DNA of 64,000 nt from Adineta ricciae (Eukaryota; Rotifera; Eurotatoria; Adinetida; Adinetidae), in NCBI GenBank assembly GCA_905250025.1, contig CAJNOJ010000248.1, positions 1 through 64,000 on the forward strand, read 5' to 3'. The notes under the pieces are model-generated. The model was not told where the DNA came from and did no database searches. It saw only the letters and a program-made list of their open reading frames with translations. This document shows, one piece after another, positions 1 through 64,000 of this stretch (position 1 is the stretch's first letter; every line of letters starts with the position of its first letter). A program made the translations under genes and the position numbers.

Positions 1-3000
1 TCAAAAGCTCTTTTCGCCATAGATCTCGTTGTTTTTTTAATTATATCGATGTCTTGTTGAGAAATTGACTGCTGAAGGTCTTCCTCTTTTTTTCGTCGAG
101 TATCGGTGTGTTGATTTGATGAGAATGAACCCCTAGACAAGCTCACATACTCCTCTTCCATCATAAACGCGATATACTGCTTAACATCTTCCTTCACTGA
201 TCTTTTCCCTCGAGCTTGTATACAACGGATTTGATCATGTTGAAGAACTAAATCGACCACAAATTTTGGTTCTTTCAATTTTTTCATATAATATTGACTC
301 ATAACTTTCTGTTGAAGAACAAACAGTTCAAACATGGTCTGACTACAACGATAAACAGGTTGAACTACACGAAACCATCGAAGAATATCTTCAGGAAGAT
401 TTGTTAATGAAATCAATGAGCTTTTGAGACATTTAATGATATTTTCAACTGTGTCTCTTTGGTTCTGAACGAAGTTGATATCCACATTCATATCGCGGCA
501 GTCAATCACGCTCATATCTTCAGGCGAAGCACAATGACGAAAGTGAGCATTGTGGCTTTGATCAGTTTGAGAGGTACACCGTTTGCCATGTTTGCACAGA
601 GGTCGTATATCAGGAACGTTTGTATGTGAGTATGTGTTTAAATGATCCTCTTGTTTCATTCTTTCACATTTATCACCGAACGAACAACTTTTTCGATCTA
701 TGTGAATGAAGTTTTTTATATGTCTCCCAGTTTGGTCTGTGCAGTTACTTCCATACCAACACACATGTGAAAATCGACTGAAATGCTGGTCGTCGTCGTT
801 CTTTTTGTTTTCTTGAAAGCAATCGTTGTAGAATCGACAGTGAAATGGAGTGAATGGACATGGTGGAAGAAATGGATGGTAACATTCGTCAACATGTTGT
901 TTGTCGTGAAACTTGTTGCATCTATTTCCCTGTGGACATCCCGGTTTACAATGACGATATTGATCACAATGAGTTCTGATGCTCTTTAGAAAATCTTTAC
1001 ATTTGTGTGCTTCTGGACAAAGTGGTAAATGACGATATGCTCGTAGATGAACTGCCTCCATATTGGTACAGTAACCTTCTTTCGAACAAAATGGTGGATG
1101 TTCGAATTCTTGGCAGTGCTTTTTGTTATCAATCAGAGTACATTCACCTCCATCTAGACATTTTCTAGGATGAATAAATGAGTACATATGAACTCTATCA
1201 GATGATTTTTCGCATCGATCTTTGCCAAATGCCATGGCACATAATGGTGGGTGAGAAAAACTACGTAAATGATCTGGATTACGATCATTACACATAGCTG
1301 CGAATTTACATGGTGTTGAATCAAATATACAAACATCACTCACAGTCGATCCATCCGAGAGGAGTCGATATGGGCCGATAATTGTATTTGGAACACCTGC
1401 TAGTTTGGTACGCTTAACTGATTTGCCATCCAACTTTTCAAATGGCTTAAAGTTGCCTTCTCGGTTTAATTGGCCACCCGTATTGTGATCGTCGATGATC
1501 GCGAACACAACTTCTTTGAAGAAGCCTGCATACTGTTCAATAACTGATAGGAACAGTTGTGCCACATGTTCAGGTGGATTTTTGAATGCACCACAACCAA
1601 AAGCAGACAGGACAAGTGAATCATGGCCTTGACGATGGGCGATCGAAAAAATAGTTTCAATCTTTTTTCGCATGCCCACAGCTGCTTCTGGTGCTAATCG
1701 ATTGTCATCTAGTTCAGGAACTCGATAAGCAGCGATGGCAATGGCACAAACATCTGTCAATGGTTTCTTCATGTAAGCATAACCTCGGTCTTCTGAATGA
1801 CGAAACACGGTGAGACCTGAAGTATAAATTGCACCGAATTCATCCATTGGATAGATGCGCTTTTCATCACCCACAGGCTCTTTTTCACAGTCAGATGTGC
1901 AGATAAAGCGTTCAGCTCGTTGATCATGATATGAGTCTAATTCGAGATCTAGGCTGCGAAAGTAATCGGATCGACGGAAGATGTTCTCTTCTTGTGCGCC
2001 ATCACCTTTTTTATATCCACCTCCTGGAGTTGTTTGATTAGCCATGTTTAACAGTACGGGACGGTAACCATCTTGAACTAGCTGTTCATATACTACAAGA
2101 CAGTCTTCTTCCTGTACCCGAATGTTTGTTTCTTTGTATTTAATCTTTTCGTATGGTATTTTTGAGCATTGTTCGAGTTTGGATTGATGATTGTAAATAA
2201 TGGTGGTTAATTTATCATCCAGATTTAACTTCACTTTTCGATCACTGACTAGATAATGTTTCTTCTTCACGGCAGCAAAAGTATCGAGCATGACAGTCAT
2301 TCGAAGTAGATGACGTGTTTGATCGGGTTTCGCAGACTTTTCGGAGCGTGAAGCACCGCGATCGCGGTCACCATGATACAGTGTAGATGCTGAATTTTGA
2401 AACTCTTCGAGCCATGCTTTTTCATTCCATCGGCACTTAAAAATGAAATGATCAGGATCGTCTAGGAATTGCATGATGTCCGGTTTGACTTCGGCCATTT
2501 TGGTTTTGTACCATGTTTGAGCATTGATTTCGCAATCATCCATTTCTTGCGATGCAACATTCTCGCTAATACGAAAATGTTGGCCATCAATCTCTAGTTT
2601 CTTTAATCGTAAGCATCTGTCAAATATATATTTATCTTCCACAGTTATAAGAAGTTTCTTGTCAGCATACTTATGATGTATCACTTTTCCATTAAACACT
2701 TGATGATTGATAATGCGATCAACGGCACTTTTCGAAACCGGTTCAATAAGTAAGCGATAGTTAAAACTCCTCCTCAATATTTTTCTACCATCAATATCAA
2801 TACACGATTGTGTTATCCATTTACGAGCTTCGCCAGTAACAATAACACATGCCCTGGATGTGTGCTGATCTATTTGCGCGTAAATATTTGATGATGATAT
2901 GCTTTTCTGTTGAATAGACTTTTTGATTGCTGACACTAGGCTTATTTCAGTGGTTGATATTGAAAGATCTTCCAAGAAACTACAATCGGCGAAAAGATAT

Positions 3001-4592
3001 ATTTGTGCTGATATATCATCGATAAAAGTTTTTTGTTGAGTATCACTTTTGGAGAGTTGATCTGAAAATTCATAAATAAGACGATAAATATTGGGAAATT
3101 GTGCATCTAGCACAGCACACGATAGTGGTTCCTCTACATTGAGATAAATGGCGCATTTTCGACTTATGTCTTCTGGTGTTGGCAATCGACTACTTGTACG
3201 TTGATTGCTCTTGTCCAACACAACGAACGAAACAACTTCTAGAGTATCGCTGAATGGAATCGTTATTTCATTATCTTCTATCGTTAATTTGATTTGTTGA
3301 ACATGTTCAACAAGTTGCTGTTTTATCTCATTGCCTACGACATGAATTATACCAAAACCAAACTCGGGAAAACTTTGAACATCATGAGCGCCTTGAGAAC
3401 TTGTATTCTTTGCGATGAGTTGACAAACAGTTTTCTCGAATTTCTTTCGGTCTCTGATGTTAAATGGTATATCTGGAATATACACTATGCACTCGTTTTC
3501 ATCGTCTAAAGAAATATTTCTTTTAACTTCGTTTTCAAGAATTCAGATACAAGATTGTCATGTACATTCTTTTATAAATTACTCAATATACGATTAGTGA
3601 TTACCTTGCAACTTTTTTTTCGAAGATTCTGCACCTTGATAATCGCCATCTGCGGCAGATGTAGTTCGTGATGTTGATGATGAATCCGAACCATTTTTGT
3701 TAGCACTTTGGCCAGCTTTCTTCTATAAGGAAAAGGCTTGTATCCTTTTTAATCAGCTACATAGTCATTAATAATTGATGGTGTCGAAGAATGAGATCCA
3801 GAGTTTTTCTTTCAAATCTCTAACTTCAACTTATCGGTTTCTCGACATGAAATCTCTCAGAAGAATTTATACGAAGTCACTATTTCGGACAATAACAACA
3901 GCTCTAGTCTTAAATCTTGATGACTCATTTGGAATATATAGATTTCTGTTTTATTCATACAATCTAAGTGGTACTCGATGCATGTTGACGAATTGGAAAG
4001 TTATTCAGCGTCATCTTCTGTGTAACTAGATCGAGTCTTTTCAAACGAATAATTCTCAATACTTCGGATCGGTGATGTAGATACCGGTCGTGTAGCATCT
4101 GTGTTGGCAGAAATCGTGCAGTATTAAAAACATGTCATTCATCGTCTCTCAGCTTCTCATAAAACTTCTGTTTACTATCCGTGCAAAATTTGGAAACTGG
4201 TAATAGTACTGAAATACTCGGATAAGGGCATGTCTGCCCAGAAGAAAATTCTTTGATAAAGATTTCACTGCAAAGAAGAAACAAAAGATATCTTAGTAAC
4301 CACAATAAGTGTTTCTCTTTCTGTTCCGAAAAAGTTCATAATTGCTTTGGATCAAGTTACTTACGTCGTTATTTCTTTGCTTTTCATCATCGGGTCGAGT
4401 TCTACTTGCACTTGAATTTTTTGGGACCTCTGATACAGACGCGCCGACCGCATCCGATTTTCCTCCACCAGTTTTGCGACTACTTTCTTCTTTTTCCTTT
4501 GATTTCTGTCGAGAACATTGAGGTGTGTTATCAGGCAAATCATCTGCATATGATGAATCCGAGCATTTTGAGCGTTCATTCATCTTACTCAC
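1..4592 (-). CDS. PARG / PBZ zinc-finger array protein with RRM-like domain (3' end off window)
   Basis: Exons by splice sites and phase: 4365-4592, 3605-3722 and 3505 down to the left edge. The ATG at 4592 follows a possible splice acceptor, so an upstream exon may exist; no RING exon was seen. A Ser/Lys-rich low-complexity N-terminus is followed by an RRM-like segment (VYIPDIP, FGFGIIHV) and a long linker. Next comes a microbial-type PARG (TIGR02452/DUF2263-like) domain with NMANQTTPGGGYKKGDGAQEE (the GGG-x7-QEE loop) and VLSAFGCGAFKNPP. About ten tandem Cys/His fingers follow (538-1310), then a helical C-terminal region. The PARG family removes ADP-ribose polymers and PBZ fingers bind them, so a reader/eraser of ADP-ribosylation is inferred. 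The catalytic loop looks intact. It is divergently oriented to the related plus-strand copies at 6095. Confidence 0.8.
538..1310 (-). repeat. Tandem array of about ten PBZ-like Cys2His2 fingers
   Basis: Inside the preceding gene, successive segments follow C-x5-C-x6..8-H-x5-H, often with an aromatic or Gly residue after the first Cys. Examples are CKFAAMC...HLRSFSHP, CWYGSNC...HIKNFIH, CSFGDKC...HLNTYSH and CKHGKRC...HNAHFRH. This matches the PAR-binding zinc finger of APLF and CHFR (C-x-[FY]-G-x2-C ... H-x5-HP). Some units deviate in spacing, so not all need bind zinc or PAR. CCCH RNA-binding fingers are the main alternative; the terminal H-x5-H spacing argues for PBZ. Confidence 0.7.
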
Positions 4593-6094
4593 TAAACAAT
4601 AAAGAATATTTATTGTAAGTTATTCCATAAACCGTTCCCAACTACAATATTGACACAGAGGAGAAGTATAACGCATTTAAAGTGAAACCATGTCTTGAAT
4701 AGTAGAAAATGTGATGTGGGTGAGGATGAGGGTGTGAGTGTGATTCCGTTACGGAATTCAGTTCCAAGGTATATGATACTGTGGACAGAGACGATGATGG
4801 GATCGAACGAATTGATTTCACTATGGGCAGCATTAGGGAGTAGGATGTAATCTCTATTTTTCAAATACAAAAACGTCTACTATATGATAAAGACGATGAT
4901 GTTTCAAATAATGCTCAGTTGAGTCTAAAACTTCACATAATATCTGGCTAATACATTCACTCCCTAGAGGAAGAGAACGATAATCGCAATTGTTCTTTTT
5001 AAAATGCTCTTGTGAGCCAGGTTAGTTTCAAACGATAAGAGATGATGGCATAAAATTGAATCAATCTGAGTGCGATACTGTATCTTACAATTTGCCCTCG
5101 ATCGTACACTCCACTTACTGCAACAAAACTATATTTCGATCATTATTTTATTGAGTATCGTAAGCAAAACTAACTGAGAACATGTAACGACTTCGTTGTT
5201 TCACTGATAACTGAAGTCTATAAAACAGTAGTAATCTGAATCTTAAAGCATTTTTATCAACTCAAGAAACTCTCTTAATGGTCTTAACATAGATGCTGAT
5301 TTACGAGGAAATACATAGAGAAAGCTTCGCAAAGAAAAATCCGATGCAGTATGATCTTGTCATTTAAAAACTTACTTTTGTTCGGTGAATTTGAAGAATA
5401 ATATGTGGGTTACGAAGGGACGAGTAGTGGCTGCTCTGTTAAGTAGGAAGAATAGAAAAGAAATTTTTTCTGTTATTTTTTTCTCTCCCTCAAAACGTAA
5501 AATGTACTGTTTCAAGCGAGCAAATATCGGAGAAAGACTGAAAAATTTTCTTCCTACCCACAACATCCATCGTATCGTCATGCGTTCTTTTTCTCTCAAA
5601 ATAAAATGAAGAACAATCTCTAGAGATCAAGTCGGAAGTTTTCTTTGTATAAAATACGCAAACTAGATTAATACAAGTAAAAATTCAGTCTATTTTGCAC
5701 TTGAAAAAAAGAGTGTTGGTAGAGTTCGTTAACTTGGGTAAGATATTACGAATTCAAGTAGTCATTTCCTATCCATATAGTTTCCATTGATATTGTCTAT
5801 GTAACGGTGCCCATACATTCCGTTTGTAGACAGTATGTCCTGCCTCCTTTTCATTTCGTCTTCCCACAGTTTCTTCCTATTCAGTTTTGTTCTTTTTCAT
5901 TACAATATGAACAGATTTTAACATAGCAAAGTCGGAATGAAAATCTCAGCTTAATTACCATTCAGCTTGAGCTGACTGTGCGAGCAGACGTATGAATATA
6001 TATTCGTCGAGTATACATACCTTCACCCCCACCCCCACCCACGACTACCCTCATGATGAAGTTTTGACCTGATCATTTCGTTTCAGATATAACT
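4593..6094. other. Intergenic region between divergent family genes
   Basis: About 1.5 kb of AT-rich DNA separates the head-to-head PARG/PBZ genes. No ORF with recognisable protein character was found. It contains two G-rich/C-rich short tracts (4714-4742 and 6022-6050) on opposite strands. It presumably includes both promoters. Confidence 0.5.
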
Positions 6095-7419
6095 ATGTCT
6101 TCATGTGCACCGAAACAATGTTCAATATGTAGAAGTCCATTAAACACTGGAGAACTCGATGAAATCACAACTTCATGTGGACATACATTTCATCGTAAAT
6201 GTGCACAAAAGCGTTTAGATCGATATAATAAAACCGATTGTCAAGTCTGTCGTCGAGAACGTGCTCTTGGCGATGCTTTATCCAAGCAGAAAACCATGCC
6301 ACCCAAACCTGTAAGTTCTTCACCTGCAATCGAGTACTTTCGTTTCGGTAGTGTCTCTATCTGAATATAGCATTATTATTGAGCTCAGCTCCAGAAAGAT
6401 AAATTAAACTGCTACTATGCAAAATCGAAATCTTGCTGCCCAAGATCGACAGTCTCATTCCCCAGGCAGCATTTTTACTTGAAATCATACGGCGTTTTGC
6501 TCTGCACGTTCATTCATTCATTGATTTATATTTTCAGGGCCGAGGAAGGAAAAGCCCTGTTTCTTCCGCTCATGCTCATTCGCATCATGCAGATGATCGC
6601 GAGTCTTCTCATTCACCCACCACAAGTGGCAAAAACAGTAAGTTTCTCTCATCCTTTCCAATTATCTTTGTTATTCCATGGTCATATCTCAGAGGAGCAT
6701 GATGAACCAACAGAGGATAATCATGATCGTCGATCGCACTCTCCTCCAAGGATACAAGGCAATGAAACCGTTTATGTTGTTAATTTACCACCGGACATCA
6801 AAGATGATTTCGATCTGACCAATGCAGTTCGGGCTCGTGTGGAGAATAGTCTTCAAATTTCGATCCGTGACATCAAATGTTATTGGAAACTCGGTGTTGG
6901 CGTTATTCGAGTTGCTGATAGACAAACAAAGAATCGTCTTGTTCAATCGATTCAAGAAATAACATTGAATGTGGCAGGAAAATCAAATACGATTGAATTT
7001 GTTGATACATTAGAATTGACTTCATTTGTTGTATTGGAAATGAACAAAGATTTGTCATATCCAAGTACAAAAGAGATTAATGTTCGTTGGAAAGATCTCT
7101 ATGGAGGAGAAAGACCTCGATCATGTGAACAATTTGATCGTTATTTTCCAAATATTTATCGTTTAGTAACAACATCACTGGATGAAATACTACAAATCAT
7201 GCATAATTCAGATTTCTCTGTGAAAAAACAAAATGGTCGAGTTTATTTCTGTGCTAATTGTAGTTTTCTTACAGATTTACCTACATCAACATTTGAAGAT
7301 GAAATTCGGTCAAGTATTTGCACAGCTATTGAACAAAAGCACATTTCACGTTCATCACTCTACGTTCAATTGAACAAACGAGATGATATTGCTTGTATCA
7401 TTGTGTCAGATATGGCACG
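6095..7419 (+). pseudogene. RING / RRM-like family copy A, cut at an N
   Basis: Exons 6095-6310, 6538-6637 and 6693-7419 join in phase. The first exon encodes a RING-H2 finger (CSIC ... CGHTFHRKC ... CQVC), typical of ubiquitin E3 ligases. The second is a short Ser/His-rich linker. The third has an RRM-like fold (VYVVNLP, LGVGVIRV) and the start of the family's conserved middle. Reading stops at the single N at 7420, where sequence matching copy B is replaced by unrelated DNA, so the PARG and PBZ parts are missing. This may be true truncation or an assembly join. Unlike copy B it lacks the RanBP2-type finger in exon 2. The first ATG sits directly before MSSCAPKQCS. Confidence 0.7.
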
Positions 7420-7718
7420 NCAAAATGTCATAAAATCATCAGTATTGCATCCAATGTAAAATGTTTTCGAACCAGCTGCATATGCACCTTTGCTTACGCG
7501 TGTTTCATGTTCAGATGGAGAACCACTGTTATTGACGATGTGCCGCTCTATCTTGGAAATAAGATAAGATTGATGATATAAATTTGTACGAAGCTACAGG
7601 TGACCAAGCAAAATAGTTTCATTGTCTACTCTTCAGAGATGAAAGCTTTGTCATGGACTTCTCAGTTGTGATAGGCAACTATGAAACTCGAACAGATTCT
7701 TTCTTTTCAGATTGAAAT
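7420..7718. other. Spacer after the N between tandem copies
   Basis: About 300 bases between copy A and copy B start with a single N. I see no match to the family and no supported gene; it includes the upstream region of copy B. Confidence 0.5.
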
Positions 7719-10641
7719 ATGTCTTCGTATGCACCAGATCAATGTTCAATATGTAGAACTTCATTAAATTCGAAAGAATTCGATGAAATAACAACTTCAT
7801 GTGGACATACATTTCATCGTGAATGTGCACAAAAACGTTTAGAGCGATATAACAAAACAGATTGTCAAGTTTGTCGTCGAGAACGTGCTCTTGGAGATGC
7901 TTTATCCAGGCAAAAAATCACACCACCGGAAACTGTAAGTTACTCGCATCTCGTTGAGGGTGCGGTTGTTTTTCTAGACAAAATGTTTGTCGCACATCAT
8001 TTCTACTTTAATTCATTCGTTTCCTTCACCCAAATGTGCATTTTAACATACTTTTAGAGGAGAAGAGAACAAAGTCCTGTTCCCTCCGCTCGCTCGGATG
8101 ACCGTGACAACGACAACTGGTCCTGTAGAAAATGTCACAAGTTCAACGAGATCTCCTCAAAACGCTGTTATTCATGTGGTACGTATAAAGGTGATCGCGA
8201 GTCTTCTCATTCGCAGTCTACAGGTAGAAAAAACGGTAAGTTTCTTTCGAGGCGACGAGCTTCTTTTTTATTCCAGAATTATGTTTTAGAGGATCATAAC
8301 AACCTGACAAGGGACAATCGTGATTTTCGTACATGTCTTCGGCCATCCTCCCCCCCAAGAACACAAAGCAAAGAAATTGTTTATGTTGTTAATTTACCAT
8401 CAGACATCAAAGATGATTTCGATTTAACCAATTTGGTCCGAACTCGCATGGAAAATAGTCTCCAAATTCCTATTCGTGATATTAAATGTTATTGTAAACT
8501 TGGTATAGGTACTATTCAAGTGGCTGATAGACAAACAAAGAATCGTCTTGTCCAATCGATTCAAGAAATAACATTGAATGTGGGAGGAAAATCAAATACG
8601 ATTAAATTTGTTGATACATTAGAATTGACTTCATTTGTTGTACTGGAAATGAATAAAGATTTGTCATATCCAAGTACAAAAGAGATTAATGTTCGTTGGA
8701 AGGATCTCTATGGAGGAGAAAGACCTCGGTCATGTGAACAATTTGATCGTTATTTTCCAAATATTTATCGTTTAGTAACAACATCACTGGATGAAATATT
8801 ACAAATTATGCATAATTCAGATTTCTCTGTGAAAAAACAAAATGGTCGAGTTTATTTCTGTGCTAATTGTAGTTTTCTTACAGATTTACCTACATCAACA
8901 TTTGAAGATGAAATTCGGTCAAGTATTTGTACAGCTATTGAACAAAAGCACATTTCACGTTCATCACTCTACGTTCAATTGAACAAACGAGATGATATTG
9001 CTTGTATCATTGTGTCAGATATGGCACGACGATGGATAACACATAGTTCTGTTTATATTGATGGTAAAAAGATATCGAAGAGAAACAATCTTACAGAAGA
9101 TTTACACAAGTCATCTGATAAACATAGTAAAAAAGTGGATAATAATGAATTCGATGCGAGACGTTGGTATGAAAAAGAAATGAGTCGTTACAAACCAGAT
9201 GTGAAACAATTTCTCTCTGATCTTCGTCATCCGATCTTTCATCATAAATGGGATCCATATCTATGGTTAGAAGAATTTCAACGTGTGAAATCTCACAATG
9301 ATAAAGATGAACGTACTCGTCAATTATTACGTATGACAGTGATGTTGGATACAATTGGTACTCTTTGTCGAAGGAATTATGTGATACATAATCACGAAGT
9401 AATGTTGAAAAGAGATGATGAAATGAAATCGATCATTTATGATCATCAATCGAAATTGAGTTTCGGAGGAAAGATTCCAATAATCGATACAAAATATAAA
9501 TCAACAGTTGTTGAAGTAGTGAAAAGTGATGGTGTTGAAGTATATGAACGATTAGTTAAAAGTGGTCGACATCCATTACTTTTACAAATGACACATTGGA
9601 AACATCCAGGTAGTGAATATGAAAGAAATGATGGTCGAGAAGAAGAAAATCTTTTTCGACAATCTGATTATTTCTTCATTCTCAATGATGATCTCGATCA
9701 TCAACAATCCCATCGAATAACTCGTTATCAATGTTCATCAAAATGTGAACTTGAAAAACTGTCGGACAAAGATGAAATTCGACGAATTAGTGATTTTGGT
9801 GCGATTTACACATCAGGTGTGAATATATTTCGTCGTGGAGAAGAAACTGGTTATGCATATTTGGAGAAACCTCTGGAAAATGTTTGTGTATTGACAATGA
9901 TTGGATATGAAAATCCATCATTGGAAAAGAAAATGTTATCACCCAAATATGCAATAGCAACACGAAAGAAAATGGAAAATCTCTTTTCTCTTGCTTATCA
10001 TCATAAACACGATTCAATTGTTTTATCAACATTTGCTTGTGAAGTCAATAATAATCCTGTTGATCATATTGTTCAACTCTTTAGTTCAGTCATTGAACAA
10101 TATGCTGGTTTCTTCAAATCAATNNNNNNNNNNNNNNNNNNNNNNNNNNNAATCATGATGTTAGCTCATAATATAGGGACATCAGCGAAAGAGAACGAAA
10201 GAGAGAAGAATCGAGAAAAAGTGACCTTCGTGGGACTCGAACCCACACCTTCTGCTATCCGGGCAGATGTCCTAATCCAGTTAGACTAGAAGGACCATCT
10301 TAATCTCTAGTCTAGCGTTGTGTGATTCATCACAAACGCTAACAGTTGATATGATCTTGATATAAGAAGTTGATTTTTTGATAGAATCCAGTGATAGTTG
10401 TGATAACGAAAATCCAATTCCTTGCAGATGGGGCACAAAGTGTCGAGATATTGGAGACGAACGACATTGTTCAAAATATTCTCATCCTGCTGTACATAAA
10501 CATGCTGATCACCAAATTCCTTGCAAGTGGGGCAGTAACTGTCGAGACATGAACGATGTACAACATTGTAATAAATACTCCCATCCTGATCCAGCGTCAT
10601 CCGACGAAGATAGTGTAGCATCAATGACTGACACTGATTGA
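7719..10641 (+). CDS. RING / RanBP2-ZnF / RRM-like / PARG-like / PBZ protein, copy B (internal gap)
   Basis: Exons 7719-7934, 8058-8235 and 8290-10123 join in phase. A 27-N gap and a tRNA-like gene follow, then a likely last exon at 10385-10641. Domains in order are: RING-H2 (CSIC ... CGHTFHREC ... CQVC); a RanBP2-type finger at 8118-8177 (WSCRKCHKFN, then CYSC); an RRM-like segment; a long linker; a PARG-like domain; and, after the gap, two PBZ-like fingers (CRWGTKC...HCSKYSHP and CKWGSNC...HCNKYSHP). The PARG signature is degraded: PGSEYERNDGREEE replaces PGGG...QEE and VLSTFACEVNNNP replaces the usual GAFGCG loop. Catalysis is probably lost, while ADP-ribose or PAR binding may remain. The RING suggests a PAR-directed ubiquitin ligase (inference, by analogy with CHFR and RNF146). 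Confidence 0.7.
10124..10150. other. Assembly gap (27 N)
   Basis: The run of N falls inside the PARG-like domain of copy B. The 204 bases before it recur at 63334-63537, where the reading frame continues into PBZ fingers. The missing middle of copy B may therefore be the sequence at the right end of the window. Confidence 0.95.
10222..10295 (-). tRNA. tRNA-like gene, isotype uncertain, possibly a pseudogene
   Basis: The minus strand folds as a cloverleaf. The acceptor pairs GTCCTTC with GAAGGTC (one U:U mismatch). The D arm is GTCT/GGAC, the anticodon stem TCTGC/GCAGA, the variable loop has 4 bases and the T arm is GTGGG/CCCAC. Box B (GGTTCGAGTCC) is perfect and box A (TAGTCTAACTGG) is good. 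The anticodon loop CCGGATA puts GGA at positions 34-36 (serine codon UCC), but there is no long serine variable arm and position 33 is C rather than U. Isotype and activity are doubtful. It lies between the gap and the last PBZ exon of copy B. Confidence 0.6.
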
Positions 10642-10966
10642 AAAAGACTTGATTTATATGATTATTTTTTTCAGAAGCTTGATTCTAATGATCCTGATGA
10701 TTTTTATTTTGATAATTATTTATTACGAAGTATGAAAGAATAAAATTGATTATCGACATGTGTTTGGCATCGGAAAGACATGATTATACTGATGAGAATC
10801 GTTAGTTGATACATCACACCCTCCTGACCTAGTTAAATTTTTGCCCAAATAAACGACTACGTCAAAAGCAATTGATCACTACGCTGGGATCTTTTGTACA
10901 CATGCTGAATGGAATGTGTCTGTCGGCGATGGTATGCCGATTTGAAAACACAGAAAAGATGAAGTG
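10642..10966. other. Convergent 3' spacer
   Basis: About 325 bases lie between the end of the copy B tail exon and the stop of the minus-strand glycosyltransferase-like gene. An AATAAA-type signal is present near 10741. Nothing else was recognised. Confidence 0.45.
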
Positions 10967-12033
10967 TTAATGCTTTGATCGATGATGATCGAAAATAGTC
11001 GGATATGGCCGTTGCGCTCCTCCTCCCCATTGGCTCGGATCTGCATAAACAGTGAGTTTCCATTTCTTCGCAAGCAGACTCAAAATAGATTGATCATGAC
11101 GATGATCGTGAAATCCGGGATAGTTCGGTGATCCTAACACATTTGCGTCATCCGTTACCACTCGACTATCTTGCGCATAGGTCAACCATTCAGATACGAA
11201 TCGCAGACTAGTAAAACTTCTTTTGACCACAACGAAAGAAGCAAGAGCAGCCAGTGTTGTGGTATATTCTGGTTTATCAGCGTTGAGAATGATCAATGCA
11301 TCACGCTTTGTTAAAGCTGATTCCTGAATCGAAAAGAAATGAACCACCTCAATATTCATCTAACTTGTCTTACTTTCCAACCCGTCAGTTTGAAAAGAAC
11401 AATATCCTGATTGGATGTGAGCTGTGTGAGATAAGAAACATTATTGATGAAATTGACAGCCGCATCTGAATATACAATAATATCTCCATCTTGTGCTAAA
11501 TAAAGTTCTTGCAAGAGAATAAATGGTTTCCACAGCCAGTAGCCAGCTCCTCTCTTCCGATTCAGGATATCTGCATTTCGGCTGACAAACATAGGATCGA
11601 TATCTAAAATATGTTTGTTGAACATCAAACATTGCCGAATTCCAAACTTTAAACCGGTCAGACAGTTGCTATTTTGTGCATGTTTACAACATCGATGAGC
11701 AAAATTAATCAATAACGGGTAGCAACGTTGTTGATTGGCCTTTGTCGGATAATTGTGTATCGTTTGACAAGAAGAAGAATTTAAAAATTTGAAAGTTATT
11801 GACCTTGGCGTTGTTTTGTCCTTGAGTATAAACTCCCATACAGAGAAAGAACAGCTGACGAATAAAGCAAGAAGGAACAGAACATGAACAGTACGAGACG
11901 TTCGAAATAAATTCAATATATATCCAACTGTTTTTAAGTATACTACGGGCGTTAACAAACACCACAGCCATTCTTCTACCCATTGAATTATCTTCCTCAT
12001 GTATTTCGTGACCCTTTGCTGTGTAAACATCAA
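10967..12033 (-). CDS. Putative type II membrane glycosyltransferase-like protein
   Basis: Exons 11374-12033 and 10967-11323 flank a 50-bp GT-AG intron and join in phase, giving about 338 residues. An N-terminal membrane segment (VHVLFLLALFVSCSFSVWEF, near residues 49-68) precedes a Cys-containing lumenal region and a catalytic-looking core. That core has GAGYWLWKPFILLQEL followed by DGDIIVYSDA, the acidic motif expected for sugar-nucleotide binding. Exon 2 has RDALIILNAD and ends in a region with SPNYPGFHDHRHDQSIL, like the C-terminal acidic/His motif of related proteins. A Golgi-type enzyme is inferred. The donor is unknown and the family assignment is by motif only. Confidence 0.55.
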
Positions 12034-12814
12034 TGTCGTTCCACTAATAGGAAAATTTATTTAGAGATATGTAATCCCCATACGAATGGTAAAGTTCCTT
12101 TTAACATAATGTTAGGGACGCATTTTTTACCACGTTGAAACTTACTTGTGTCGATTAGATATTAAAAAAATGTAACGAGACATTGTAATTTTTTGCTCGT
12201 TTTATATGTGCGTTCATGCACGCAATACATATAAAAAAGGTATATAGAGCAAGCATAGGATGTGTCACTGAATCTTGGACCAGTGAAGTGATATTTTATG
12301 TAGTTGATATCTCTTATTGAGGTTGAATAGTGCGTTTAAACACATCGTCATTGATGAGGTAATATGTGAATGATGACATTAAGAATAAGTAAATGTCTGA
12401 CAAATTCAGTTGGGAATGTGCATACATATCTACAATCGTTTCGTGCTATTAAAACGAAATAGAAATGTTTCATTTCGAACAACATACGTGTTTTTTTGGT
12501 ATTCAAAACTGATATGTATGTCTACTTCGAACTGTAATGGAGAAGATGTAAACGCGAGTGCACGATCTGTAATTTCATTCATACTCTCACTTCCATTATT
12601 AACATAGATCGTAGTAGAGTTTGATGGAAAATATTAGAAAGAATAGCAAATGTCGAATCGGATTTTATTCTGAGACGTGGTACAGAAAATGACGCAAGCA
12701 AATGTTATGCATTTTGTGCTTTGAAAAGGAAAAAATATCGAATAAATGATTTATATGCAACACGAACTTTCAATGATCAGTTCATAAGAGAAAATAGTCT
12801 TTTGTAAAATTTCA
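12034..12814. other. Intergenic region
   Basis: About 780 bases of AT-rich DNA lie upstream of the glycosyltransferase-like gene and downstream of the kelch gene. I see no supported coding region, RNA gene or repeat. Confidence 0.5.
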
Positions 12815-14724
12815 TCAATAAAATTCAGCAGTGTTAAGATAATTGGCATTCGAACTGACTCCACCAGCAAGTAGTACTATTCCACTAGGTAAAATCGATG
12901 CAGAGTGATAAGATCGTGGAATGGACATATTGGTGTTGAGTCTCCATGTGTTTGATGACACGTTGTATATTTCAACGCTACTATAAAAAATATTACTGTC
13001 AAACTGCCCACCGGTAACTAACACGTTCCCATTTAATAAGACAGTTGCAGTGTGCACTTGTCGTCCAACATTCAAATACCCTCCTATTGACCAAGTATTC
13101 GTCGATGAATTATATAATTCAGTACTGGTTATACCACCAGACCCGCTATTCCCACCAATGACTAGTACTTTTCCATTCATTAACATAGATGCCGTGTGAG
13201 ATGACCGTTGGGCACTCATACCTGCTGCTAAGGTCCAAACACCACTTGCTGGATCATATAATTCAGCACTATTGAGAAAAGTACTCGCACCACTCATTCC
13301 ACCAGTGACTAATACTTTACCATTTGCTAATACTGATGCTGTATGAGCTTGGCGTGCATAATTTAGAGATCCTGTATATGTCCAACTGTTCGTCGCTGGA
13401 TCATATAATTCAGCACTATTTAAATAGTTATTACCTCCGCCAGCACCATTTCCACCAGCGACTAATACTTTTCCATTTAGTAATACCGATGCTGTGTGAG
13501 TATATCGTGCTGCATTCATGCTTGCTACCTTCGTCCAATTATTTGTTGAGGAATTATATATCTCAACACTATCAAGAGGATTATTATAATATCCACCAGT
13601 AACGATTATGTTTCCACCGGTCAAGAATGATCCCGTATGAAATTGTCGTCCATCAGCCATACTTGCTGTTGCTGTCCAAACACCTGTCGCTGGATCGCAC
13701 AAATCGGCACTGTTCCATGGACCATTTACAGCTCCACCTGCAACAAATACTCTGCCATCTACTAAGACGGATGCGACATGCCGTTGCCGTGCATAAGTCA
13801 TATTTTTCGTCAGTGCTCCTGCGAATAAGATAAATAAGATGAAAACAGTTACTTCGTCGCATTTAAAAGGAATTTGAAATTCAATTCTTCTTATCGCATT
13901 TAGCAAAAGATCATAAGCATCAGAAATTATAACTAACCTGACGGTGCTCTTGTTGTCGATGATGTGGAAGTTGTTGTGGACGTAGATGTGCTGGTTAAGT
14001 CTATTCCAAACAAATAAGTTTATTCATAAGATGTTTAAGATCTTTAGCAATTCTGCCATCAAATGAAAAAAACCTCCTAAAAATACTTATAGTCAGTTCT
14101 ATGCACTCACGACTATAGAACTTTTTATCTCTACATAGATCCCTTAACTTGACATGCACGACTAATTCACCTGATGGCAATGCATATCTGCTCATCCATA
14201 CTCCATAGTTTTTCGAGTTTGCACTTTCTATTGCGCTTTCAAAGAAATTATTTTTCTTTTACTACCATTCTCTTAATGTGAACTGACAATGTTTGTCTAT
14301 AGCTTTTATCTACGTTGCATTCCTCTTGGAATCCAAGGTTAAGTAAAAAAGCGCTAATATTATTTTGTATTCCTCATATTTTATACTTACCCAGCGGAAA
14401 TCTCGTTCCTAAAATGACACTCATCGTTACCGCATTCATTTCGAACGACATGTTTCCATTCTGATTAATGGAATTGTCGAACAGTTGACAATTGAGAGAC
14501 GCAGATCGATAGGTAATTGCCTTGCAACCTAATTGGTCTAAACAAGACATTTCACATTGACGAACGTTGGATTTGGTGAGATTAACAAATGGAGCACAAG
14601 TTGTTTTCGCGCATTGAAAAGTAAAATTAACCAATGAAGACATTCGAACTGATCGTATATCACTTTCAATTGTTTGTTTGAAGAAGACAAACAGAAATAA
14701 AAGACTACCTCGTGTTATCGACAT
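12815..14724 (-). CDS. Secreted apple-like / Thr-linker / kelch-repeat protein
   Basis: Exons 14391-14724, 13938-14000 and 12815-13818 join in phase (466 residues). The start at 14724 gives a signal peptide ([15 protein letters not shown]). Residues about 30-100 form a Cys-rich apple/PAN-like module ([33 protein letters not shown]). The middle exon encodes a Thr/Ser-only linker. The rest is about six kelch units of roughly 48 residues ([21 protein letters not shown] and variants [29 protein letters not shown]), forming a beta-propeller. An extracellular binding or adhesion role is inferred. The protein at 59063-60030 has the same first module, which points to domain shuffling. The first intron is long (390 bp). 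Confidence 0.8.
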
Positions 14725-15251
14725 CGTTGATGGAATGGCTTTGTTAAACAAAACAAGAAGACCAGGAGACAAAAAAATATAACTTTCATTTTCTTTTTCT
14801 TCTCTTTCCATCAGTTTAATTGTTCTACTCATCGACTTTGCTATACCTTTTGTCCTATATCATGTGTTACAACACAAACAGAATCGATTTTCTCGACAGA
14901 TAATTTCGTTTGCAGAATGTATCTCAAACTTTGCCAGTGAGAATTATTGTCCATATACAGTATGTCCTAAATACGGTTGCACTTTGTCAACTTAATTATG
15001 TCAATCATAATAATATGATGTTTTAACAAACGATGAGATGATGCAGTGCACACTTCCGCTCCAGAGAATGATTCGAGAAAATTAACTGATCTTTTTGTGG
15101 GTGTTCGAAAGATGTTGATGATTATCATAGTGTTTGCTTTTCTCTTCTCACACGTATTCTCAAGGAAAATGTGTGAGATTAGTTGCTGACGCACGTTTTC
15201 TATTAACGAAGATGAACTCAGTTTCTTTTTCTTTCGCATTCAATTTAAAGA
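14725..15251. other. Divergent upstream region
   Basis: About 530 bases separate the minus-strand apple/kelch gene and the plus-strand receptor. No supported gene was found. It probably contains both promoters. Confidence 0.45.
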
Positions 15252-16169
15252 ATGACAAATGTAATGCACATTGTTTTAATTATCCAAATAATCATGTTTT
15301 CGATCATTACCCTATTACTGTTAATTTATCTTCTTCCGCTTGTCTCTGTTCGACGTTTTCATACAAGTCATAACATTCTAGTAGGTAATTTATGTTTAGC
15401 CGGTATTACCTGTTCTGCGTATTGGTTAATGAATAAATCATTTCATCTTTACCGTTTGAACGTCTTTGACGAATCAATTGGGATGTGTATTTTCAATGCG
15501 TATTTGTCACAGACAGTTAATTTCCTGCTAGTGTATTCATTGGTGATAATTATTATCAATCGATGCTGTACGATTATTTATCCAAGCAAAAATTTATTTA
15601 AAAGTTTAGAATGGTCGTTACTATCGGCGGTTTTTCAATGGATTGTTTGCATTGTTTTGTCCATACCGCTTTTTATCGCATTTTACCGGGTAAAATGAAC
15701 ACATTGCGAATATCATCGATTTCATTCTAGTTTTTAGATGTGCACACACGATAAACATTCAACACAAGGAATTTATTATTACAGTTTAATCATGACTGTG
15801 GTAGTTCCATCACTACTGAACATTATTTTCAATTCAATTATCATTTTCTTCGTTCGATCATCCACTCGACGCGTTCATATGACATTACCCATTAGAGACA
15901 ACACATACCAACAACATTCGCGTGATGTGTATTTACTTAAACATATATTGTTTATCTTCGTCGTGTTTATGATCGGATGGGCACCGGTTTATATAGTACT
16001 TGCGATTGATGGAAAGACAAGAATACAAACTTGGATCTATTTGCTTTTGCAGATTCCACCGGTGATGAGTGCTGCGATTCAAACATTTGATTTGTTTATA
16101 TATAATCGTGAAGTTCGACAGTATTTACGAGAAAAAATATTTCAGCTTTTACATTGTATTTTCAATTGA
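15252..16169 (+). CDS. Rhodopsin-like seven-transmembrane receptor
   Basis: Exons 15252-15689 and 15738-16169 are separated by a 48-bp GT-AG intron and join in phase (289 residues). Seven hydrophobic segments are visible, starting with VLIIQIIMFSIITLLLLIYL. Helix 3 ends with INRCC in place of DRY. The loop after helix 5 is basic, helix 6 has FVVFMIGWAPVYIVL with the W-x-P motif, and helix 7 ends in FDLFIYNREVRQYL, the degenerate NPxxY region. This architecture fits an orphan peptide-type G-protein-coupled receptor. The ligand is unknown. The altered DRY motif resembles other divergent rotifer receptors and does not itself imply loss of function. Confidence 0.75.
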
Positions 16170-16700
16170 TTTGAATGCACGCATAGTCTATTTTTGATGT
16201 TATAGGAAATGTCACTTGTCAATTGAATAAATATTATATGGAATAAAATCGATTATTTGCAATATTAGATTACACATTTTTCCTTTTCCCTTTGTTTGGG
16301 AATAGCAGAATTTATATGGAATAGAAAAAGTAACTTTTCTTGCATTCTCCTTGCGAATGTTTCTTCTGAAAACAGTAATTACACCATCGTAAGACGTTTA
16401 TTGTTGCGAGAAAGAAAAGATCGTGCAAAAGCGGCGATGCTTGCACTCCGTGAGTTTACTGATCTGCTGTTGCTCGCTTTATTTTTCTAAACAAATTATT
16501 CTTTAAAAAAACTCGCTATGTTAGAAATTCTGTTGAAATGTTTTTCACATCTGCGGAAGATAATTCAAACGAAATATTCCATGTAACAAATAACTTTTCG
16601 ATTGCCTTTTAAACATTAATTTTTCTTCGAAATAAAGAAAAGATGTTTCCAAATAAATTAATGCATCATTTTTGTTCTCGAAAGTTGAAAATGTTTCGCG
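16170..16700. other. Convergent 3' spacer
   Basis: About 530 bases lie between the convergent receptor and ARM-TIR genes. AATAAA-like signals are present near 16226 and 16242. No supported gene was found. Confidence 0.45.
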
Positions 16701-19391
16701 TTATAAGATTGTACAAGTTGATGATTGCTCTGGTGGCTTTTGTTCGACAGTATTCTCTTTTAATAGTCGAGCCATTGCTTTAGCAAACCGATGGAATTCA
16801 TGCGGTGGAAGAATTTGATCTCGATGTTTGTATTTAAAGATTTGTGAGTATATTTTTCGTTGTTCATATCGATCTTTTGATAGAATTTGTGCATAATCAA
16901 GCATTTCGACTCCTGATCGAAATCGATACAGGTCATAAATTTCATCCATAATCCCTTCTTGTTGAAACCAACGACGAATGTCACTAGCTGTCCATTTATC
17001 AATAGGAGGTAGGTCAACGGTAACAGATGAAGTTTCTTGTACTGGACTTTTGGATGGACCAAGTTCTGCAGAATTTTCGTTGTGCGCAGAGGCTTTAAGA
17101 GCTTCATGATGTACAAGTTCTGTAGAAGTCTCACGTGGCATAGGTTCTGTGGAAGTATCACGATGTACAGGTTCTACAGGAGCGTCATAGTGTACAGATG
17201 CTTTAGGAGTCTCATGGTACGTTGGTTCCACAGGAACCTCATGATGTACAGGTGTTTTAGGAGTCTCATGGTACGTAGGTTCCGCAGGAACCTCATGATG
17301 TACAGGTGCTGTTGAGGATATGATGATTTTTTTGTCGTGTGAAATTTCAGCTTGAACTCGTTCAATCAAATCTTTTATGTTTGACTCGTTCGGTTCACTC
17401 GGATTTCGAAATCGAACATATTTCATTCCGGCTTTTCGTATTCCTATATGATAATTGGAATATTTGGCGTAGTTTAGCGAAAGAACTATCGACATACCCA
17501 GCCAACCTTTTGGTTTATAATCGCCAATTAATATAGGGATGATAGGTTTTTGTAAATCATCAACAGCATAGATAAATTCTTGTCGACATGATTTACTTTG
17601 CTGATAGTATTCTGATATAAAACAAAGAATAACATCAGCATTTTCGATAGCATCGGCAATTTTTTCCCATAGATCTCCCGTCGCGCAGTGTTGAATATCA
17701 ATCCAGACTTTCAACTTATCATTCATTCGTTCAACTTCTTTCAAAATCTGATAACAAAATTTGTCGTCCTTATGCGCATAACTAAACATCACGAGTGGCA
17801 AACTATCGTCCGTTGTTGATCGATCTTTCTTATTAGAAAACCTAAGCAAAAACTAGTTCACATACAAACTCAAAAAGAAGCATACATATCCGATTCTTTG
17901 ATATCTTTAGTTTTACACTGCAAAGCTTTCTTGGATTGATCCTCTTGTGATGTCGCATCCATATGTAAATTGTAAAGTATACCATCTGCCGCCTTTTTTA
18001 TGCTCTGCATAGCCCGAGGTTTATATTGATCGCATGTTTGACTACGTTCATCCACTGCCAATCTTTTGATAGTATCTATCAACTGTGTATTATTTTTCAA
18101 TTCTTCTTGATATTCTCCCTGGAATGAAATACTCCAAACGATATTGTAAAGAGCGATACACGAGAATTGGTTGAGAGGATCTGTACTCGTGATTAAATTA
18201 CTAAAAGCAATAAGAAGATCGGCAAACAGTTTCACTGTGGAAGCCATGTTCAATGATGGCTCGGTTTCAGCATGCATCATAATGTAATCGACTGTTCGTT
18301 CATCTACCACAAATAGTTTTGCCAAGACACCGACGAGATGTGCGACATGATAACGAACACCAACACACGTGAAATCTTCATTACCGGCAGCTTCCATAAT
18401 TAACTGTAATAATTGATTGAGAACGGTGTTCATACCTTTCTGATCCTCTTTAAGTTGTTCAGGCGTTGATAACAGAGCTATGGCCAGTGAACAACATAAC
18501 GATAGTTTATTGTTCTGTGCAATTTCGTCTCTAAAGTGAGAAAAGATTGTTTTCTTGCCAATTCAGACATAATACTCACCTTCTTTGATACTGTTTGACG
18601 ATTTCTAGAGCTCCGAGTTTGTTATATTCATCGACACCGTCATCATGCCGTGCCATATTGTAAATAATTCGAATAAGCGGTTCGGTTGCTTCTGCATTCA
18701 AATAGCCCGAGTCACTCAGCCATTTCACCGCATGTTTTGGTAGATCAAGACGAATCAGCGATGGAACGAGTATTGTACGATTGGCCATACACCAAAATAA
18801 AATCAAGATCTCACTTGTAACCCGATCAAATCCTTCATTTCCGGACGATAATTCACTAGCAACTTTCTTATCTGCATACGCTTTCAAGTCGATGAAAAAA
18901 GGCATATAATCATTGACTAGTCTATCATCAAACGGAATAAAATTACAAGCCGATATGCACAAAGCCAGTAAAATATAGAAATAATTGTTCATAGTATTAT
19001 TTTGGAACGTGCTAATGTCGTCGTTAGTCAGATGATGTCGCTCGATGACAAGCACGGTTAACAAATCGAGAGAGGAATAGAGCATTTCGTAGCAAAGAGG
19101 TCCATCTTTTTCCAATCGATTTTCCAAATCTAAACCAATGAACATTTTGTTGTAAAATATATACGAACAATCGGCGTATGATGCAGCATCGTTTGCGGCT
19201 GCAGAATGAATCATGTATTCCATCGTTGTCCTCCATAATATCAAAGCCTTTTGCCAAACGTTTTTCATGTCGACATCGGCTATGTTTTTGCTGTTGATTG
19301 TTTGCTTCACGAGTTCATCTAATTTTGTGTTATACTGCTCTATCACATCGGCACATGTCTCCAGTTGAACATCAGATTGATCAGTTGTCAT
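16701..19391 (-). CDS. ARM-TIR-SAM protein (SARM1-like parts, rearranged)
   Basis: Exons 18580-19391, 17886-18530 and 16701-17841 join in phase (865 residues). Residues 1 to about 485 are all-helical armadillo-like sequence (FDRVTSEILILFWCMANR, EPLIRIIYNMARHDD). A TIR domain follows at about 499-640 (LVMFSYAHKDDKFC, DVILCFISEYY, SKSCRQEFIYAV), and the CRQE glutamate sits where NADase-type TIR domains have their catalytic Glu. Then come degenerate His/Pro/Glu repeats and a SAM-like domain (DKWTASDIRRWFQQEGI). The chain ends in CTIL, a possible CaaL prenylation site. SARM1 has ARM-SAM-SAM-TIR, so the order differs here. NAD+ cleavage in stress or immunity is inferred. Confidence 0.78.
17055..17309 (-). 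repeat. Degenerate 11/22-residue coding repeats
   Basis: Within the ARM-TIR-SAM gene, units based on PVHHEVPxEPTYHETPK recur about seven times and decay towards the 3' side. At DNA level the two best copies (17181-17309) form an evident 66-bp tandem duplication. They make a flexible linker between TIR and SAM and could vary in copy number. Confidence 0.75.
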
Positions 19392-20019
19392 GTTTTACTA
19401 AAATATACAAAACGATCTGTTGAGTATAGATACAATCTCGAATGAAAGGCGATTCATCACTACGTTCGAATTACAAAAGAATTATCATTCACTATGTGTA
19501 AAAATATGTTAGAATGAGATTGAAAAATATGAAAACAAACAGCAGAATGCGTTAAATGTCATTTTCGTCGCTTAGTTACATTTCTCCATTCTGTTAATAA
19601 TGTATTGTATATTACAATGCGTTGCAATCGATGGCATTGTGCTTGCACAACTGTGTTGCAATCAGTGTCGTTCTCTATTTGTTACATTATGGATGAACCA
19701 AAAATTCAATGGTTTACATTAGCGACTTCGTAGTTGAAACCTTCTTTTTGCGTGAGTATTTTCTTGCTCTGTAGTTTAAACAGAAATATACACCAAATTG
19801 TAAATTTAATTCGATGTTAATTCAAAATATTTCAGTCATTGAACAAAGTATAAATATATTTTTATTATCCTGTATTCTGTTTCCTAAAACTACGTTCGTA
19901 TATAATGTGGCAAACACGCGCTCAAAATGCAGCTCGAGACTTGTTCGGAAATTATACTTAGCACACGTTGCCGTGTACAAATTGTAATACGGATCACCCT
20001 AGTCATTCGTTTGTTTGCT
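19392..20019. other. Intergenic region
   Basis: About 630 bases of AT-rich DNA upstream of the ARM-TIR gene. No supported gene, RNA or repeat was recognised. Confidence 0.45.
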
Positions 20020-21060
20020 TCATATAAACTCGATTAGCTCATTTGCGTATTCGTTTATATCATTACAATAATACAATTTTTTGACGTTGTCACTGGTGAG
20101 AAATAGCTCCACTCCATGCAGTTCTTCGTTCTTACTCGTCGGTTTGATATTGTCTATACGGAATATACTGTACACGTAAAATATCACCTCGTCCTCTCAT
20201 GAAAATTGACCAATGTGTTGAACTCGAGCAAATGGTGTGGTTAATTGTTCGGGATTAAATTTCATGACATATAGAATGTTCACTCTCTCGCTGATCGCTC
20301 CATTTGTTGGAACAAACAGTAAGGAGACGTCGCGATCGTGACTAGTAGATAGGAACGTATTGAATAATATCAGTCCACTTTTTGATTTCACTGGTTCATC
20401 AAAATCTTTTTTTTACTAAACATTGACCACGATAAACTGCGAAGCTTTGAGCAAAAGAACCATCGGCATACACTCTGATGTTTATGAAGTTGCCTGGTGT
20501 GTCGATGAAGATCACTAATGAAGAAACTCATAAGTGTGATTACGTCTCCATCCATCATCCGTAATACTCGATTTAACGTGCCATACAAAAATCTTTGTGC
20601 TTTATACCACCAAGTGTGCGATTTTCGATGATATTCGGCTTCCAATCGCGTTACGTGTTTTCGATCAATTTCATTCTTGGCAAATTCATCACAGTAATAG
20701 TTCGCAAATTGTGTTGTATGTCGATTTTCAAATTTAATGGTTAATTGTGTTTCTTTGATAATCTGTGTGGACATAAACGATGGTTCTAATTGATTCAATC
20801 GTTTACTAGTGGTGGGTAGAAGGCTTGTAGGTATGATGTCGAATTATCCGCTTTATCAGTTCAGAAATTTGAACAATATCTGTGAGATATCGTGTACGCA
20901 GGGCAAAATGATTTCTTCACAATTGATTGTGAAACAATTATATACACTTTTGTATCGCTGTTGTCGAGAATAAATTCGATACATTCGTCATTGCCAGGAA
21001 AAGTATTCATATCATCGATCAGAACATATTGAAGTTGTGTAATCGCATTCTGGTAGTCAT
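20020..21060 (-). pseudogene. Broken arginine-type ADP-ribosyltransferase (bdelloid ART family)
   Basis: Reading the minus strand in several frames gives pieces of one protein. First is an effector-like N-terminal segment (AITQLQYVLIDDMN, then LPCVHDISQIL in a shifted frame). Next is a helical segment (HTWWYKAQRFLYGTLNRVLR, DGDVITLMSFFISDLH). Then come the three R-S-E motifs of ARTs: VYRGQ, TFLSTS and EDEV. At least three frame changes and one in-frame TGA (just before EDEV) separate them, one change at a run of eight A. All three catalytic motifs survive, so decay is recent or some breaks are sequence errors. An intact member would transfer ADP-ribose to protein side chains. The C-terminal TPR repeats of some relatives were not seen. 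Confidence 0.65.
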
Positions 21061-21979
21061 GATTACTGTTCTTATTAGAATGGCGTGCATTTATTGTTCG
21101 ATGTTTATACGATTATTCTTATTTGTTTCGGATTCGGTCACTGGTTCCGACTCAGTCATATTAGTATTGTTTTCTGTAACGGACGTAAAATAAATGCAAT
21201 AGATATGTTCTTAAAAGTTTACTCCCTTCAACAACGATTCTAATTATGAAACACCTCTTTTTACTCGCTCCACAAATATGCTTCTCCTATGAAATTTAGG
21301 AAAATATCATTCGGAAGAGAAATATAGCCGCGCTTCCATTTGCAATACAAGGAAAAGATCTGTTAGGACGAAAGAAAGAGAGAACATATCGATGCATTGG
21401 GAGGTGGTCGACGTTCTGATGGTCTATTGAAATAAACACGAACGTCAAGACGAGGAGAAAAATGAAAGCACAAGACCGATCACACTGATGAAAGACATGT
21501 ATACATATGTGTGTAGAGAGAGAGAGAGAAGGCTCTGGAAATGTGGGGGTTCACAGCGTAACAGGATCATAAAATAAATATAAATATTCTTCATATGTAT
21601 ACAACTTCAAAATTGCAGAAGGAAACCCACCAGTCTATTTGTTGAATGCATATATCATCGCAAAGATAACAGAACAACTTACAGCTTAAGCACGAACCTT
21701 CCCATTTCGAGTGAGGCAACGAAAGCAGTACTACAATATCTTTCTTCCTTAAAGATAATTTTTTTCAGTACGGTGCTGTTTACGAGCTTTGACAGAACAA
21801 AAATATAATAAATATGTCGATAAAATCCGTCGTCGACACGCCGAAGAACTTCAGATTGATTATCATCGACGATCGATTAGCCCGCACGCTTTCACGAGGT
21901 TTAAAATTCAATAATAAGTTAACGAAATTGATTGGCAATACAACACCATTGGGCTTCAACGTCCCAGGTCAGCTGAGAA
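21061..21979. other. Intergenic region with a short GA repeat
   Basis: About 900 bases without a supported gene. A short (GA)n tract lies at about 21514-21530. A 51-codon ORF near 21814-21974 has no recognisable domain. Confidence 0.4.
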
Positions 21980-22264
21980 TTGAGTAGTGTTAATCTCGCT
22001 ATGAGATTGAATACATATCCCCAGGCGAATATTTCTCATCTCGCAAAGACGCACAATATGCTCGAAGTGCCGACGAACATGGTGAAAGAAAATAAGTCTG
22101 TGACACCGATCAGTATGATGAAAACTGGAGAATCGTACGAACGATCATTATCGTTTCGATATTACCGTCCACGTTTACTTGAACAGAAAATGAAAACAAG
22201 CGATGAAGATGCCAAACCCCGCGATCTACCATCACAAATGTGGCACCATGTTTATAAGTATTAA
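21980..22264 (+). CDS. Small hypothetical ORF, no recognised domain
   Basis: 94 codons, hydrophilic and basic, with SFRYYRPRLLEQKMK and PRDLPSQMWHHVYKY near the end. I do not recognise a family. The sequence does not look like a frame shadow, because no gene lies opposite it. An acidic 78-codon ORF follows at 22363-22599 (DHEERFVDEDLLNEEY, YRERQLGQIKQE). The two could be exons of one gene or remnants of one; no clear splice sites join them. Confidence 0.25.
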   Translation: MSSVNLAMRLNTYPQANISHLAKTHNMLEVPTNMVKENKSVTPISMMKTGESYERSLSFRYYRPRLLEQKMKTSDEDAKPRDLPSQMWHHVYKY

Positions 22265-22362
22265 CATGAACCGAATGTTCGGAACTTTATTTTGAGGCAA
22301 CTATTAATTGCGACTCCTATGAGAACACGAATACTTATGATAGTGATGGTACTACCGATACA

Positions 22363-22599
22363 ATGATTTTAGAGTATGAGAGAAATATTGCTTTGTTGGA
22401 TCATGAAGAAAGGTTTGTTGATGAAGATTTACTCAACGAGGAGTATTGCTGGTACGGAGATAAATCATGTGCTGAAGAACATATCCTGGGCTATCGCGAA
22501 CGTCAATTAGGACAAATCAAACAAGAATCAGGGTCTAGTCTGTTTCGAATGCTATTTATCATACAAAGGTCATTGTTTGGAAGACGTGTGTTGCTATGA
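22363..22599 (+). CDS. Small hypothetical acidic ORF
   Basis: 78 codons, acidic in the first half and basic near the end (LFIIQRSLFGRR). No domain was recognised. It lies 98 bases after another small plus-strand ORF and may belong with it. Coding status is uncertain. Confidence 0.22.
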   Translation: MILEYERNIALLDHEERFVDEDLLNEEYCWYGDKSCAEEHILGYRERQLGQIKQESGSSLFRMLFIIQRSLFGRRVLL

Positions 22600-23088
22600 C
22601 ATTTCTGAATTCGATATCAGTACGATTTGTGATATTATTAAGCTTATAACCGTCTTATATTCGGTTTTAATACACATCAATTGTCAGTTGAATACTTACC
22701 TAACGAAGCACCATCGAATAGATATGAAACTTTTGTGTTAATACCGAATATTTAGCACAAGTAACACAAAGATCCAACCATACGTTATATCAATGTGATC
22801 TACCATCAATATATATATCGACCAATTTTCATTTTCGAATTATACTTATTTGTCTAATATGCATTTATCAGTCGCTCGAAGCACGGATCATGTCTTTCTT
22901 TTAGTGACGTATATTAGTATTGCTGCTTTATGAATTTTTATCAAGGTTATACTTCGTATAGAAAAATAAATGAAATTAAAACCATTTTGTAAGCACAACG
23001 AAATCGAAGGATAATAATTAAAGAGCAACAATTGTTGTTTCGTCATCGTTCTCAATGAATCATTAAGCTTGCGACATTGTTCCTCGTT
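22600..23088. other. Intergenic region
   Basis: About 490 bases between the small plus-strand ORFs and the eEF1A-like fragment. Nothing was recognised. Confidence 0.4.
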
Positions 23089-23793
23089 CTATCTTTTATT
23101 CTTGCCTGCAGTGCCCCTGTTGGGAAGAGTTGCTCTCTTTTCTACGTCTATGACAATACCAACACCGATGTTCTGAGCCATGTCACGAATAGCAAAACGA
23201 CCCAATGCTGGATAATCAGAGAACTTTTCGACACATATTGGTTTTGTAGGAACCAACTTGACAATGCCAGATTCACCTGCTTTGAGGCATTTGGGAGCAT
23301 CCTCAATAACTTTTCCAGTTCGACGACAAACCTTCGAGATTAATTCCACAAATTGACATGCAACATGAGCAGTATGACAATCAATCACAGGTGTAAAACC
23401 TTGACAAATTTGATTAGGATAATTGAAAACGACTATCTAAAACAGATGCCATAAATAACGAGAGATTCGAAACACTTTTCATTTACTTGAGCAATAAAAC
23501 TTGCAACTTCTTGTGCTGGATCATTGTTTGCATCTGAACAGACAAATCCACGTTGAATGTCACGATAATCAACACCTTTAACGCTAAAGCCAACATTATC
23601 CCCCGGACCAGCTTCTACAACGCAAAACAGACACTTTCAAAGCGTAAAAGATGCTTTTCTTACCATTGAGAGTTTCATGATGCATTTCAAGTGATTTAAC
23701 TACTGCTGTCAAATATACTGGAGTAATATTCACTGCCATATCTAGCTTAATTGTACCAGTTTCAACGCGTCCTGTATACACTGTAACCAACTT
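23089..23793 (-). pseudogene. Truncated eEF1A-like gene (domains II-III only)
   Basis: Exons about 23664-23793, 23487-23614 and 23089-23436 join in phase. The product aligns by eye with domains II and III of elongation factor 1-alpha: [52 protein letters not shown] and [14 protein letters not shown]. No GTPase domain (GHVDxGKS, NKMD) was found in the 700 bases upstream, so it cannot carry aminoacyl-tRNA by the normal GTP cycle. It keeps introns and is therefore not a simple retrocopy. Residues usually invariant in eEF1A differ. It is a degenerating duplicate, or the 5' exons were lost to rearrangement. Confidence 0.75.
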
Positions 23794-24497
23794 ATTGTCA
23801 AATAAGTGTAGAATCGGATAGATTATATGACGTACATAACGTCATGTTATTGCGCCGCATTGCGTGCAATGGTGACACATGACAAACTCGAATGAGTAGA
23901 AGAACAGAACGAAAGATATTTTATCCGTACCGTATGTCACATGTAAAGTCGATGGTTGTGTGCAACAACATGGGCAAAAGACTGGATGAGTCAGTATGTG
24001 ATCGTTGCTATGTCAGGATAAAATTTCTATGCTGAATTAACAAATGAGGATCGATGCTGTGTAGTATATTACTTTAATTAGTTCACTATGCGTTTTGTCA
24101 ATTGCTTCGGGATTAAATACGCTTTCTAGTTTTAGTCAATAAACTGACAAAAATTTCAATACTGTAGTCATTTGATCACCAACTGATCCAATGGAAACAA
24201 AAAAGATTTCTCATGTAACGATAAAGTAACGATAGTTCTGACACCTCTATTTTGTCAAACATTAATCACGTATGAATTGCCATACATAAGTAAACACGTC
24301 ACATCGGACGTATTATGACCGAAAAAGTGCGTTTTCGAACGATGAGTTACTATATTTAGGCGAGTTATTGACATCAACCCACATAATAGATTGGTGAAGT
24401 CAGCCTCCACAATTTTTCATTTTTACGTTTGTTTTCTCCAAAAAAAAGTTTATAAAAGGAAATCGCATTAATAGTCCAGAACCTATCTCATTAACAA
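23794..24497. other. Region where the eEF1A GTPase exons would be expected
   Basis: About 700 bases of AT-rich DNA. I searched both strands by eye for GTP-binding motifs and found none. It also serves as upstream region for the GDSL gene. Confidence 0.45.
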
Positions 24498-25361
24498 ATG
24501 GCATCCGAATTACACGGCAATATCGAAGAATACCAATTCGACACAGTGATAGTTTTCGGTGACTCGCTGTCAGACACAAATAATGTTTATACATTAACAA
24601 ACGGCACATGGCCTACTACACCACTATATTATCAAGGTCGATTTTGCGATGGTTTCAATTGGGTGGACAATTTGAGAATATTGAACGTGAAGAATTACGC
24701 ACATGGAGGTGCAACGACTGATAGTGCCGTAGTCCAGGGATATACAAAGTTAGATACAGTACCTGTCCCCGGTGTTCGTCAACAAATCAAAATCTATCTA
24801 GATAGTACTAAAGAAGAAGATATTGACTTTGCAAAGACGCTTTACATTATCTCAGCCGGTGGGAATGATTTTGTTTATAGTAAAGTTTCAAATCCATTTG
24901 CAATAGTGAATCGTCTGTCCAATGCAGTCAATGAGTTAATCGCTTGCGGTGCGAAACATATTCTTATTTTTAATCAACCGCCGGCTGAAACCTATCCATA
25001 TGTTCAAGCACTCAGCTATAAATTTGTTGTGAAACAATTCGCTATACTCTTTAATAGCATTCTTTCGTTTCGTCTGAAACAAATTCAGAAAAGTAATTCT
25101 CACATTTCCTTGAAACTCTTCAATCTGCATCTCATCATCAAGAGAGTTGTTGGTAACGAATCTGGGCATTTTGAAAATACGACAGATCCGTGTTGGGACA
25201 TGGCGAATGACATTCCTGCTGTTTTACAAAGCTTAAATCCATCAAAATATGTGTTCTTCGATAAATTTCATTTTACATCCAGTGTACACAAAACAATCGC
25301 AGATGCAATTCACGAATTGATTTCTTCTAAAACTAGTTCATTTGTGTATCCATCGAATTAA
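24498..25361 (+). CDS. GDSL-type esterase/lipase (SGNH-like)
   Basis: Single-exon gene of 287 codons. The blocks of the GDSL family are in order: VIVFGDSLSD near residue 20 (nucleophile Ser), a block II-like NYAHGGATT (Gly), block III AGGND (Asn) and FDKFHFTS near the C-terminus (Asp and His of the triad). Length and the FGDSLSDTNN...PLYYQGRF pattern fit plant, fungal and bacterial GDSL hydrolases better than typical animal ones. It would hydrolyse acyl esters. No signal peptide is apparent, so a cytosolic site is likely. Lack of introns among intron-rich neighbours is compatible with horizontal acquisition (inference). Confidence 0.85.
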   Translation: MASELHGNIEEYQFDTVIVFGDSLSDTNNVYTLTNGTWPTTPLYYQGRFCDGFNWVDNLRILNVKNYAHGGATTDSAVVQGYTKLDTVPVPGVRQQIKIYLDSTKEEDIDFAKTLYIISAGGNDFVYSKVSNPFAIVNRLSNAVNELIACGAKHILIFNQPPAETYPYVQALSYKFVVKQFAILFNSILSFRLKQIQKSNSHISLKLFNLHLIIKRVVGNESGHFENTTDPCWDMANDIPAVLQSLNPSKYVFFDKFHFTSSVHKTIADAIHELISSKTSSFVYPSN

Positions 25362-26040
25362 TGTCCCAGATTGATCACTTTCAGCTTTACTGATGTCCTC
25401 AACATGGTAAGTTGAGTCGTGCGTTTTAACTAACTTTTGAGATTAACGTTTTGAAATTCTTCTATCAATAAAATCTCATACAAAACGCAACCTCTCTGCA
25501 GGCGCTGTTTGCTTTTATGACGCGAGTTGGGGAAGTTTATGTTAATAAATGTCTTCTATAGCGAGAATGAACGTGGATAAATATTGAGATCAATTCGTAT
25601 GTAATTTAGACAAAGCTTTCATTTCATTATGAAGACATAATTAGTCCCTGCAGTACGCAAGAGGAGAATAAAAAATGTTGTTAATTGATGACATGGAATC
25701 TGGATCAGCTAATATCTGATATCTATGTTAGTTTTTTTTTTTATTTAAAAGTCCCTTGGAGCGGATGCAGATGGAAAGGTGAAAAATTACGTTATGGGTT
25801 ATTCATGCATCTGACAAAATCTACAGTTGATTTAACAACCGCATGGCGTTTATCACAATGGAACAAACAGGAAATGAAAAGAATAAACTTTTGAAATATC
25901 AAATCACTTTTTCTAAGACATTCGAATTTTATCGTTTATTAGATAAACCAAAAAAAAGGTTACGATTTTTAATTACAAAAACAACCAAATTAAAGCTCTA
26001 TTTCGCTGAATCCCAGAGATTCATAAACAATTGTAACAAA
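25362..26040. other. Convergent 3' spacer
   Basis: About 680 bases between the GDSL and insulin-like genes. Short plus-strand ORFs here show no domain or codon character that I trust. No RNA gene was recognised. Confidence 0.4.
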
Positions 26041-26454
26041 CTAACTCTCCGGGCAATACTGTAACATTTCAGAAACAGTGCATAACGTTTCACAACAAGC
26101 TTCAGTAAGTAATTTTCGTTGAATATATCGACGAGCACGAGTATGTGGACGTTTGTTGACTGTAACTTTCTGTTTTGTCTTTTGAATGACATTACACGCG
26201 ACGCTGAGCATTTGTAAGAGATTAGCTCCGCATGCGTGATAAGCTCGATCAAGTTTACAATGTTCGACTTTATAAAGTTTTCCCATCATTTCGATGTTTT
26301 GACCTTCGGTTAACGAACGTCTGCCGACATTGACGGTACAATTCGATTTGACAGGAGACAGAATTGGCTTGCTGGAAACATGTGGATGAAATAAAATCAA
26401 TCCCAATATCAAACATTGCATAGTAAATGTCATCATAACGATTAACGAAGTCAT
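26041..26454 (-). CDS. Insulin-superfamily peptide precursor
   Basis: The start at 26454 gives a 137-residue precursor with a hydrophobic signal peptide (LIVMMTFTMQCLILGLILF). The B-chain-like segment has HACGANLLQMLSVACN, that is C-G-x10-C with the Leu pattern of insulin B chains, plus an extra upstream Cys (EHCKLDRAYH). A basic connecting segment ends in RARR, a furin-type cleavage site. The A-chain-like segment has ACCETLCTVSEMLQYC, the CC-x3-C-x8-C signature. A long acidic/neutral stretch lies between signal and B chain. It is a secreted hormone acting on an insulin-type receptor (family knowledge). The extra cysteine may indicate a fourth disulfide if a partner exists. Upstream ATGs are in frame but would spoil the signal. 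Confidence 0.85.
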   Translation of the reverse strand: MTSLIVMMTFTMQCLILGLILFHPHVSSKPILSPVKSNCTVNVGRRSLTEGQNIEMMGKLYKVEHCKLDRAYHACGANLLQMLSVACNVIQKTKQKVTVNKRPHTRARRYIQRKLLTEACCETLCTVSEMLQYCPES

Positions 26455-27236
26455 CGTAGAAGAATTGTAAGATGTGTTAACTACAAGAGAAAAAAAAGAA
26501 CATGAAAAATATATTGTATTATACAGATTAATAATTTTTCGATTCAGATGAAATGTACTCATACTGACAGAAGCGACAAGCATGTATATATATACGTTTC
26601 TGTCATTTATTTTCTTAGATAATAATGAATATTTGTTATAATAGAGAAATATGTGTCTTCCTTTGCTGCAACAAATTATTTGTTCTTGAAGTCCTGAGGA
26701 TGTGGGTGCTTTTGCTCAATTTCACTCTGCATGAGGTTTAATCAAATAATCTCATTTAAAAAATAATTCCAGATGTTCAAAAATCTGCCATTCCGAAAGA
26801 ATCGTTTGTATATTTTGGCATAGCCTTATTCACATTGACAAATATAATCATTAGTGATAACTTGACTCAATGAATATAAAAAAAAAAGAAATGTTGTCTT
26901 TGTATATTCTGTAAGTCATGTGTCAATAAGCAGAGATTTATAAAGCTAGAAATTGTTCTCTTTCTAATGAAAAGCATAGTCGTGAAGCAAGAAATTACTT
27001 GCTCGCGTTAAATGGATTGTTTTAAGTATGAGAAAGAACGGAGCTGACTTACCGACAAACACATATTGAATGTTCCGTTGCTGGATGGATGAATGAGTAT
27101 GTACAATTTTAGTGTTTGAAAACAACACAAACGTAAAAAGCGTTATCAGAGAATCTCGATAAATAAGAAAGAACTAATCAATTTGGAATTCTTCCTAATG
27201 ATACAGAAGATCAGTCACTCTCAAGACGTTCATTTA
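26455..27236. other. Intergenic region
   Basis: About 780 bases of AT-rich DNA between the insulin-like and aminotransferase genes, both on the minus strand. It holds the insulin-like promoter and the aminotransferase 3' end. No other feature was recognised. Confidence 0.4.
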
Positions 27237-28847
27237 TTAATTCAAGACAACTTCAATCGAACTTTTCAAACTATCGACGAGAAAAACAAGTTCGTCTTCC
27301 GTTATTGTATATGGAGGCGCAATTAGCACATGATCTCCATTGACTCCATCAGCGGTACCTTTCGATCCAGGATATATGACGACTACGAGAAACATATATG
27401 TGTTGATACAATCAAATAGAACAAAGAAAACGCTTGCCTCCATGTTCTATACATTCCTTTATGATTGAATCAATGAATAAGCAAGTAGATGGATACATTT
27501 CCTTTGTCGCTTTATTTTTGATAAATTCCACCGACCAAAATAAGCCACGACCACTATTTCATGACAAAGAAGAAGGTTTTGTAATCAGTTTGCTTTAAAG
27601 AATCATCAGAAACCTACCGAATGTTGCCAACATGTGCATGATCAGACAGTTTTTCGTTAAGAATCTTTTCCAAAAACAGACCACGTTGGTGACATTGCTC
27701 GATCAATCCATCTTCTTTCATTATTTTAATAACTTCTAATGCAGCTCGACATCCTACAGCATGTGATTGATACGTGTATCCATTATTGAATGCACCTGAA
27801 CCAGCAAGAAAAGCACTGATGACTTTGTTGGACATGAGGACAGCTGCAAGTGGTGCATAACCACCACCAAGTCCCTTTCCTAAAACTTGAATATCTGGTG
27901 GGGAAGAGAGACCTTCCCATTGCCATGCATGCATTTTACCCGTTCGACCAACGCCACACATGATCTCGTCAAGAACAAGTAGAGCACCATGCCGATCACA
28001 TACGTCACGCATTGCTTTGAAGTAACCGGGTACTGCTGGAGTGCAACCACTTGTAGCACCGACAACTAAGAACGGAAAGCATACTTCGATCTTTATAATT
28101 AATAACATTCTGATTTACTTGTCTCAGCGAAAAAGGCCGCAACTGTATTGGGACCAAGTTCTTGGAATTTAGCTTCCAGCTCATCGGCGAGACGCTTGAC
28201 ATAGTCTTCATCAGTTTCGTTGTCCAATTTGTAATGATAAGCAAAGCAAGGTGAAACATAATGAAAATACGATGAAAAATACGGTAGAAAAGGTGCGCGA
28301 CGTGCCGTATGTCTACAAAGACCAAGCGCACCAAGTGTATTACCATGATAGCTCTGCTTTCGAGCGATAAAATTCACTCTTTCAGGTTGTTTGTTTTCCA
28401 AATGATACTGTCTAGCGAGTTTAATGGCTGATTCTATCGCTTCCTAATTGATATTATCTTCTGCTGACTTGAAACGAAGACAATAGACTAAACTTACAGA
28501 GCCGCCGGATACAAAGACTGCTCTTGCCATGCCACTTTCTTCGATAAGTTCATTGGCCAGTTCTTCAGCTGCCTGAATCAAACATTCGATACAATGGTGA
28601 ATATGTACATATTTTCATTGACCTTATTAGCAAATGTTCCGGAATGTACATAGTCAACTGTTTGCAATTGATCGAGAATACTTGCAATGACACGTTTATC
28701 TCCATGTCCAATGCTTGTCACGGCAGCACCGCCGCTACCATCGAGTAGTTTTCGGCCATCTTGAAGATAAATATAATTACCTTCTGCTCGTACAGCCAAT
28801 AGAGGCTCATATATAAGAGAACGATGGAAAACATGCGAAGATGCCAT
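27237..28847 (-). CDS. Class III pyridoxal-phosphate aminotransferase
   Basis: Six exons join in phase to 444 residues: 28623-28847, 28498-28572, 28119-28443, 27618-28065, 27438-27553 and 27237-27382. Motifs include DGRKLLDGSGGAAVTSIGHG near the N-terminus, ARKQSYHGNT, the cofactor aspartate in LLVLDEIMCGVGRTGKMHA, the Schiff-base lysine in QVLGKGLGGGYAPLAAV, HAVGCRAALEVI and HGVVIYPG near the end. These place it among omega-amino-acid/pyruvate-type aminotransferases. The exact substrate cannot be told. The last intron starts with GC rather than GT (27383-27437). The gene is divergent from the acyl-CoA synthetase, with 316 bases between start codons. Confidence 0.85.
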
Positions 28848-29163
28848 GCTGAAAAATAAATCGAGTCAATGTTACATTTTGTTTTCCACTACGATTTAAA
28901 AACAGCGAACAAATGATTGTTATTGGTGATGATTTTTCGATCGAGGAGGATCGTTTGATTTAATCTGCAGCACTCGATTTTTTTTTCAATTTACTCTCTT
29001 TGCATTGCATTGTATTGAATACAACAATGATAAGGAATGAAAAGAAAGATAAAAGTAAAGAAAAACAAAAATTGAAATGAAAGAGTATTTGCATTTATCA
29101 TATCGTATTTAAAAAGGCAAGTATATGAAAAATATCGAGTGAAAACACGATTATTCTACAGTG
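28848..29163. promoter_or_regulatory. Probable bidirectional promoter region
   Basis: 316 bases lie between the start codons of two divergent metabolic genes. The sequence is AT-rich with a T-run and A-rich segments. No specific factor site can be named. Confidence 0.4.
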
Positions 29164-30980
29164 ATGTCAAAGACGAAGTTAACTTCAAGTTATTTTCATC
29201 ATGCATCTTCATTTCAATTGACCTACCAAACACTTAGTCACAGCTTTGACGAAATGGCTCGGAAATATGCCGATCACGAATGTTTTATTTTTAGAGGTAC
29301 ATCAGATTTTTTTCATATCTAATGGATCAGTAGTGCACTCTTCAATCAGGTGAACAAAAGCGTTACACATACAAAACATTCAAAGCTGAAGTTGATAATA
29401 TAGCAGCAGCTCTTCTCGAACTGGGCTACGAAAAACACGATCGTTTTGCCGTTTGGCTTCCCAACACATCGGAAAACGTAACGATATCCTATGCAGCATC
29501 AAAATTGGGTTTAATCAAAGTAATCCGCATTCGAATGTTTGAACCTTTATTACTTCCTGCGTACTAGGTGAATATCAATCCGGCTTATATCGAACGTGAA
29601 TTAGAATATTGTATTAATAAAGTGGGTTGTAAAGGTATTCTTCTTTCGCCATTAGTGAAGTCAATCGACTCACTTTCCATCTTTCGTCGACTCGTGCCTG
29701 AACTTGGTCAACAATTATCGGGTCTGAATGATCTCTCCGCTAGAGCAGTTCCTACACTGAAACACGTCATTTTAACCGGCGACCAGACGACTTCAGTACC
29801 GGGCACATATTCGTACGTGGATCTACTTAAGCTGGGAGCTCAACTGTCACATGATAAATTATGCGAACGACAAGCATCAGTTGATCCGGACTCTGCGATT
29901 GCAATCTTCTATACATCAGGCACCACAGGTCGTCCTAAGGCAGCGACATTGACTAATTTTGGTGTATTAAATTTGGTTCGTGCTCAATGGGACCTTTTGA
30001 GCCCATATTATCAGCGCGTTTGTGTTCCCATTCCAATGTTTCATATTTTCGCAGAGATTTCAGGTGTTCTCAACGTTGCCGTTGGCAAGTGTCAAGTGAT
30101 TTTTCCAGCTGTTCTACCCGATACTGTGGCAACGATGCGCGCAATTCACGAAGAAAAATGTACAGCATTAATTGGAGCACCGATTATTTTTCGTGATATA
30201 CTAATGCATCCAGATCGGAAAAAATACGATCTTAGCTCCTTAGCGTACGGAGGCACAGGAGCAACGACGTTAGAGTTTGATTTCTTACGTCAAATCGAAA
30301 GAGATTTTCCTATTACACGTATGGTGCAAGGCTATGGACTGACTGAGAATGCTTCTCTACTTACCAGTGGCATGTGGGCTGGAGATGATGATCCGCGACG
30401 ACGATTAGGATCATTAGGCCGATGTATGCAAGGAATGGAGATTAAAATCGTAGATCAACAAGGCCAAATCGTACCCATTGGTCAACAAGGCGAAGTTTGG
30501 GCGAGAGGTTATTCAATCATGCGTGGTTACTACGGCGATCCCGAGAAGACGGCAGAAACATTGACACCTGCAGGATGGCTTAGAACAGGCGATGAAGCTA
30601 ACATGGACGAAGATGGTTATCTTTATTTTATCGGACGTCAAAAGGAGATCATCATTCGTGGTGGTGTAAATATTTATCCGGTTGAAATTGAAAATACGAT
30701 CGTTGAACATCCGAGCGTTATGCAAGCACAAGTTTTCTCTATTCCCGATCGACGATATGGTGAAGAGGTGTGCGCTTGGATCATATTGAAACCGAATGTG
30801 CTACAATGTCGGGCAGAAGATATCCAAGATTTTCTCAAAAACAAGTTAGCTTTCTTCAAGATACCCAAACATATACGAATTGTCGATAGATTCATTACGA
30901 CACCGACGGGTAAAGTACAAAAATTCAAAATGTCTGAAATCATGATCAATGAATTGAAACAAACAACTAGCAAGTTATAA
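29164..30980 (+). CDS. Acyl-CoA synthetase (ACSF2-like, AMP-forming)
   Basis: Exons 29164-29296, 29350-29519 and 29568-30980 join in phase (571 residues). The adenylation signature YTSGTTGRPKAATLT sits near residue 216. It is followed by VQGYGLTENASL, WLRTGDEANMDEDGYLYFIGR and RGGVNIYPVEIEN, and the C-terminal lysine motif TPTGKVQKFKM. This order and length match medium/long-chain fatty acyl-CoA synthetases of the ACSF2 type. It activates a carboxylic acid with ATP to an acyl-AMP and then the CoA thioester. A clear mitochondrial presequence is not obvious, although the N-terminus is Ser/Thr/Lys-rich. It may share regulation with the divergent aminotransferase. Confidence 0.9.
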
Positions 30981-31020
30981 CTTCTTCTCTTTTTCGTTAT
31001 GTAAATCAGTATACAGCTAT

Positions 31021-31656
31021 TTATAATTTTCTTAAAAGTCTCTGTAGAAGTTGTTGCTGATGTTCAATGCTAGTTCTTCCATAGAAAATACTACTGTTAT
31101 GATGATCACGATCAACAAATTTTAGATCGAAATAGTTTTGTAAGAGGTAACATCCAGCTTCGCTCACTGCCATTCCAGACCATTCAATAACAACCGATCG
31201 ATTTTCTCCATACGACAAAAGGCTTTCCAAGAAAGATTTCACTATTAACCGATAGACGGGTAACTTTGGATGTTTCTGATAATCTGGATCAACCACCATC
31301 GAACATATGTAAACCGAATATTTATCATCAATTCCATCATTCCAAGTTCTAATATCATCATTTGTAATGTGCGTACGTTCGTCGAAGTCAAACTGAAGAG
31401 TTTTCAGAAAGGCTTCATGTTTCACTGGTATGACCGACATGTAGCCAATCAAACGACGATTCTCTCGCGCTATCCACCACATAAATGGATTGCGTTGATA
31501 CCATCGAAGAAGTAAATCGGCCGAGAGAACGATCGATGATTGATAAACTTTCTTCGCTAACGATTCAATATCGACCATGGTCTGTTCAGCTTCGTCAGGT
31601 GGTATTATATGTGTAATTGATAATGATGCAGTTGTCATAGCGGTCGAGAGTATCAA
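31021..31656 (-). CDS. GNAT-family N-acetyltransferase-like protein
   Basis: 211 codons in one exon. The GNAT-like core has WIARENRRLIGYMSVIPV (strands 2-3), SVYICSMVVDPDYQKHPKLPV (strand 4 and a divergent acetyl-CoA loop), VIEWSGMAVSEAGCYLLQNYF and a final strand with SIFYGR. The Q/RxxGxG/A loop is not canonical, so activity is uncertain. It would transfer an acetyl group from acetyl-CoA to an unknown amine. It lies convergent to the acyl-CoA synthetase, with only 40 bases between the stops. A second in-frame Met (MTTASLSITH) could be the true start. Confidence 0.65.
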   Translation of the reverse strand: MILSTAMTTASLSITHIIPPDEAEQTMVDIESLAKKVYQSSIVLSADLLLRWYQRNPFMWWIARENRRLIGYMSVIPVKHEAFLKTLQFDFDERTHITNDDIRTWNDGIDDKYSVYICSMVVDPDYQKHPKLPVYRLIVKSFLESLLSYGENRSVVIEWSGMAVSEAGCYLLQNYFDLKFVDRDHHNSSIFYGRTSIEHQQQLLQRLLRKL

Positions 31657-32056
31657 CCACTAGTTTTTATCTCAATAAATGACTATCACGAAGAACAAAA
31701 TCTGCACGTGTTTTTTAATATCTCTTTTTCTGTCATTCACCTAGTGACATAAAATGTAATCAATGTTTTTTATCCCTGAACCTTATCAAACAATGTGAAT
31801 ACTGCTTTATTTTCTTGTAATGCTTCTCAATGATGATGTATGCAAGAATAATTCAACATAGTATCATCATGTCATCGTGACGACGCGCATTTTTTCTGAT
31901 AAGTCAAATGTTGTTGTTATCAACGCGCACACACCTTGACTGAAATTATGAGCATGAATTATGATAAGACAAGTATGTCTCAACAACGCATCTTACCATT
32001 TAATTCAGAACTTCTAGAAAAGAATTTTTATTGATAAAAAGAAAAATAGTGATGAA
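31657..32056. other. Intergenic region
   Basis: 400 bases of AT-rich DNA upstream of the GNAT gene and downstream of the cupredoxin gene. Nothing was recognised. Confidence 0.4.
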
Positions 32057-32521
32057 TTAAACGTGTTTGAATAGTTTATGTAAAGATGATGGTCTGGTAA
32101 CATTGACAAAAGCACCCATGCCAGGATGATAATTGCAACCATAAAAAAAAGTACCAGGTCGGGTAAAAATAGCAACAGTTGATTCACCTGCCTTAGTTAT
32201 TGGAATGTTTAACACATCCGTTCCATTGGCATCTTGGCAGAATTTAGGTATTGGACTATTTCGGCAAATGGTGAGTGGATGAATTGGAACATCTGTCTGT
32301 AAATCGAATCTCAATGCATCACCGACTTGAAGACTCACATTTGGACTAAGAGTACCATTTAAAGCGAAAGTATGATTGAATCGCGATGGATTTCCTTCAG
32401 GACAAGTTAATCCTTGAACACATGGTTCAAATGTGGCTGTGTACGTCACAACTACTGTAGACACACTGTAGAACGATACAATAGCCAGTGCAACGAGTAA
32501 TAAACTTGACAAGGAAGACAT
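32057..32521 (-). CDS. Secreted cupredoxin-like (blue copper) protein
   Basis: 154 codons, one exon. A signal peptide (MSSLSSLLLVALAIVSFYSV) precedes a small beta-rich domain with several N-glycosylation sequons (NHT, NGT, NVS, NVT). Type-1 copper ligands are visible: His in DVPIHPLTIC, then the CNYHPGM cluster supplying Cys, His and Met near the C-terminus. It would bind one copper and act in extracellular electron transfer or metal binding. Similar plastocyanin/azurin-type domains are common in bacteria, plants and fungi but unusual as stand-alone animal proteins. The Cys pair in FEPCVQGLTC and the CRNSPIPKFC pair suggest disulfides. Confidence 0.75.
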   Translation of the reverse strand: MSSLSSLLLVALAIVSFYSVSTVVVTYTATFEPCVQGLTCPEGNPSRFNHTFALNGTLSPNVSLQVGDALRFDLQTDVPIHPLTICRNSPIPKFCQDANGTDVLNIPITKAGESTVAIFTRPGTFFYGCNYHPGMGAFVNVTRPSSLHKLFKHV

Positions 32522-33070
32522 CTGTGCGGTTTGATACAGAATGAAATGTTTGAAATAGTATCACTGTGGTGACTTATATAGGTGTATGGACTTGCTTGGA
32601 GATAAATGATAAATGAAAAAATATTGCTGACACATGCGTTGCATGGTCATTTTTAGAATTATGTCAAGTCATTAATAAACACAAACATAAGATATGAATA
32701 TGAGAGAATGAGACTCCTTTTATCATATTGTGTTCTTTTTTTACCTTCGAGCGAGGCCATGGTTGTTCTTACATCTGTTTTATTTCGTAAATGCATAGGA
32801 GCTCAATGTATATTTCTTTATTTTTTCGCTCGACAGAACGAAAACAATCTGTCGATAGGCAATGATGATCATTTTATTTTCTTGTCGATGAGGATACCGC
32901 TCACTGAATATTATCATTATACAAAAATAAATGAATAAAAAGTATACTCCATGTGCTCTTTTCTACTTGACTGCTCCGCGAACTAGTCATCCAGATGACA
33001 CATTGAAAAGAGACGATAAAATATATACGATCGAAAGGCATCAGTTCATATCTATATTGCATACATGCAG
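32522..33070. other. Divergent upstream region
   Basis: About 550 bases between the cupredoxin gene and the FG-GAP gene. A short plus-strand ORF (32708-32938) has no recognisable domain. It probably contains both promoters. Confidence 0.4.
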
Positions 33071-36000
33071 ATGAGTAGTATTTCAGTCGATAATGCTACT
33101 CGCTCACTGGACGGGTTAGCTGTTGTGGAGGAGTCTTCTTCTGAAATAGTGGGAAGAGGTGTAATGACTTACGATGAAGATACAATAATCGCTTGTGCAC
33201 AAAAATCGTAGGTCTAATTCTTTAGGTCGCATACATTTTGTCTGGTATTTTCTTCTCAGGAAACCTTGTTTCAAGTCACTGACGAATTCAACAGTCGGCA
33301 TCATTGGATATTGTATGTTTACATGCGTTGTAATCGTTGTCGGTGTTCTGATAGTTTATTATACAACACCAGAACCGGCAGGTACATTTTTCTTACACTC
33401 AAAACAGCTATAACGTCGATTCATTTGTTTTTCTTCAGCAAAAACATGCGGAATGACTTTTGCAGCAGATCATAATCCTATCGAATATGATAATGGACCA
33501 CGTTCAATCGTTGCTGCCGATCTCAATTCGGATACTTGGATAGATTTAGTCATTGCTCAGTCGAGGGATGACACTATATCTATATACTTCGGACATAGTG
33601 ATGGTGTTTTTGTAAAGCAAATCGAATATTCAACTGGTGCTGGTTCCGCTCCACACATGGTCGCTGTCGATGATTTGAATAATGACGATCGATTGGATAT
33701 TGCAGTCGCAAATTATGGTACCAATAGTGTTCGTATATTTCTAGGTTGGAACAATGGATCTTTCATCGGACACTTAGACCTATTAACTGTTGCATCCCAT
33801 CCGATTGCACTTGATTTAGTTGATCTCAATAATGACACTTTTGTCGATATTATTACCGTCAATTATGAAACTAATAGCATTAGTATTTTCTTCGGCAAAG
33901 GAAATGGAATGTTTTCGAGTCCCGTGTCATATCATATGGGTTACGATTCACTTCCAAATTCAGTGACTACTGGAGACATGAATAATGATCAACATCTAGA
34001 TATTGTTATTGCGAATTTTGGTACAAACACTATTGTTATTCTCTTCGGAAATGCAAATCATACTTTTGTCGATCAAATGACTATTCCAACTGGCTATGGG
34101 TCCCTTCCATATTCACTTGCTGTTGGTTATTTTGATAATGATACTTATCTCGACATTGCTGTTGCTAATTATGGAGCGAAGAATATTGGAGTATTTTTGA
34201 ACAATAGATATGGATCTTTTCGCAACCAAATTACTTATTCTACGCAATCTTCCTCACCGTACTCCATTGGTGTCGGTGACTTCAATCAGGATACACGATC
34301 AGACATCATCGTTACTAATAAAGGTCTCAATAATATCGGTGTGTTTCTAGGTGATGGGAATGGTTATTTTGCAGATGCAAGAATGCAATCAACTGGTTCA
34401 TCTTCATCAATTTCATTTGCCGTATGTGATTATAATAAAGACAATCGCTTGGATCTCATTGTTGTTAACAATGACACTGATAGCATCGATACTCTTCGTG
34501 GTTATTTTGAAGGTTTCGATAGTAGAACATCATTTGCAGTCGATGGGCCTTCACGTTCTTTGGCTGTTGGTGACTTGAACAATGATGGTCAATTGGATCT
34601 TGTCGTCTTAAATTATAACAGGAATAGTATAAGCATACTTCTTGGCTATAACTATGGTTCGTTTATAACTAACGGAACATATGCAACTGGTAATTCTCCC
34701 GTATATGTAACGATCAGCGATCTGAACAAAGACCATTACTTGGACATTATTGTTGTCGATTCTGAAAGCTATTACTATGACGACGATTATAATACATTCA
34801 ATTATGATATAAGCATTTATTTCGGCAATGGCAACGGAAGTTTTCAGAAACAACAAAGATATTCAGCTGGCTACCATTCAATATATGTTGCTATTGGCGA
34901 TTTTAATAACGACACTTGGTTGGATCTTGCAGTCGCCAATTCTCTTGACAATGATGTTACTATTCTACTTGGTAATTCCAGTGGTTATTTTACTGAAAAT
35001 GGTGCTTATCCCGCAGGTTCGCGACCATATTGTGTCGCTACCGGCGACTTTAATAATGATGATCAACTAGATCTTGTTGTCGTGAATTTTTATAGTAATA
35101 ACGTAGGCGTCTTGCTTGGAAATGGTGATGGAACATTTGCGAAGCAGATTACATTTCCAACAGGCGCCTATCCATATTCGGCGACAGTAATTGATATCAA
35201 TAACGATACACAACTCGATATCGTTGTTGCTAGTTACGAAGGCTTTAAAATATGCATATTGTTGGGATATGGCAATGGCTCGTTCGCTAGTCAACTGACG
35301 TTTGGAGTGACGAACAAGCCAACATTTGCCATTGTTGCTGACATGAACAACGATACCTACTTGGATATTGTTGCTACAGGTCCCACTGTAGGAGGAGTAA
35401 ACATTCTTTTTGGATACGGTAACAATTCTTTCTCCAACCCAGTGAACTATGTAACTAGCGCATCCTCTTACTGCGTAGTAATAGGCGATTTTAACAAAGA
35501 TTCGCGATTGGATATAGTCGTTCCCGATGACAGTTCGAATAATGTTTCGGTAAAACTTCAATACAATAGAGGTGCTCTTCGAAGCGATAGAAGTTATGCG
35601 TCTGGTGACGGTTCAAATCTGCGATTTGTCACTACAGCAGATTTAAATAATGACACACGACTCGATCTCATTGTAGCTAATTCTGGTACTGATAATATAG
35701 GTATTCTCTACGGCCTTGACAGTGGTGCCTTCGAACAGCAGGTTATGTTTGATACCGGTTCGAATTCTCAACCATCATCCATCGCTATCGATTATTTCGA
35801 TGACGATGACCGATTGGATATGGCTGTTACTAATTACGGCACCAAGCTTATTGGCGTGCTACTTGGATCTGAAAATAGTTCGTTCGTCAGTCAGATAATC
35901 TACGGCAATTCTTTAAATTTTGCTCCCTTTGCAATTGCCGCCGGTGATTTCAACAATGATAAACGAGCAGACATTGCTGTTGCATATGACGGAAGTGATC

Positions 36001-37679
36001 TCATCGATGTTTTTAGTTTATATAATACAGGAGGTTTTCAAACTGGAGATATATATTCGCTTGGCGCCGCTTCACGAAGACTGGTAGTTGGTGACTTCAA
36101 TAATGATAATCAATGGGATGTTGTGGTCACGAATTTTGACATGAACATGATATTTGTTTATCTTGGATATGGCAATGGTTCCTTCGGAAATCTAACGACG
36201 TATGCGACTGGTTCCGGACCATGGTGTGTAGCTACTGGTAATCTTAACAATGATACTTATCTAGACATCGTTGTTACAAATGCAAATATTGATAGTAATG
36301 GCAATTCTATTAGTATTTATTTCGGACAGGGCGATGGCACTTTCACCAATCAAACAAAATATTCGACTAGCTACAGTCCACAGTCTGTGTTTATTGCCGA
36401 TATGGATAAAAACAACCAATCAGACATCATTGTTGCAAACCGTCGTAATAATTATATAAATATTTTCCTCGGATCGGGTACCGGAACCTTCGGGAGTTAC
36501 AGATTGAGTTTCAATAAATATAATCTAACATCTGAGGCTGTCGGCGATTTTAATAATGATAGTAACATGGATATAGTCGTCGGTAGAGATACCTCGAATA
36601 ATCTGGATGTTTATTTCGGCTACAGTAACGGAGTTTTCGCAAACCAGACAACCTATTCCACCGACGGTACAGCATCATTTATCGTTGTTAACGATGTCAA
36701 CCATGACAATCAATTGGATATTGTTGCTACTACGACAAATAATACCGTGAACGTTTTTCTCTGCTCTAATAACGGAAAGTTTGCCAATGCTACTATATTT
36801 GCCATTGGTAGTCTGCCACAATCGCTAGCGATTACTGATTTCAATAGAGATCAACATATGGACATTATTACTACCAATACGGGTAGCAACGATATAAGTG
36901 TTTTATTAGGAGATGGCACTGGTTGGTTTCGACCTCAACAGAGATATAAGACAGGATCGACACCCTTTTCTGTCGCAGCGGCAGATTTCAATAACGATGA
37001 TTTACCTGATGTAATTGTATCGAATCCAGGTGAAAACAATATTATGGTACTCTTAGGTACCACCAATAAAAATTTTGATCGAAAAACAACACTCACAACT
37101 GGCCAAGGTTCTCGACCACGATCTTTAGTTGTTGCTGACTTAAACAACGATGGTCAGATGGACATCGGTAGTGCCAATTCGGGCACTAATTGTATTAGTA
37201 TTTTTTTCGGGTCTGGTAGTATGACTTTCACGAATCAATCAATATACCCGACTGGTGCAGATTCATCGCCATATTCGATAGCAGCCGGTGATTTCGATAG
37301 AAATAATCAATCAGATATGGTAGTCGCCAATTATAAATCTGATACCATTGGCATTTTCCTTGGCTATAACAATGGTTCATTTACAAATCAAACAACTTAC
37401 TCAACAGGTTCATCTTCATCGCCTTACTTCGTAACTGTTGGCTTGTTTAATAATGATTCGATACTAGATATAGTTGTTGCTAATTATGGAAACAATAAAC
37501 TAGGAGTATTTATTGGACATGGTGATGGAAAATTTGAAGATATGATACCTCTTCCGCTGGAGTATGGATCTCATCCGTTTTCTGTAGTGGCTGGTGATTT
37601 TAACAATGATAAAAAAGTGGATTTTGCCGTTGGAAATAACGGCACAGACAGTCTGACAATACTTTTACGAACTTGTTAA
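33071..37679 (+). CDS. Giant type II membrane FG-GAP/VCBS repeat protein
   Basis: Exons 33071-33207, 33260-33381 and 33439-37679 join in phase (1,499 residues). A cytosolic N-terminus of about 60 residues is followed by one membrane helix (MFTCVVIVVGVLIVYY). The remaining roughly 1,400 residues are about 28-30 units of some 47 residues. The core is GDFNNDTxLDIVVANYGTNxIGIFLGxGNGxF, and each unit carries a DxNxDxxxD calcium-loop motif. FG-GAP units form beta-propellers, so several propellers in tandem are expected outside the cell. Many N-glycosylation sequons support this. Adhesion or ligand binding is inferred; the protein lacks other integrin domains. A second in-frame ATG lies at 33065. 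Confidence 0.88.
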
Positions 37680-38039
37680 CTCGAAATTTCTTTTATATTT
37701 TTCGTTTGTTTGATTATATTTGTGAAAAAGAAAGGTTTTGTTCTTGAGTTCAAATACTTCTGAAGTTTATGCTCCTCACTTACATCTACCACGTAATCAA
37801 CATTTATTCATTGATCGAGACATACAAAAACGTGGTAATCTCATAAGTGCATCACAGAGAGAACAACCTTCTCAATTCACACTATTATTTACATTTCTAC
37901 CTTGTTAATAATTCACGCTTACAGTTACTCAATGTTTTATCTCACAATTATATTCTTTTCAAGCTTCAACAAATACTTTCTTCAGAAAAGTCTGCGATTT
38001 TAACTAACCGTTTATTCAAAAGCATCACTTCACATAATA
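37680..38039. other. Convergent 3' spacer
   Basis: 360 bases between convergent genes. Nothing was recognised. Confidence 0.4.
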
Positions 38040-38711
38040 CTATTCTGAAGTTTTATTAGCACTTGATTGTGGCACCTTTCGAAGTTCGAACGGGCCCTCA
38101 TCATTGCACTTGCTAGTGTGAACTGTCCATTTTCCGATAAATGAATTTCTTTCTCTGCTCCATTCTAAATCAATTCTAACTTCATGTCCAAACTTCTCTT
38201 GCGTACCACCGGTAACTCGTATATACTTCTTAATTATATTCACAGTAGAGAATGTTAACGATAAGCTACCAGCTAAACGAAATTGCCCAATATCATCGAT
38301 ACCGTGTCCCGTTAGAATATTCTTTTCAGTATTGAAGGTTATCATTTGCCGAGCTGGCCGATGCCAGGATCCATTTTGATCACATTGACTCAACCATTGT
38401 CCCGATTGGAAAATGTTTTCGCTATCGAGCGAAACGCCTAGCTCACATTCTATTTGTTTATCATGGTAAATTCTCTGCCGTTGACATTGTTTACGAAAAG
38501 TGTATGCTCGCCGGAAAAAGTAACTGAAACAACAAGCTCCAACAATAAGAATTACAACCGCTGTCAACAGTATGTACGACATGTATTTGAACACAAAGCA
38601 TCCTACTGACGAACATTCAACTGCAATATCCTCCTTGCCGTCGTCGACATTTTCCGACAGAACTTTAACCAACATAATCAGAAAACAAACAACTCTTCGA
38701 TAATAAATCAT
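38040..38711 (-). CDS. Single-pass membrane protein with novel cytosolic beta-rich domain
   Basis: 223 codons, one exon. A signal peptide (RRVVCFLIMLVKVLS) precedes a short acidic Cys-containing ectodomain, a membrane helix (MSYILLTAVVILIVGACCFSYF), a basic stop-transfer segment (FRRAYTFRKQCQRQR) and about 130 residues of likely beta structure. The last part has repeated aromatic/Gly turns (SGQWLSQCDQNGSW, ITGHG-like, GQFRLAGSLSLTF, SFIGKWTVH). I do not recognise a family. The W/G spacing resembles small lipocalin- or streptavidin-like barrels that bind small molecules, but this is only a resemblance. Confidence 0.55.
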   Translation of the reverse strand: MIYYRRVVCFLIMLVKVLSENVDDGKEDIAVECSSVGCFVFKYMSYILLTAVVILIVGACCFSYFFRRAYTFRKQCQRQRIYHDKQIECELGVSLDSENIFQSGQWLSQCDQNGSWHRPARQMITFNTEKNILTGHGIDDIGQFRLAGSLSLTFSTVNIIKKYIRVTGGTQEKFGHEVRIDLEWSRERNSFIGKWTVHTSKCNDEGPFELRKVPQSSANKTSE

Positions 38712-40046
38712 CCTATAAGACAGAAGAAAAAACGTTTAAAACTTTGTACGTTTGTCTTTGTCGACAGCCCCGTTATTCGTGTATACAAACTAGACACGTG
38801 TTGACACAAACATCGAAACAGACTCTTACCTGTACGTATATTAACTGATTATATTGTAATATGTACATCGGTTGTTATACATCACCGACCGATCATTCTT
38901 TGTCTGTATGGTTTTATTCGAAGATACAGCTTGATAGATTGTTTTTTATTATCGGGTACTCAATATTTTTTGTATTGAATCGAAATAATAAATTTATATG
39001 AAAGAAAAGTTCGTTTTAGTATTTGCATATGTGTTGCTAAATAAAATGTAATTCAAGAAAACGACGAATATTGATTTCATTGTTTTCGTGCTCCCCATTT
39101 CAAGAGAAGAAGAATGCTGAAAAGAATTACATTAGATTTATTGGTCTAGTCACTTGAAGACAACAGAAATCCATTAATATGCTCTGTTGGTGTTGACACA
39201 CGTATTTTCAGTTTAAAATTTAGATTTTGTTCTAGAAACGACTCACTTATCATTAAAGTCAAAGTAAGACTATTCTTCGACTTCACATTCACAATTGTAC
39301 TAACAGTTGATTCAATCTCTGCGTTGGAATTTTTCTAGATATTCGATAGATTCTTGTTTGAAAAATAATCGATAGTCGAGAAGGAAGTACCGTCAGCTTT
39401 TGATCTTGTTTCTCGTTGATAAAATTATTTGGAAATCTAACAGGTTTCTCGAAGTTCGACCAGTATAGGCATGCGACAGTTCCGAGCTGTTGAATTAAAA
39501 TGGGTACAAGCATCATATGTATTCTTTTCATTCAGCATTTAATATTTCGAAAGAAAAATGTTACTGTTACTATTTATATTATAGACTTTGGACAAGAAGA
39601 CAACGTTTTATTGTCATATTTCTCAATGGTGCTTGCGTTATCGGTGTGTCAACAGCTTTGGGTGTTTTCGTGCCTACATTGATAGATCCTGACACAACGA
39701 GTAAATGAATCAGAATGACCGTCTAGATCTCAACAGGTGGCTTATATAATTTTACGCTTTTTAGCGACAAGAACAACGTCCACGACATCAAGTTGGTTCT
39801 ATCTTCAGAATGTCAATACAGAGTGTAAATTATAAAGATGCAAGACTTGTGTGAGAAGTCTACCATTTCCAGAAGTGTATATCATAGTCTTACAGTCAAA
39901 TTAATCGTCATATTTTTATATTTCTTTACCTTAACAAAGCAACTGGTCAACTAACGATTTTAGAGTGAACGAAAATGTGAAAAAATCTCACCGATTTTCA
40001 TTTCAATCTGTTTAAGTTTATTTACAAAATAAGATGATGAAATCAA
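38712..40046. other. Intergenic region with a possible membrane-anchor remnant
   Basis: About 1.3 kb with little coding signal. On the plus strand, 39588-39708 reads as RRQRFIVIFLNGACVIGVST with a hydrophobic stretch, then a Thr/Ser-rich piece near 39762-39810. This resembles the anchor and linker of a secreted-protein gene, but no folded domain follows. It may be a decayed gene start. No other feature was recognised. Confidence 0.35.
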
Positions 40047-43000
40047 CTAAGAAATGTGCATGGGGATATCGCCTTCATTGTTAATATCTATTTCAGTTGG
40101 AATGAATTGTAGATTATTTAAATTTTCAATCGGACGTGTCATCGACCCTGAATGTCGTCGCGGGGTAAATTCGATCGAGTCACCTAAATACAATGGATAG
40201 AATGGTTCCACTAAATTCGTATCAGTATTTGCCATGGAAAATGGATTTTTATAATTTCTGGAGTTTAAGTAACGTAGTTCGTCTTCATCCACCCATGTAT
40301 AAGCGATACTCGATGAATTCAGTTCGCACATTATCGGAGAAGGAAAAATAATCAAATCCATTGATCGATATTCTGTTCGTTGATCATTGTTTGAATAACA
40401 AGAAATTGTTCCTGATAAGAGAAGTAGTCGTTGATTTGCTTGAAGTTCAATCGTTAGATTCGATTGATTTTTATAAAACATCGCTTTCTCATTTAGGAAA
40501 GTTTTCAGTTGTGGATGAGTTAATTGTACTAAACTTCGATAGTTATTTGTAATCACATGTGCGGTTATTTCATTATAGATCGAACGAGATATTTTCTCAT
40601 CAGATAATAAACTATGCAACACCACTGCGTCAATCACAAATGTTTCCACGAGTCCACAACTTGCATAATAAGTTCCATTCGATGAGGATTTGTTATTAAA
40701 AAAGGCATCAGCTCCGATGATATTTCCACATTTATAATAAGTAGTTAATGTACCATTTTTATGTTGAACAAGACCACGAATAATTAGATAAGCATTTGTG
40801 ACTTTTTGATTTCTTTCTAAAAGATTGCTGTCAGGTTGAAACCATCGATGTCGAGATTTGAATAATGTTTCCCATTGATTTATTTCGATCGATGAAAGTC
40901 CTCGAAAGTATCGAAGTAAATAAATTGCTTTTTCGAATTCTTTCTTTTGATTTGTAAACACTCGGATCTTCCCATATTCGAGATTGAATAATTTATTCTC
41001 AATTAATTTCAATATGTGTGAATATTCATTATCTGCAAGAATACCTGTTTCATACAACTGAATAATCGCAATTGATTCATATTTTAGAAGCATTTGAGCA
41101 CATCGTCGTGTCATTTGAACAATCCAACATAATCGATAGGATTGTTTCAAGTCCAAGAGAATATACATGGCATTGATTTGATACGTCTTCACTTCATCAC
41201 AGATTTCATCCATGATTCGTTCGTTCAAATTACCTAGTTCGGGAAATTGTAAACGAATATTATCAAGTCGAGTTTTAGCAGAATGAAAACCTAAAATACA
41301 CAACAATTCTTCAGATATTTTAGAAAACATTTCAACTCACTCAAAGTCAATTCAATCGTTTGGAAAATATGATCGAAGAATAATCCATCTGTCCATTGAT
41401 TAATACAACGAAAACGATCAAATTTGATGAGATATCGAAGAAAGATTGATAATCGAAAATGTTCAAGAATAAGTTTCCAATGAAGTTCAAGTGAACATTT
41501 TTGTTTAGCTTGTTCGACCGATTTAATGAGAATGTTGAGTGTTTTTCGACGAATCATACCCAAATACCATTGTTTCTCATAATCAATCGCCATCGCCGTA
41601 AGGAAACGAGTGATTAATTCATTACGAATATTTTCACCATGGTGATTGGCATCTGTAATTGGTACAACGAAATCTTTTGTCTTGCCTACAGTGGGATTTG
41701 GTTGTGAATCATAATCCAAAGGTGTAGTTTGATTAGATGGTTGTGGAGCTGACATTGAGGAACTTTCCATTGTCACTCGTGACAATTGTTGATGGTAATT
41801 GGTGTGATTTTCTTCATCTAATTCTTCCAATAGTTTGTCAGGCAAGTATTCGGTTAAGTTCGTCCAATCAACATCTGCGAACTTTTCGTCTTCTTTCATT
41901 TTCGTTAATTTCCACGATGTTTGTCGTCTGACATGTTCGAATGCTTGTAAAAGAACAATCTCACTTTCTTTTGTACCTAAAACAATACAAATCGAGTTTA
42001 GCTAAGTTCATCACTTGATCGAATTACCGTGGTGTAAGCCTAAAATCTTCACTAAATATTTGCTACTTGTTCCATTAATAATCAAAGTCAGTAAGACAAT
42101 CATTGAGATATGAAATAGAAAACGATGACGTGTGATTGTTTCGATTTCTGTATCAAGACTGACGATCAACACTAATATAAGTGACATACTACCACGTAGA
42201 CCACTCCATGTCAAAATCACACAATCCTTCCATGATAAATGAACACCCGAGCACTTCATTAATGGATATAATATGATAACCGTTACCAGTCGTCCAATGT
42301 GAATCATAATATACAAAGCAATGGAGAATCCGAAATCTTTCGCAGAAATATCAGTAGCAGTACCGATGAATAGTCTAGCGAGAATAATACCAGTGACAGT
42401 AAAGATGAGAACATTGATAAAATAAGTAACGACTCTCCAAGCACTTGCCATGGCTGGTTGAACATTGCTGCTAATACAGTATTTGTATTTGCTCATGTAT
42501 AAGCCCATGAAAACAACAGCAAGAACGGCTGATACACCCAATTCGACATCAGACACGTAGAATATCAAATATGCCAGAGCGAATGTAAATGCTATTTCGA
42601 TTTCCAGTTCGTTATTGATTCGATTCAAGACAAATACACTGATTACCCCACAAGCCAAACCGAATGCAGGCCCACCTAAAGATTTCGTTCTAGATCTTCA
42701 TTACGTCTCTGTTTAGCACTAAAACTTACCAATACTGTACTTAACGATGTCCACAACGATCTTTTTTGCACCATGATTACCCGTGACAAGTATATCATGA
42801 AAGATGAGAAATATCACAAACGCCGAACCATCATTCAACAACGATTCGGAGTCGATCAACGCAGCTAGAGATTTGCTTGCACCTGAGTCATGCAACAGAG
42901 CAACAACAGCGATGGGATCAGTGGCGCTTAAGATACTTCCAAACATGAGACCAACTAACCATGACCAACCGTATGGAAAGATATAGATTCCACATATGGC

Positions 43001-43393
43001 GATAACTCCAGTGGAAATAAACACGCCAGGACCAGCGAGAAGAATAGCTGATAATAGTTGTTGTTTGATCACATGAAAGTGGCCGTTAAACGATGAATCG
43101 AATATTAACAATGGTAAAAAGATGTAATACATCAAGTGAGGATTGATTTGACTTAATTCAATTTCACCATATAAGAAATCATCACCTGGATTATCAACGC
43201 GTGCTGCAATAATACCAATGATAAAGCCAATGAGAAGAACAACAACCGTGAATGGCAGAGGAATTTTATTTTTCAAAAACTTCGATAGTATGATTTTGTA
43301 TATACATGAGGACAAGACTGAAAATGAGAGAAATAAAATAACTGTGCTTGATTTGGAGTCACTTTCGGAATGACTGTCGACTGTAGAATTCAT
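40047..43393 (-). CDS. Na+/H+ exchanger with cyclic-nucleotide-binding-like tail
   Basis: Exons 42730-43393, 42028-42675, 41341-41976 and 40047-41290 join in phase (1,063 residues). The first half is a cation/proton antiporter: PFTVVVLLIGFIIG, IFLPLLIFDSSF, ILSATDPIAVVALLHDSGAS, LIDSESLLNDGSAFV (the ND ion-binding motif) and TWSGLRGSMSLILVL. A cytosolic helical region follows (ELITRFLTAMAIDYEKQWYLG), then a CNBD-like segment (AYLIIRGLVQHKNG, CGNIIGADAFF, ETFVIDAVVLHSLL). Animal sperm-type exchangers (SLC9C) have a voltage sensor between transporter and CNBD; none is visible here. The order resembles plant SOS1. It would exchange Na+ and H+ at a membrane, possibly gated by nucleotides. Confidence 0.85.
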
Positions 43394-45083
43394 TTATTGA
43401 AATAATCTAAAAGATGTAAATATAGTTGTCAAAATATTTTATGATAGCTGTGCAGAAAATTTTCTTGAAAAGAAAAACGTTGATTTGTTATAGGTTAAGA
43501 CGTCAGTGATGTTGTGGAACACATATGCAAAATAATGACGTGATCTTTCGTGTTTACACTGTTTAAAAGCATACTTATCTTTATATTTTAAGTTGATTCA
43601 GAGTTCGGCGGGACTATGTTTTTCTCATACTGGTTGTATCAACATATTTTCTGTCGCTCAGATCGATGCATAGTATGAGATAAAATGATGTCGAACGTAT
43701 AGAAAAATATGGAGCGGTGATGAAACATCCTGTGATTCTAACTGAATAGAAATATTTTTGTATAGATCTACATTTCCAACTTGCATTGTCGACAAGGGAA
43801 TCAGCAAAAAATAATTCTGTGCAAGTAGAAATTACTCAGTGATGATATCTCGAAAATATCGACACGAATAAATGTCTCATAAAATTCAACGAAAAAATAG
43901 TTTACTCACTGATCCGTGACAAATAAAAAAACCTATATACATTGAATGCACATTTTTGCACATTAAGGTGTCGAAAAAGCGAGGGACCGCAAGAAAAAAT
44001 ATACACGTGATCTGAATTTTTTTGTCATAGTATTTATCTTTGTGCTAAGGCGTTGTTTGTAATGTATTGTTTGTTTAACCTGCAGGTAATCGAAACGCAA
44101 ATATGTGAACAGCAAAAATATCAAAAATGATAATCGTAACAAAAATGCAAATAACTACCTGTGCCTTTCAGCATGATGACGTCATTCGCACACTACTGAT
44201 ATAAAAAGACGCATAGTGGAGCAACCTAAGTTTACTAATCCTATGGCTGGATTTGATATGCATAGTGCTATAGCATAATATAGATGAAAAGCAGTGGTCA
44301 TTAAATTTTCAACAGTTGACAAGTATTTTTTGATGCATATCCACGATCATTATGGACGATGTGGTATACTTCTGTTAGCCAACGGTAACAGGAAGCGTTC
44401 CGAAGATAATTTTAGCATTGTAAGATGTTTTTCTTCAGAGTCTGCGAATTTTTACAAAAGTTGACGATAATCTGTAAAACCAACAAGCGAAAAGAGAACG
44501 AAATTTCTAAAAACTCGCACGGGATTATATTTTAGATATCCTCTTATTCGTCACACCTCTGAGTGAAATATCCAGTTTGTAATACTCAGTTATTCTTCGC
44601 CAGATCTAACGAAAGACAATCAAAGTCAAGCAATTCGAACCGGCATTATTTTTCAAATGATATAAAACCTCGATCGTAGCTTATTACCGAGTAAGCTATG
44701 TCTGCAGGAATTCAAATAGTTATGTTTATGCTTGAGTTGTGCGACAAATGAAAATGTTTATACGTGTTTGATGTGTACATCTATGAACTCGCAATTATGT
44801 TGAATATATTAGAATGCATTCGGATTCAATTGAAAAGATTTGTATAGTATTGGCCAGTGCGACAGAGCGCTGAAAGTGTTCCGGAACCGCATATCGATGG
44901 ATCTTGCTCATATATCTATTCGAAAATTCCTTCCAATTTTGCCATATTTGATTCTGTTAGTTTCACTTAGAAATCATTGAAGTAAATCTAAAGAATTGTG
45001 ATACTTCCCTATACAAATCATGTTTCCTTATTTATCATTTTATTATAATTAAAATTGAGACAAAACTATGAGCACTGCGAAAG
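43394..45083. other. Long intergenic region
   Basis: 1.7 kb of AT-rich DNA between two minus-strand genes. I found no ORF with protein character, no tRNA and no clear repeat. Confidence 0.45.
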
Positions 45084-46052
45084 TCATTCGGCAGTATTAA
45101 CTATCGCAACTGTCCGATGATCTATTGGTGATACTCGATTACTACGAACACATCTTCGTAATGAACAAACCTGAAACACCCGTTGCAGTTTACTACGAAG
45201 TTCAGGTAATGCAATAACACACACAAAGGGGTTGAGTAGAGTTGTGAAATACGAGCAGTAATAACTTATGTTATAAAAATCATAGGCAGATGGATCTAGC
45301 ACTCCAACTGTATCCATAGTGTACAAAACCATTGATGGAAATACAATAATCAGATATATACCAGTGATCGATACCAATTGAATAGTCATTTTCCGATAGT
45401 TTTTCCATTGCATTCTTTGGCTAACACGATACTTACTGTACCAAACCCTTGCCAAAAGTGCTAGACTAAAGATAGCAATCATACATATTGGCACGACATT
45501 ATGTGCAAGACTATCCCACACACTAAGTGCGCCAATATTGCCTGCACATGTTGCAACTCCACAATCTATTTGCGTATAGTCCAGAATAGGTTCACAAGGT
45601 AGAATAAAATAAATGATGATGTAATACACAAAAGGGTAAATTGTAACCATGAATATCGGTAAATAGTGTAGAAAGAAACGTGCTTTTCGTGTTCGAAGCA
45701 GATTGTGATGAAAGACGAGAATATGTCGTTCAATTGCACCCCAAGCTACAAGTAGGGTAATGACTACATATACAGCATAATCAATATATGTCCACGTAAA
45801 GCAAAATACACGTGTGAATACTGAAACATGGCCAGTTCGGTAGAAATCGATGAACCAAATTAAGTCCGTCAGATTGAGAAAAGTGCCAAAGGCGAGAATG
45901 AGAATAATAAAATGATTATGTAGAGCATTTCGAAGTATTCGATCGACAAGAAAATGATAAAGACAGAAGAGAGAACATAGAACAGATGGAATAAGAAAAA
46001 TGAGATACAACCAAAAACAAACTGGATATGGAACAGACATGTTCAAATGCAA
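45084..46052 (-). CDS. Rhodopsin-like receptor, bdelloid-type family, copy 1
   Basis: 322 codons, one exon, seven hydrophobic segments. Helix 1 is FWLYLIFLIPSVLCSLFCLY. Helix 3 ends in WGAIERHILVFHH (ERH in place of DRY). The extracellular loop has a Cys-rich DCGVATC. The loop before helix 6 has QWKNYRKMTIQLVSITGIYL, and helix 7 has YYCSYFTTLLNPFVCVIALPELR (NP-FVC variant of NPxxY). The tail is basic. The gene at 52534-53475 shares these motifs in the same order and strand, so the two are paralogs about 7 kb apart. A G-protein-coupled receptor with unknown ligand is inferred. Confidence 0.78.
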   Translation of the reverse strand: MHLNMSVPYPVCFWLYLIFLIPSVLCSLFCLYHFLVDRILRNALHNHFIILILAFGTFLNLTDLIWFIDFYRTGHVSVFTRVFCFTWTYIDYAVYVVITLLVAWGAIERHILVFHHNLLRTRKARFFLHYLPIFMVTIYPFVYYIIIYFILPCEPILDYTQIDCGVATCAGNIGALSVWDSLAHNVVPICMIAIFSLALLARVWYSKYRVSQRMQWKNYRKMTIQLVSITGIYLIIVFPSMVLYTMDTVGVLDPSAYDFYNISYYCSYFTTLLNPFVCVIALPELRSKLQRVFQVCSLRRCVRSNRVSPIDHRTVAIVNTAE

Positions 46053-48274
46053 TTATTACTGTAACTGTAGTAAATCTAGAGAAAAGTATGTTTGTGTCAC
46101 ATTTCTTATATATTAATTACTGAATGAGTTTGAACATGAACGCTTATAATATTTTTTCTCAACCATCTCCATGATACGACATGACGAAAGGACTAGTTAA
46201 TCGAGGGATTTTTGTTTGTTCTACGCGATCTCTCGTCTATGTCATTGCGTGAAAGGTTATAGTAATTAAAGACTGAAAAGAATATTCAGTGTAAAAGATT
46301 CGTTGTGGATCGCAATTTAAAGTATTATACAATACGAATTGATTAAATATGGATCTTTATTGTCTTTGCAGCACTATAGGAACACTATGCATTCATTCAT
46401 CCATTTTTCAGTGAGTATTTTAATATGCCTTGGTTTAACATGATCTAGCATTGATTCAATGCGTTAAAGAATGCCACATTTTCATTTGCGTTGATTATTC
46501 TTGACTCGTTGTTAATGAATAATAACGTAAGAAGCATCATCACGAATGCACATTGTCATCATAAGTCAACTTAACGACCTTGTGGCATCACTTTTCTCTA
46601 CATGAAATATTTTGATTATTCACAGATGATTCTGTGTTCGAACTAGAAGCAACGTAAATGTAGACACGATTAATTTCAAAAGAGCTTTAGAAGATTTTAT
46701 GATTATTGCCAATTACAAACAACAAATTTCGAGATTAATTAAGATAAGCGACGAAGAACACGTTGTACAAATGGGTGAGGGTGAGGGTGTGGGTGAGTGA
46801 AACCTGGTTAAAACTGTTCCCAAGTGATTTTCGTGAGAGATAACACCACCAAACATCCAACTCTCGAAGATGATTGTCAGCCGATGGACTTAAGTGAAAT
46901 TCACTCAAATCATCTTCACGAGAGCACTACTAGAATCTATTAGTGGCCTTCATTCGTTCATGTATAAAATAATTCCTGAAAGGTTAACGCGATGATGGAG
47001 AAAATGTCCCTGGCGGTGTACCATTACATCAAGATCTTGCTGGAGGTCGAAGATGAGACTTATTGGACGAGTGATTTGTGAGTTAATAAAAAAAGGAGTA
47101 TTCATATTTCCATAGAGCTCCTTTTGTCTTTTATCTGACACATTTTTTACAGTACATCTAACTTTCGGCAAACTCAAAGTTTCTGCATTTATTTATTCCG
47201 TCGAAATATATTCTAGCTTCAAAGGAAAAAATGCCATTCGAAGTGAATCCCTCTCATGACTGACTATAAGACATTGCTCCTAATGTAGAAGAAAGGTCAC
47301 CTATACATAGACCATCATAAACCTGTTATGGCTTCGAATAAAATCAATCAAACCTGAATAACATTTTCTTTGGTTATAATTCTTCTTTTTAATATTTGCA
47401 GAAAAATTTTACATAATAATATTGTATTCGTGGGGCTTTTTTCTTTTGTCAATGTGACCACATGATCGGGATTTACTATTGATGAAATATAAGTAAACAT
47501 TTTTCACCGCGGTGAACGAAACAAAAGACGATATCATTTTGTATTGACTATGATGAAAATACTCCGTGTGCACAGCATTCAGTTTGAGAATCGATTTAAA
47601 GCGGTAATTCTTCTAAAAGATGTTCTTCTCAATCTGTTGTCGTTTCTCTCGTAGAGACCACAAGTTCAAGCACATCAGTTGAAAAACGAAAATAATGTAA
47701 ATGATTGCTTTTATTGAACATATCTTTTTGATGCATCATACAGAAGCCCATCGTTCATTCAGCAACCTTCTCTCATCTTTCCACAGATATGTACAAGCCA
47801 AGTACTGCCGCGAAGAATTTGTTGATTGGATGAAAAATGATATCTCGTTTATTTTAGCACACGTCCGTCGTAAATCATTTCAACGTGCAAGCGGGAACAG
47901 CTGTTACTCTTTGGGCCAGTTCTCGCCGTAGATCATAGCTATATAACATTATTACTTTTCCGACAAGCGAATGGAGTTGTACCTGTTGGTGTTCGTTCTT
48001 GTCTAATAATGGTTACCATCACTATCGCGATTGGGCCGATGAATGATGGTGATGCCGACATAGTATGGCATTGTTTCAACCGCTGAAAGCCTCGCGAATC
48101 TGTCCTTGTGATGTATTCGGAGAAAACCGACATTATTTCTTTTCACTTGAAGTTTTTTATTACCCATTGATTTACGTTTATCGCATATTGACGAAAGAAA
48201 AGGTCTTATCTTCGAAAGCAAATTTGAATACATAAAGTCAGATTTCATTCATCGATTATAACAAAAGCGTCCTG
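46053..48274. other. Long intergenic region with a G-rich tract
   Basis: 2.2 kb without a supported gene. A short ORF at 47701-47931 shows no domain. A G-rich tract built of GGGTGA/GGGTGT units lies at 46773-46797. Confidence 0.4.
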
Positions 48275-49516
48275 ATGTGTAGCCATTCTTGCTTTTATCG
48301 TTCGCTTGTATATCTTCACGTTCTAATCGCCATCTTTGAATCTGCCACAACCATTGGGTTATTCGTCTTGATCTCCATCACTCATCAAGAATTATTTTTC
48401 AAAACCAAACATCCCGAAGATGGTGATCTGCAAGCAGTTGGTACTATAAATATAATAATCATTTTCGTTCTATTTCTTGCTGGTGCAATTCGCACAATAA
48501 TTTTACTCGTATTCGTCTTTCTAGTATTACTCATGCCCAGTGTATGTTTTTGCATGCTATGCATTCCACACTGTCGAAATCCATATTGTAAACTATTGAG
48601 ATCGAGATCAACCAATCGATTTCTTTCATTTAATTGCAATTGCCCATGTTATCGTGCGCGTCCAAAATTACGCTTTCAGATGCAATTTATATTGATTATA
48701 TTTATCTCATGTATTCGTATAGCAATGATAATCTTCTGTTTCACCATCCAACACAATATTGCAACGAAAAGTCTTGCTGTTATCGTTGCCATTTCATTCT
48801 TCTTTCTGATAATCACTTCTCTCCTAGATTTCTATCACTATCGTGTATGGTGGCATTACAAACCGATCTTAAGTAAAACTACGGAACACGTTGAAATACC
48901 AACGGCACCACTATCGAAGAAACACCAACGTTTTATTCCTTATCATTTATTGGGTGACAATCGTACTACACATTTCGGCGATAAAGCCTGTTCGAATAAC
49001 CGATGTCAAAACCGTGATTTAGAACACATATTTATCTTTCATTTCAAAGGTTACAATCCCCAGCCACGTTACTTTGATCTCGACGAACGAACGCGTTACA
49101 TTGGCTTCCATCAAACAGATCCGGAGTCGGCAATACAAATTGCTCATTCTGACTTTCGAATCAGCGTCAAACATGAATGTAGCATGTTAGGTCATGGCGT
49201 CTATTTTGCTCGATCGAGAGAAGGAACAGACAGGAAAGCGAATCGTCAAGGTGCGTTTATATGCGCCGAAATTAACATGGGAAGAGTGCTGAGAGTGAAT
49301 GCACACGAAAGAAATCTGTATCGCGGTAAAAAAGATTGGTGGACGACCCATGATTCAGCTTATTTCTGTCATCCGGATGCTGCTTTTGATGAATTCTGTA
49401 TCAAAGATCCATCTCAAATTCTCAAATGGATCATGGTGATCGAGAAAAACGATTCGAAAGTTGAACTTTATGGCTTAGATCAAGAATTTGATGATACGAA
49501 ATGTTCGTGTATCTAG
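48275..49516 (+). CDS. Membrane-anchored PARP-like ADP-ribosyltransferase (Gig2-like)
   Basis: 413 codons, one exon. The N-terminal 190 residues hold about four membrane segments (LVYLHVLIAIFESATTIGLF, INIIIIFVLFLAGAIRTIIL, FILIIFISCIRIAMIIFCF and AVIVAISFFFLIITSLL), with a Cys-rich loop between. Residues about 250-400 resemble a PARP catalytic fold of the Gig2 type: IGFHQT (His 279), GHGVYFAR (Tyr 310) and AFDEFCIKDPSQI (Glu 373), so the H-Y-E triad is kept. It would transfer ADP-ribose from NAD+ at a membrane, with the catalytic domain probably cytosolic. The C-terminus is CSCI, a possible CaaX box. The fusion to polytopic membrane segments is unusual for PARPs. Confidence 0.72.
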   Translation: MCSHSCFYRSLVYLHVLIAIFESATTIGLFVLISITHQELFFKTKHPEDGDLQAVGTINIIIIFVLFLAGAIRTIILLVFVFLVLLMPSVCFCMLCIPHCRNPYCKLLRSRSTNRFLSFNCNCPCYRARPKLRFQMQFILIIFISCIRIAMIIFCFTIQHNIATKSLAVIVAISFFFLIITSLLDFYHYRVWWHYKPILSKTTEHVEIPTAPLSKKHQRFIPYHLLGDNRTTHFGDKACSNNRCQNRDLEHIFIFHFKGYNPQPRYFDLDERTRYIGFHQTDPESAIQIAHSDFRISVKHECSMLGHGVYFARSREGTDRKANRQGAFICAEINMGRVLRVNAHERNLYRGKKDWWTTHDSAYFCHPDAAFDEFCIKDPSQILKWIMVIEKNDSKVELYGLDQEFDDTKCSCI

Positions 49517-49597
49517 GAAATTTATTTTCACAGGTATTCACAATCTACATATAAAAAGACACGACTCAAGTTGACACTTTCTTTCTTTTTCCTCATT

Positions 49598-50618
49598 TTA
49601 ATTGTCAACTAAAAATTTTCGAACTCGGTTGCCGTAATTGTCTGCAACATAAATATTTCCATCTCTATCGAATTTGAATCCCATTGCTCGACACATATGT
49701 CTCGGATCTTTAGTTAAGTTGTCAGCACCGATGATAACTTCTCCTGATTTGATTCCAATTGTCCATCGGACTATGCGAGCGTTGATTGAATCACAGACAT
49801 ACACTTCTTTCTCATCATTGTCGACAATAACTGCAGATGGATAATTGAATTGATTCAAATTCGTGCCGATATCGTTACCACCAGCAACAATGACACCTTG
49901 TTTACTACCGGGAGCCCAACGTCGCACACATTGATTCACGAAATCTGCCACATAGAGATTACCTGATCTTTCGGCGACGTAAATACCCATCGGATGATAT
50001 AGTTGATTTGGTGCACTACCATAGCCATTGCCACCAGCGACTACTTGCTTATTTTTCCCATTTCTATCGAATTTAAATACAGTTGATTGTATCCAATCAG
50101 AAATATAGATATTGTCATCTTTATCCACGAAAATTCCTGAGCATGATTGAATAACTCCACTTTTGGCGTCCATCAATGTTATTGCTTGTCCACCTGGTGT
50201 GATTTTCAAGACTCGACACGGGCAATAGACTTCCGCGACATAGATATTATCATTTCTATCGATAAACATCGCTGATGGCTTGTTAGCTTTATCGTACGGT
50301 CTCCAAGGATTAGTTCTAGAAGCAAACTTGCTCATCGCAATCATTTCAGTACAGTATAATTCATTCTTACTCAGTACTGTTCTCAAACTTGTAGAATGTC
50401 ACTCCGGTTCGATTACCATTACCATTGACTGGAAAGCGTTGTATACGGCTGTTCTCGTAATCAGCTACGTAAAAATATTGATTTCTACTATCGATCACAA
50501 TATCCGATGGAGTATTGAGTTCATTAGGACCTGAACCTGAATGTCCTTGCTCGTCACCTGCTACCACTGCGCCAACCTGTTGCCATCTCCTTGCTGCGTT
50601 ACTTCTTACTTGATTCAC
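49598..50618 (-). CDS. NHL-repeat beta-propeller protein (5' end incomplete)
   Basis: Exons 50371-50618 and 49598-50330 join in phase across a 40-bp intron. About six NHL-type units are visible: PSDIVIDSRNQYFYVADYEN, AMFIDRNDNIYVAEVYC, GIFVDKDDNIYISDW, PMGIYVAERSGNLYVADFVN, AVIVDNDEKEVYVCDSIN and GFKFDRDGNIYVADNYGN. Each has the DxxxNIYVAD strand core, making a six-bladed propeller. AVVAGDEQGHSGSGPNELNT is the family's opening unit. The ATG at 50618 lacks a signal peptide, so one or more 5' exons upstream of 50640 are likely. It probably acts in extracellular binding, as in other bdelloid NHL proteins. Confidence 0.75.
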
Positions 50619-50639
50619 TACAAACTCGACCTGACTTAA

Positions 50640-51141
50640 CAGTTGAGGTCTCTAGATGGTAACTCACTTGAACCATTTCGACTCGATGATTGTCTGCCTC
50701 CGTACATGTCCGTACTCGCTCGTTTCTCTTCACTTGAAAGCAAAACGCAAGAGAAAGTTTGATTCAATCTGATTTCTTAACTATCGAGAATATGAATTGC
50801 CGTCGTCATTTTCACGTGCTTTTTATCATTGCAGTAAATACTTCGAAAAGCAAGAAAACATGCCCATGTACAGAGAACATTCGTTATTGCAATCAAATTT
50901 GCAACGACATTTTTCCACGAAAGCATACCGGTCGGTCATATGAACACATCAAATAAATTCCTAATTGCCGACAAATAATATTGCAAATCGAAAACAAAAT
51001 GCTGTAACCATTAGTATACACTTATGACCACAACAAAAATCAAATCAATCAATGAATGATAGATACAAATATTTTCTACCTGAGTTTGTTGCTTCCCTAA
51101 TGATTATTCATCTATCATTCGTTGCAATCAAAAAATAATAA
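50640..51141. other. Region upstream of the NHL gene
   Basis: About 500 bases where the missing 5' exons of the NHL gene may lie. I could not identify one with confidence. No other feature was seen. Confidence 0.35.
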
Positions 51142-52280
51142 TTAATTAACTCTCTTTTCACGCTGATGACAGACATTACTTGTAATTAGGAGAAAAACAG
51201 AGAGTAAATACAAATATCTGAGTGTAAGGAAAGAAATTTGTTTCTCTTGTTTCCCGGCAAATGCAATGTGTCCGTGGAAATTTTTTTTTTCTGTAAAGAA
51301 ACAAATTTTCATGTTCATCAGGATAGGAGAAGTTCCTTTTTTGTCGGATGGTCTTCTGTTTATCGGCATGCTGGTGTATCGCAAGTATTTTAGTCAAAGA
51401 GAAGCGTTCCGGTAAAAGCGAGAACAAAGTTTTATTCGCATTGACATTTCGTTGGTTTCTTTTGTTAGCCCATGTTTGAAACGGCAGTTCGATAAAATGA
51501 CGAGCAAATACAGCAAGACCAACACCAGCGAATAATTTTATAATTACACCGTTTTCGGTCATAGTGCTGACTAAAAGTAAATATGCTTTAGGTAGTGTTT
51601 CACTTAAACAATAGAATGTACAGAAAAATTCACCCATCTAGATAGACAGGTACACATCATCAAGGATACAAACGCGCCCATGTGTAGTACAGCAGTATAT
51701 TTGAATAGATTGAGATCTAGATATAGCAATGATGAACCGATGAAAAATAAAATTCCGAAAATGAAATGAACATCCAAGTTGGAACAACGGCACCCACACA
51801 TTGGATGTGTTGGTAGTGGAGATGCCCGTGTTTTGTTCTTGATCAGCGTCTTACAGTTAAGTCATGTCTATGTTAATATCATATTGATGACGATTTTAAG
51901 ACGAAATGATACCGGTAAGCATTGCAAAAATAAATTCATCGATTCATGTGTAAGGTAATATGTTCAGTGTTATTCTTGGGAAAGAGAATCTTCGACGTGT
52001 TGAATTGAAATGGCGATGGTATAATTTGACTTGTGTTTAGCATGTAGCGATTCAGAGGACGAACAATTCTGTTTGTACTTAAGTAACACGGTCGATCTTC
52101 ACTCCAAACACATCGAATAGTATAAATCGATAAAAGCAAGGAGAAATAATACAATGGAAACAAACGAGCTGCTCGTCTTCCGATGAACGAGCAATAATAC
52201 TTAGCTGACTGAAATTTGCAATAGCCGTAATTCCAAACCATAACAAAGCCACTCAGACAAAAAGAATAAGGCGACAACAC
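51142..52280 (-). pseudogene. Broken acyltransferase-3 family membrane protein
   Basis: Three minus-strand segments in different frames look like parts of one integral-membrane acyltransferase (Acyl_transf_3, OafA/NRF-6 type). They are SGFVMVWNYG with RRAARLFPLYYFSLLLSIY (51936-52280), a middle membrane stretch (51604-51801) and LFAGVGLAVFARHFIELPFQ (around 51500). The start lacks the RxxHG-type catalytic His segment, and the segments are too short for the usual ten helices. Poor splice sites and frame changes suggest a decaying gene. An intact protein would move acyl groups across or onto membrane glycans. Confidence 0.6.
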
Positions 52281-52533
52281 CTACTTCGTATAAACCTATG
52301 ACGGACTTTCTATTGTTTCTCCATGTGTAGAATGGTATTTTAATATAATAAGAGGCAAAACATCTTATGATTACACTTGATTAAATTATATTGGAATGCA
52401 TGCTGATATTTTCGAAAGTCGGAGTAGAAAAATGATGAATTCTAACACAAAGTATATAATAGAAGTGGGTGAGTTCATAGGCGATATCTGAATAATTATT
52501 TGGTAAATAACTTGTTTTTTGTCCTTTTCTTAG

Positions 52534-53475
52534 TCATCTAATAAAACATCGAAATTGAATGAGATTGGTTAAGTTTTTCCAAAGTTCCGGCAAACACCCC
52601 AGGCATACAAATGGTAGAAAGATAATCACATGATCAGTGAGATACGATAGAACTATCGATGCTGGCTCCTGCAGCATCAATCCCAGCAAATGCATTATAG
52701 AAAGAAAGAAAAGTGGAAAATTAACGGATAGATACAATGCGGAAATACTGAGTAATTGAATGGCCATTCTGCGATATTTCTTCCATACGATCGGCTGATG
52801 AGCCGTTCGTTTGTGACAAACGACGCGAATCAATAGCGTAATATTGTAGAATATAATCAATATTGTAGGTACAATCCCATGTAAATAAAGTTCCCAATAA
52901 GACAGAAACTCTTTCTCATGATAACAACCATAATCTCCGCAAACGTCCCAACTATAATTCCAGTCAGTGGTACACGGATATAAAAATATTACAACGATGT
53001 AAAACAGTGTCATATAGATAAGAAGAGAATATAATGGTATATAATGAACAATAATTCTCTTTAATCGAGTACTGACCAGTTGGTGATGAAAAATGAGAAT
53101 GTGTCGTTCGAATGAGGCCCATGCTAACAGAACTATAATGGTATTATAGATTCCATAATCGACAAACAACCAAATAGAACAAAATACCGATGATTTTAAC
53201 CATACTTGACCATCCAAGTAGTAATATATTGTGGTGTTGGATACATTGAACGAAACATAAACTGAACCAAGAATAAGTATAGTGATGATGGAATGGTGAT
53301 GGATGGATTGGCGAAGAGTTTGTATGACAAGGAGATGAATGAGAAGAAAGAGAGAACAAAGAAGAGAAGGTACAATGAAAGGAACAAGAAACCAAAAACA
53401 AAGACGATTGGACATCAACGAAGCATAGTCATCAGCACTATCGTTAGACTCGTTCATCGTATTATTCAAATACAT
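52534..53475 (-). CDS. Rhodopsin-like receptor, bdelloid-type family, copy 2
   Basis: 313 codons, one exon, seven membrane segments. Motifs shared with the receptor at 45084 are FWFLVPFIVPSLLCSLFLLI (helix 1), WASFERHILIFHH (ERH for DRY), DVCGDYGC in the second extracellular loop, VWKKYRRMAIQLLSISALYL before helix 6 and FLPFVCLGCLPELWK at helix 7. It starts with an N-glycosylatable segment (YLNNTMNESNDS). The strong pattern match makes a duplicated pair. The ligand and G protein are unknown. Confidence 0.78.
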   Translation of the reverse strand: MYLNNTMNESNDSADDYASLMSNRLCFWFLVPFIVPSLLCSLFLLIHLLVIQTLRQSIHHHSIITILILGSVYVSFNVSNTTIYYYLDGQVWLKSSVFCSIWLFVDYGIYNTIIVLLAWASFERHILIFHHQLVSTRLKRIIVHYIPLYSLLIYMTLFYIVVIFLYPCTTDWNYSWDVCGDYGCYHEKEFLSYWELYLHGIVPTILIIFYNITLLIRVVCHKRTAHQPIVWKKYRRMAIQLLSISALYLSVNFPLFFLSIMHLLGLMLQEPASIVLSYLTDHVIIFLPFVCLGCLPELWKNLTNLIQFRCFIR

Positions 53476-54082
53476 ATTTAGTAGGTAAGTGGAAATGACA
53501 CAGATCGTCTTTTTTTCATCTTCTTTTAGATCACATGATGGTAGTTCGTGCTCGCTTACACCTATGTAATTATCATTAGCTTTTCACAGGACGTATGTTT
53601 GAACGCTCAACGGATGTTTATTACGTCTCAAAAGTACACTCTGATTGGCAAGAATCCGGTGCATGAAAACTTTGCCACTTATTGAACTTTTATTCTAGAA
53701 TTGAACTTGGAATCAGTTCTGTTCTGTCATTTTAGTACTTGATAATTCATGTTTAAAGATCGCTTGTTGGAGTTTGAACGTGAGCATAAAGCTAAATAGA
53801 GACACATAATAATTTATTCGTGCAGATTGCTCAGATTGAAATTTAACAATGATATATTCCATTTATTTGCTACGATACTTACAAAAAAGTCTTCATTACT
53901 TGTTTTTATGAATATAACTATCAAGTTTGTATACTAAAAGAAAAAGTGATTGTCTATAGGGCGTTGTTTGGATGGGGGGCAGAACATGAATTGTAGAGTA
54001 AATTTCAAAAATAAAGCGTACAGTTATTTAATTCATGCATCGTAATACTCGTTATCGCATTAAAACATTAAATTCGACAATT
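53476..54082. other. Intergenic region
   Basis: About 600 bases with no supported gene or RNA. Confidence 0.4.
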
Positions 54083-54631
54083 TCAAATGGTCTCAACTGG
54101 TTGTTCAGGTAAGCCAGCTGCTTGTCGGATAATATCATTGATTTTCTCTGCACTCGCTAACAGAAGCTCAGAAACTGGAAGTTTTATGTCTTCTGCGTCT
54201 ATATCGCCATCTTCAGCTAGTGCATCCAACAAGGTCAGGTAATTTAAAATATGCTTATGGGCTTTTTTGTAGAGTCTGTTTTCGAGTTCGTTTATATGGA
54301 AAACTTGTTCGCAGAGTTTTGAACGTTGATAACGTTTATATTCGGTCACAAAGCCGTCTGTATCACAATAAAGGTGGAAACGTCTGCGTACATTTGGTGG
54401 ACTACCATAGATATTAACCATGACAATAGCATGATGAGGAAGGAATATGTCTATTTCTCCCGTAAAGTTTGCATAATATTCTATTATTTCTTTGCATTGA
54501 GGTGGAGTGTGGCAATGGAGGAAAAAGTGCTGGTGGAAGAAATCCGGTCGATCAAATCCCTGTAAGGCGTTGTTTGATGCCAGAAGTATTAGTATTGATG
54601 AAGGATCCGCCCTGAGCATTGAATTAATCAT
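54083..54631 (-). CDS. Hypothetical protein, possibly a 3' exon
   Basis: 182 codons. The ATG at 54631 directly follows a good acceptor (TTTCAG), so this may be the last exon of a spliced gene. It could even belong to the minus-strand gene ending at 54875, but no donor there was convincing. The sequence has ILILLASNNALQGFDRPDFF, a His/Cys-rich FFHQHFFLHCHTPPQC and an amphipathic helical C-terminus. I do not recognise a domain. Confidence 0.45.
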   Translation of the reverse strand: MINSMLRADPSSILILLASNNALQGFDRPDFFHQHFFLHCHTPPQCKEIIEYYANFTGEIDIFLPHHAIVMVNIYGSPPNVRRRFHLYCDTDGFVTEYKRYQRSKLCEQVFHINELENRLYKKAHKHILNYLTLLDALAEDGDIDAEDIKLPVSELLLASAEKINDIIRQAAGLPEQPVETI

Positions 54632-54667
54632 CTGAAACTACAAAACATTTGATTAGCTAGAAATGTA

Positions 54668-54733
54668 TCCTATTCCGCGACTTTGTGCATCGCCGGAACT
54701 GGTTCCGGCGATGCACAGGATTGTGGAATAGGA
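54668..54733. repeat. 66-bp inverted repeat (long hairpin)
   Basis: Two 32-base arms (54668-54699 and 54702-54733) are inverted copies with a 2-base spacer and about five differences, all in one internal patch. The inner 17 bases of each arm, from TGTGCATCGCCGGAAC outward, are perfect. It is GC-richer than its surroundings. It lies between two minus-strand ORFs and could be a foldback element, a terminator-like hairpin or part of an intron. Confidence 0.85.
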
Positions 54734-54874
54734 GAACTGCTCATTTTATTCTATTCAAAAAACTTAGCAGAGGTGAGAAAAGATATTAATAATATTATAG
54801 TCAACATTACTTTGCTTAAGGAAAACGTGAATCAAATATGTAGAATGTAAACTTAAATGTGAGCTCTGATTGAG

Positions 54875-56110
54875 TTAGTTTCTTTTCGTAAGAAACACTG
54901 ATGAGTTCTGATTAAGTTCTATTGCTTTCTGGTAATATTTTTGTGCCAACTCGCGGTTCATATTTTCTGCACAGAATTCTCCGATTCTCTCACATATCGA
55001 GGCACGCTCAGCAGCCCATTGCAGAGCAAGCGCTCTTGATTGATAGTATATTTTTTGCGCGTTTGGAAATTCTTTCAGTAACATCTGATCACTTTCTGTA
55101 ACTGATGGATGGTCACGTATACTGAGAATATAAATTTGATGAACACAAGCCATTGATGATAATTCTTTTAAAATATTCGTTTCGTCCTTTATGTTTTCCG
55201 ATATGATTATAGGACAAATGTGGTCTCTTGAATGAATCTCTTTCAAGTTCGCGATAAATTCTGAACCGTTGTCAAATAATACGCCTTCTTCATGAGTCAG
55301 CGTTTTTAAAAGTGTGACAAGTTCATCACCTGCTGATCGTTGTTCGACCGTACAATAAATAAAGGTACTGTTGCGCAGATTTGCCAGTAAATCCTCTTCA
55401 AAATACGAATCGTCAAGTAGTGAATCATCTCTGGTCTCAATCATTCGATCGACTTGATTGATCAAACTGTTCACGTATCGCATAGGTTTTAGCGCTAAGT
55501 GTGCATCGAGTTTGTCTGCACGACCCAAAAGAATTTTCGCCCAATAAAAATAAGTCAACGCCTGGTGAATATTCGTTATTATGTCCTTTTCAAGAGATCT
55601 TTCTCCGATTTTAACATAGTAGTGTGATATGTCGCGCAATAATCGGCACAAAAGATCGAGTTCATGACCAAAAGTAAGCAGATAATCAGCATATTCCATC
55701 TGCCAATCGAGATCTAGCCATTCGTAAAATTGCAAAACGTAGATTTGAATGCGCCCATCTTCCAATTCTGCCGTATATTCCGAGCAAATCTGAGGAACAA
55801 ACGTTTGTCCAATTACATCAGATACAATTATATAGATTTGCTTATCTTCTCGAATGCTTTCACAAATATAATTCAAACATGAGGCTGATTTAGTAAAAGC
55901 TGCCAACTGAGAAGCAATGCCAAAATCGATCGTTGAAAACTGGCATGAGCCATAATCTATATTGTCGTATATATCAACCATCGAGAGATCATCACTAGTG
56001 GACGGATCGATATTTCGAGCAAATACTCTCTTAAGATGAATATAATCATTTGGTGAACCAATATGATCGTCTAACCATATAATTGAAATATCATGAAACG
56101 ATGTATTCAT
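54875..56110 (-). CDS. Effector-like / TPR protein of the bdelloid ART-associated type
   Basis: 411 codons, one exon. Two similar N-terminal units (about residues 5-130 and 240-350) have an alpha/beta receiver-like look: ISIIWLDDHIG, KQIYIIVSDVIGQTFVPQI and IQIYVLQFYEWLD, then FIYCTVEQRSAG, PIIISENIKDE and HQIYILSIRD. The C-terminus is one or two TPR-like helices (LALQWAAERASICERIGEF, LAQKYYQKAIEL). The same N-terminal unit precedes ART domains in related genes, as in the remnant at 20-21 kb, but no ART domain follows here. It may be truncated or a distinct regulator. Function unknown. Confidence 0.6.
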   Translation of the reverse strand: MNTSFHDISIIWLDDHIGSPNDYIHLKRVFARNIDPSTSDDLSMVDIYDNIDYGSCQFSTIDFGIASQLAAFTKSASCLNYICESIREDKQIYIIVSDVIGQTFVPQICSEYTAELEDGRIQIYVLQFYEWLDLDWQMEYADYLLTFGHELDLLCRLLRDISHYYVKIGERSLEKDIITNIHQALTYFYWAKILLGRADKLDAHLALKPMRYVNSLINQVDRMIETRDDSLLDDSYFEEDLLANLRNSTFIYCTVEQRSAGDELVTLLKTLTHEEGVLFDNGSEFIANLKEIHSRDHICPIIISENIKDETNILKELSSMACVHQIYILSIRDHPSVTESDQMLLKEFPNAQKIYYQSRALALQWAAERASICERIGEFCAENMNRELAQKYYQKAIELNQNSSVFLTKRN

Positions 56111-56521
56111 TTTTTGATCAACTGTATATTAAATAATCTAAAACGTGTATCGAGACGTAAACAAGTACACTTTCCTTTTCGCTTGCTGAAGAAAAAACCA
56201 ATATAGCATCTCCAAAAAGGAAAAATGCCCATTTATATACACACACGACACACTCTCATCTCGTTACCTACTTCCTTTCTTTTTTTTCCAATCTCACTTT
56301 TCTTGTCAACATTAGTCTAGAGCAACAACAAAACTTTCTTCCTTTCTTTTTCTTCATACAACCAATAGAGCAATTGATGACTCAGAGAAGCTATAAAACA
56401 GATACGCTGTCTTCATGAAGTTTTATTGAGCATATAGTGTGTATCTACTTTATTTAGCATTAAATAGATTAGAAACTTTTGTTTTTATTCTTGCGATTGG
56501 ATTTTTGCTGATTTCCTTATC
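56111..56521. other. Intergenic region
   Basis: About 410 bases with TC-rich runs near 56270-56350 and no supported gene. Confidence 0.4.
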
Positions 56522-57492
56522 TCAATGATCAAGGCAACCTACGATAACTTTGATAAGATCGACTAAAGATGTGTTCAATGTCCATTTGATTTTACATTTC
56601 AATAATTCATGATCGAGTTCCCCTTAAAATATTGTTTCCTTATATGAAAAAAGATTCTTTACTTTACTAACCATTTTCGTTCACATTTGGATGATTGACA
56701 GGAGTCAAAAAGTGTACCCTTGGTAGATTAACCGGATAAGTTTTACCCAATTGTAATTGTATTCTAACCGTAGATTTTTCAAAGATTTCCGAAGTGGGAA
56801 ATATTTGTCCAACAATTGTATAGTTTTCCGTCTGATATGGCTCATCGTCGTCATCATCAGAAAATGGGGATTTTTCGAGTAAAAATCGAACAGATGCATC
56901 ACTTTGATTCAAAAGTTTTAATCGGGTGACATTCAGATAAAAATTCCTGCTTGATTTCAAGTCAATTGCTTTGTTGAACTCTAGTAAAAGTTAGCAAAGC
57001 TTATAAATCATCATTTGTGCTACACATACTCGAATTCAAATCTTCTCTTAATTTCGAAAATTCTGCTTCACTCAATTGCGTACTTCCAGTAGTGATAACC
57101 TTCTGATTGTCTTTATCTCTTTTGATATTATATCGACCATGTGCAATTGCCATGGTTTCATCCGTAATTTGTTTTGATGGGTGGATGAAAACTAAGCCAT
57201 CGAATGTTGCTGTGTAAATGAAGTAGTTTATGTGATTCTTATACTGAAATTCAGCGGCAACAACATCGCCAACAGGTGATTCAGTTGAATATACATATTT
57301 CGATAAACTATTTTTCGCTGTTTGAATTAGTTTATCTGGCTTTGTTCGTTGATTGTTTGGCATGATTTGGAAATATAATGAACCATGTTGAAATAAGACC
57401 CATTCTTTATGTTGATCACCAAGGACTGTCAGCAAATAGCGAATAGCATCAAGAAAAAAGATGCAGAAATCGTCTTCTGTTGCATCAGTCAT
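56522..57492 (-). CDS. UEV-like (inactive E2) ubiquitin-conjugating-fold protein
   Basis: Exons 57030-57492, 56672-56980 and 56522-56622 join in phase (290 residues). The first 150 residues form an unrecognised alpha/beta domain. The rest has the E2 core: STVRIQLQLGKTYPVNLPRV (YP motif), HFLTPVNHPNVNENG (the HPN motif) and WTLNTSLVDLIKVIVGCLD (the final helix region). The active-site cysteine expected soon after HPN is not in place (GELDHELL instead of the usual ICLDIL), although a Cys follows a few residues later. A non-catalytic E2 variant that assists ubiquitin transfer is inferred. It could work with the RING proteins in this window. Confidence 0.65.
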
Positions 57493-58151
57493 GACAGATA
57501 TGTGAAAATATAGAATCTAACGTTGTCACCAATATTTTCATGCAAACATACAGTGTATCATATGTGGTGTCATAGAGAAAATACCAACTATAAGTTAACT
57601 TATCTTTTTTCGTTCTGATAAAATGTGCAATATGAAAAGCTCCGAAAAAAATATATTTATGAAAAAAAGGAGCCTTTATCGTTAAGTCAATTGCGTATCT
57701 TATAATTCGCCATGTATTTGAGTGCTAGTCGTAAATCTTAGCTGAACGAAGATTTGTAAGATTGAGCGGGCAGATAAATTACTGTAGAGTATTCACTTTT
57801 GAGGAAAGATAACGAAAACGTAGCTACACCTATCGAGATTATATTGAAGGAAACGGCATATTATAAAGCTCCGTTTGTCGCTGCGGTCCTTTTCAATCAC
57901 GGTTTCACAATTTCTCGACTAGTAACGAAATTTCATCCCCCTTGAATTTTGTAATCGCTCTAGGTATGGTACGAATCTTTCGCAACCATCTAATTTTACT
58001 TATTCAAAGACGTCATATGTAATTACATGAAGATCCTAACCCGATTCCATGATATTTGCAAGTACTTCCGCAATAATATTCTATAAATACACGCTCCATC
58101 ATCATACACTAAAACGAACTTTACTTCCAGTTTACTCTCAAGAAGCAAATA
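57493..58151. other. Divergent upstream region
   Basis: About 660 bases between the UEV-like gene and the DNRLRE gene. No other gene was seen. Confidence 0.4.
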
Positions 58152-59002
58152 TGCCGATCTATTCAACACTATTGGCTCTCCTTCTATCGATTTCACACTG
58201 TTGTTCACTTGACTCAAAAATGTCGACAAGTAAATATTATCAATCAGAAAGAAATAATTTTAATAGTGCATATGTCTTAGGACTTCAACGCAACAGAAAC
58301 ACCATTATTCGAAAGTATGATTCGGAAGTAAACACTTTTTGTGCTGTTGACGGCAGTAGTACAGCGCACCTTGATTGGCAATATTTACGCATCGATGCGC
58401 ATTCAAATTATGCTCAAGGTTGTGGGCAACAATTCACACGATCATTATTGACCTTAGACGAAGTCGACAGTTTACCATCCAACGCTGTCATCAAATCTGC
58501 TCAAATCAAACTATTTGGCTATCGTCCTGAAGAATTCGAAGCATATTCTTTTACCGATGGATCAACTGTTACCAACGAAGTATTCATCAAACGAATTCTT
58601 ACTGAATGGGACGCCAATACAGTGACATGGATGACACAACCGAGTACGACTGATACCAATGCAGCCGTGATTCCAAGTACAGAAGCAACTTTTCCTGGTA
58701 CATCAGCAAATACGAAGTTATATAACTTTACAATTGATATTACGTCACTCGTTCACGATATTCAATCAAGTGGACCAGGAAATAATCACGGTGTTATGTT
58801 TCAAATGAAAACAGAAGAGAAATATCGAGCTATGGTCTTTTGCTCATTCAATCATCCTGATATTCAACGACATCCACAGATTGTAATGGACATTGAATCT
58901 TCTACAACTTCGACTTCCGTGCGAAACGTTCTATTTTTACGAAACTCATTTATTCTTTTTTTTTTTATTGTCTCTCTAATCTATATTAAACCATTCGTTT
59001 GA
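58152..59002 (+). CDS. Secreted GPI-type DNRLRE-domain protein
   Basis: The start at 58152 gives about 283 residues with a signal peptide (MPIYSTLLALLLSISHCC). The body matches the DNRLRE/CBM96 jelly-roll type: NSAYVLGLQRN, LDWQYLRID near the SFLKFDL position, PSNAVIKSAQIKLFGY, TEWDANTVTWMTQPS, FTIDITSLVHDIQ and NNHGVMFQMKTEEKY. The C-terminus is hydrophobic after a Ser/Thr stretch, consistent with a GPI anchor. Such domains occur mainly on bacterial cell-surface and carbohydrate-active proteins, so horizontal acquisition is plausible. A glycan-binding surface role is inferred. Confidence 0.72.
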
Positions 59003-59062
59003 CATCTTTTCAATATACTCATGACTACGATAATTAGTTTGGAGACTCTTTTTTATTTGAAG

Positions 59063-60030
59063 TTAAAAAGTGATACATAAATTGTCCAAACCAATATGCA
59101 ATGAACCTGATCCCGATGATTGCATGAAAATTTTCGTCAGGCCTGGCCAATTGAATACTTGTGAAATTGCTGGATACGTATTCAATAGAACTGTAATTGT
59201 GTATAGTTGTGTATTTGAATAATAGCCAGTAATTGTCAAATTGGTCGAGTTTGACCATCCTGCTGCCATTCGACAAGAATTGAGCGATATCGTATTAGTT
59301 TCTGACGGTGTTTCTATTGTGAGAGTAGTGTCGAACCATATTGCATATACACCAGAACCGCAAACATAATAATAACCAGAATTAGGATATACACTCGTGT
59401 TTAAATACCATGGAGAGGCCCAATTCAGTCCCGCATAATTTGATGGTAAAGCTGCTTGAAAGATATCTGCGTTTGGAATATCATCAAATGTAAGAGGTGT
59501 TCCACCGGACGTGCACACTAGAACACATCAGTATAGTCTATTCAACATGTCGTCTCTATCCATCGACTTACAAATGTTGGTTGTAGAAATACTAGTTGTA
59601 GTTGTTGAAGTTGTCATAGGTTCTATGTACAAGAATGCAATGCTCGATAGTTTTAGAAGATCTTGTGAATAAGAGACTGATCTTATTCATACTTACCGGG
59701 TGGTATTCTTGTCTCAGCAATAACGATCATCGTTATGGTATCTGTATCAACAACCATGTTTCCATTTAGATCAGGTATGTAATCAAATAGATTACAACGG
59801 GTGGCTAGCCGATGAAAACTGATGGCTTTACAATAGATTTCGGATAAGCAGCTTGTTTGACATTGGCGGACATTTAATGTGAGAAAAGTGTTGGACGGTA
59901 AACAAGTTGTATTTGCACATTGAAATTGCCATCCGTTTCTAACAGACATTCGAAATAATCGTGTGTTCTGTGAGCTCGATTGCATAATATATACGAAGAG
60001 CAATACGAAATAAATTTTTGTTCTAGCCAT
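59063..60030 (-). CDS. Secreted apple-like / Thr-linker / FDDI-module protein
   Basis: Exons 59697-60030, 59572-59622 and 59063-59517 join in phase (279 residues). A signal peptide (TKIYFVLLFVYIMQSSSQ) leads into an apple-like Cys-rich module (CANTTCLPS, CQTSCLSEIYCKAISFH, CNLFDY) closely like that at 14.4-14.7 kb. A 17-codon Thr/Ser linker exon follows, then a different C-terminal domain (PLTFDDIP, YAGLNWASPWYLNTS, a hydrophobic beta core and SLHIGLDNLCITF). Exon junctions lie exactly at the domain borders in phase 1. Extracellular binding is inferred. Confidence 0.75.
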
Positions 60031-60463
60031 CAACAAGAAAAATTCTGTCGTTTATGACATATACTCGCACCCATGAGTTACACAATTTGTTAAATTTTGC
60101 TCTTGTAATACACTTTTGTTTTAATCAATGAAGTAGAAAGAAAGCGATCCTCATTCTTTATTCTCTTTGAACGTTCTAAAAGCACCTTCAGATTGAGAAC
60201 AGTCACGAATCTTTTTGCTCTTCTTCCTCTCCAGATAGAAGTTACACTACTTTTGCATAAAAAATCATTCGTTTATTTAAATCATACTTCACGACTTCAT
60301 ATATCCTAATGAAGCCATCTTAGACAAGGATATATTCCGGTTACATGAATTGTACGTTGCGGGTTATTACAACTTCATTCGTTCGAGATCGACTTTATTT
60401 CTATTCGCATTGACAGTATTTTCAAATGTAACCGCAATTCTTTTTCGGTCAAATATTAATAGT
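60031..60463. other. Intergenic region
   Basis: About 430 bases with no supported gene or RNA. Confidence 0.4.
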
Positions 60464-61381
60464 TTAGCCTGGATGCGGATGTTCCCTAACGGGTTTGAAT
60501 AATCGGCAAAATTGCTCGCGGTAAACCTTTCCAGACAAAATATGAAGAAAAAACGACATGAAATAATCGCACTGCATCCATATTAAACAAATATACCGTA
60601 TAGCGATTATGGTCGGCGTACGCGTCGCTGCAATAAACACATTTAAACAATAGATCACCCCGAACGGAGTGGTTAGAATTATATGAACGAATATTTGAAG
60701 AAGTAGCATACGTGCCAATTGTCCTTCTGTTCGACGAGTGGGTGTCGTCGGACCGTTTTGTACTCCTGTACGGATAGAATGCTTACGAATATTGAAAATG
60801 GTCAGAGTGCCAAAAACTAGTATTAATAATGGTCCCAGCATGTAATAACCGATGACTTGAGAAAATGTATAAAGATTGGCTGGTAGAGTAGTGTATAGGC
60901 GGCATAGGCCAATTGTTGGATCGAAATAGTAAATGACAAACATTGGTATCATGTATATCGTACCTAATATTATACTGATAATAACTGTGAGACGTGCTAT
61001 TCGCTTCGTGCTTGCTGAATTGAATGAGCGCGACTTCGAACTGGAACAATATCGATCAAATGACGCTAGAACGAGCATAACCCGAGCAAGTATCGGCGGT
61101 AAGAATAGGATATAATAGTATATACTACATCCTATCGGTGTATTCTCCCATCCGATCCACAAAGCACGTATAACTTGTGTTGGACATACCAGACAACTAT
61201 AAATAATGTTCAAAATTGCGTAAGCAATGAAATAATGCGAGCAAGGTGAACTACGAAGAGCATTGGAGGAGAGGATGCGAATACTGAAACTATTTGTGAC
61301 TAAAACTAATGTGAATAGTATGGGTTGAATATAAATATTTGATTTTAAAACTTGATCGTATAATGCACTCATGTTGATCAA
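60464..61381 (-). CDS. Rhodopsin-like receptor, separate family
   Basis: 305 codons, one exon, seven membrane segments. The third helix ends in LVLASFDRYCSS (a near-canonical DRY). Helix 5 precedes a basic loop (RKHSIRTGVQ), helix 6 has LLQIFVHIILTTPFGVIYCL and helix 7 ends with SFFLHILSGKVYREQF (the NPxxY region replaced). Cys in the first loop (SYSCLVC-like and GCSIYYY) could pair. It differs clearly from the receptors at 45 and 52.5 kb and is closer to animal peptide receptors. The ligand is unknown. Confidence 0.75.
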   Translation of the reverse strand: MINMSALYDQVLKSNIYIQPILFTLVLVTNSFSIRILSSNALRSSPCSHYFIAYAILNIIYSCLVCPTQVIRALWIGWENTPIGCSIYYYILFLPPILARVMLVLASFDRYCSSSKSRSFNSASTKRIARLTVIISIILGTIYMIPMFVIYYFDPTIGLCRLYTTLPANLYTFSQVIGYYMLGPLLILVFGTLTIFNIRKHSIRTGVQNGPTTPTRRTEGQLARMLLLQIFVHIILTTPFGVIYCLNVFIAATRTPTIIAIRYICLIWMQCDYFMSFFLHILSGKVYREQFCRLFKPVREHPHPG

Positions 61382-62422
61382 ATTGTAAAAAGTATCTTCA
61401 ATCCAAATTTCAGTGACACCATCGCTGATAATAAATTACAAGCGTTGAAAAGTTTATAATAATATAATAACTATGGGAATCCAACACTATTTTCTGTCCT
61501 GGATTTATCTAAAATAATAGAATAGATGCTTGAACTATCGTTTCAGACAAAATTGAAACGATAGATTTTATATGAGCGCTGTAGAAGGTTGGGAATCAAA
61601 CTGATATTTATAGGAATGTCACACACAGAAGAGTTCAATACAACATTTGTATAACATAAATGATGTCTAGACATATTTCCATCAATGTTTTTTCTCTGTG
61701 TACTAACAGTAAGATCGATATGATCGTGTTAGCAAGAGAAAATTGTGACTTATCCTTTTCTTTTAATTTGTGCGTGCTTTTCTAATTGTCACCCTTCTCG
61801 TGCGAACCAGCTGTGACGTTCATCTTCTCAGGCTCTTAACCTATCTCAAATTAACACGCGCCAAAAAAAAATGTAAGATAGGCAAAAATAGAAATACAGT
61901 TGCTAGATTGATTTACCGTATTAGACGATAATAGATATTTTCTTAAATGATTCTTTTATCATCTTCCATCAATTATTTTTACCATAATGTATTCCATCGT
62001 ATTTCAAGCAAGCATATGGCCACAGCTTGCATTCGGATCAATAATAAGATTCTCTTTTCAACAGTTCTATGTCATCCGAGACTGAGGTTAGCAAGTAAAG
62101 GACAAAGAAAGATCTTTGACAAACAAAGATATAGACAAAAATCACTCTATTTCATTAATGAAACATTCCAATAAATACTGTCTATACGGATGGGTCGAAT
62201 CATTTTTTCCAAGACGTATTTTCAATGGTGAAATTATATGACCATCTCATCGTGTGCTGCAAATGAATATTTTTTAGTTAAGTGAATGCTATCAAGAAAA
62301 TTTTTATATTGATGAAATCTTGTATTTATTGTGTTTGTCATACACTTTAAAAAACATCACCTTTTTTTCCATATAGTCATTTATTATACATCAATAGAAA
62401 TAGCTTTCATCACGAATCACGA
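61382..62422. other. Intergenic region
   Basis: About 1 kb of AT-rich DNA. A plus-strand ORF (61947-62174) has no recognisable features. Nothing else was seen. Confidence 0.4.
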
Positions 62423-63139
62423 CTACTTCATTCCCGTATATGGTTCGATATTTTGAATAGCTACACCCGTGAAACAACTATCTCCACAAAATAATGAGTC
62501 GTATCCACATAATGATAAAAGATTGTGATTATTTTCATCGACATCCAACATTACAGAATATTCCTCTCCGTGTTGCCCAAAAGATGCATTTAACCAATTC
62601 AAACACGATGAGTAGATTCTATCCAGCGTTTGCTTTTCACCCTCGTTCCAGCCTTCATCGTGTGAATATAACTGAGCTTGATTTTCATACCAATCCTTTG
62701 TTTTACGAGCAACAACCTAAAAGTAACAGAGTTAAGTAGTGAAGAGTCATCATTTTCATGCGCGAGATTTGTTCAATCACAGTCTAAATCAATACTTCAA
62801 GATATTTTCCATACTAACCTCTCCATTTCGGACAAATATGGTCAGTGAAGTAGGTGGCAGATATCCTATCTGCCGTGAGAGTGTGTATTGATAAGAATTG
62901 TGCCATAGTGTTCGCATACGTTGCCATTGTTGCAAACTACTTCTGAATTTTTGCTGCATTTCTTCCGGAATCTCTGAATAAGACAATGAGGGAATCCTCA
63001 GCAGAGATCTGTTTATTCGTCGTACATTATGAGCATGACTTATGTAGAAAAACGTGATGATTGCTAAGAATCGAAATGCTGAACTGAAGAAAAATAAAAT
63101 ATTTAATATAACTGAGGAATGTCAATTTACGTACTTCAT
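62423..63139 (-). CDS. Small secreted protein with a 5-nt first coding exon
   Basis: Exons 63135-63139, 62819-63083 and 62423-62716 join in phase to 187 residues. The first coding exon is only ATGAA, followed by a GTACGT donor. After splicing the protein starts with a signal peptide (RFLAIITFFYISHAHN). The mature part has PEEMQQKFRSSLQQWQRMRT (helical) and a C-terminal half with four close cysteines (LLSLCGYDSLFCGDSCFTG). I do not recognise a family. The start rests on splice-site reading only. Confidence 0.6.
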
Positions 63140-63332
63140 TTTAAGAGGATGACTGGAATTGCTTAGATAAATAGATATGCTTTTCTGTCGCTGTTTATAG
63201 ATGTTTAATGAGCGAGGATGTTAACAAAGAAGTTAACCTTCTAATCAATGAATATTCTCTCATTGATCTAAAGGTCATGGGAAAAAAATGACAAAGAAAG
63301 AAAAATAAATTATATCCTGTCTAAAAACAAAA

Positions 63333-63333
63333 N
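63333..63333. other. Single N marking a probable contig join
   Basis: One N separates the upstream region of the small secreted gene from sequence that repeats 9920-10123. It is probably an assembly join rather than a real base ambiguity. Confidence 0.75.
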
Positions 63334-64000
63334 ATTGGAAAAGAAAATGTTATCACCCAAATATGCAATAGCAACACGAAAGAAAATGGAAAATCTCTTT
63401 TCTCTTGCTTATCATCATAAACACGATTCAATTGTTTTATCAACATTTGCTTGTGAAGTCAATAATAATCCTGTTGATCATATTGTTCAACTCTTTAGTT
63501 CAGTCATTGAACAATATGCTGGTTTCTTCAAATCAATCACTTTTGCCATTCCTCATTCTCAAACACTCTTTGAAACATTTGAAAAACTTGATGGAACAGT
63601 CAATGCAACGAAACTCATTCGAAAATCAAATACAAACTTTGGTCCATATCGAATTATATCCGAAGATGTTCGAGTAAATGATCTTAATATTTGTGATTTG
63701 CCACCCTGTCAATTCGGTGGTCGATGTCATGAACGAAACAATCAAGTACATACAGAACATTTTTCACATCCACCTTTATGTCCCAAAGCGTGTCTTAATG
63801 GTAAATGTGATGAAACAAAAGATCTCGTTCATTTATATTCATTTATTCATCGAATTCGATGTCAATATGGTGGTGAATGTCGACAAATTGATGATGAAAA
63901 ACATTGTCAAAGTTATGATCATCCATCATATTGTTCGAAAGAAAGTTCTTGTGAGAATATGGAAGCAATTCATTTACGAGAATATCGTCATTTACCACTT
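63334..64000 (+). CDS. PARG-like / PBZ protein fragment (both ends cut)
   Basis: An open frame from the N at 63333 to the right edge. Up to 63537 it repeats copy B (KYAIATRKKMENLFSLAYHH, VLSTFACEVNNNP, VIEQYAGFFKS). It then continues through the end of the PARG-like domain (ITFAIPHSQTLFETFEKLDG, SNTNFGPYRII) into PBZ-like fingers: CQFGGRC...HTEHFSHP, CLNGKC...HLYSFIH, CQYGGEC...HCQSYDH and CSKESSC...HLREYRH. The first and third match the PBZ pattern best. It is either the missing middle of copy B or a further copy. The gene at 1-4592 has the same order. Confidence 0.8.

Follow-up and report, generated by a model that had tools for sequence, protein, structure and literature searches.

The window, a stretch of 64,000 nucleotides of Adineta ricciae contig CAJNOJ010000248.1 (C248), contains disrupted members of a large multicopy gene family that counts some two dozen copies in the genome. 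One of these (copy B, 7719-10641) is, in our evenly balanced judgement of its sequence, an incompletely assembled pseudo-PARG member of an ADP-ribose-directed, E3-like family. The original prediction had placed RING, RanBP2-type, RRM-like, PARG-like and PBZ domains in a single gene at 6095..10641. The prediction holds in part, but the span comprises two tandem copies (A and B). One gene from 6095 to 10641 is rejected, as the RING at 6095 belongs to copy A and copy B starts at 7719. The features are listed below, where L031 is the partner of copy B on contig C229 and L032 is a relative on C396.

27..3497, minus strand: further family copy with GGG-X7-QEE intact, truncated at the contig start (43.7% over 1172 aa to L032 by tblastn; L006 motif)
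6095..6310, plus strand: copy A exon 1, the RING of a separate tandem copy
6693..7419, plus strand: copy A RRM-like exon, broken at a single N at 7420
7423..7593, minus strand: fragment of the C-terminal domain, directly following the N at 7420 (42% over 57 aa by tblastn, 4.5e-7)
7719..7934, plus strand: copy B exon 1 (RING-H2), which opens with ATG and is followed by a GTAAGT donor at 7935 (PF13639 1.2e-8; 94% match to C365:58706-58921)
8058..8235, plus strand: copy B exon 2, RanBP2-type finger at 8118-8177, GTAAGT donor at 8236 (PF00641 0.0099, under cut-off)
8290..9113, plus strand: first part of copy B exon 3, two ferredoxin-like/RRM-like halves, by eye (17-copy alignment over 8358-9095)
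9114..10123, plus strand: copy B PARG region of microbial type, its signature eroded and its last part lost to the gap (PF10021 5.6e-7; alignment)
9609..9647, plus strand: PARG signature site, GSE-X7-EEE in place of GGG-X7-QEE
10124..10150, no strand: assembly gap of 27 N
10392..10641, plus strand: copy B last exon, two PBZ-like fingers at 10423-10485 and 10522-10584 (homologous to L031 7250-7487 and L038; PF10283 22.3 bits)
63331..64000, plus strand: third piece, PARG end and start of the finger array, adjoining a single N at 63333 (96.6% to L031 3750-4419)

Positions 5272-7419 are 94.6% identical to L031 730-2864, and the second exon of copy A is without a RanBP2-type finger. In copy B, the phase of exon 2 is compatible with that of exon 1, and the start of the last exon was set by an acceptor read at 10390-10391. 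Positions 10124-10350 comprise 227 bases (27 N and 75 that are tRNA-like), versus 3,293 bases in C229 (L031 3957-7249) that form the finger array and C-terminal domain, so the copy B polypeptide is incomplete in the window. The third piece continues beyond the window into the C-terminal domain and last fingers (L026, L038).

RING and PARG lie in different genes in the case of the RING at 6095, but not, as assembled, in that of the RING at 7719. A C365 relative of the 5′ part of copy B matches only residues 1-222 of the 352 of exon 2 and the RRM-like region, and no PARG match was found in the 2.8 kb that separate it from the next RING on C365, where an N gap is possible. The link of copy B's RING to its PARG therefore comes from the window contig alone. 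It is quite possible, though we lean against it, that copy B is a join, in which gene conversion or the assembly brought together 5′ exons (RING, RanBP2) and an RRM-like/PARG part from two tandem genes. The truncated C365 match points in this direction, as does the identity between copy B and C229, which is 32-88% in the 7700-8389 bins and 91.7-100% from 8509 on; in the same pair, dS is 0.34 for the RING and 0.08 for the PARG. The rise in identity is nevertheless stepwise (69, 81, 93, 96%), and at the 8509 and 8629 bins copies A, B and C229 are 93-97% alike, not identical, both of which fit gene conversion better than a false join. Also speaking against a join, L032 has RING, RanBP2 finger, RRM-like part and PARG in one stretch free of N.

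To return to copy B as an incomplete family member, in its paralogues the RING, the PARG and the PBZ-like fingers follow one another as in a single gene, in agreement with the prediction. In the C229 and C396 sequences, this order is RING-H2, an optional RanBP2-type finger, two ferredoxin-like halves, a microbial-type PARG macrodomain, 8-9 PBZ-like finger motifs, a domain of ~630 residues and 4-5 terminal finger motifs, with an estimated protein length of 1,900-2,000 residues. Absent from the window are at least 10 further finger motifs and the conserved ~630-residue domain of these relatives. L031 has an open frame of 1802 residues (counting through a single in-frame stop that presumably lies in an intron), the L034-L037 frames begin inside the PARG region and L038 begins after the finger array. 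In six of the seven family frames, a strict finger pattern is present 10-12 times, compared with at most two occurrences in 200 letter shuffles of each; the seventh (L038) has four, compared with at most one in its shuffles.

Of 17 RING matches genome-wide, 14 are followed by a same-strand PARG match within 4 kb; seven of these belong to repeats within two frames (C94, C98), the RING of copy A is counted towards the PARG of copy B, and together the 14 mark eight PARG matches. Counting against a fusion, a single RING query placed a RING upstream of just 8 of the 28 PARG matches. The C-terminal domain lies at most 4 kb downstream in 22 of these 28, which are what remained of 31 genome PARG matches once two weak ones (C11, C37) and a C94 fragment had been left out. 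Family copies are arranged in pairs and tandem arrays, and N's are present in several other family loci. The genome also has 125 PARP-domain matches (counted by exon), which fit an enlarged ADP-ribosylation system.

The predicted PARG-like domain of copy B was recovered by PF10021 (PARG_cat_microb; 5.6e-7, 30.5 bits against a cut-off of 23.5). With TIGR02452, the window scores 25.5, under the cut-off of 50, and L032 exceeds it at 96.6 (1.7e-27); L032 also matches PF10021 at 4.2e-21 (76.3 bits) and PDB entry 3sig at 1.2e-14. The eraser role foreseen for copy B is weakened by the alignment, in which GGG has become GSE, QEE has become EEE and NMAN has become QMTH; the published PARG signature is GGG-X6-8-QEE (PMC4245714). 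Of the 24 distinct copies read, 21 retain GGG-X7-QEE; it is lost in copy B, its C229 partner and a copy on C797 (QEE to QGE). Copy B and C229 form one clade with a stem of 0.75, whereas the stems of the remaining seven pairs in the tree measure 0.23-0.36. Pairwise dN/dS is 0.14 for the finger array, 0.18 for the C-terminal domain, 0.23 for the RRM-like part and 0.36 for the eroded PARG (0.14 and 0.18 in two intact PARG pairs), and every computable value is below 1. Because both homologous copies are signature-less and the C229 frame is still open, the PARG of this lineage may be a binding or structural pseudoenzyme.

Alternatively, copy B could be a decaying or misassembled fragment without a product of its own, a relic among near-identical tandem copies of a real family. 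Such a relic would be consistent with the elevated dN/dS of the eroded PARG, with the opposite-strand scrap of C-terminal domain at 7423-7593, with the N's in other family loci, and with the N at 7420, the 27-N gap and the N at 63333 each lying at an edge of C229 homology. We nevertheless find it unlikely, given that no computable dN/dS reaches 1, that the C229 partner keeps its long open frame with the same eroded motif, and that copy B is free of N from 7719 to 10123 with splice sites that fit.

A bacterial origin of the family PARG was considered but not adopted. The tree fully separates 18 bacterial rows (of 67 loci found) from 19 family rows (of 24 copies). The nearest bacterial rows are two Bacteroidales, joined with weak support (94/69). 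As the comparison set consisted of bacteria and this family, with no eukaryote collection, we claim no transfer.

The predicted PBZ fingers hold up in form, with two C-x5-C...H-x5-H fingers in copy B, although PF10283 (1.3e-4, 22.3 bits) falls narrowly under its cut-off of 22.7; L032 reaches 4.1e-13 (49.5 bits, five stretches) and L031 17.7 bits. In PBZ, a tyrosine after the second cysteine (CYR) binds adenine (PMC6264785). Both window fingers have R at this adenine-holding place, and this absence of tyrosine weakens the predicted role as PAR reader. Among 85 distinct finger strings from eight family frames, an aromatic residue follows the second cysteine in three, and most have R, L, T, K or S; at the other position that contacts adenine, C1+2, 33 of 85 have Y, F or W (40 with H).

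The scarcity of aromatics after the second cysteine suggests another reading, in which the fingers bind a non-PAR ligand (RNA, another nucleotide or protein) and the family serves as an E3 set in immunity or defence against parasites, not in the DNA-damage response. The arrangement of copies in pairs and tandem arrays would suit this, and the term PARG was not found in two studies on A. vaga radiation and spaceflight responses (PMC10809525, PMC12220480). We hold this reading to be somewhat unlikely, since many fingers keep an aromatic at C1+2, PF10283 matches the C396 relative well and most copies read have an intact PARG signature.

The predicted RING-H2 was verified in copy B by PF13639 (1.2e-8, 35.5 bits against a cut-off of 27.3), and its C3H2C3 ligands could be read. 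The usual RING consensus includes a C-P-x-C proline and a helix tryptophan; by eye, copy B is without both, which counts against the E3 reading. For the RanBP2-type finger, the spacing W-x-C-x2-C-x3-N-x6-C-x2-C, which we take to be the consensus of this type, is exact by eye, but PF00641 stays under its cut-off of 27 in copy B (0.0099, 15.6 bits) as well as in L032 (1.9e-5, 24.2 bits), where the finger is at the corresponding position. The RRM-like part is discernible by eye as two ferredoxin-like/RRM-like halves, but an RRM was not confirmed by profile: no RRM family in Pfam matched any of the 17 family copies searched. With a family profile of this part, three PDB sequences came up, at E values between 0.54 and 1.4; two of the three are RNA-binding-motif (RRM) proteins (E 1.2-1.4). 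PF18440, matching 11 of 17 copies (best E 2e-4, window copy under cut-off), was not taken as homology.

The conserved C-terminal domain of ~630 residues has ~30 matches in the genome, with or without PARG. No credible relatives were found in Pfam, PDB or PHROGs (the last giving weak single-member matches only), and none in the plasmids or phages searched or in viral or genome contigs scanned with two short peptide patterns. Its segments YGDIVIVFKREI...NFTIQAGTS and VEAHLPQLIPLDYI look similar by eye to parts of DUF3626 proteins (RFGSAHLRL...TTFCFPDS and YVEAHVHG), and E330 of the domain is invariant in 15 aligned copies, both of which would speak for an ADP-ribosyltransferase-like enzyme. Such an identity is very improbable, however, as hhalign against six DUF3626 proteins gave a probability of 0.06% and a score of 13.4, below the mean of 15.8 of 100 column shuffles, a trimmed segment scored 15.3, a value reached by 17 of 100 shuffles, and the databases named above gave no credible match. 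The DUF3626 proteins came from one phylum, in which 7 of 296 genomes matched (six exceeded the cut-off and were used, and the seventh was dropped); no DUF3626 was found in the A. ricciae genome or in four bacterial genomes. A bolder proposal, which we regard as improbable, is that the domain represents a new class of ADP-ribose-acting enzyme or reader, with one chain recognising, editing and ubiquitinating ADP-ribosylated targets, and that in the window lineage PARG has turned into the pure sensor of an E3.

In the reading we favor, of copy B as a pseudo-PARG member of an E3-like family, the fingers and macrodomain would anchor the protein to partners carrying ADP-ribose (or another nucleotide), to which the RING would pass ubiquitin. 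In copies with an intact signature, PARG could also trim ADP-ribose chains. If the RING works, recognition and removal of ADP-ribose and ubiquitination might be coupled in one chain, in a two-dozen-copy family of a genome with 125 PARP-domain matches. The family is also a natural series for testing the PARG fold after loss of its catalytic signature, and supplies a conserved domain without known relatives.

Among known systems, CHFR is similar in having a RING and PBZ-type fingers in one protein; to our knowledge, it has no PARG. CHFR is a ubiquitin ligase with FHA, RING and PBZ (PMC12687431), whereas no FHA match was found in the window pieces, L031 or L032. RNF146 (RING and WWE) and RNF114 are RING ubiquitin ligases directed by ADP-ribose modification (PMC12687431); they share the RING with the family, but use other reader modules, and no WWE match was found here. 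APLF and the canonical PBZ proteins of this genome share the C-x5-C...H-x5-H finger, but have CYR at the second cysteine (the genome examples were picked by a pattern demanding CYR), where family fingers mostly differ. The view that no described protein combines these parts is weakened by a bdelloid protein from Adineta vaga, in print by 2014 (Perina 2014, PMC4245714, where Slade 2011 is cited), that joins PARG to several PBZ zinc fingers and very likely belongs to the same family. The accessible text on this protein names no RING, RanBP2 finger, C-terminal domain, copy number or signature loss, and neither a RING nor the C-terminal domain was found on these proteins in the text of the literature searched. 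Bacterial-type PARG (3sig, 5zda-5zdg; PF10021/TIGR02452), described as single-domain (PMC4245714), resembles the family through the Pfam match in the window, the far stronger Pfam, TIGR02452 and PDB matches in C396 and the signature kept by most copies read; the family differs in adding a RING, fingers and the C-terminal domain, and copy B in having lost the signature.

The interval 6095-10641 had been predicted to be a single gene. Reading of its translation and splice sites instead gives two tandem copies, A and B, of one family, and the RING at 6095 belongs to copy A. What stands of the single-gene model is copy B as assembled, which carries its own RING (7719-7934), a RanBP2-type finger and PARG. 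The features are as follows:

27-3497, minus strand: another family copy, PARG signature intact
6095-6310, plus strand: copy A RING exon (translation, splice-site reading)
6693-7419, plus strand: copy A RRM-like exon, ending at a single N (7420)
7423-7593, opposite strand: scrap of the C-terminal domain, after this N
7719-7934, plus strand: copy B RING exon (translation, splice-site reading)
8058-8235, plus strand: copy B exon 2, RanBP2-type finger (same reading)
8290 to the gap at 10124, plus strand: copy B exon 3, RRM-like and PARG sequence (same reading)
10124-10150: 27-N gap, cutting off copy B exon 3
10221-10295, minus strand: tRNA-Ser (gga), a tRNA-like stretch (ARAGORN) between the gap and the last exon
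3′ of the gap, ending at 10641, plus strand: two-finger exon
63333 onward, plus strand: further family piece, starting beside an N and continuing past the window end

Assembly Ns at 7420, 10124-10150 and 63333 lie at edges of homology, and Ns are present in several other family loci too, so near-identical tandem copies seem to be poorly assembled. The tRNA-Ser-like stretch lacks a long variable arm by eye and had no match in the compared family loci besides the window's own. Nearby minus-strand open frames show, by eye, kelch-like repeats (12815-14023) and a glycosyltransferase-like look (11356-12060).

Searching the 130 Mb assembly, window contig C248 included, for the PARG region gave 31 matches, some of them fragments of one copy and two of them weak (C11 and C37). 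Past the RING exon, the reading frame stays open for 1802 residues in the relative on C229 (L031, the close partner of copy B) and for 1917 in the one on C396 (L032); in both, PARG is followed by a finger array, ~630 conserved residues (the C-terminal domain) and terminal fingers. Five compared copies, including the N-interrupted L033, keep this order from the PARG end onward. Non-overlapping finger motifs number 14 in L031 and 12 in L032 by a loose pattern (12 and 11 by a strict one, which lies far above letter shuffles in family frames), so copy B as assembled misses ten to twelve of C229's fingers. The C-terminal domain aligns across 15 copies (two partial) with 46 invariant columns, and no relatives were found in Pfam, PDB, PHROGs (weak single-member matches aside), phages, plasmids or, by two short peptide patterns, viral and genome contigs. 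It is also found together with fingers in open frames to which the genome PARG searches gave no match (C129, C74, C411 and C217:110496), and thus looks like a module in its own right. Two more such sites on C154 are judged from coordinates alone, and C99:212883, with an N just before it, is only a possible case. Loci L059, L060, L065 and L066 are open frames of this kind, with the finger array and this domain and no PARG match.

RING linkage was counted with the C396 RING as sole query and 28 of the 31 PARG matches, leaving out the weak C11 and C37 matches and one C94 fragment. Of 17 RING matches, 14 have a same-strand PARG match no more than 4 kb downstream, and together they mark 8 of the 28; one of these eight, C396:65569, is a broken copy with its RING 160 bases from a PARG fragment. 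The remaining copies may lack a RING or carry one too diverged for this query. At C94:185573-186316 (minus) and C98:294342-295097 (plus), four RING matches each stand in a single 291-residue open frame, upstream of PARG genes on apparently homologous contigs.

The PARG catalytic motif, GGG-X6-8-QEE (Perina 2014, PMC4245714), was read in 24 distinct copies (26 rows, minus three duplicates from overlapping loci L025, L028 and L029, plus L009). The predicted PAR eraser stays plausible at the level of the family, with GGG-X7-QEE intact in 21 of 24, but is weakened for copy B, where, as in C229, GSE-X7-EEE replaces it, NMAN becomes QMTH and the later [LF]GCGAFKNP-type stretch becomes FACEVNNNP. The third altered signature, QGE for QEE, is in L009 on C797; the C140 copy that pairs with L009 in the tree keeps an intact one. 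Partial PARG motifs in eukaryotes have been noted before (PMC4245714). The eroded pair has the longest tree stem of eight pairs (0.75; others 0.23-0.36) and a pairwise Nei-Gojobori dN/dS of 0.36 in PARG, versus 0.14-0.18 in two intact pairs. Between the piece beyond 63333 and C229, the ratio comes to 0.14 in the finger array and 0.18 in the C-terminal domain. It is 0.23 in the RRM-like region and ranges over 0.32-0.62 in the RING exon, a short stretch of 72 codons; saturation left one distant pair without a value.

Profile support for the predicted domains is uneven. RING and PARG exceed Pfam cut-offs in the window, while PBZ falls 0.4 bits short and RanBP2 well below. The C396 relative scores far above for PARG and PBZ and below for RanBP2; the C229 relative passes for PARG (27.6 bits) and falls below for PBZ (17.7 bits). 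The RRM label found no significant support in Pfam or PDB sequence searches of family copies. In APLF, an aromatic residue after the second cysteine is critical for the adenine ring (PMC6264785). Among 85 distinct family fingers from 8 frames, only 3 have one, so the fingers are only candidate PAR binders; the other adenine-contact place, two residues after the first cysteine, is Y, F or W in 33. Both window fingers carry W there, in keeping with a PAR reader, but R after the second cysteine, which speaks against one.

Copy B also looks like a mosaic. Compared with C229, it is 82.8-87.5% identical in the RING exon and 32-69% in exon 2 and the introns. The bin at 8389 stands at 80.8%, and beyond about 8509 all bins reach 93-100% save one at 91.7%; dS for this pair is 0.34 in RING versus 0.08 in PARG, and copy A's RING differs from C229 by a dS of 0.05. 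The 5′ part has its closest match on C365, with 94% identity for RING and 95% over exon 2 plus some of the RRM-like region; this match ends at residue 222 of 352. Such a pattern could possibly come from a false assembly join; judged from sequence, we prefer gene conversion between tandem copies.

The best reading of these sequences is a putative RING protein that would be guided to its targets by ADP-ribose or nucleotide, with a PARG that could edit in most copies and may be binding-only or a scaffold in the window lineage. The genome's large PARP complement (125 catalytic-domain matches, counted by exon) fits this reading. In A. vaga, 17 PARP genes are over-expressed after radiation, in passages that name no member of this family (PMC10809525). 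The claim that no such protein had been described needs narrowing, as PARG with PBZ repeats is already known from A. vaga (Perina 2014, PMC4245714). The section of that paper on this protein, its Fig. 2 image apart, mentions no RING, C-terminal domain, copy number or signature loss; relative to that section, these four would be what is new in the PARG-PBZ family.
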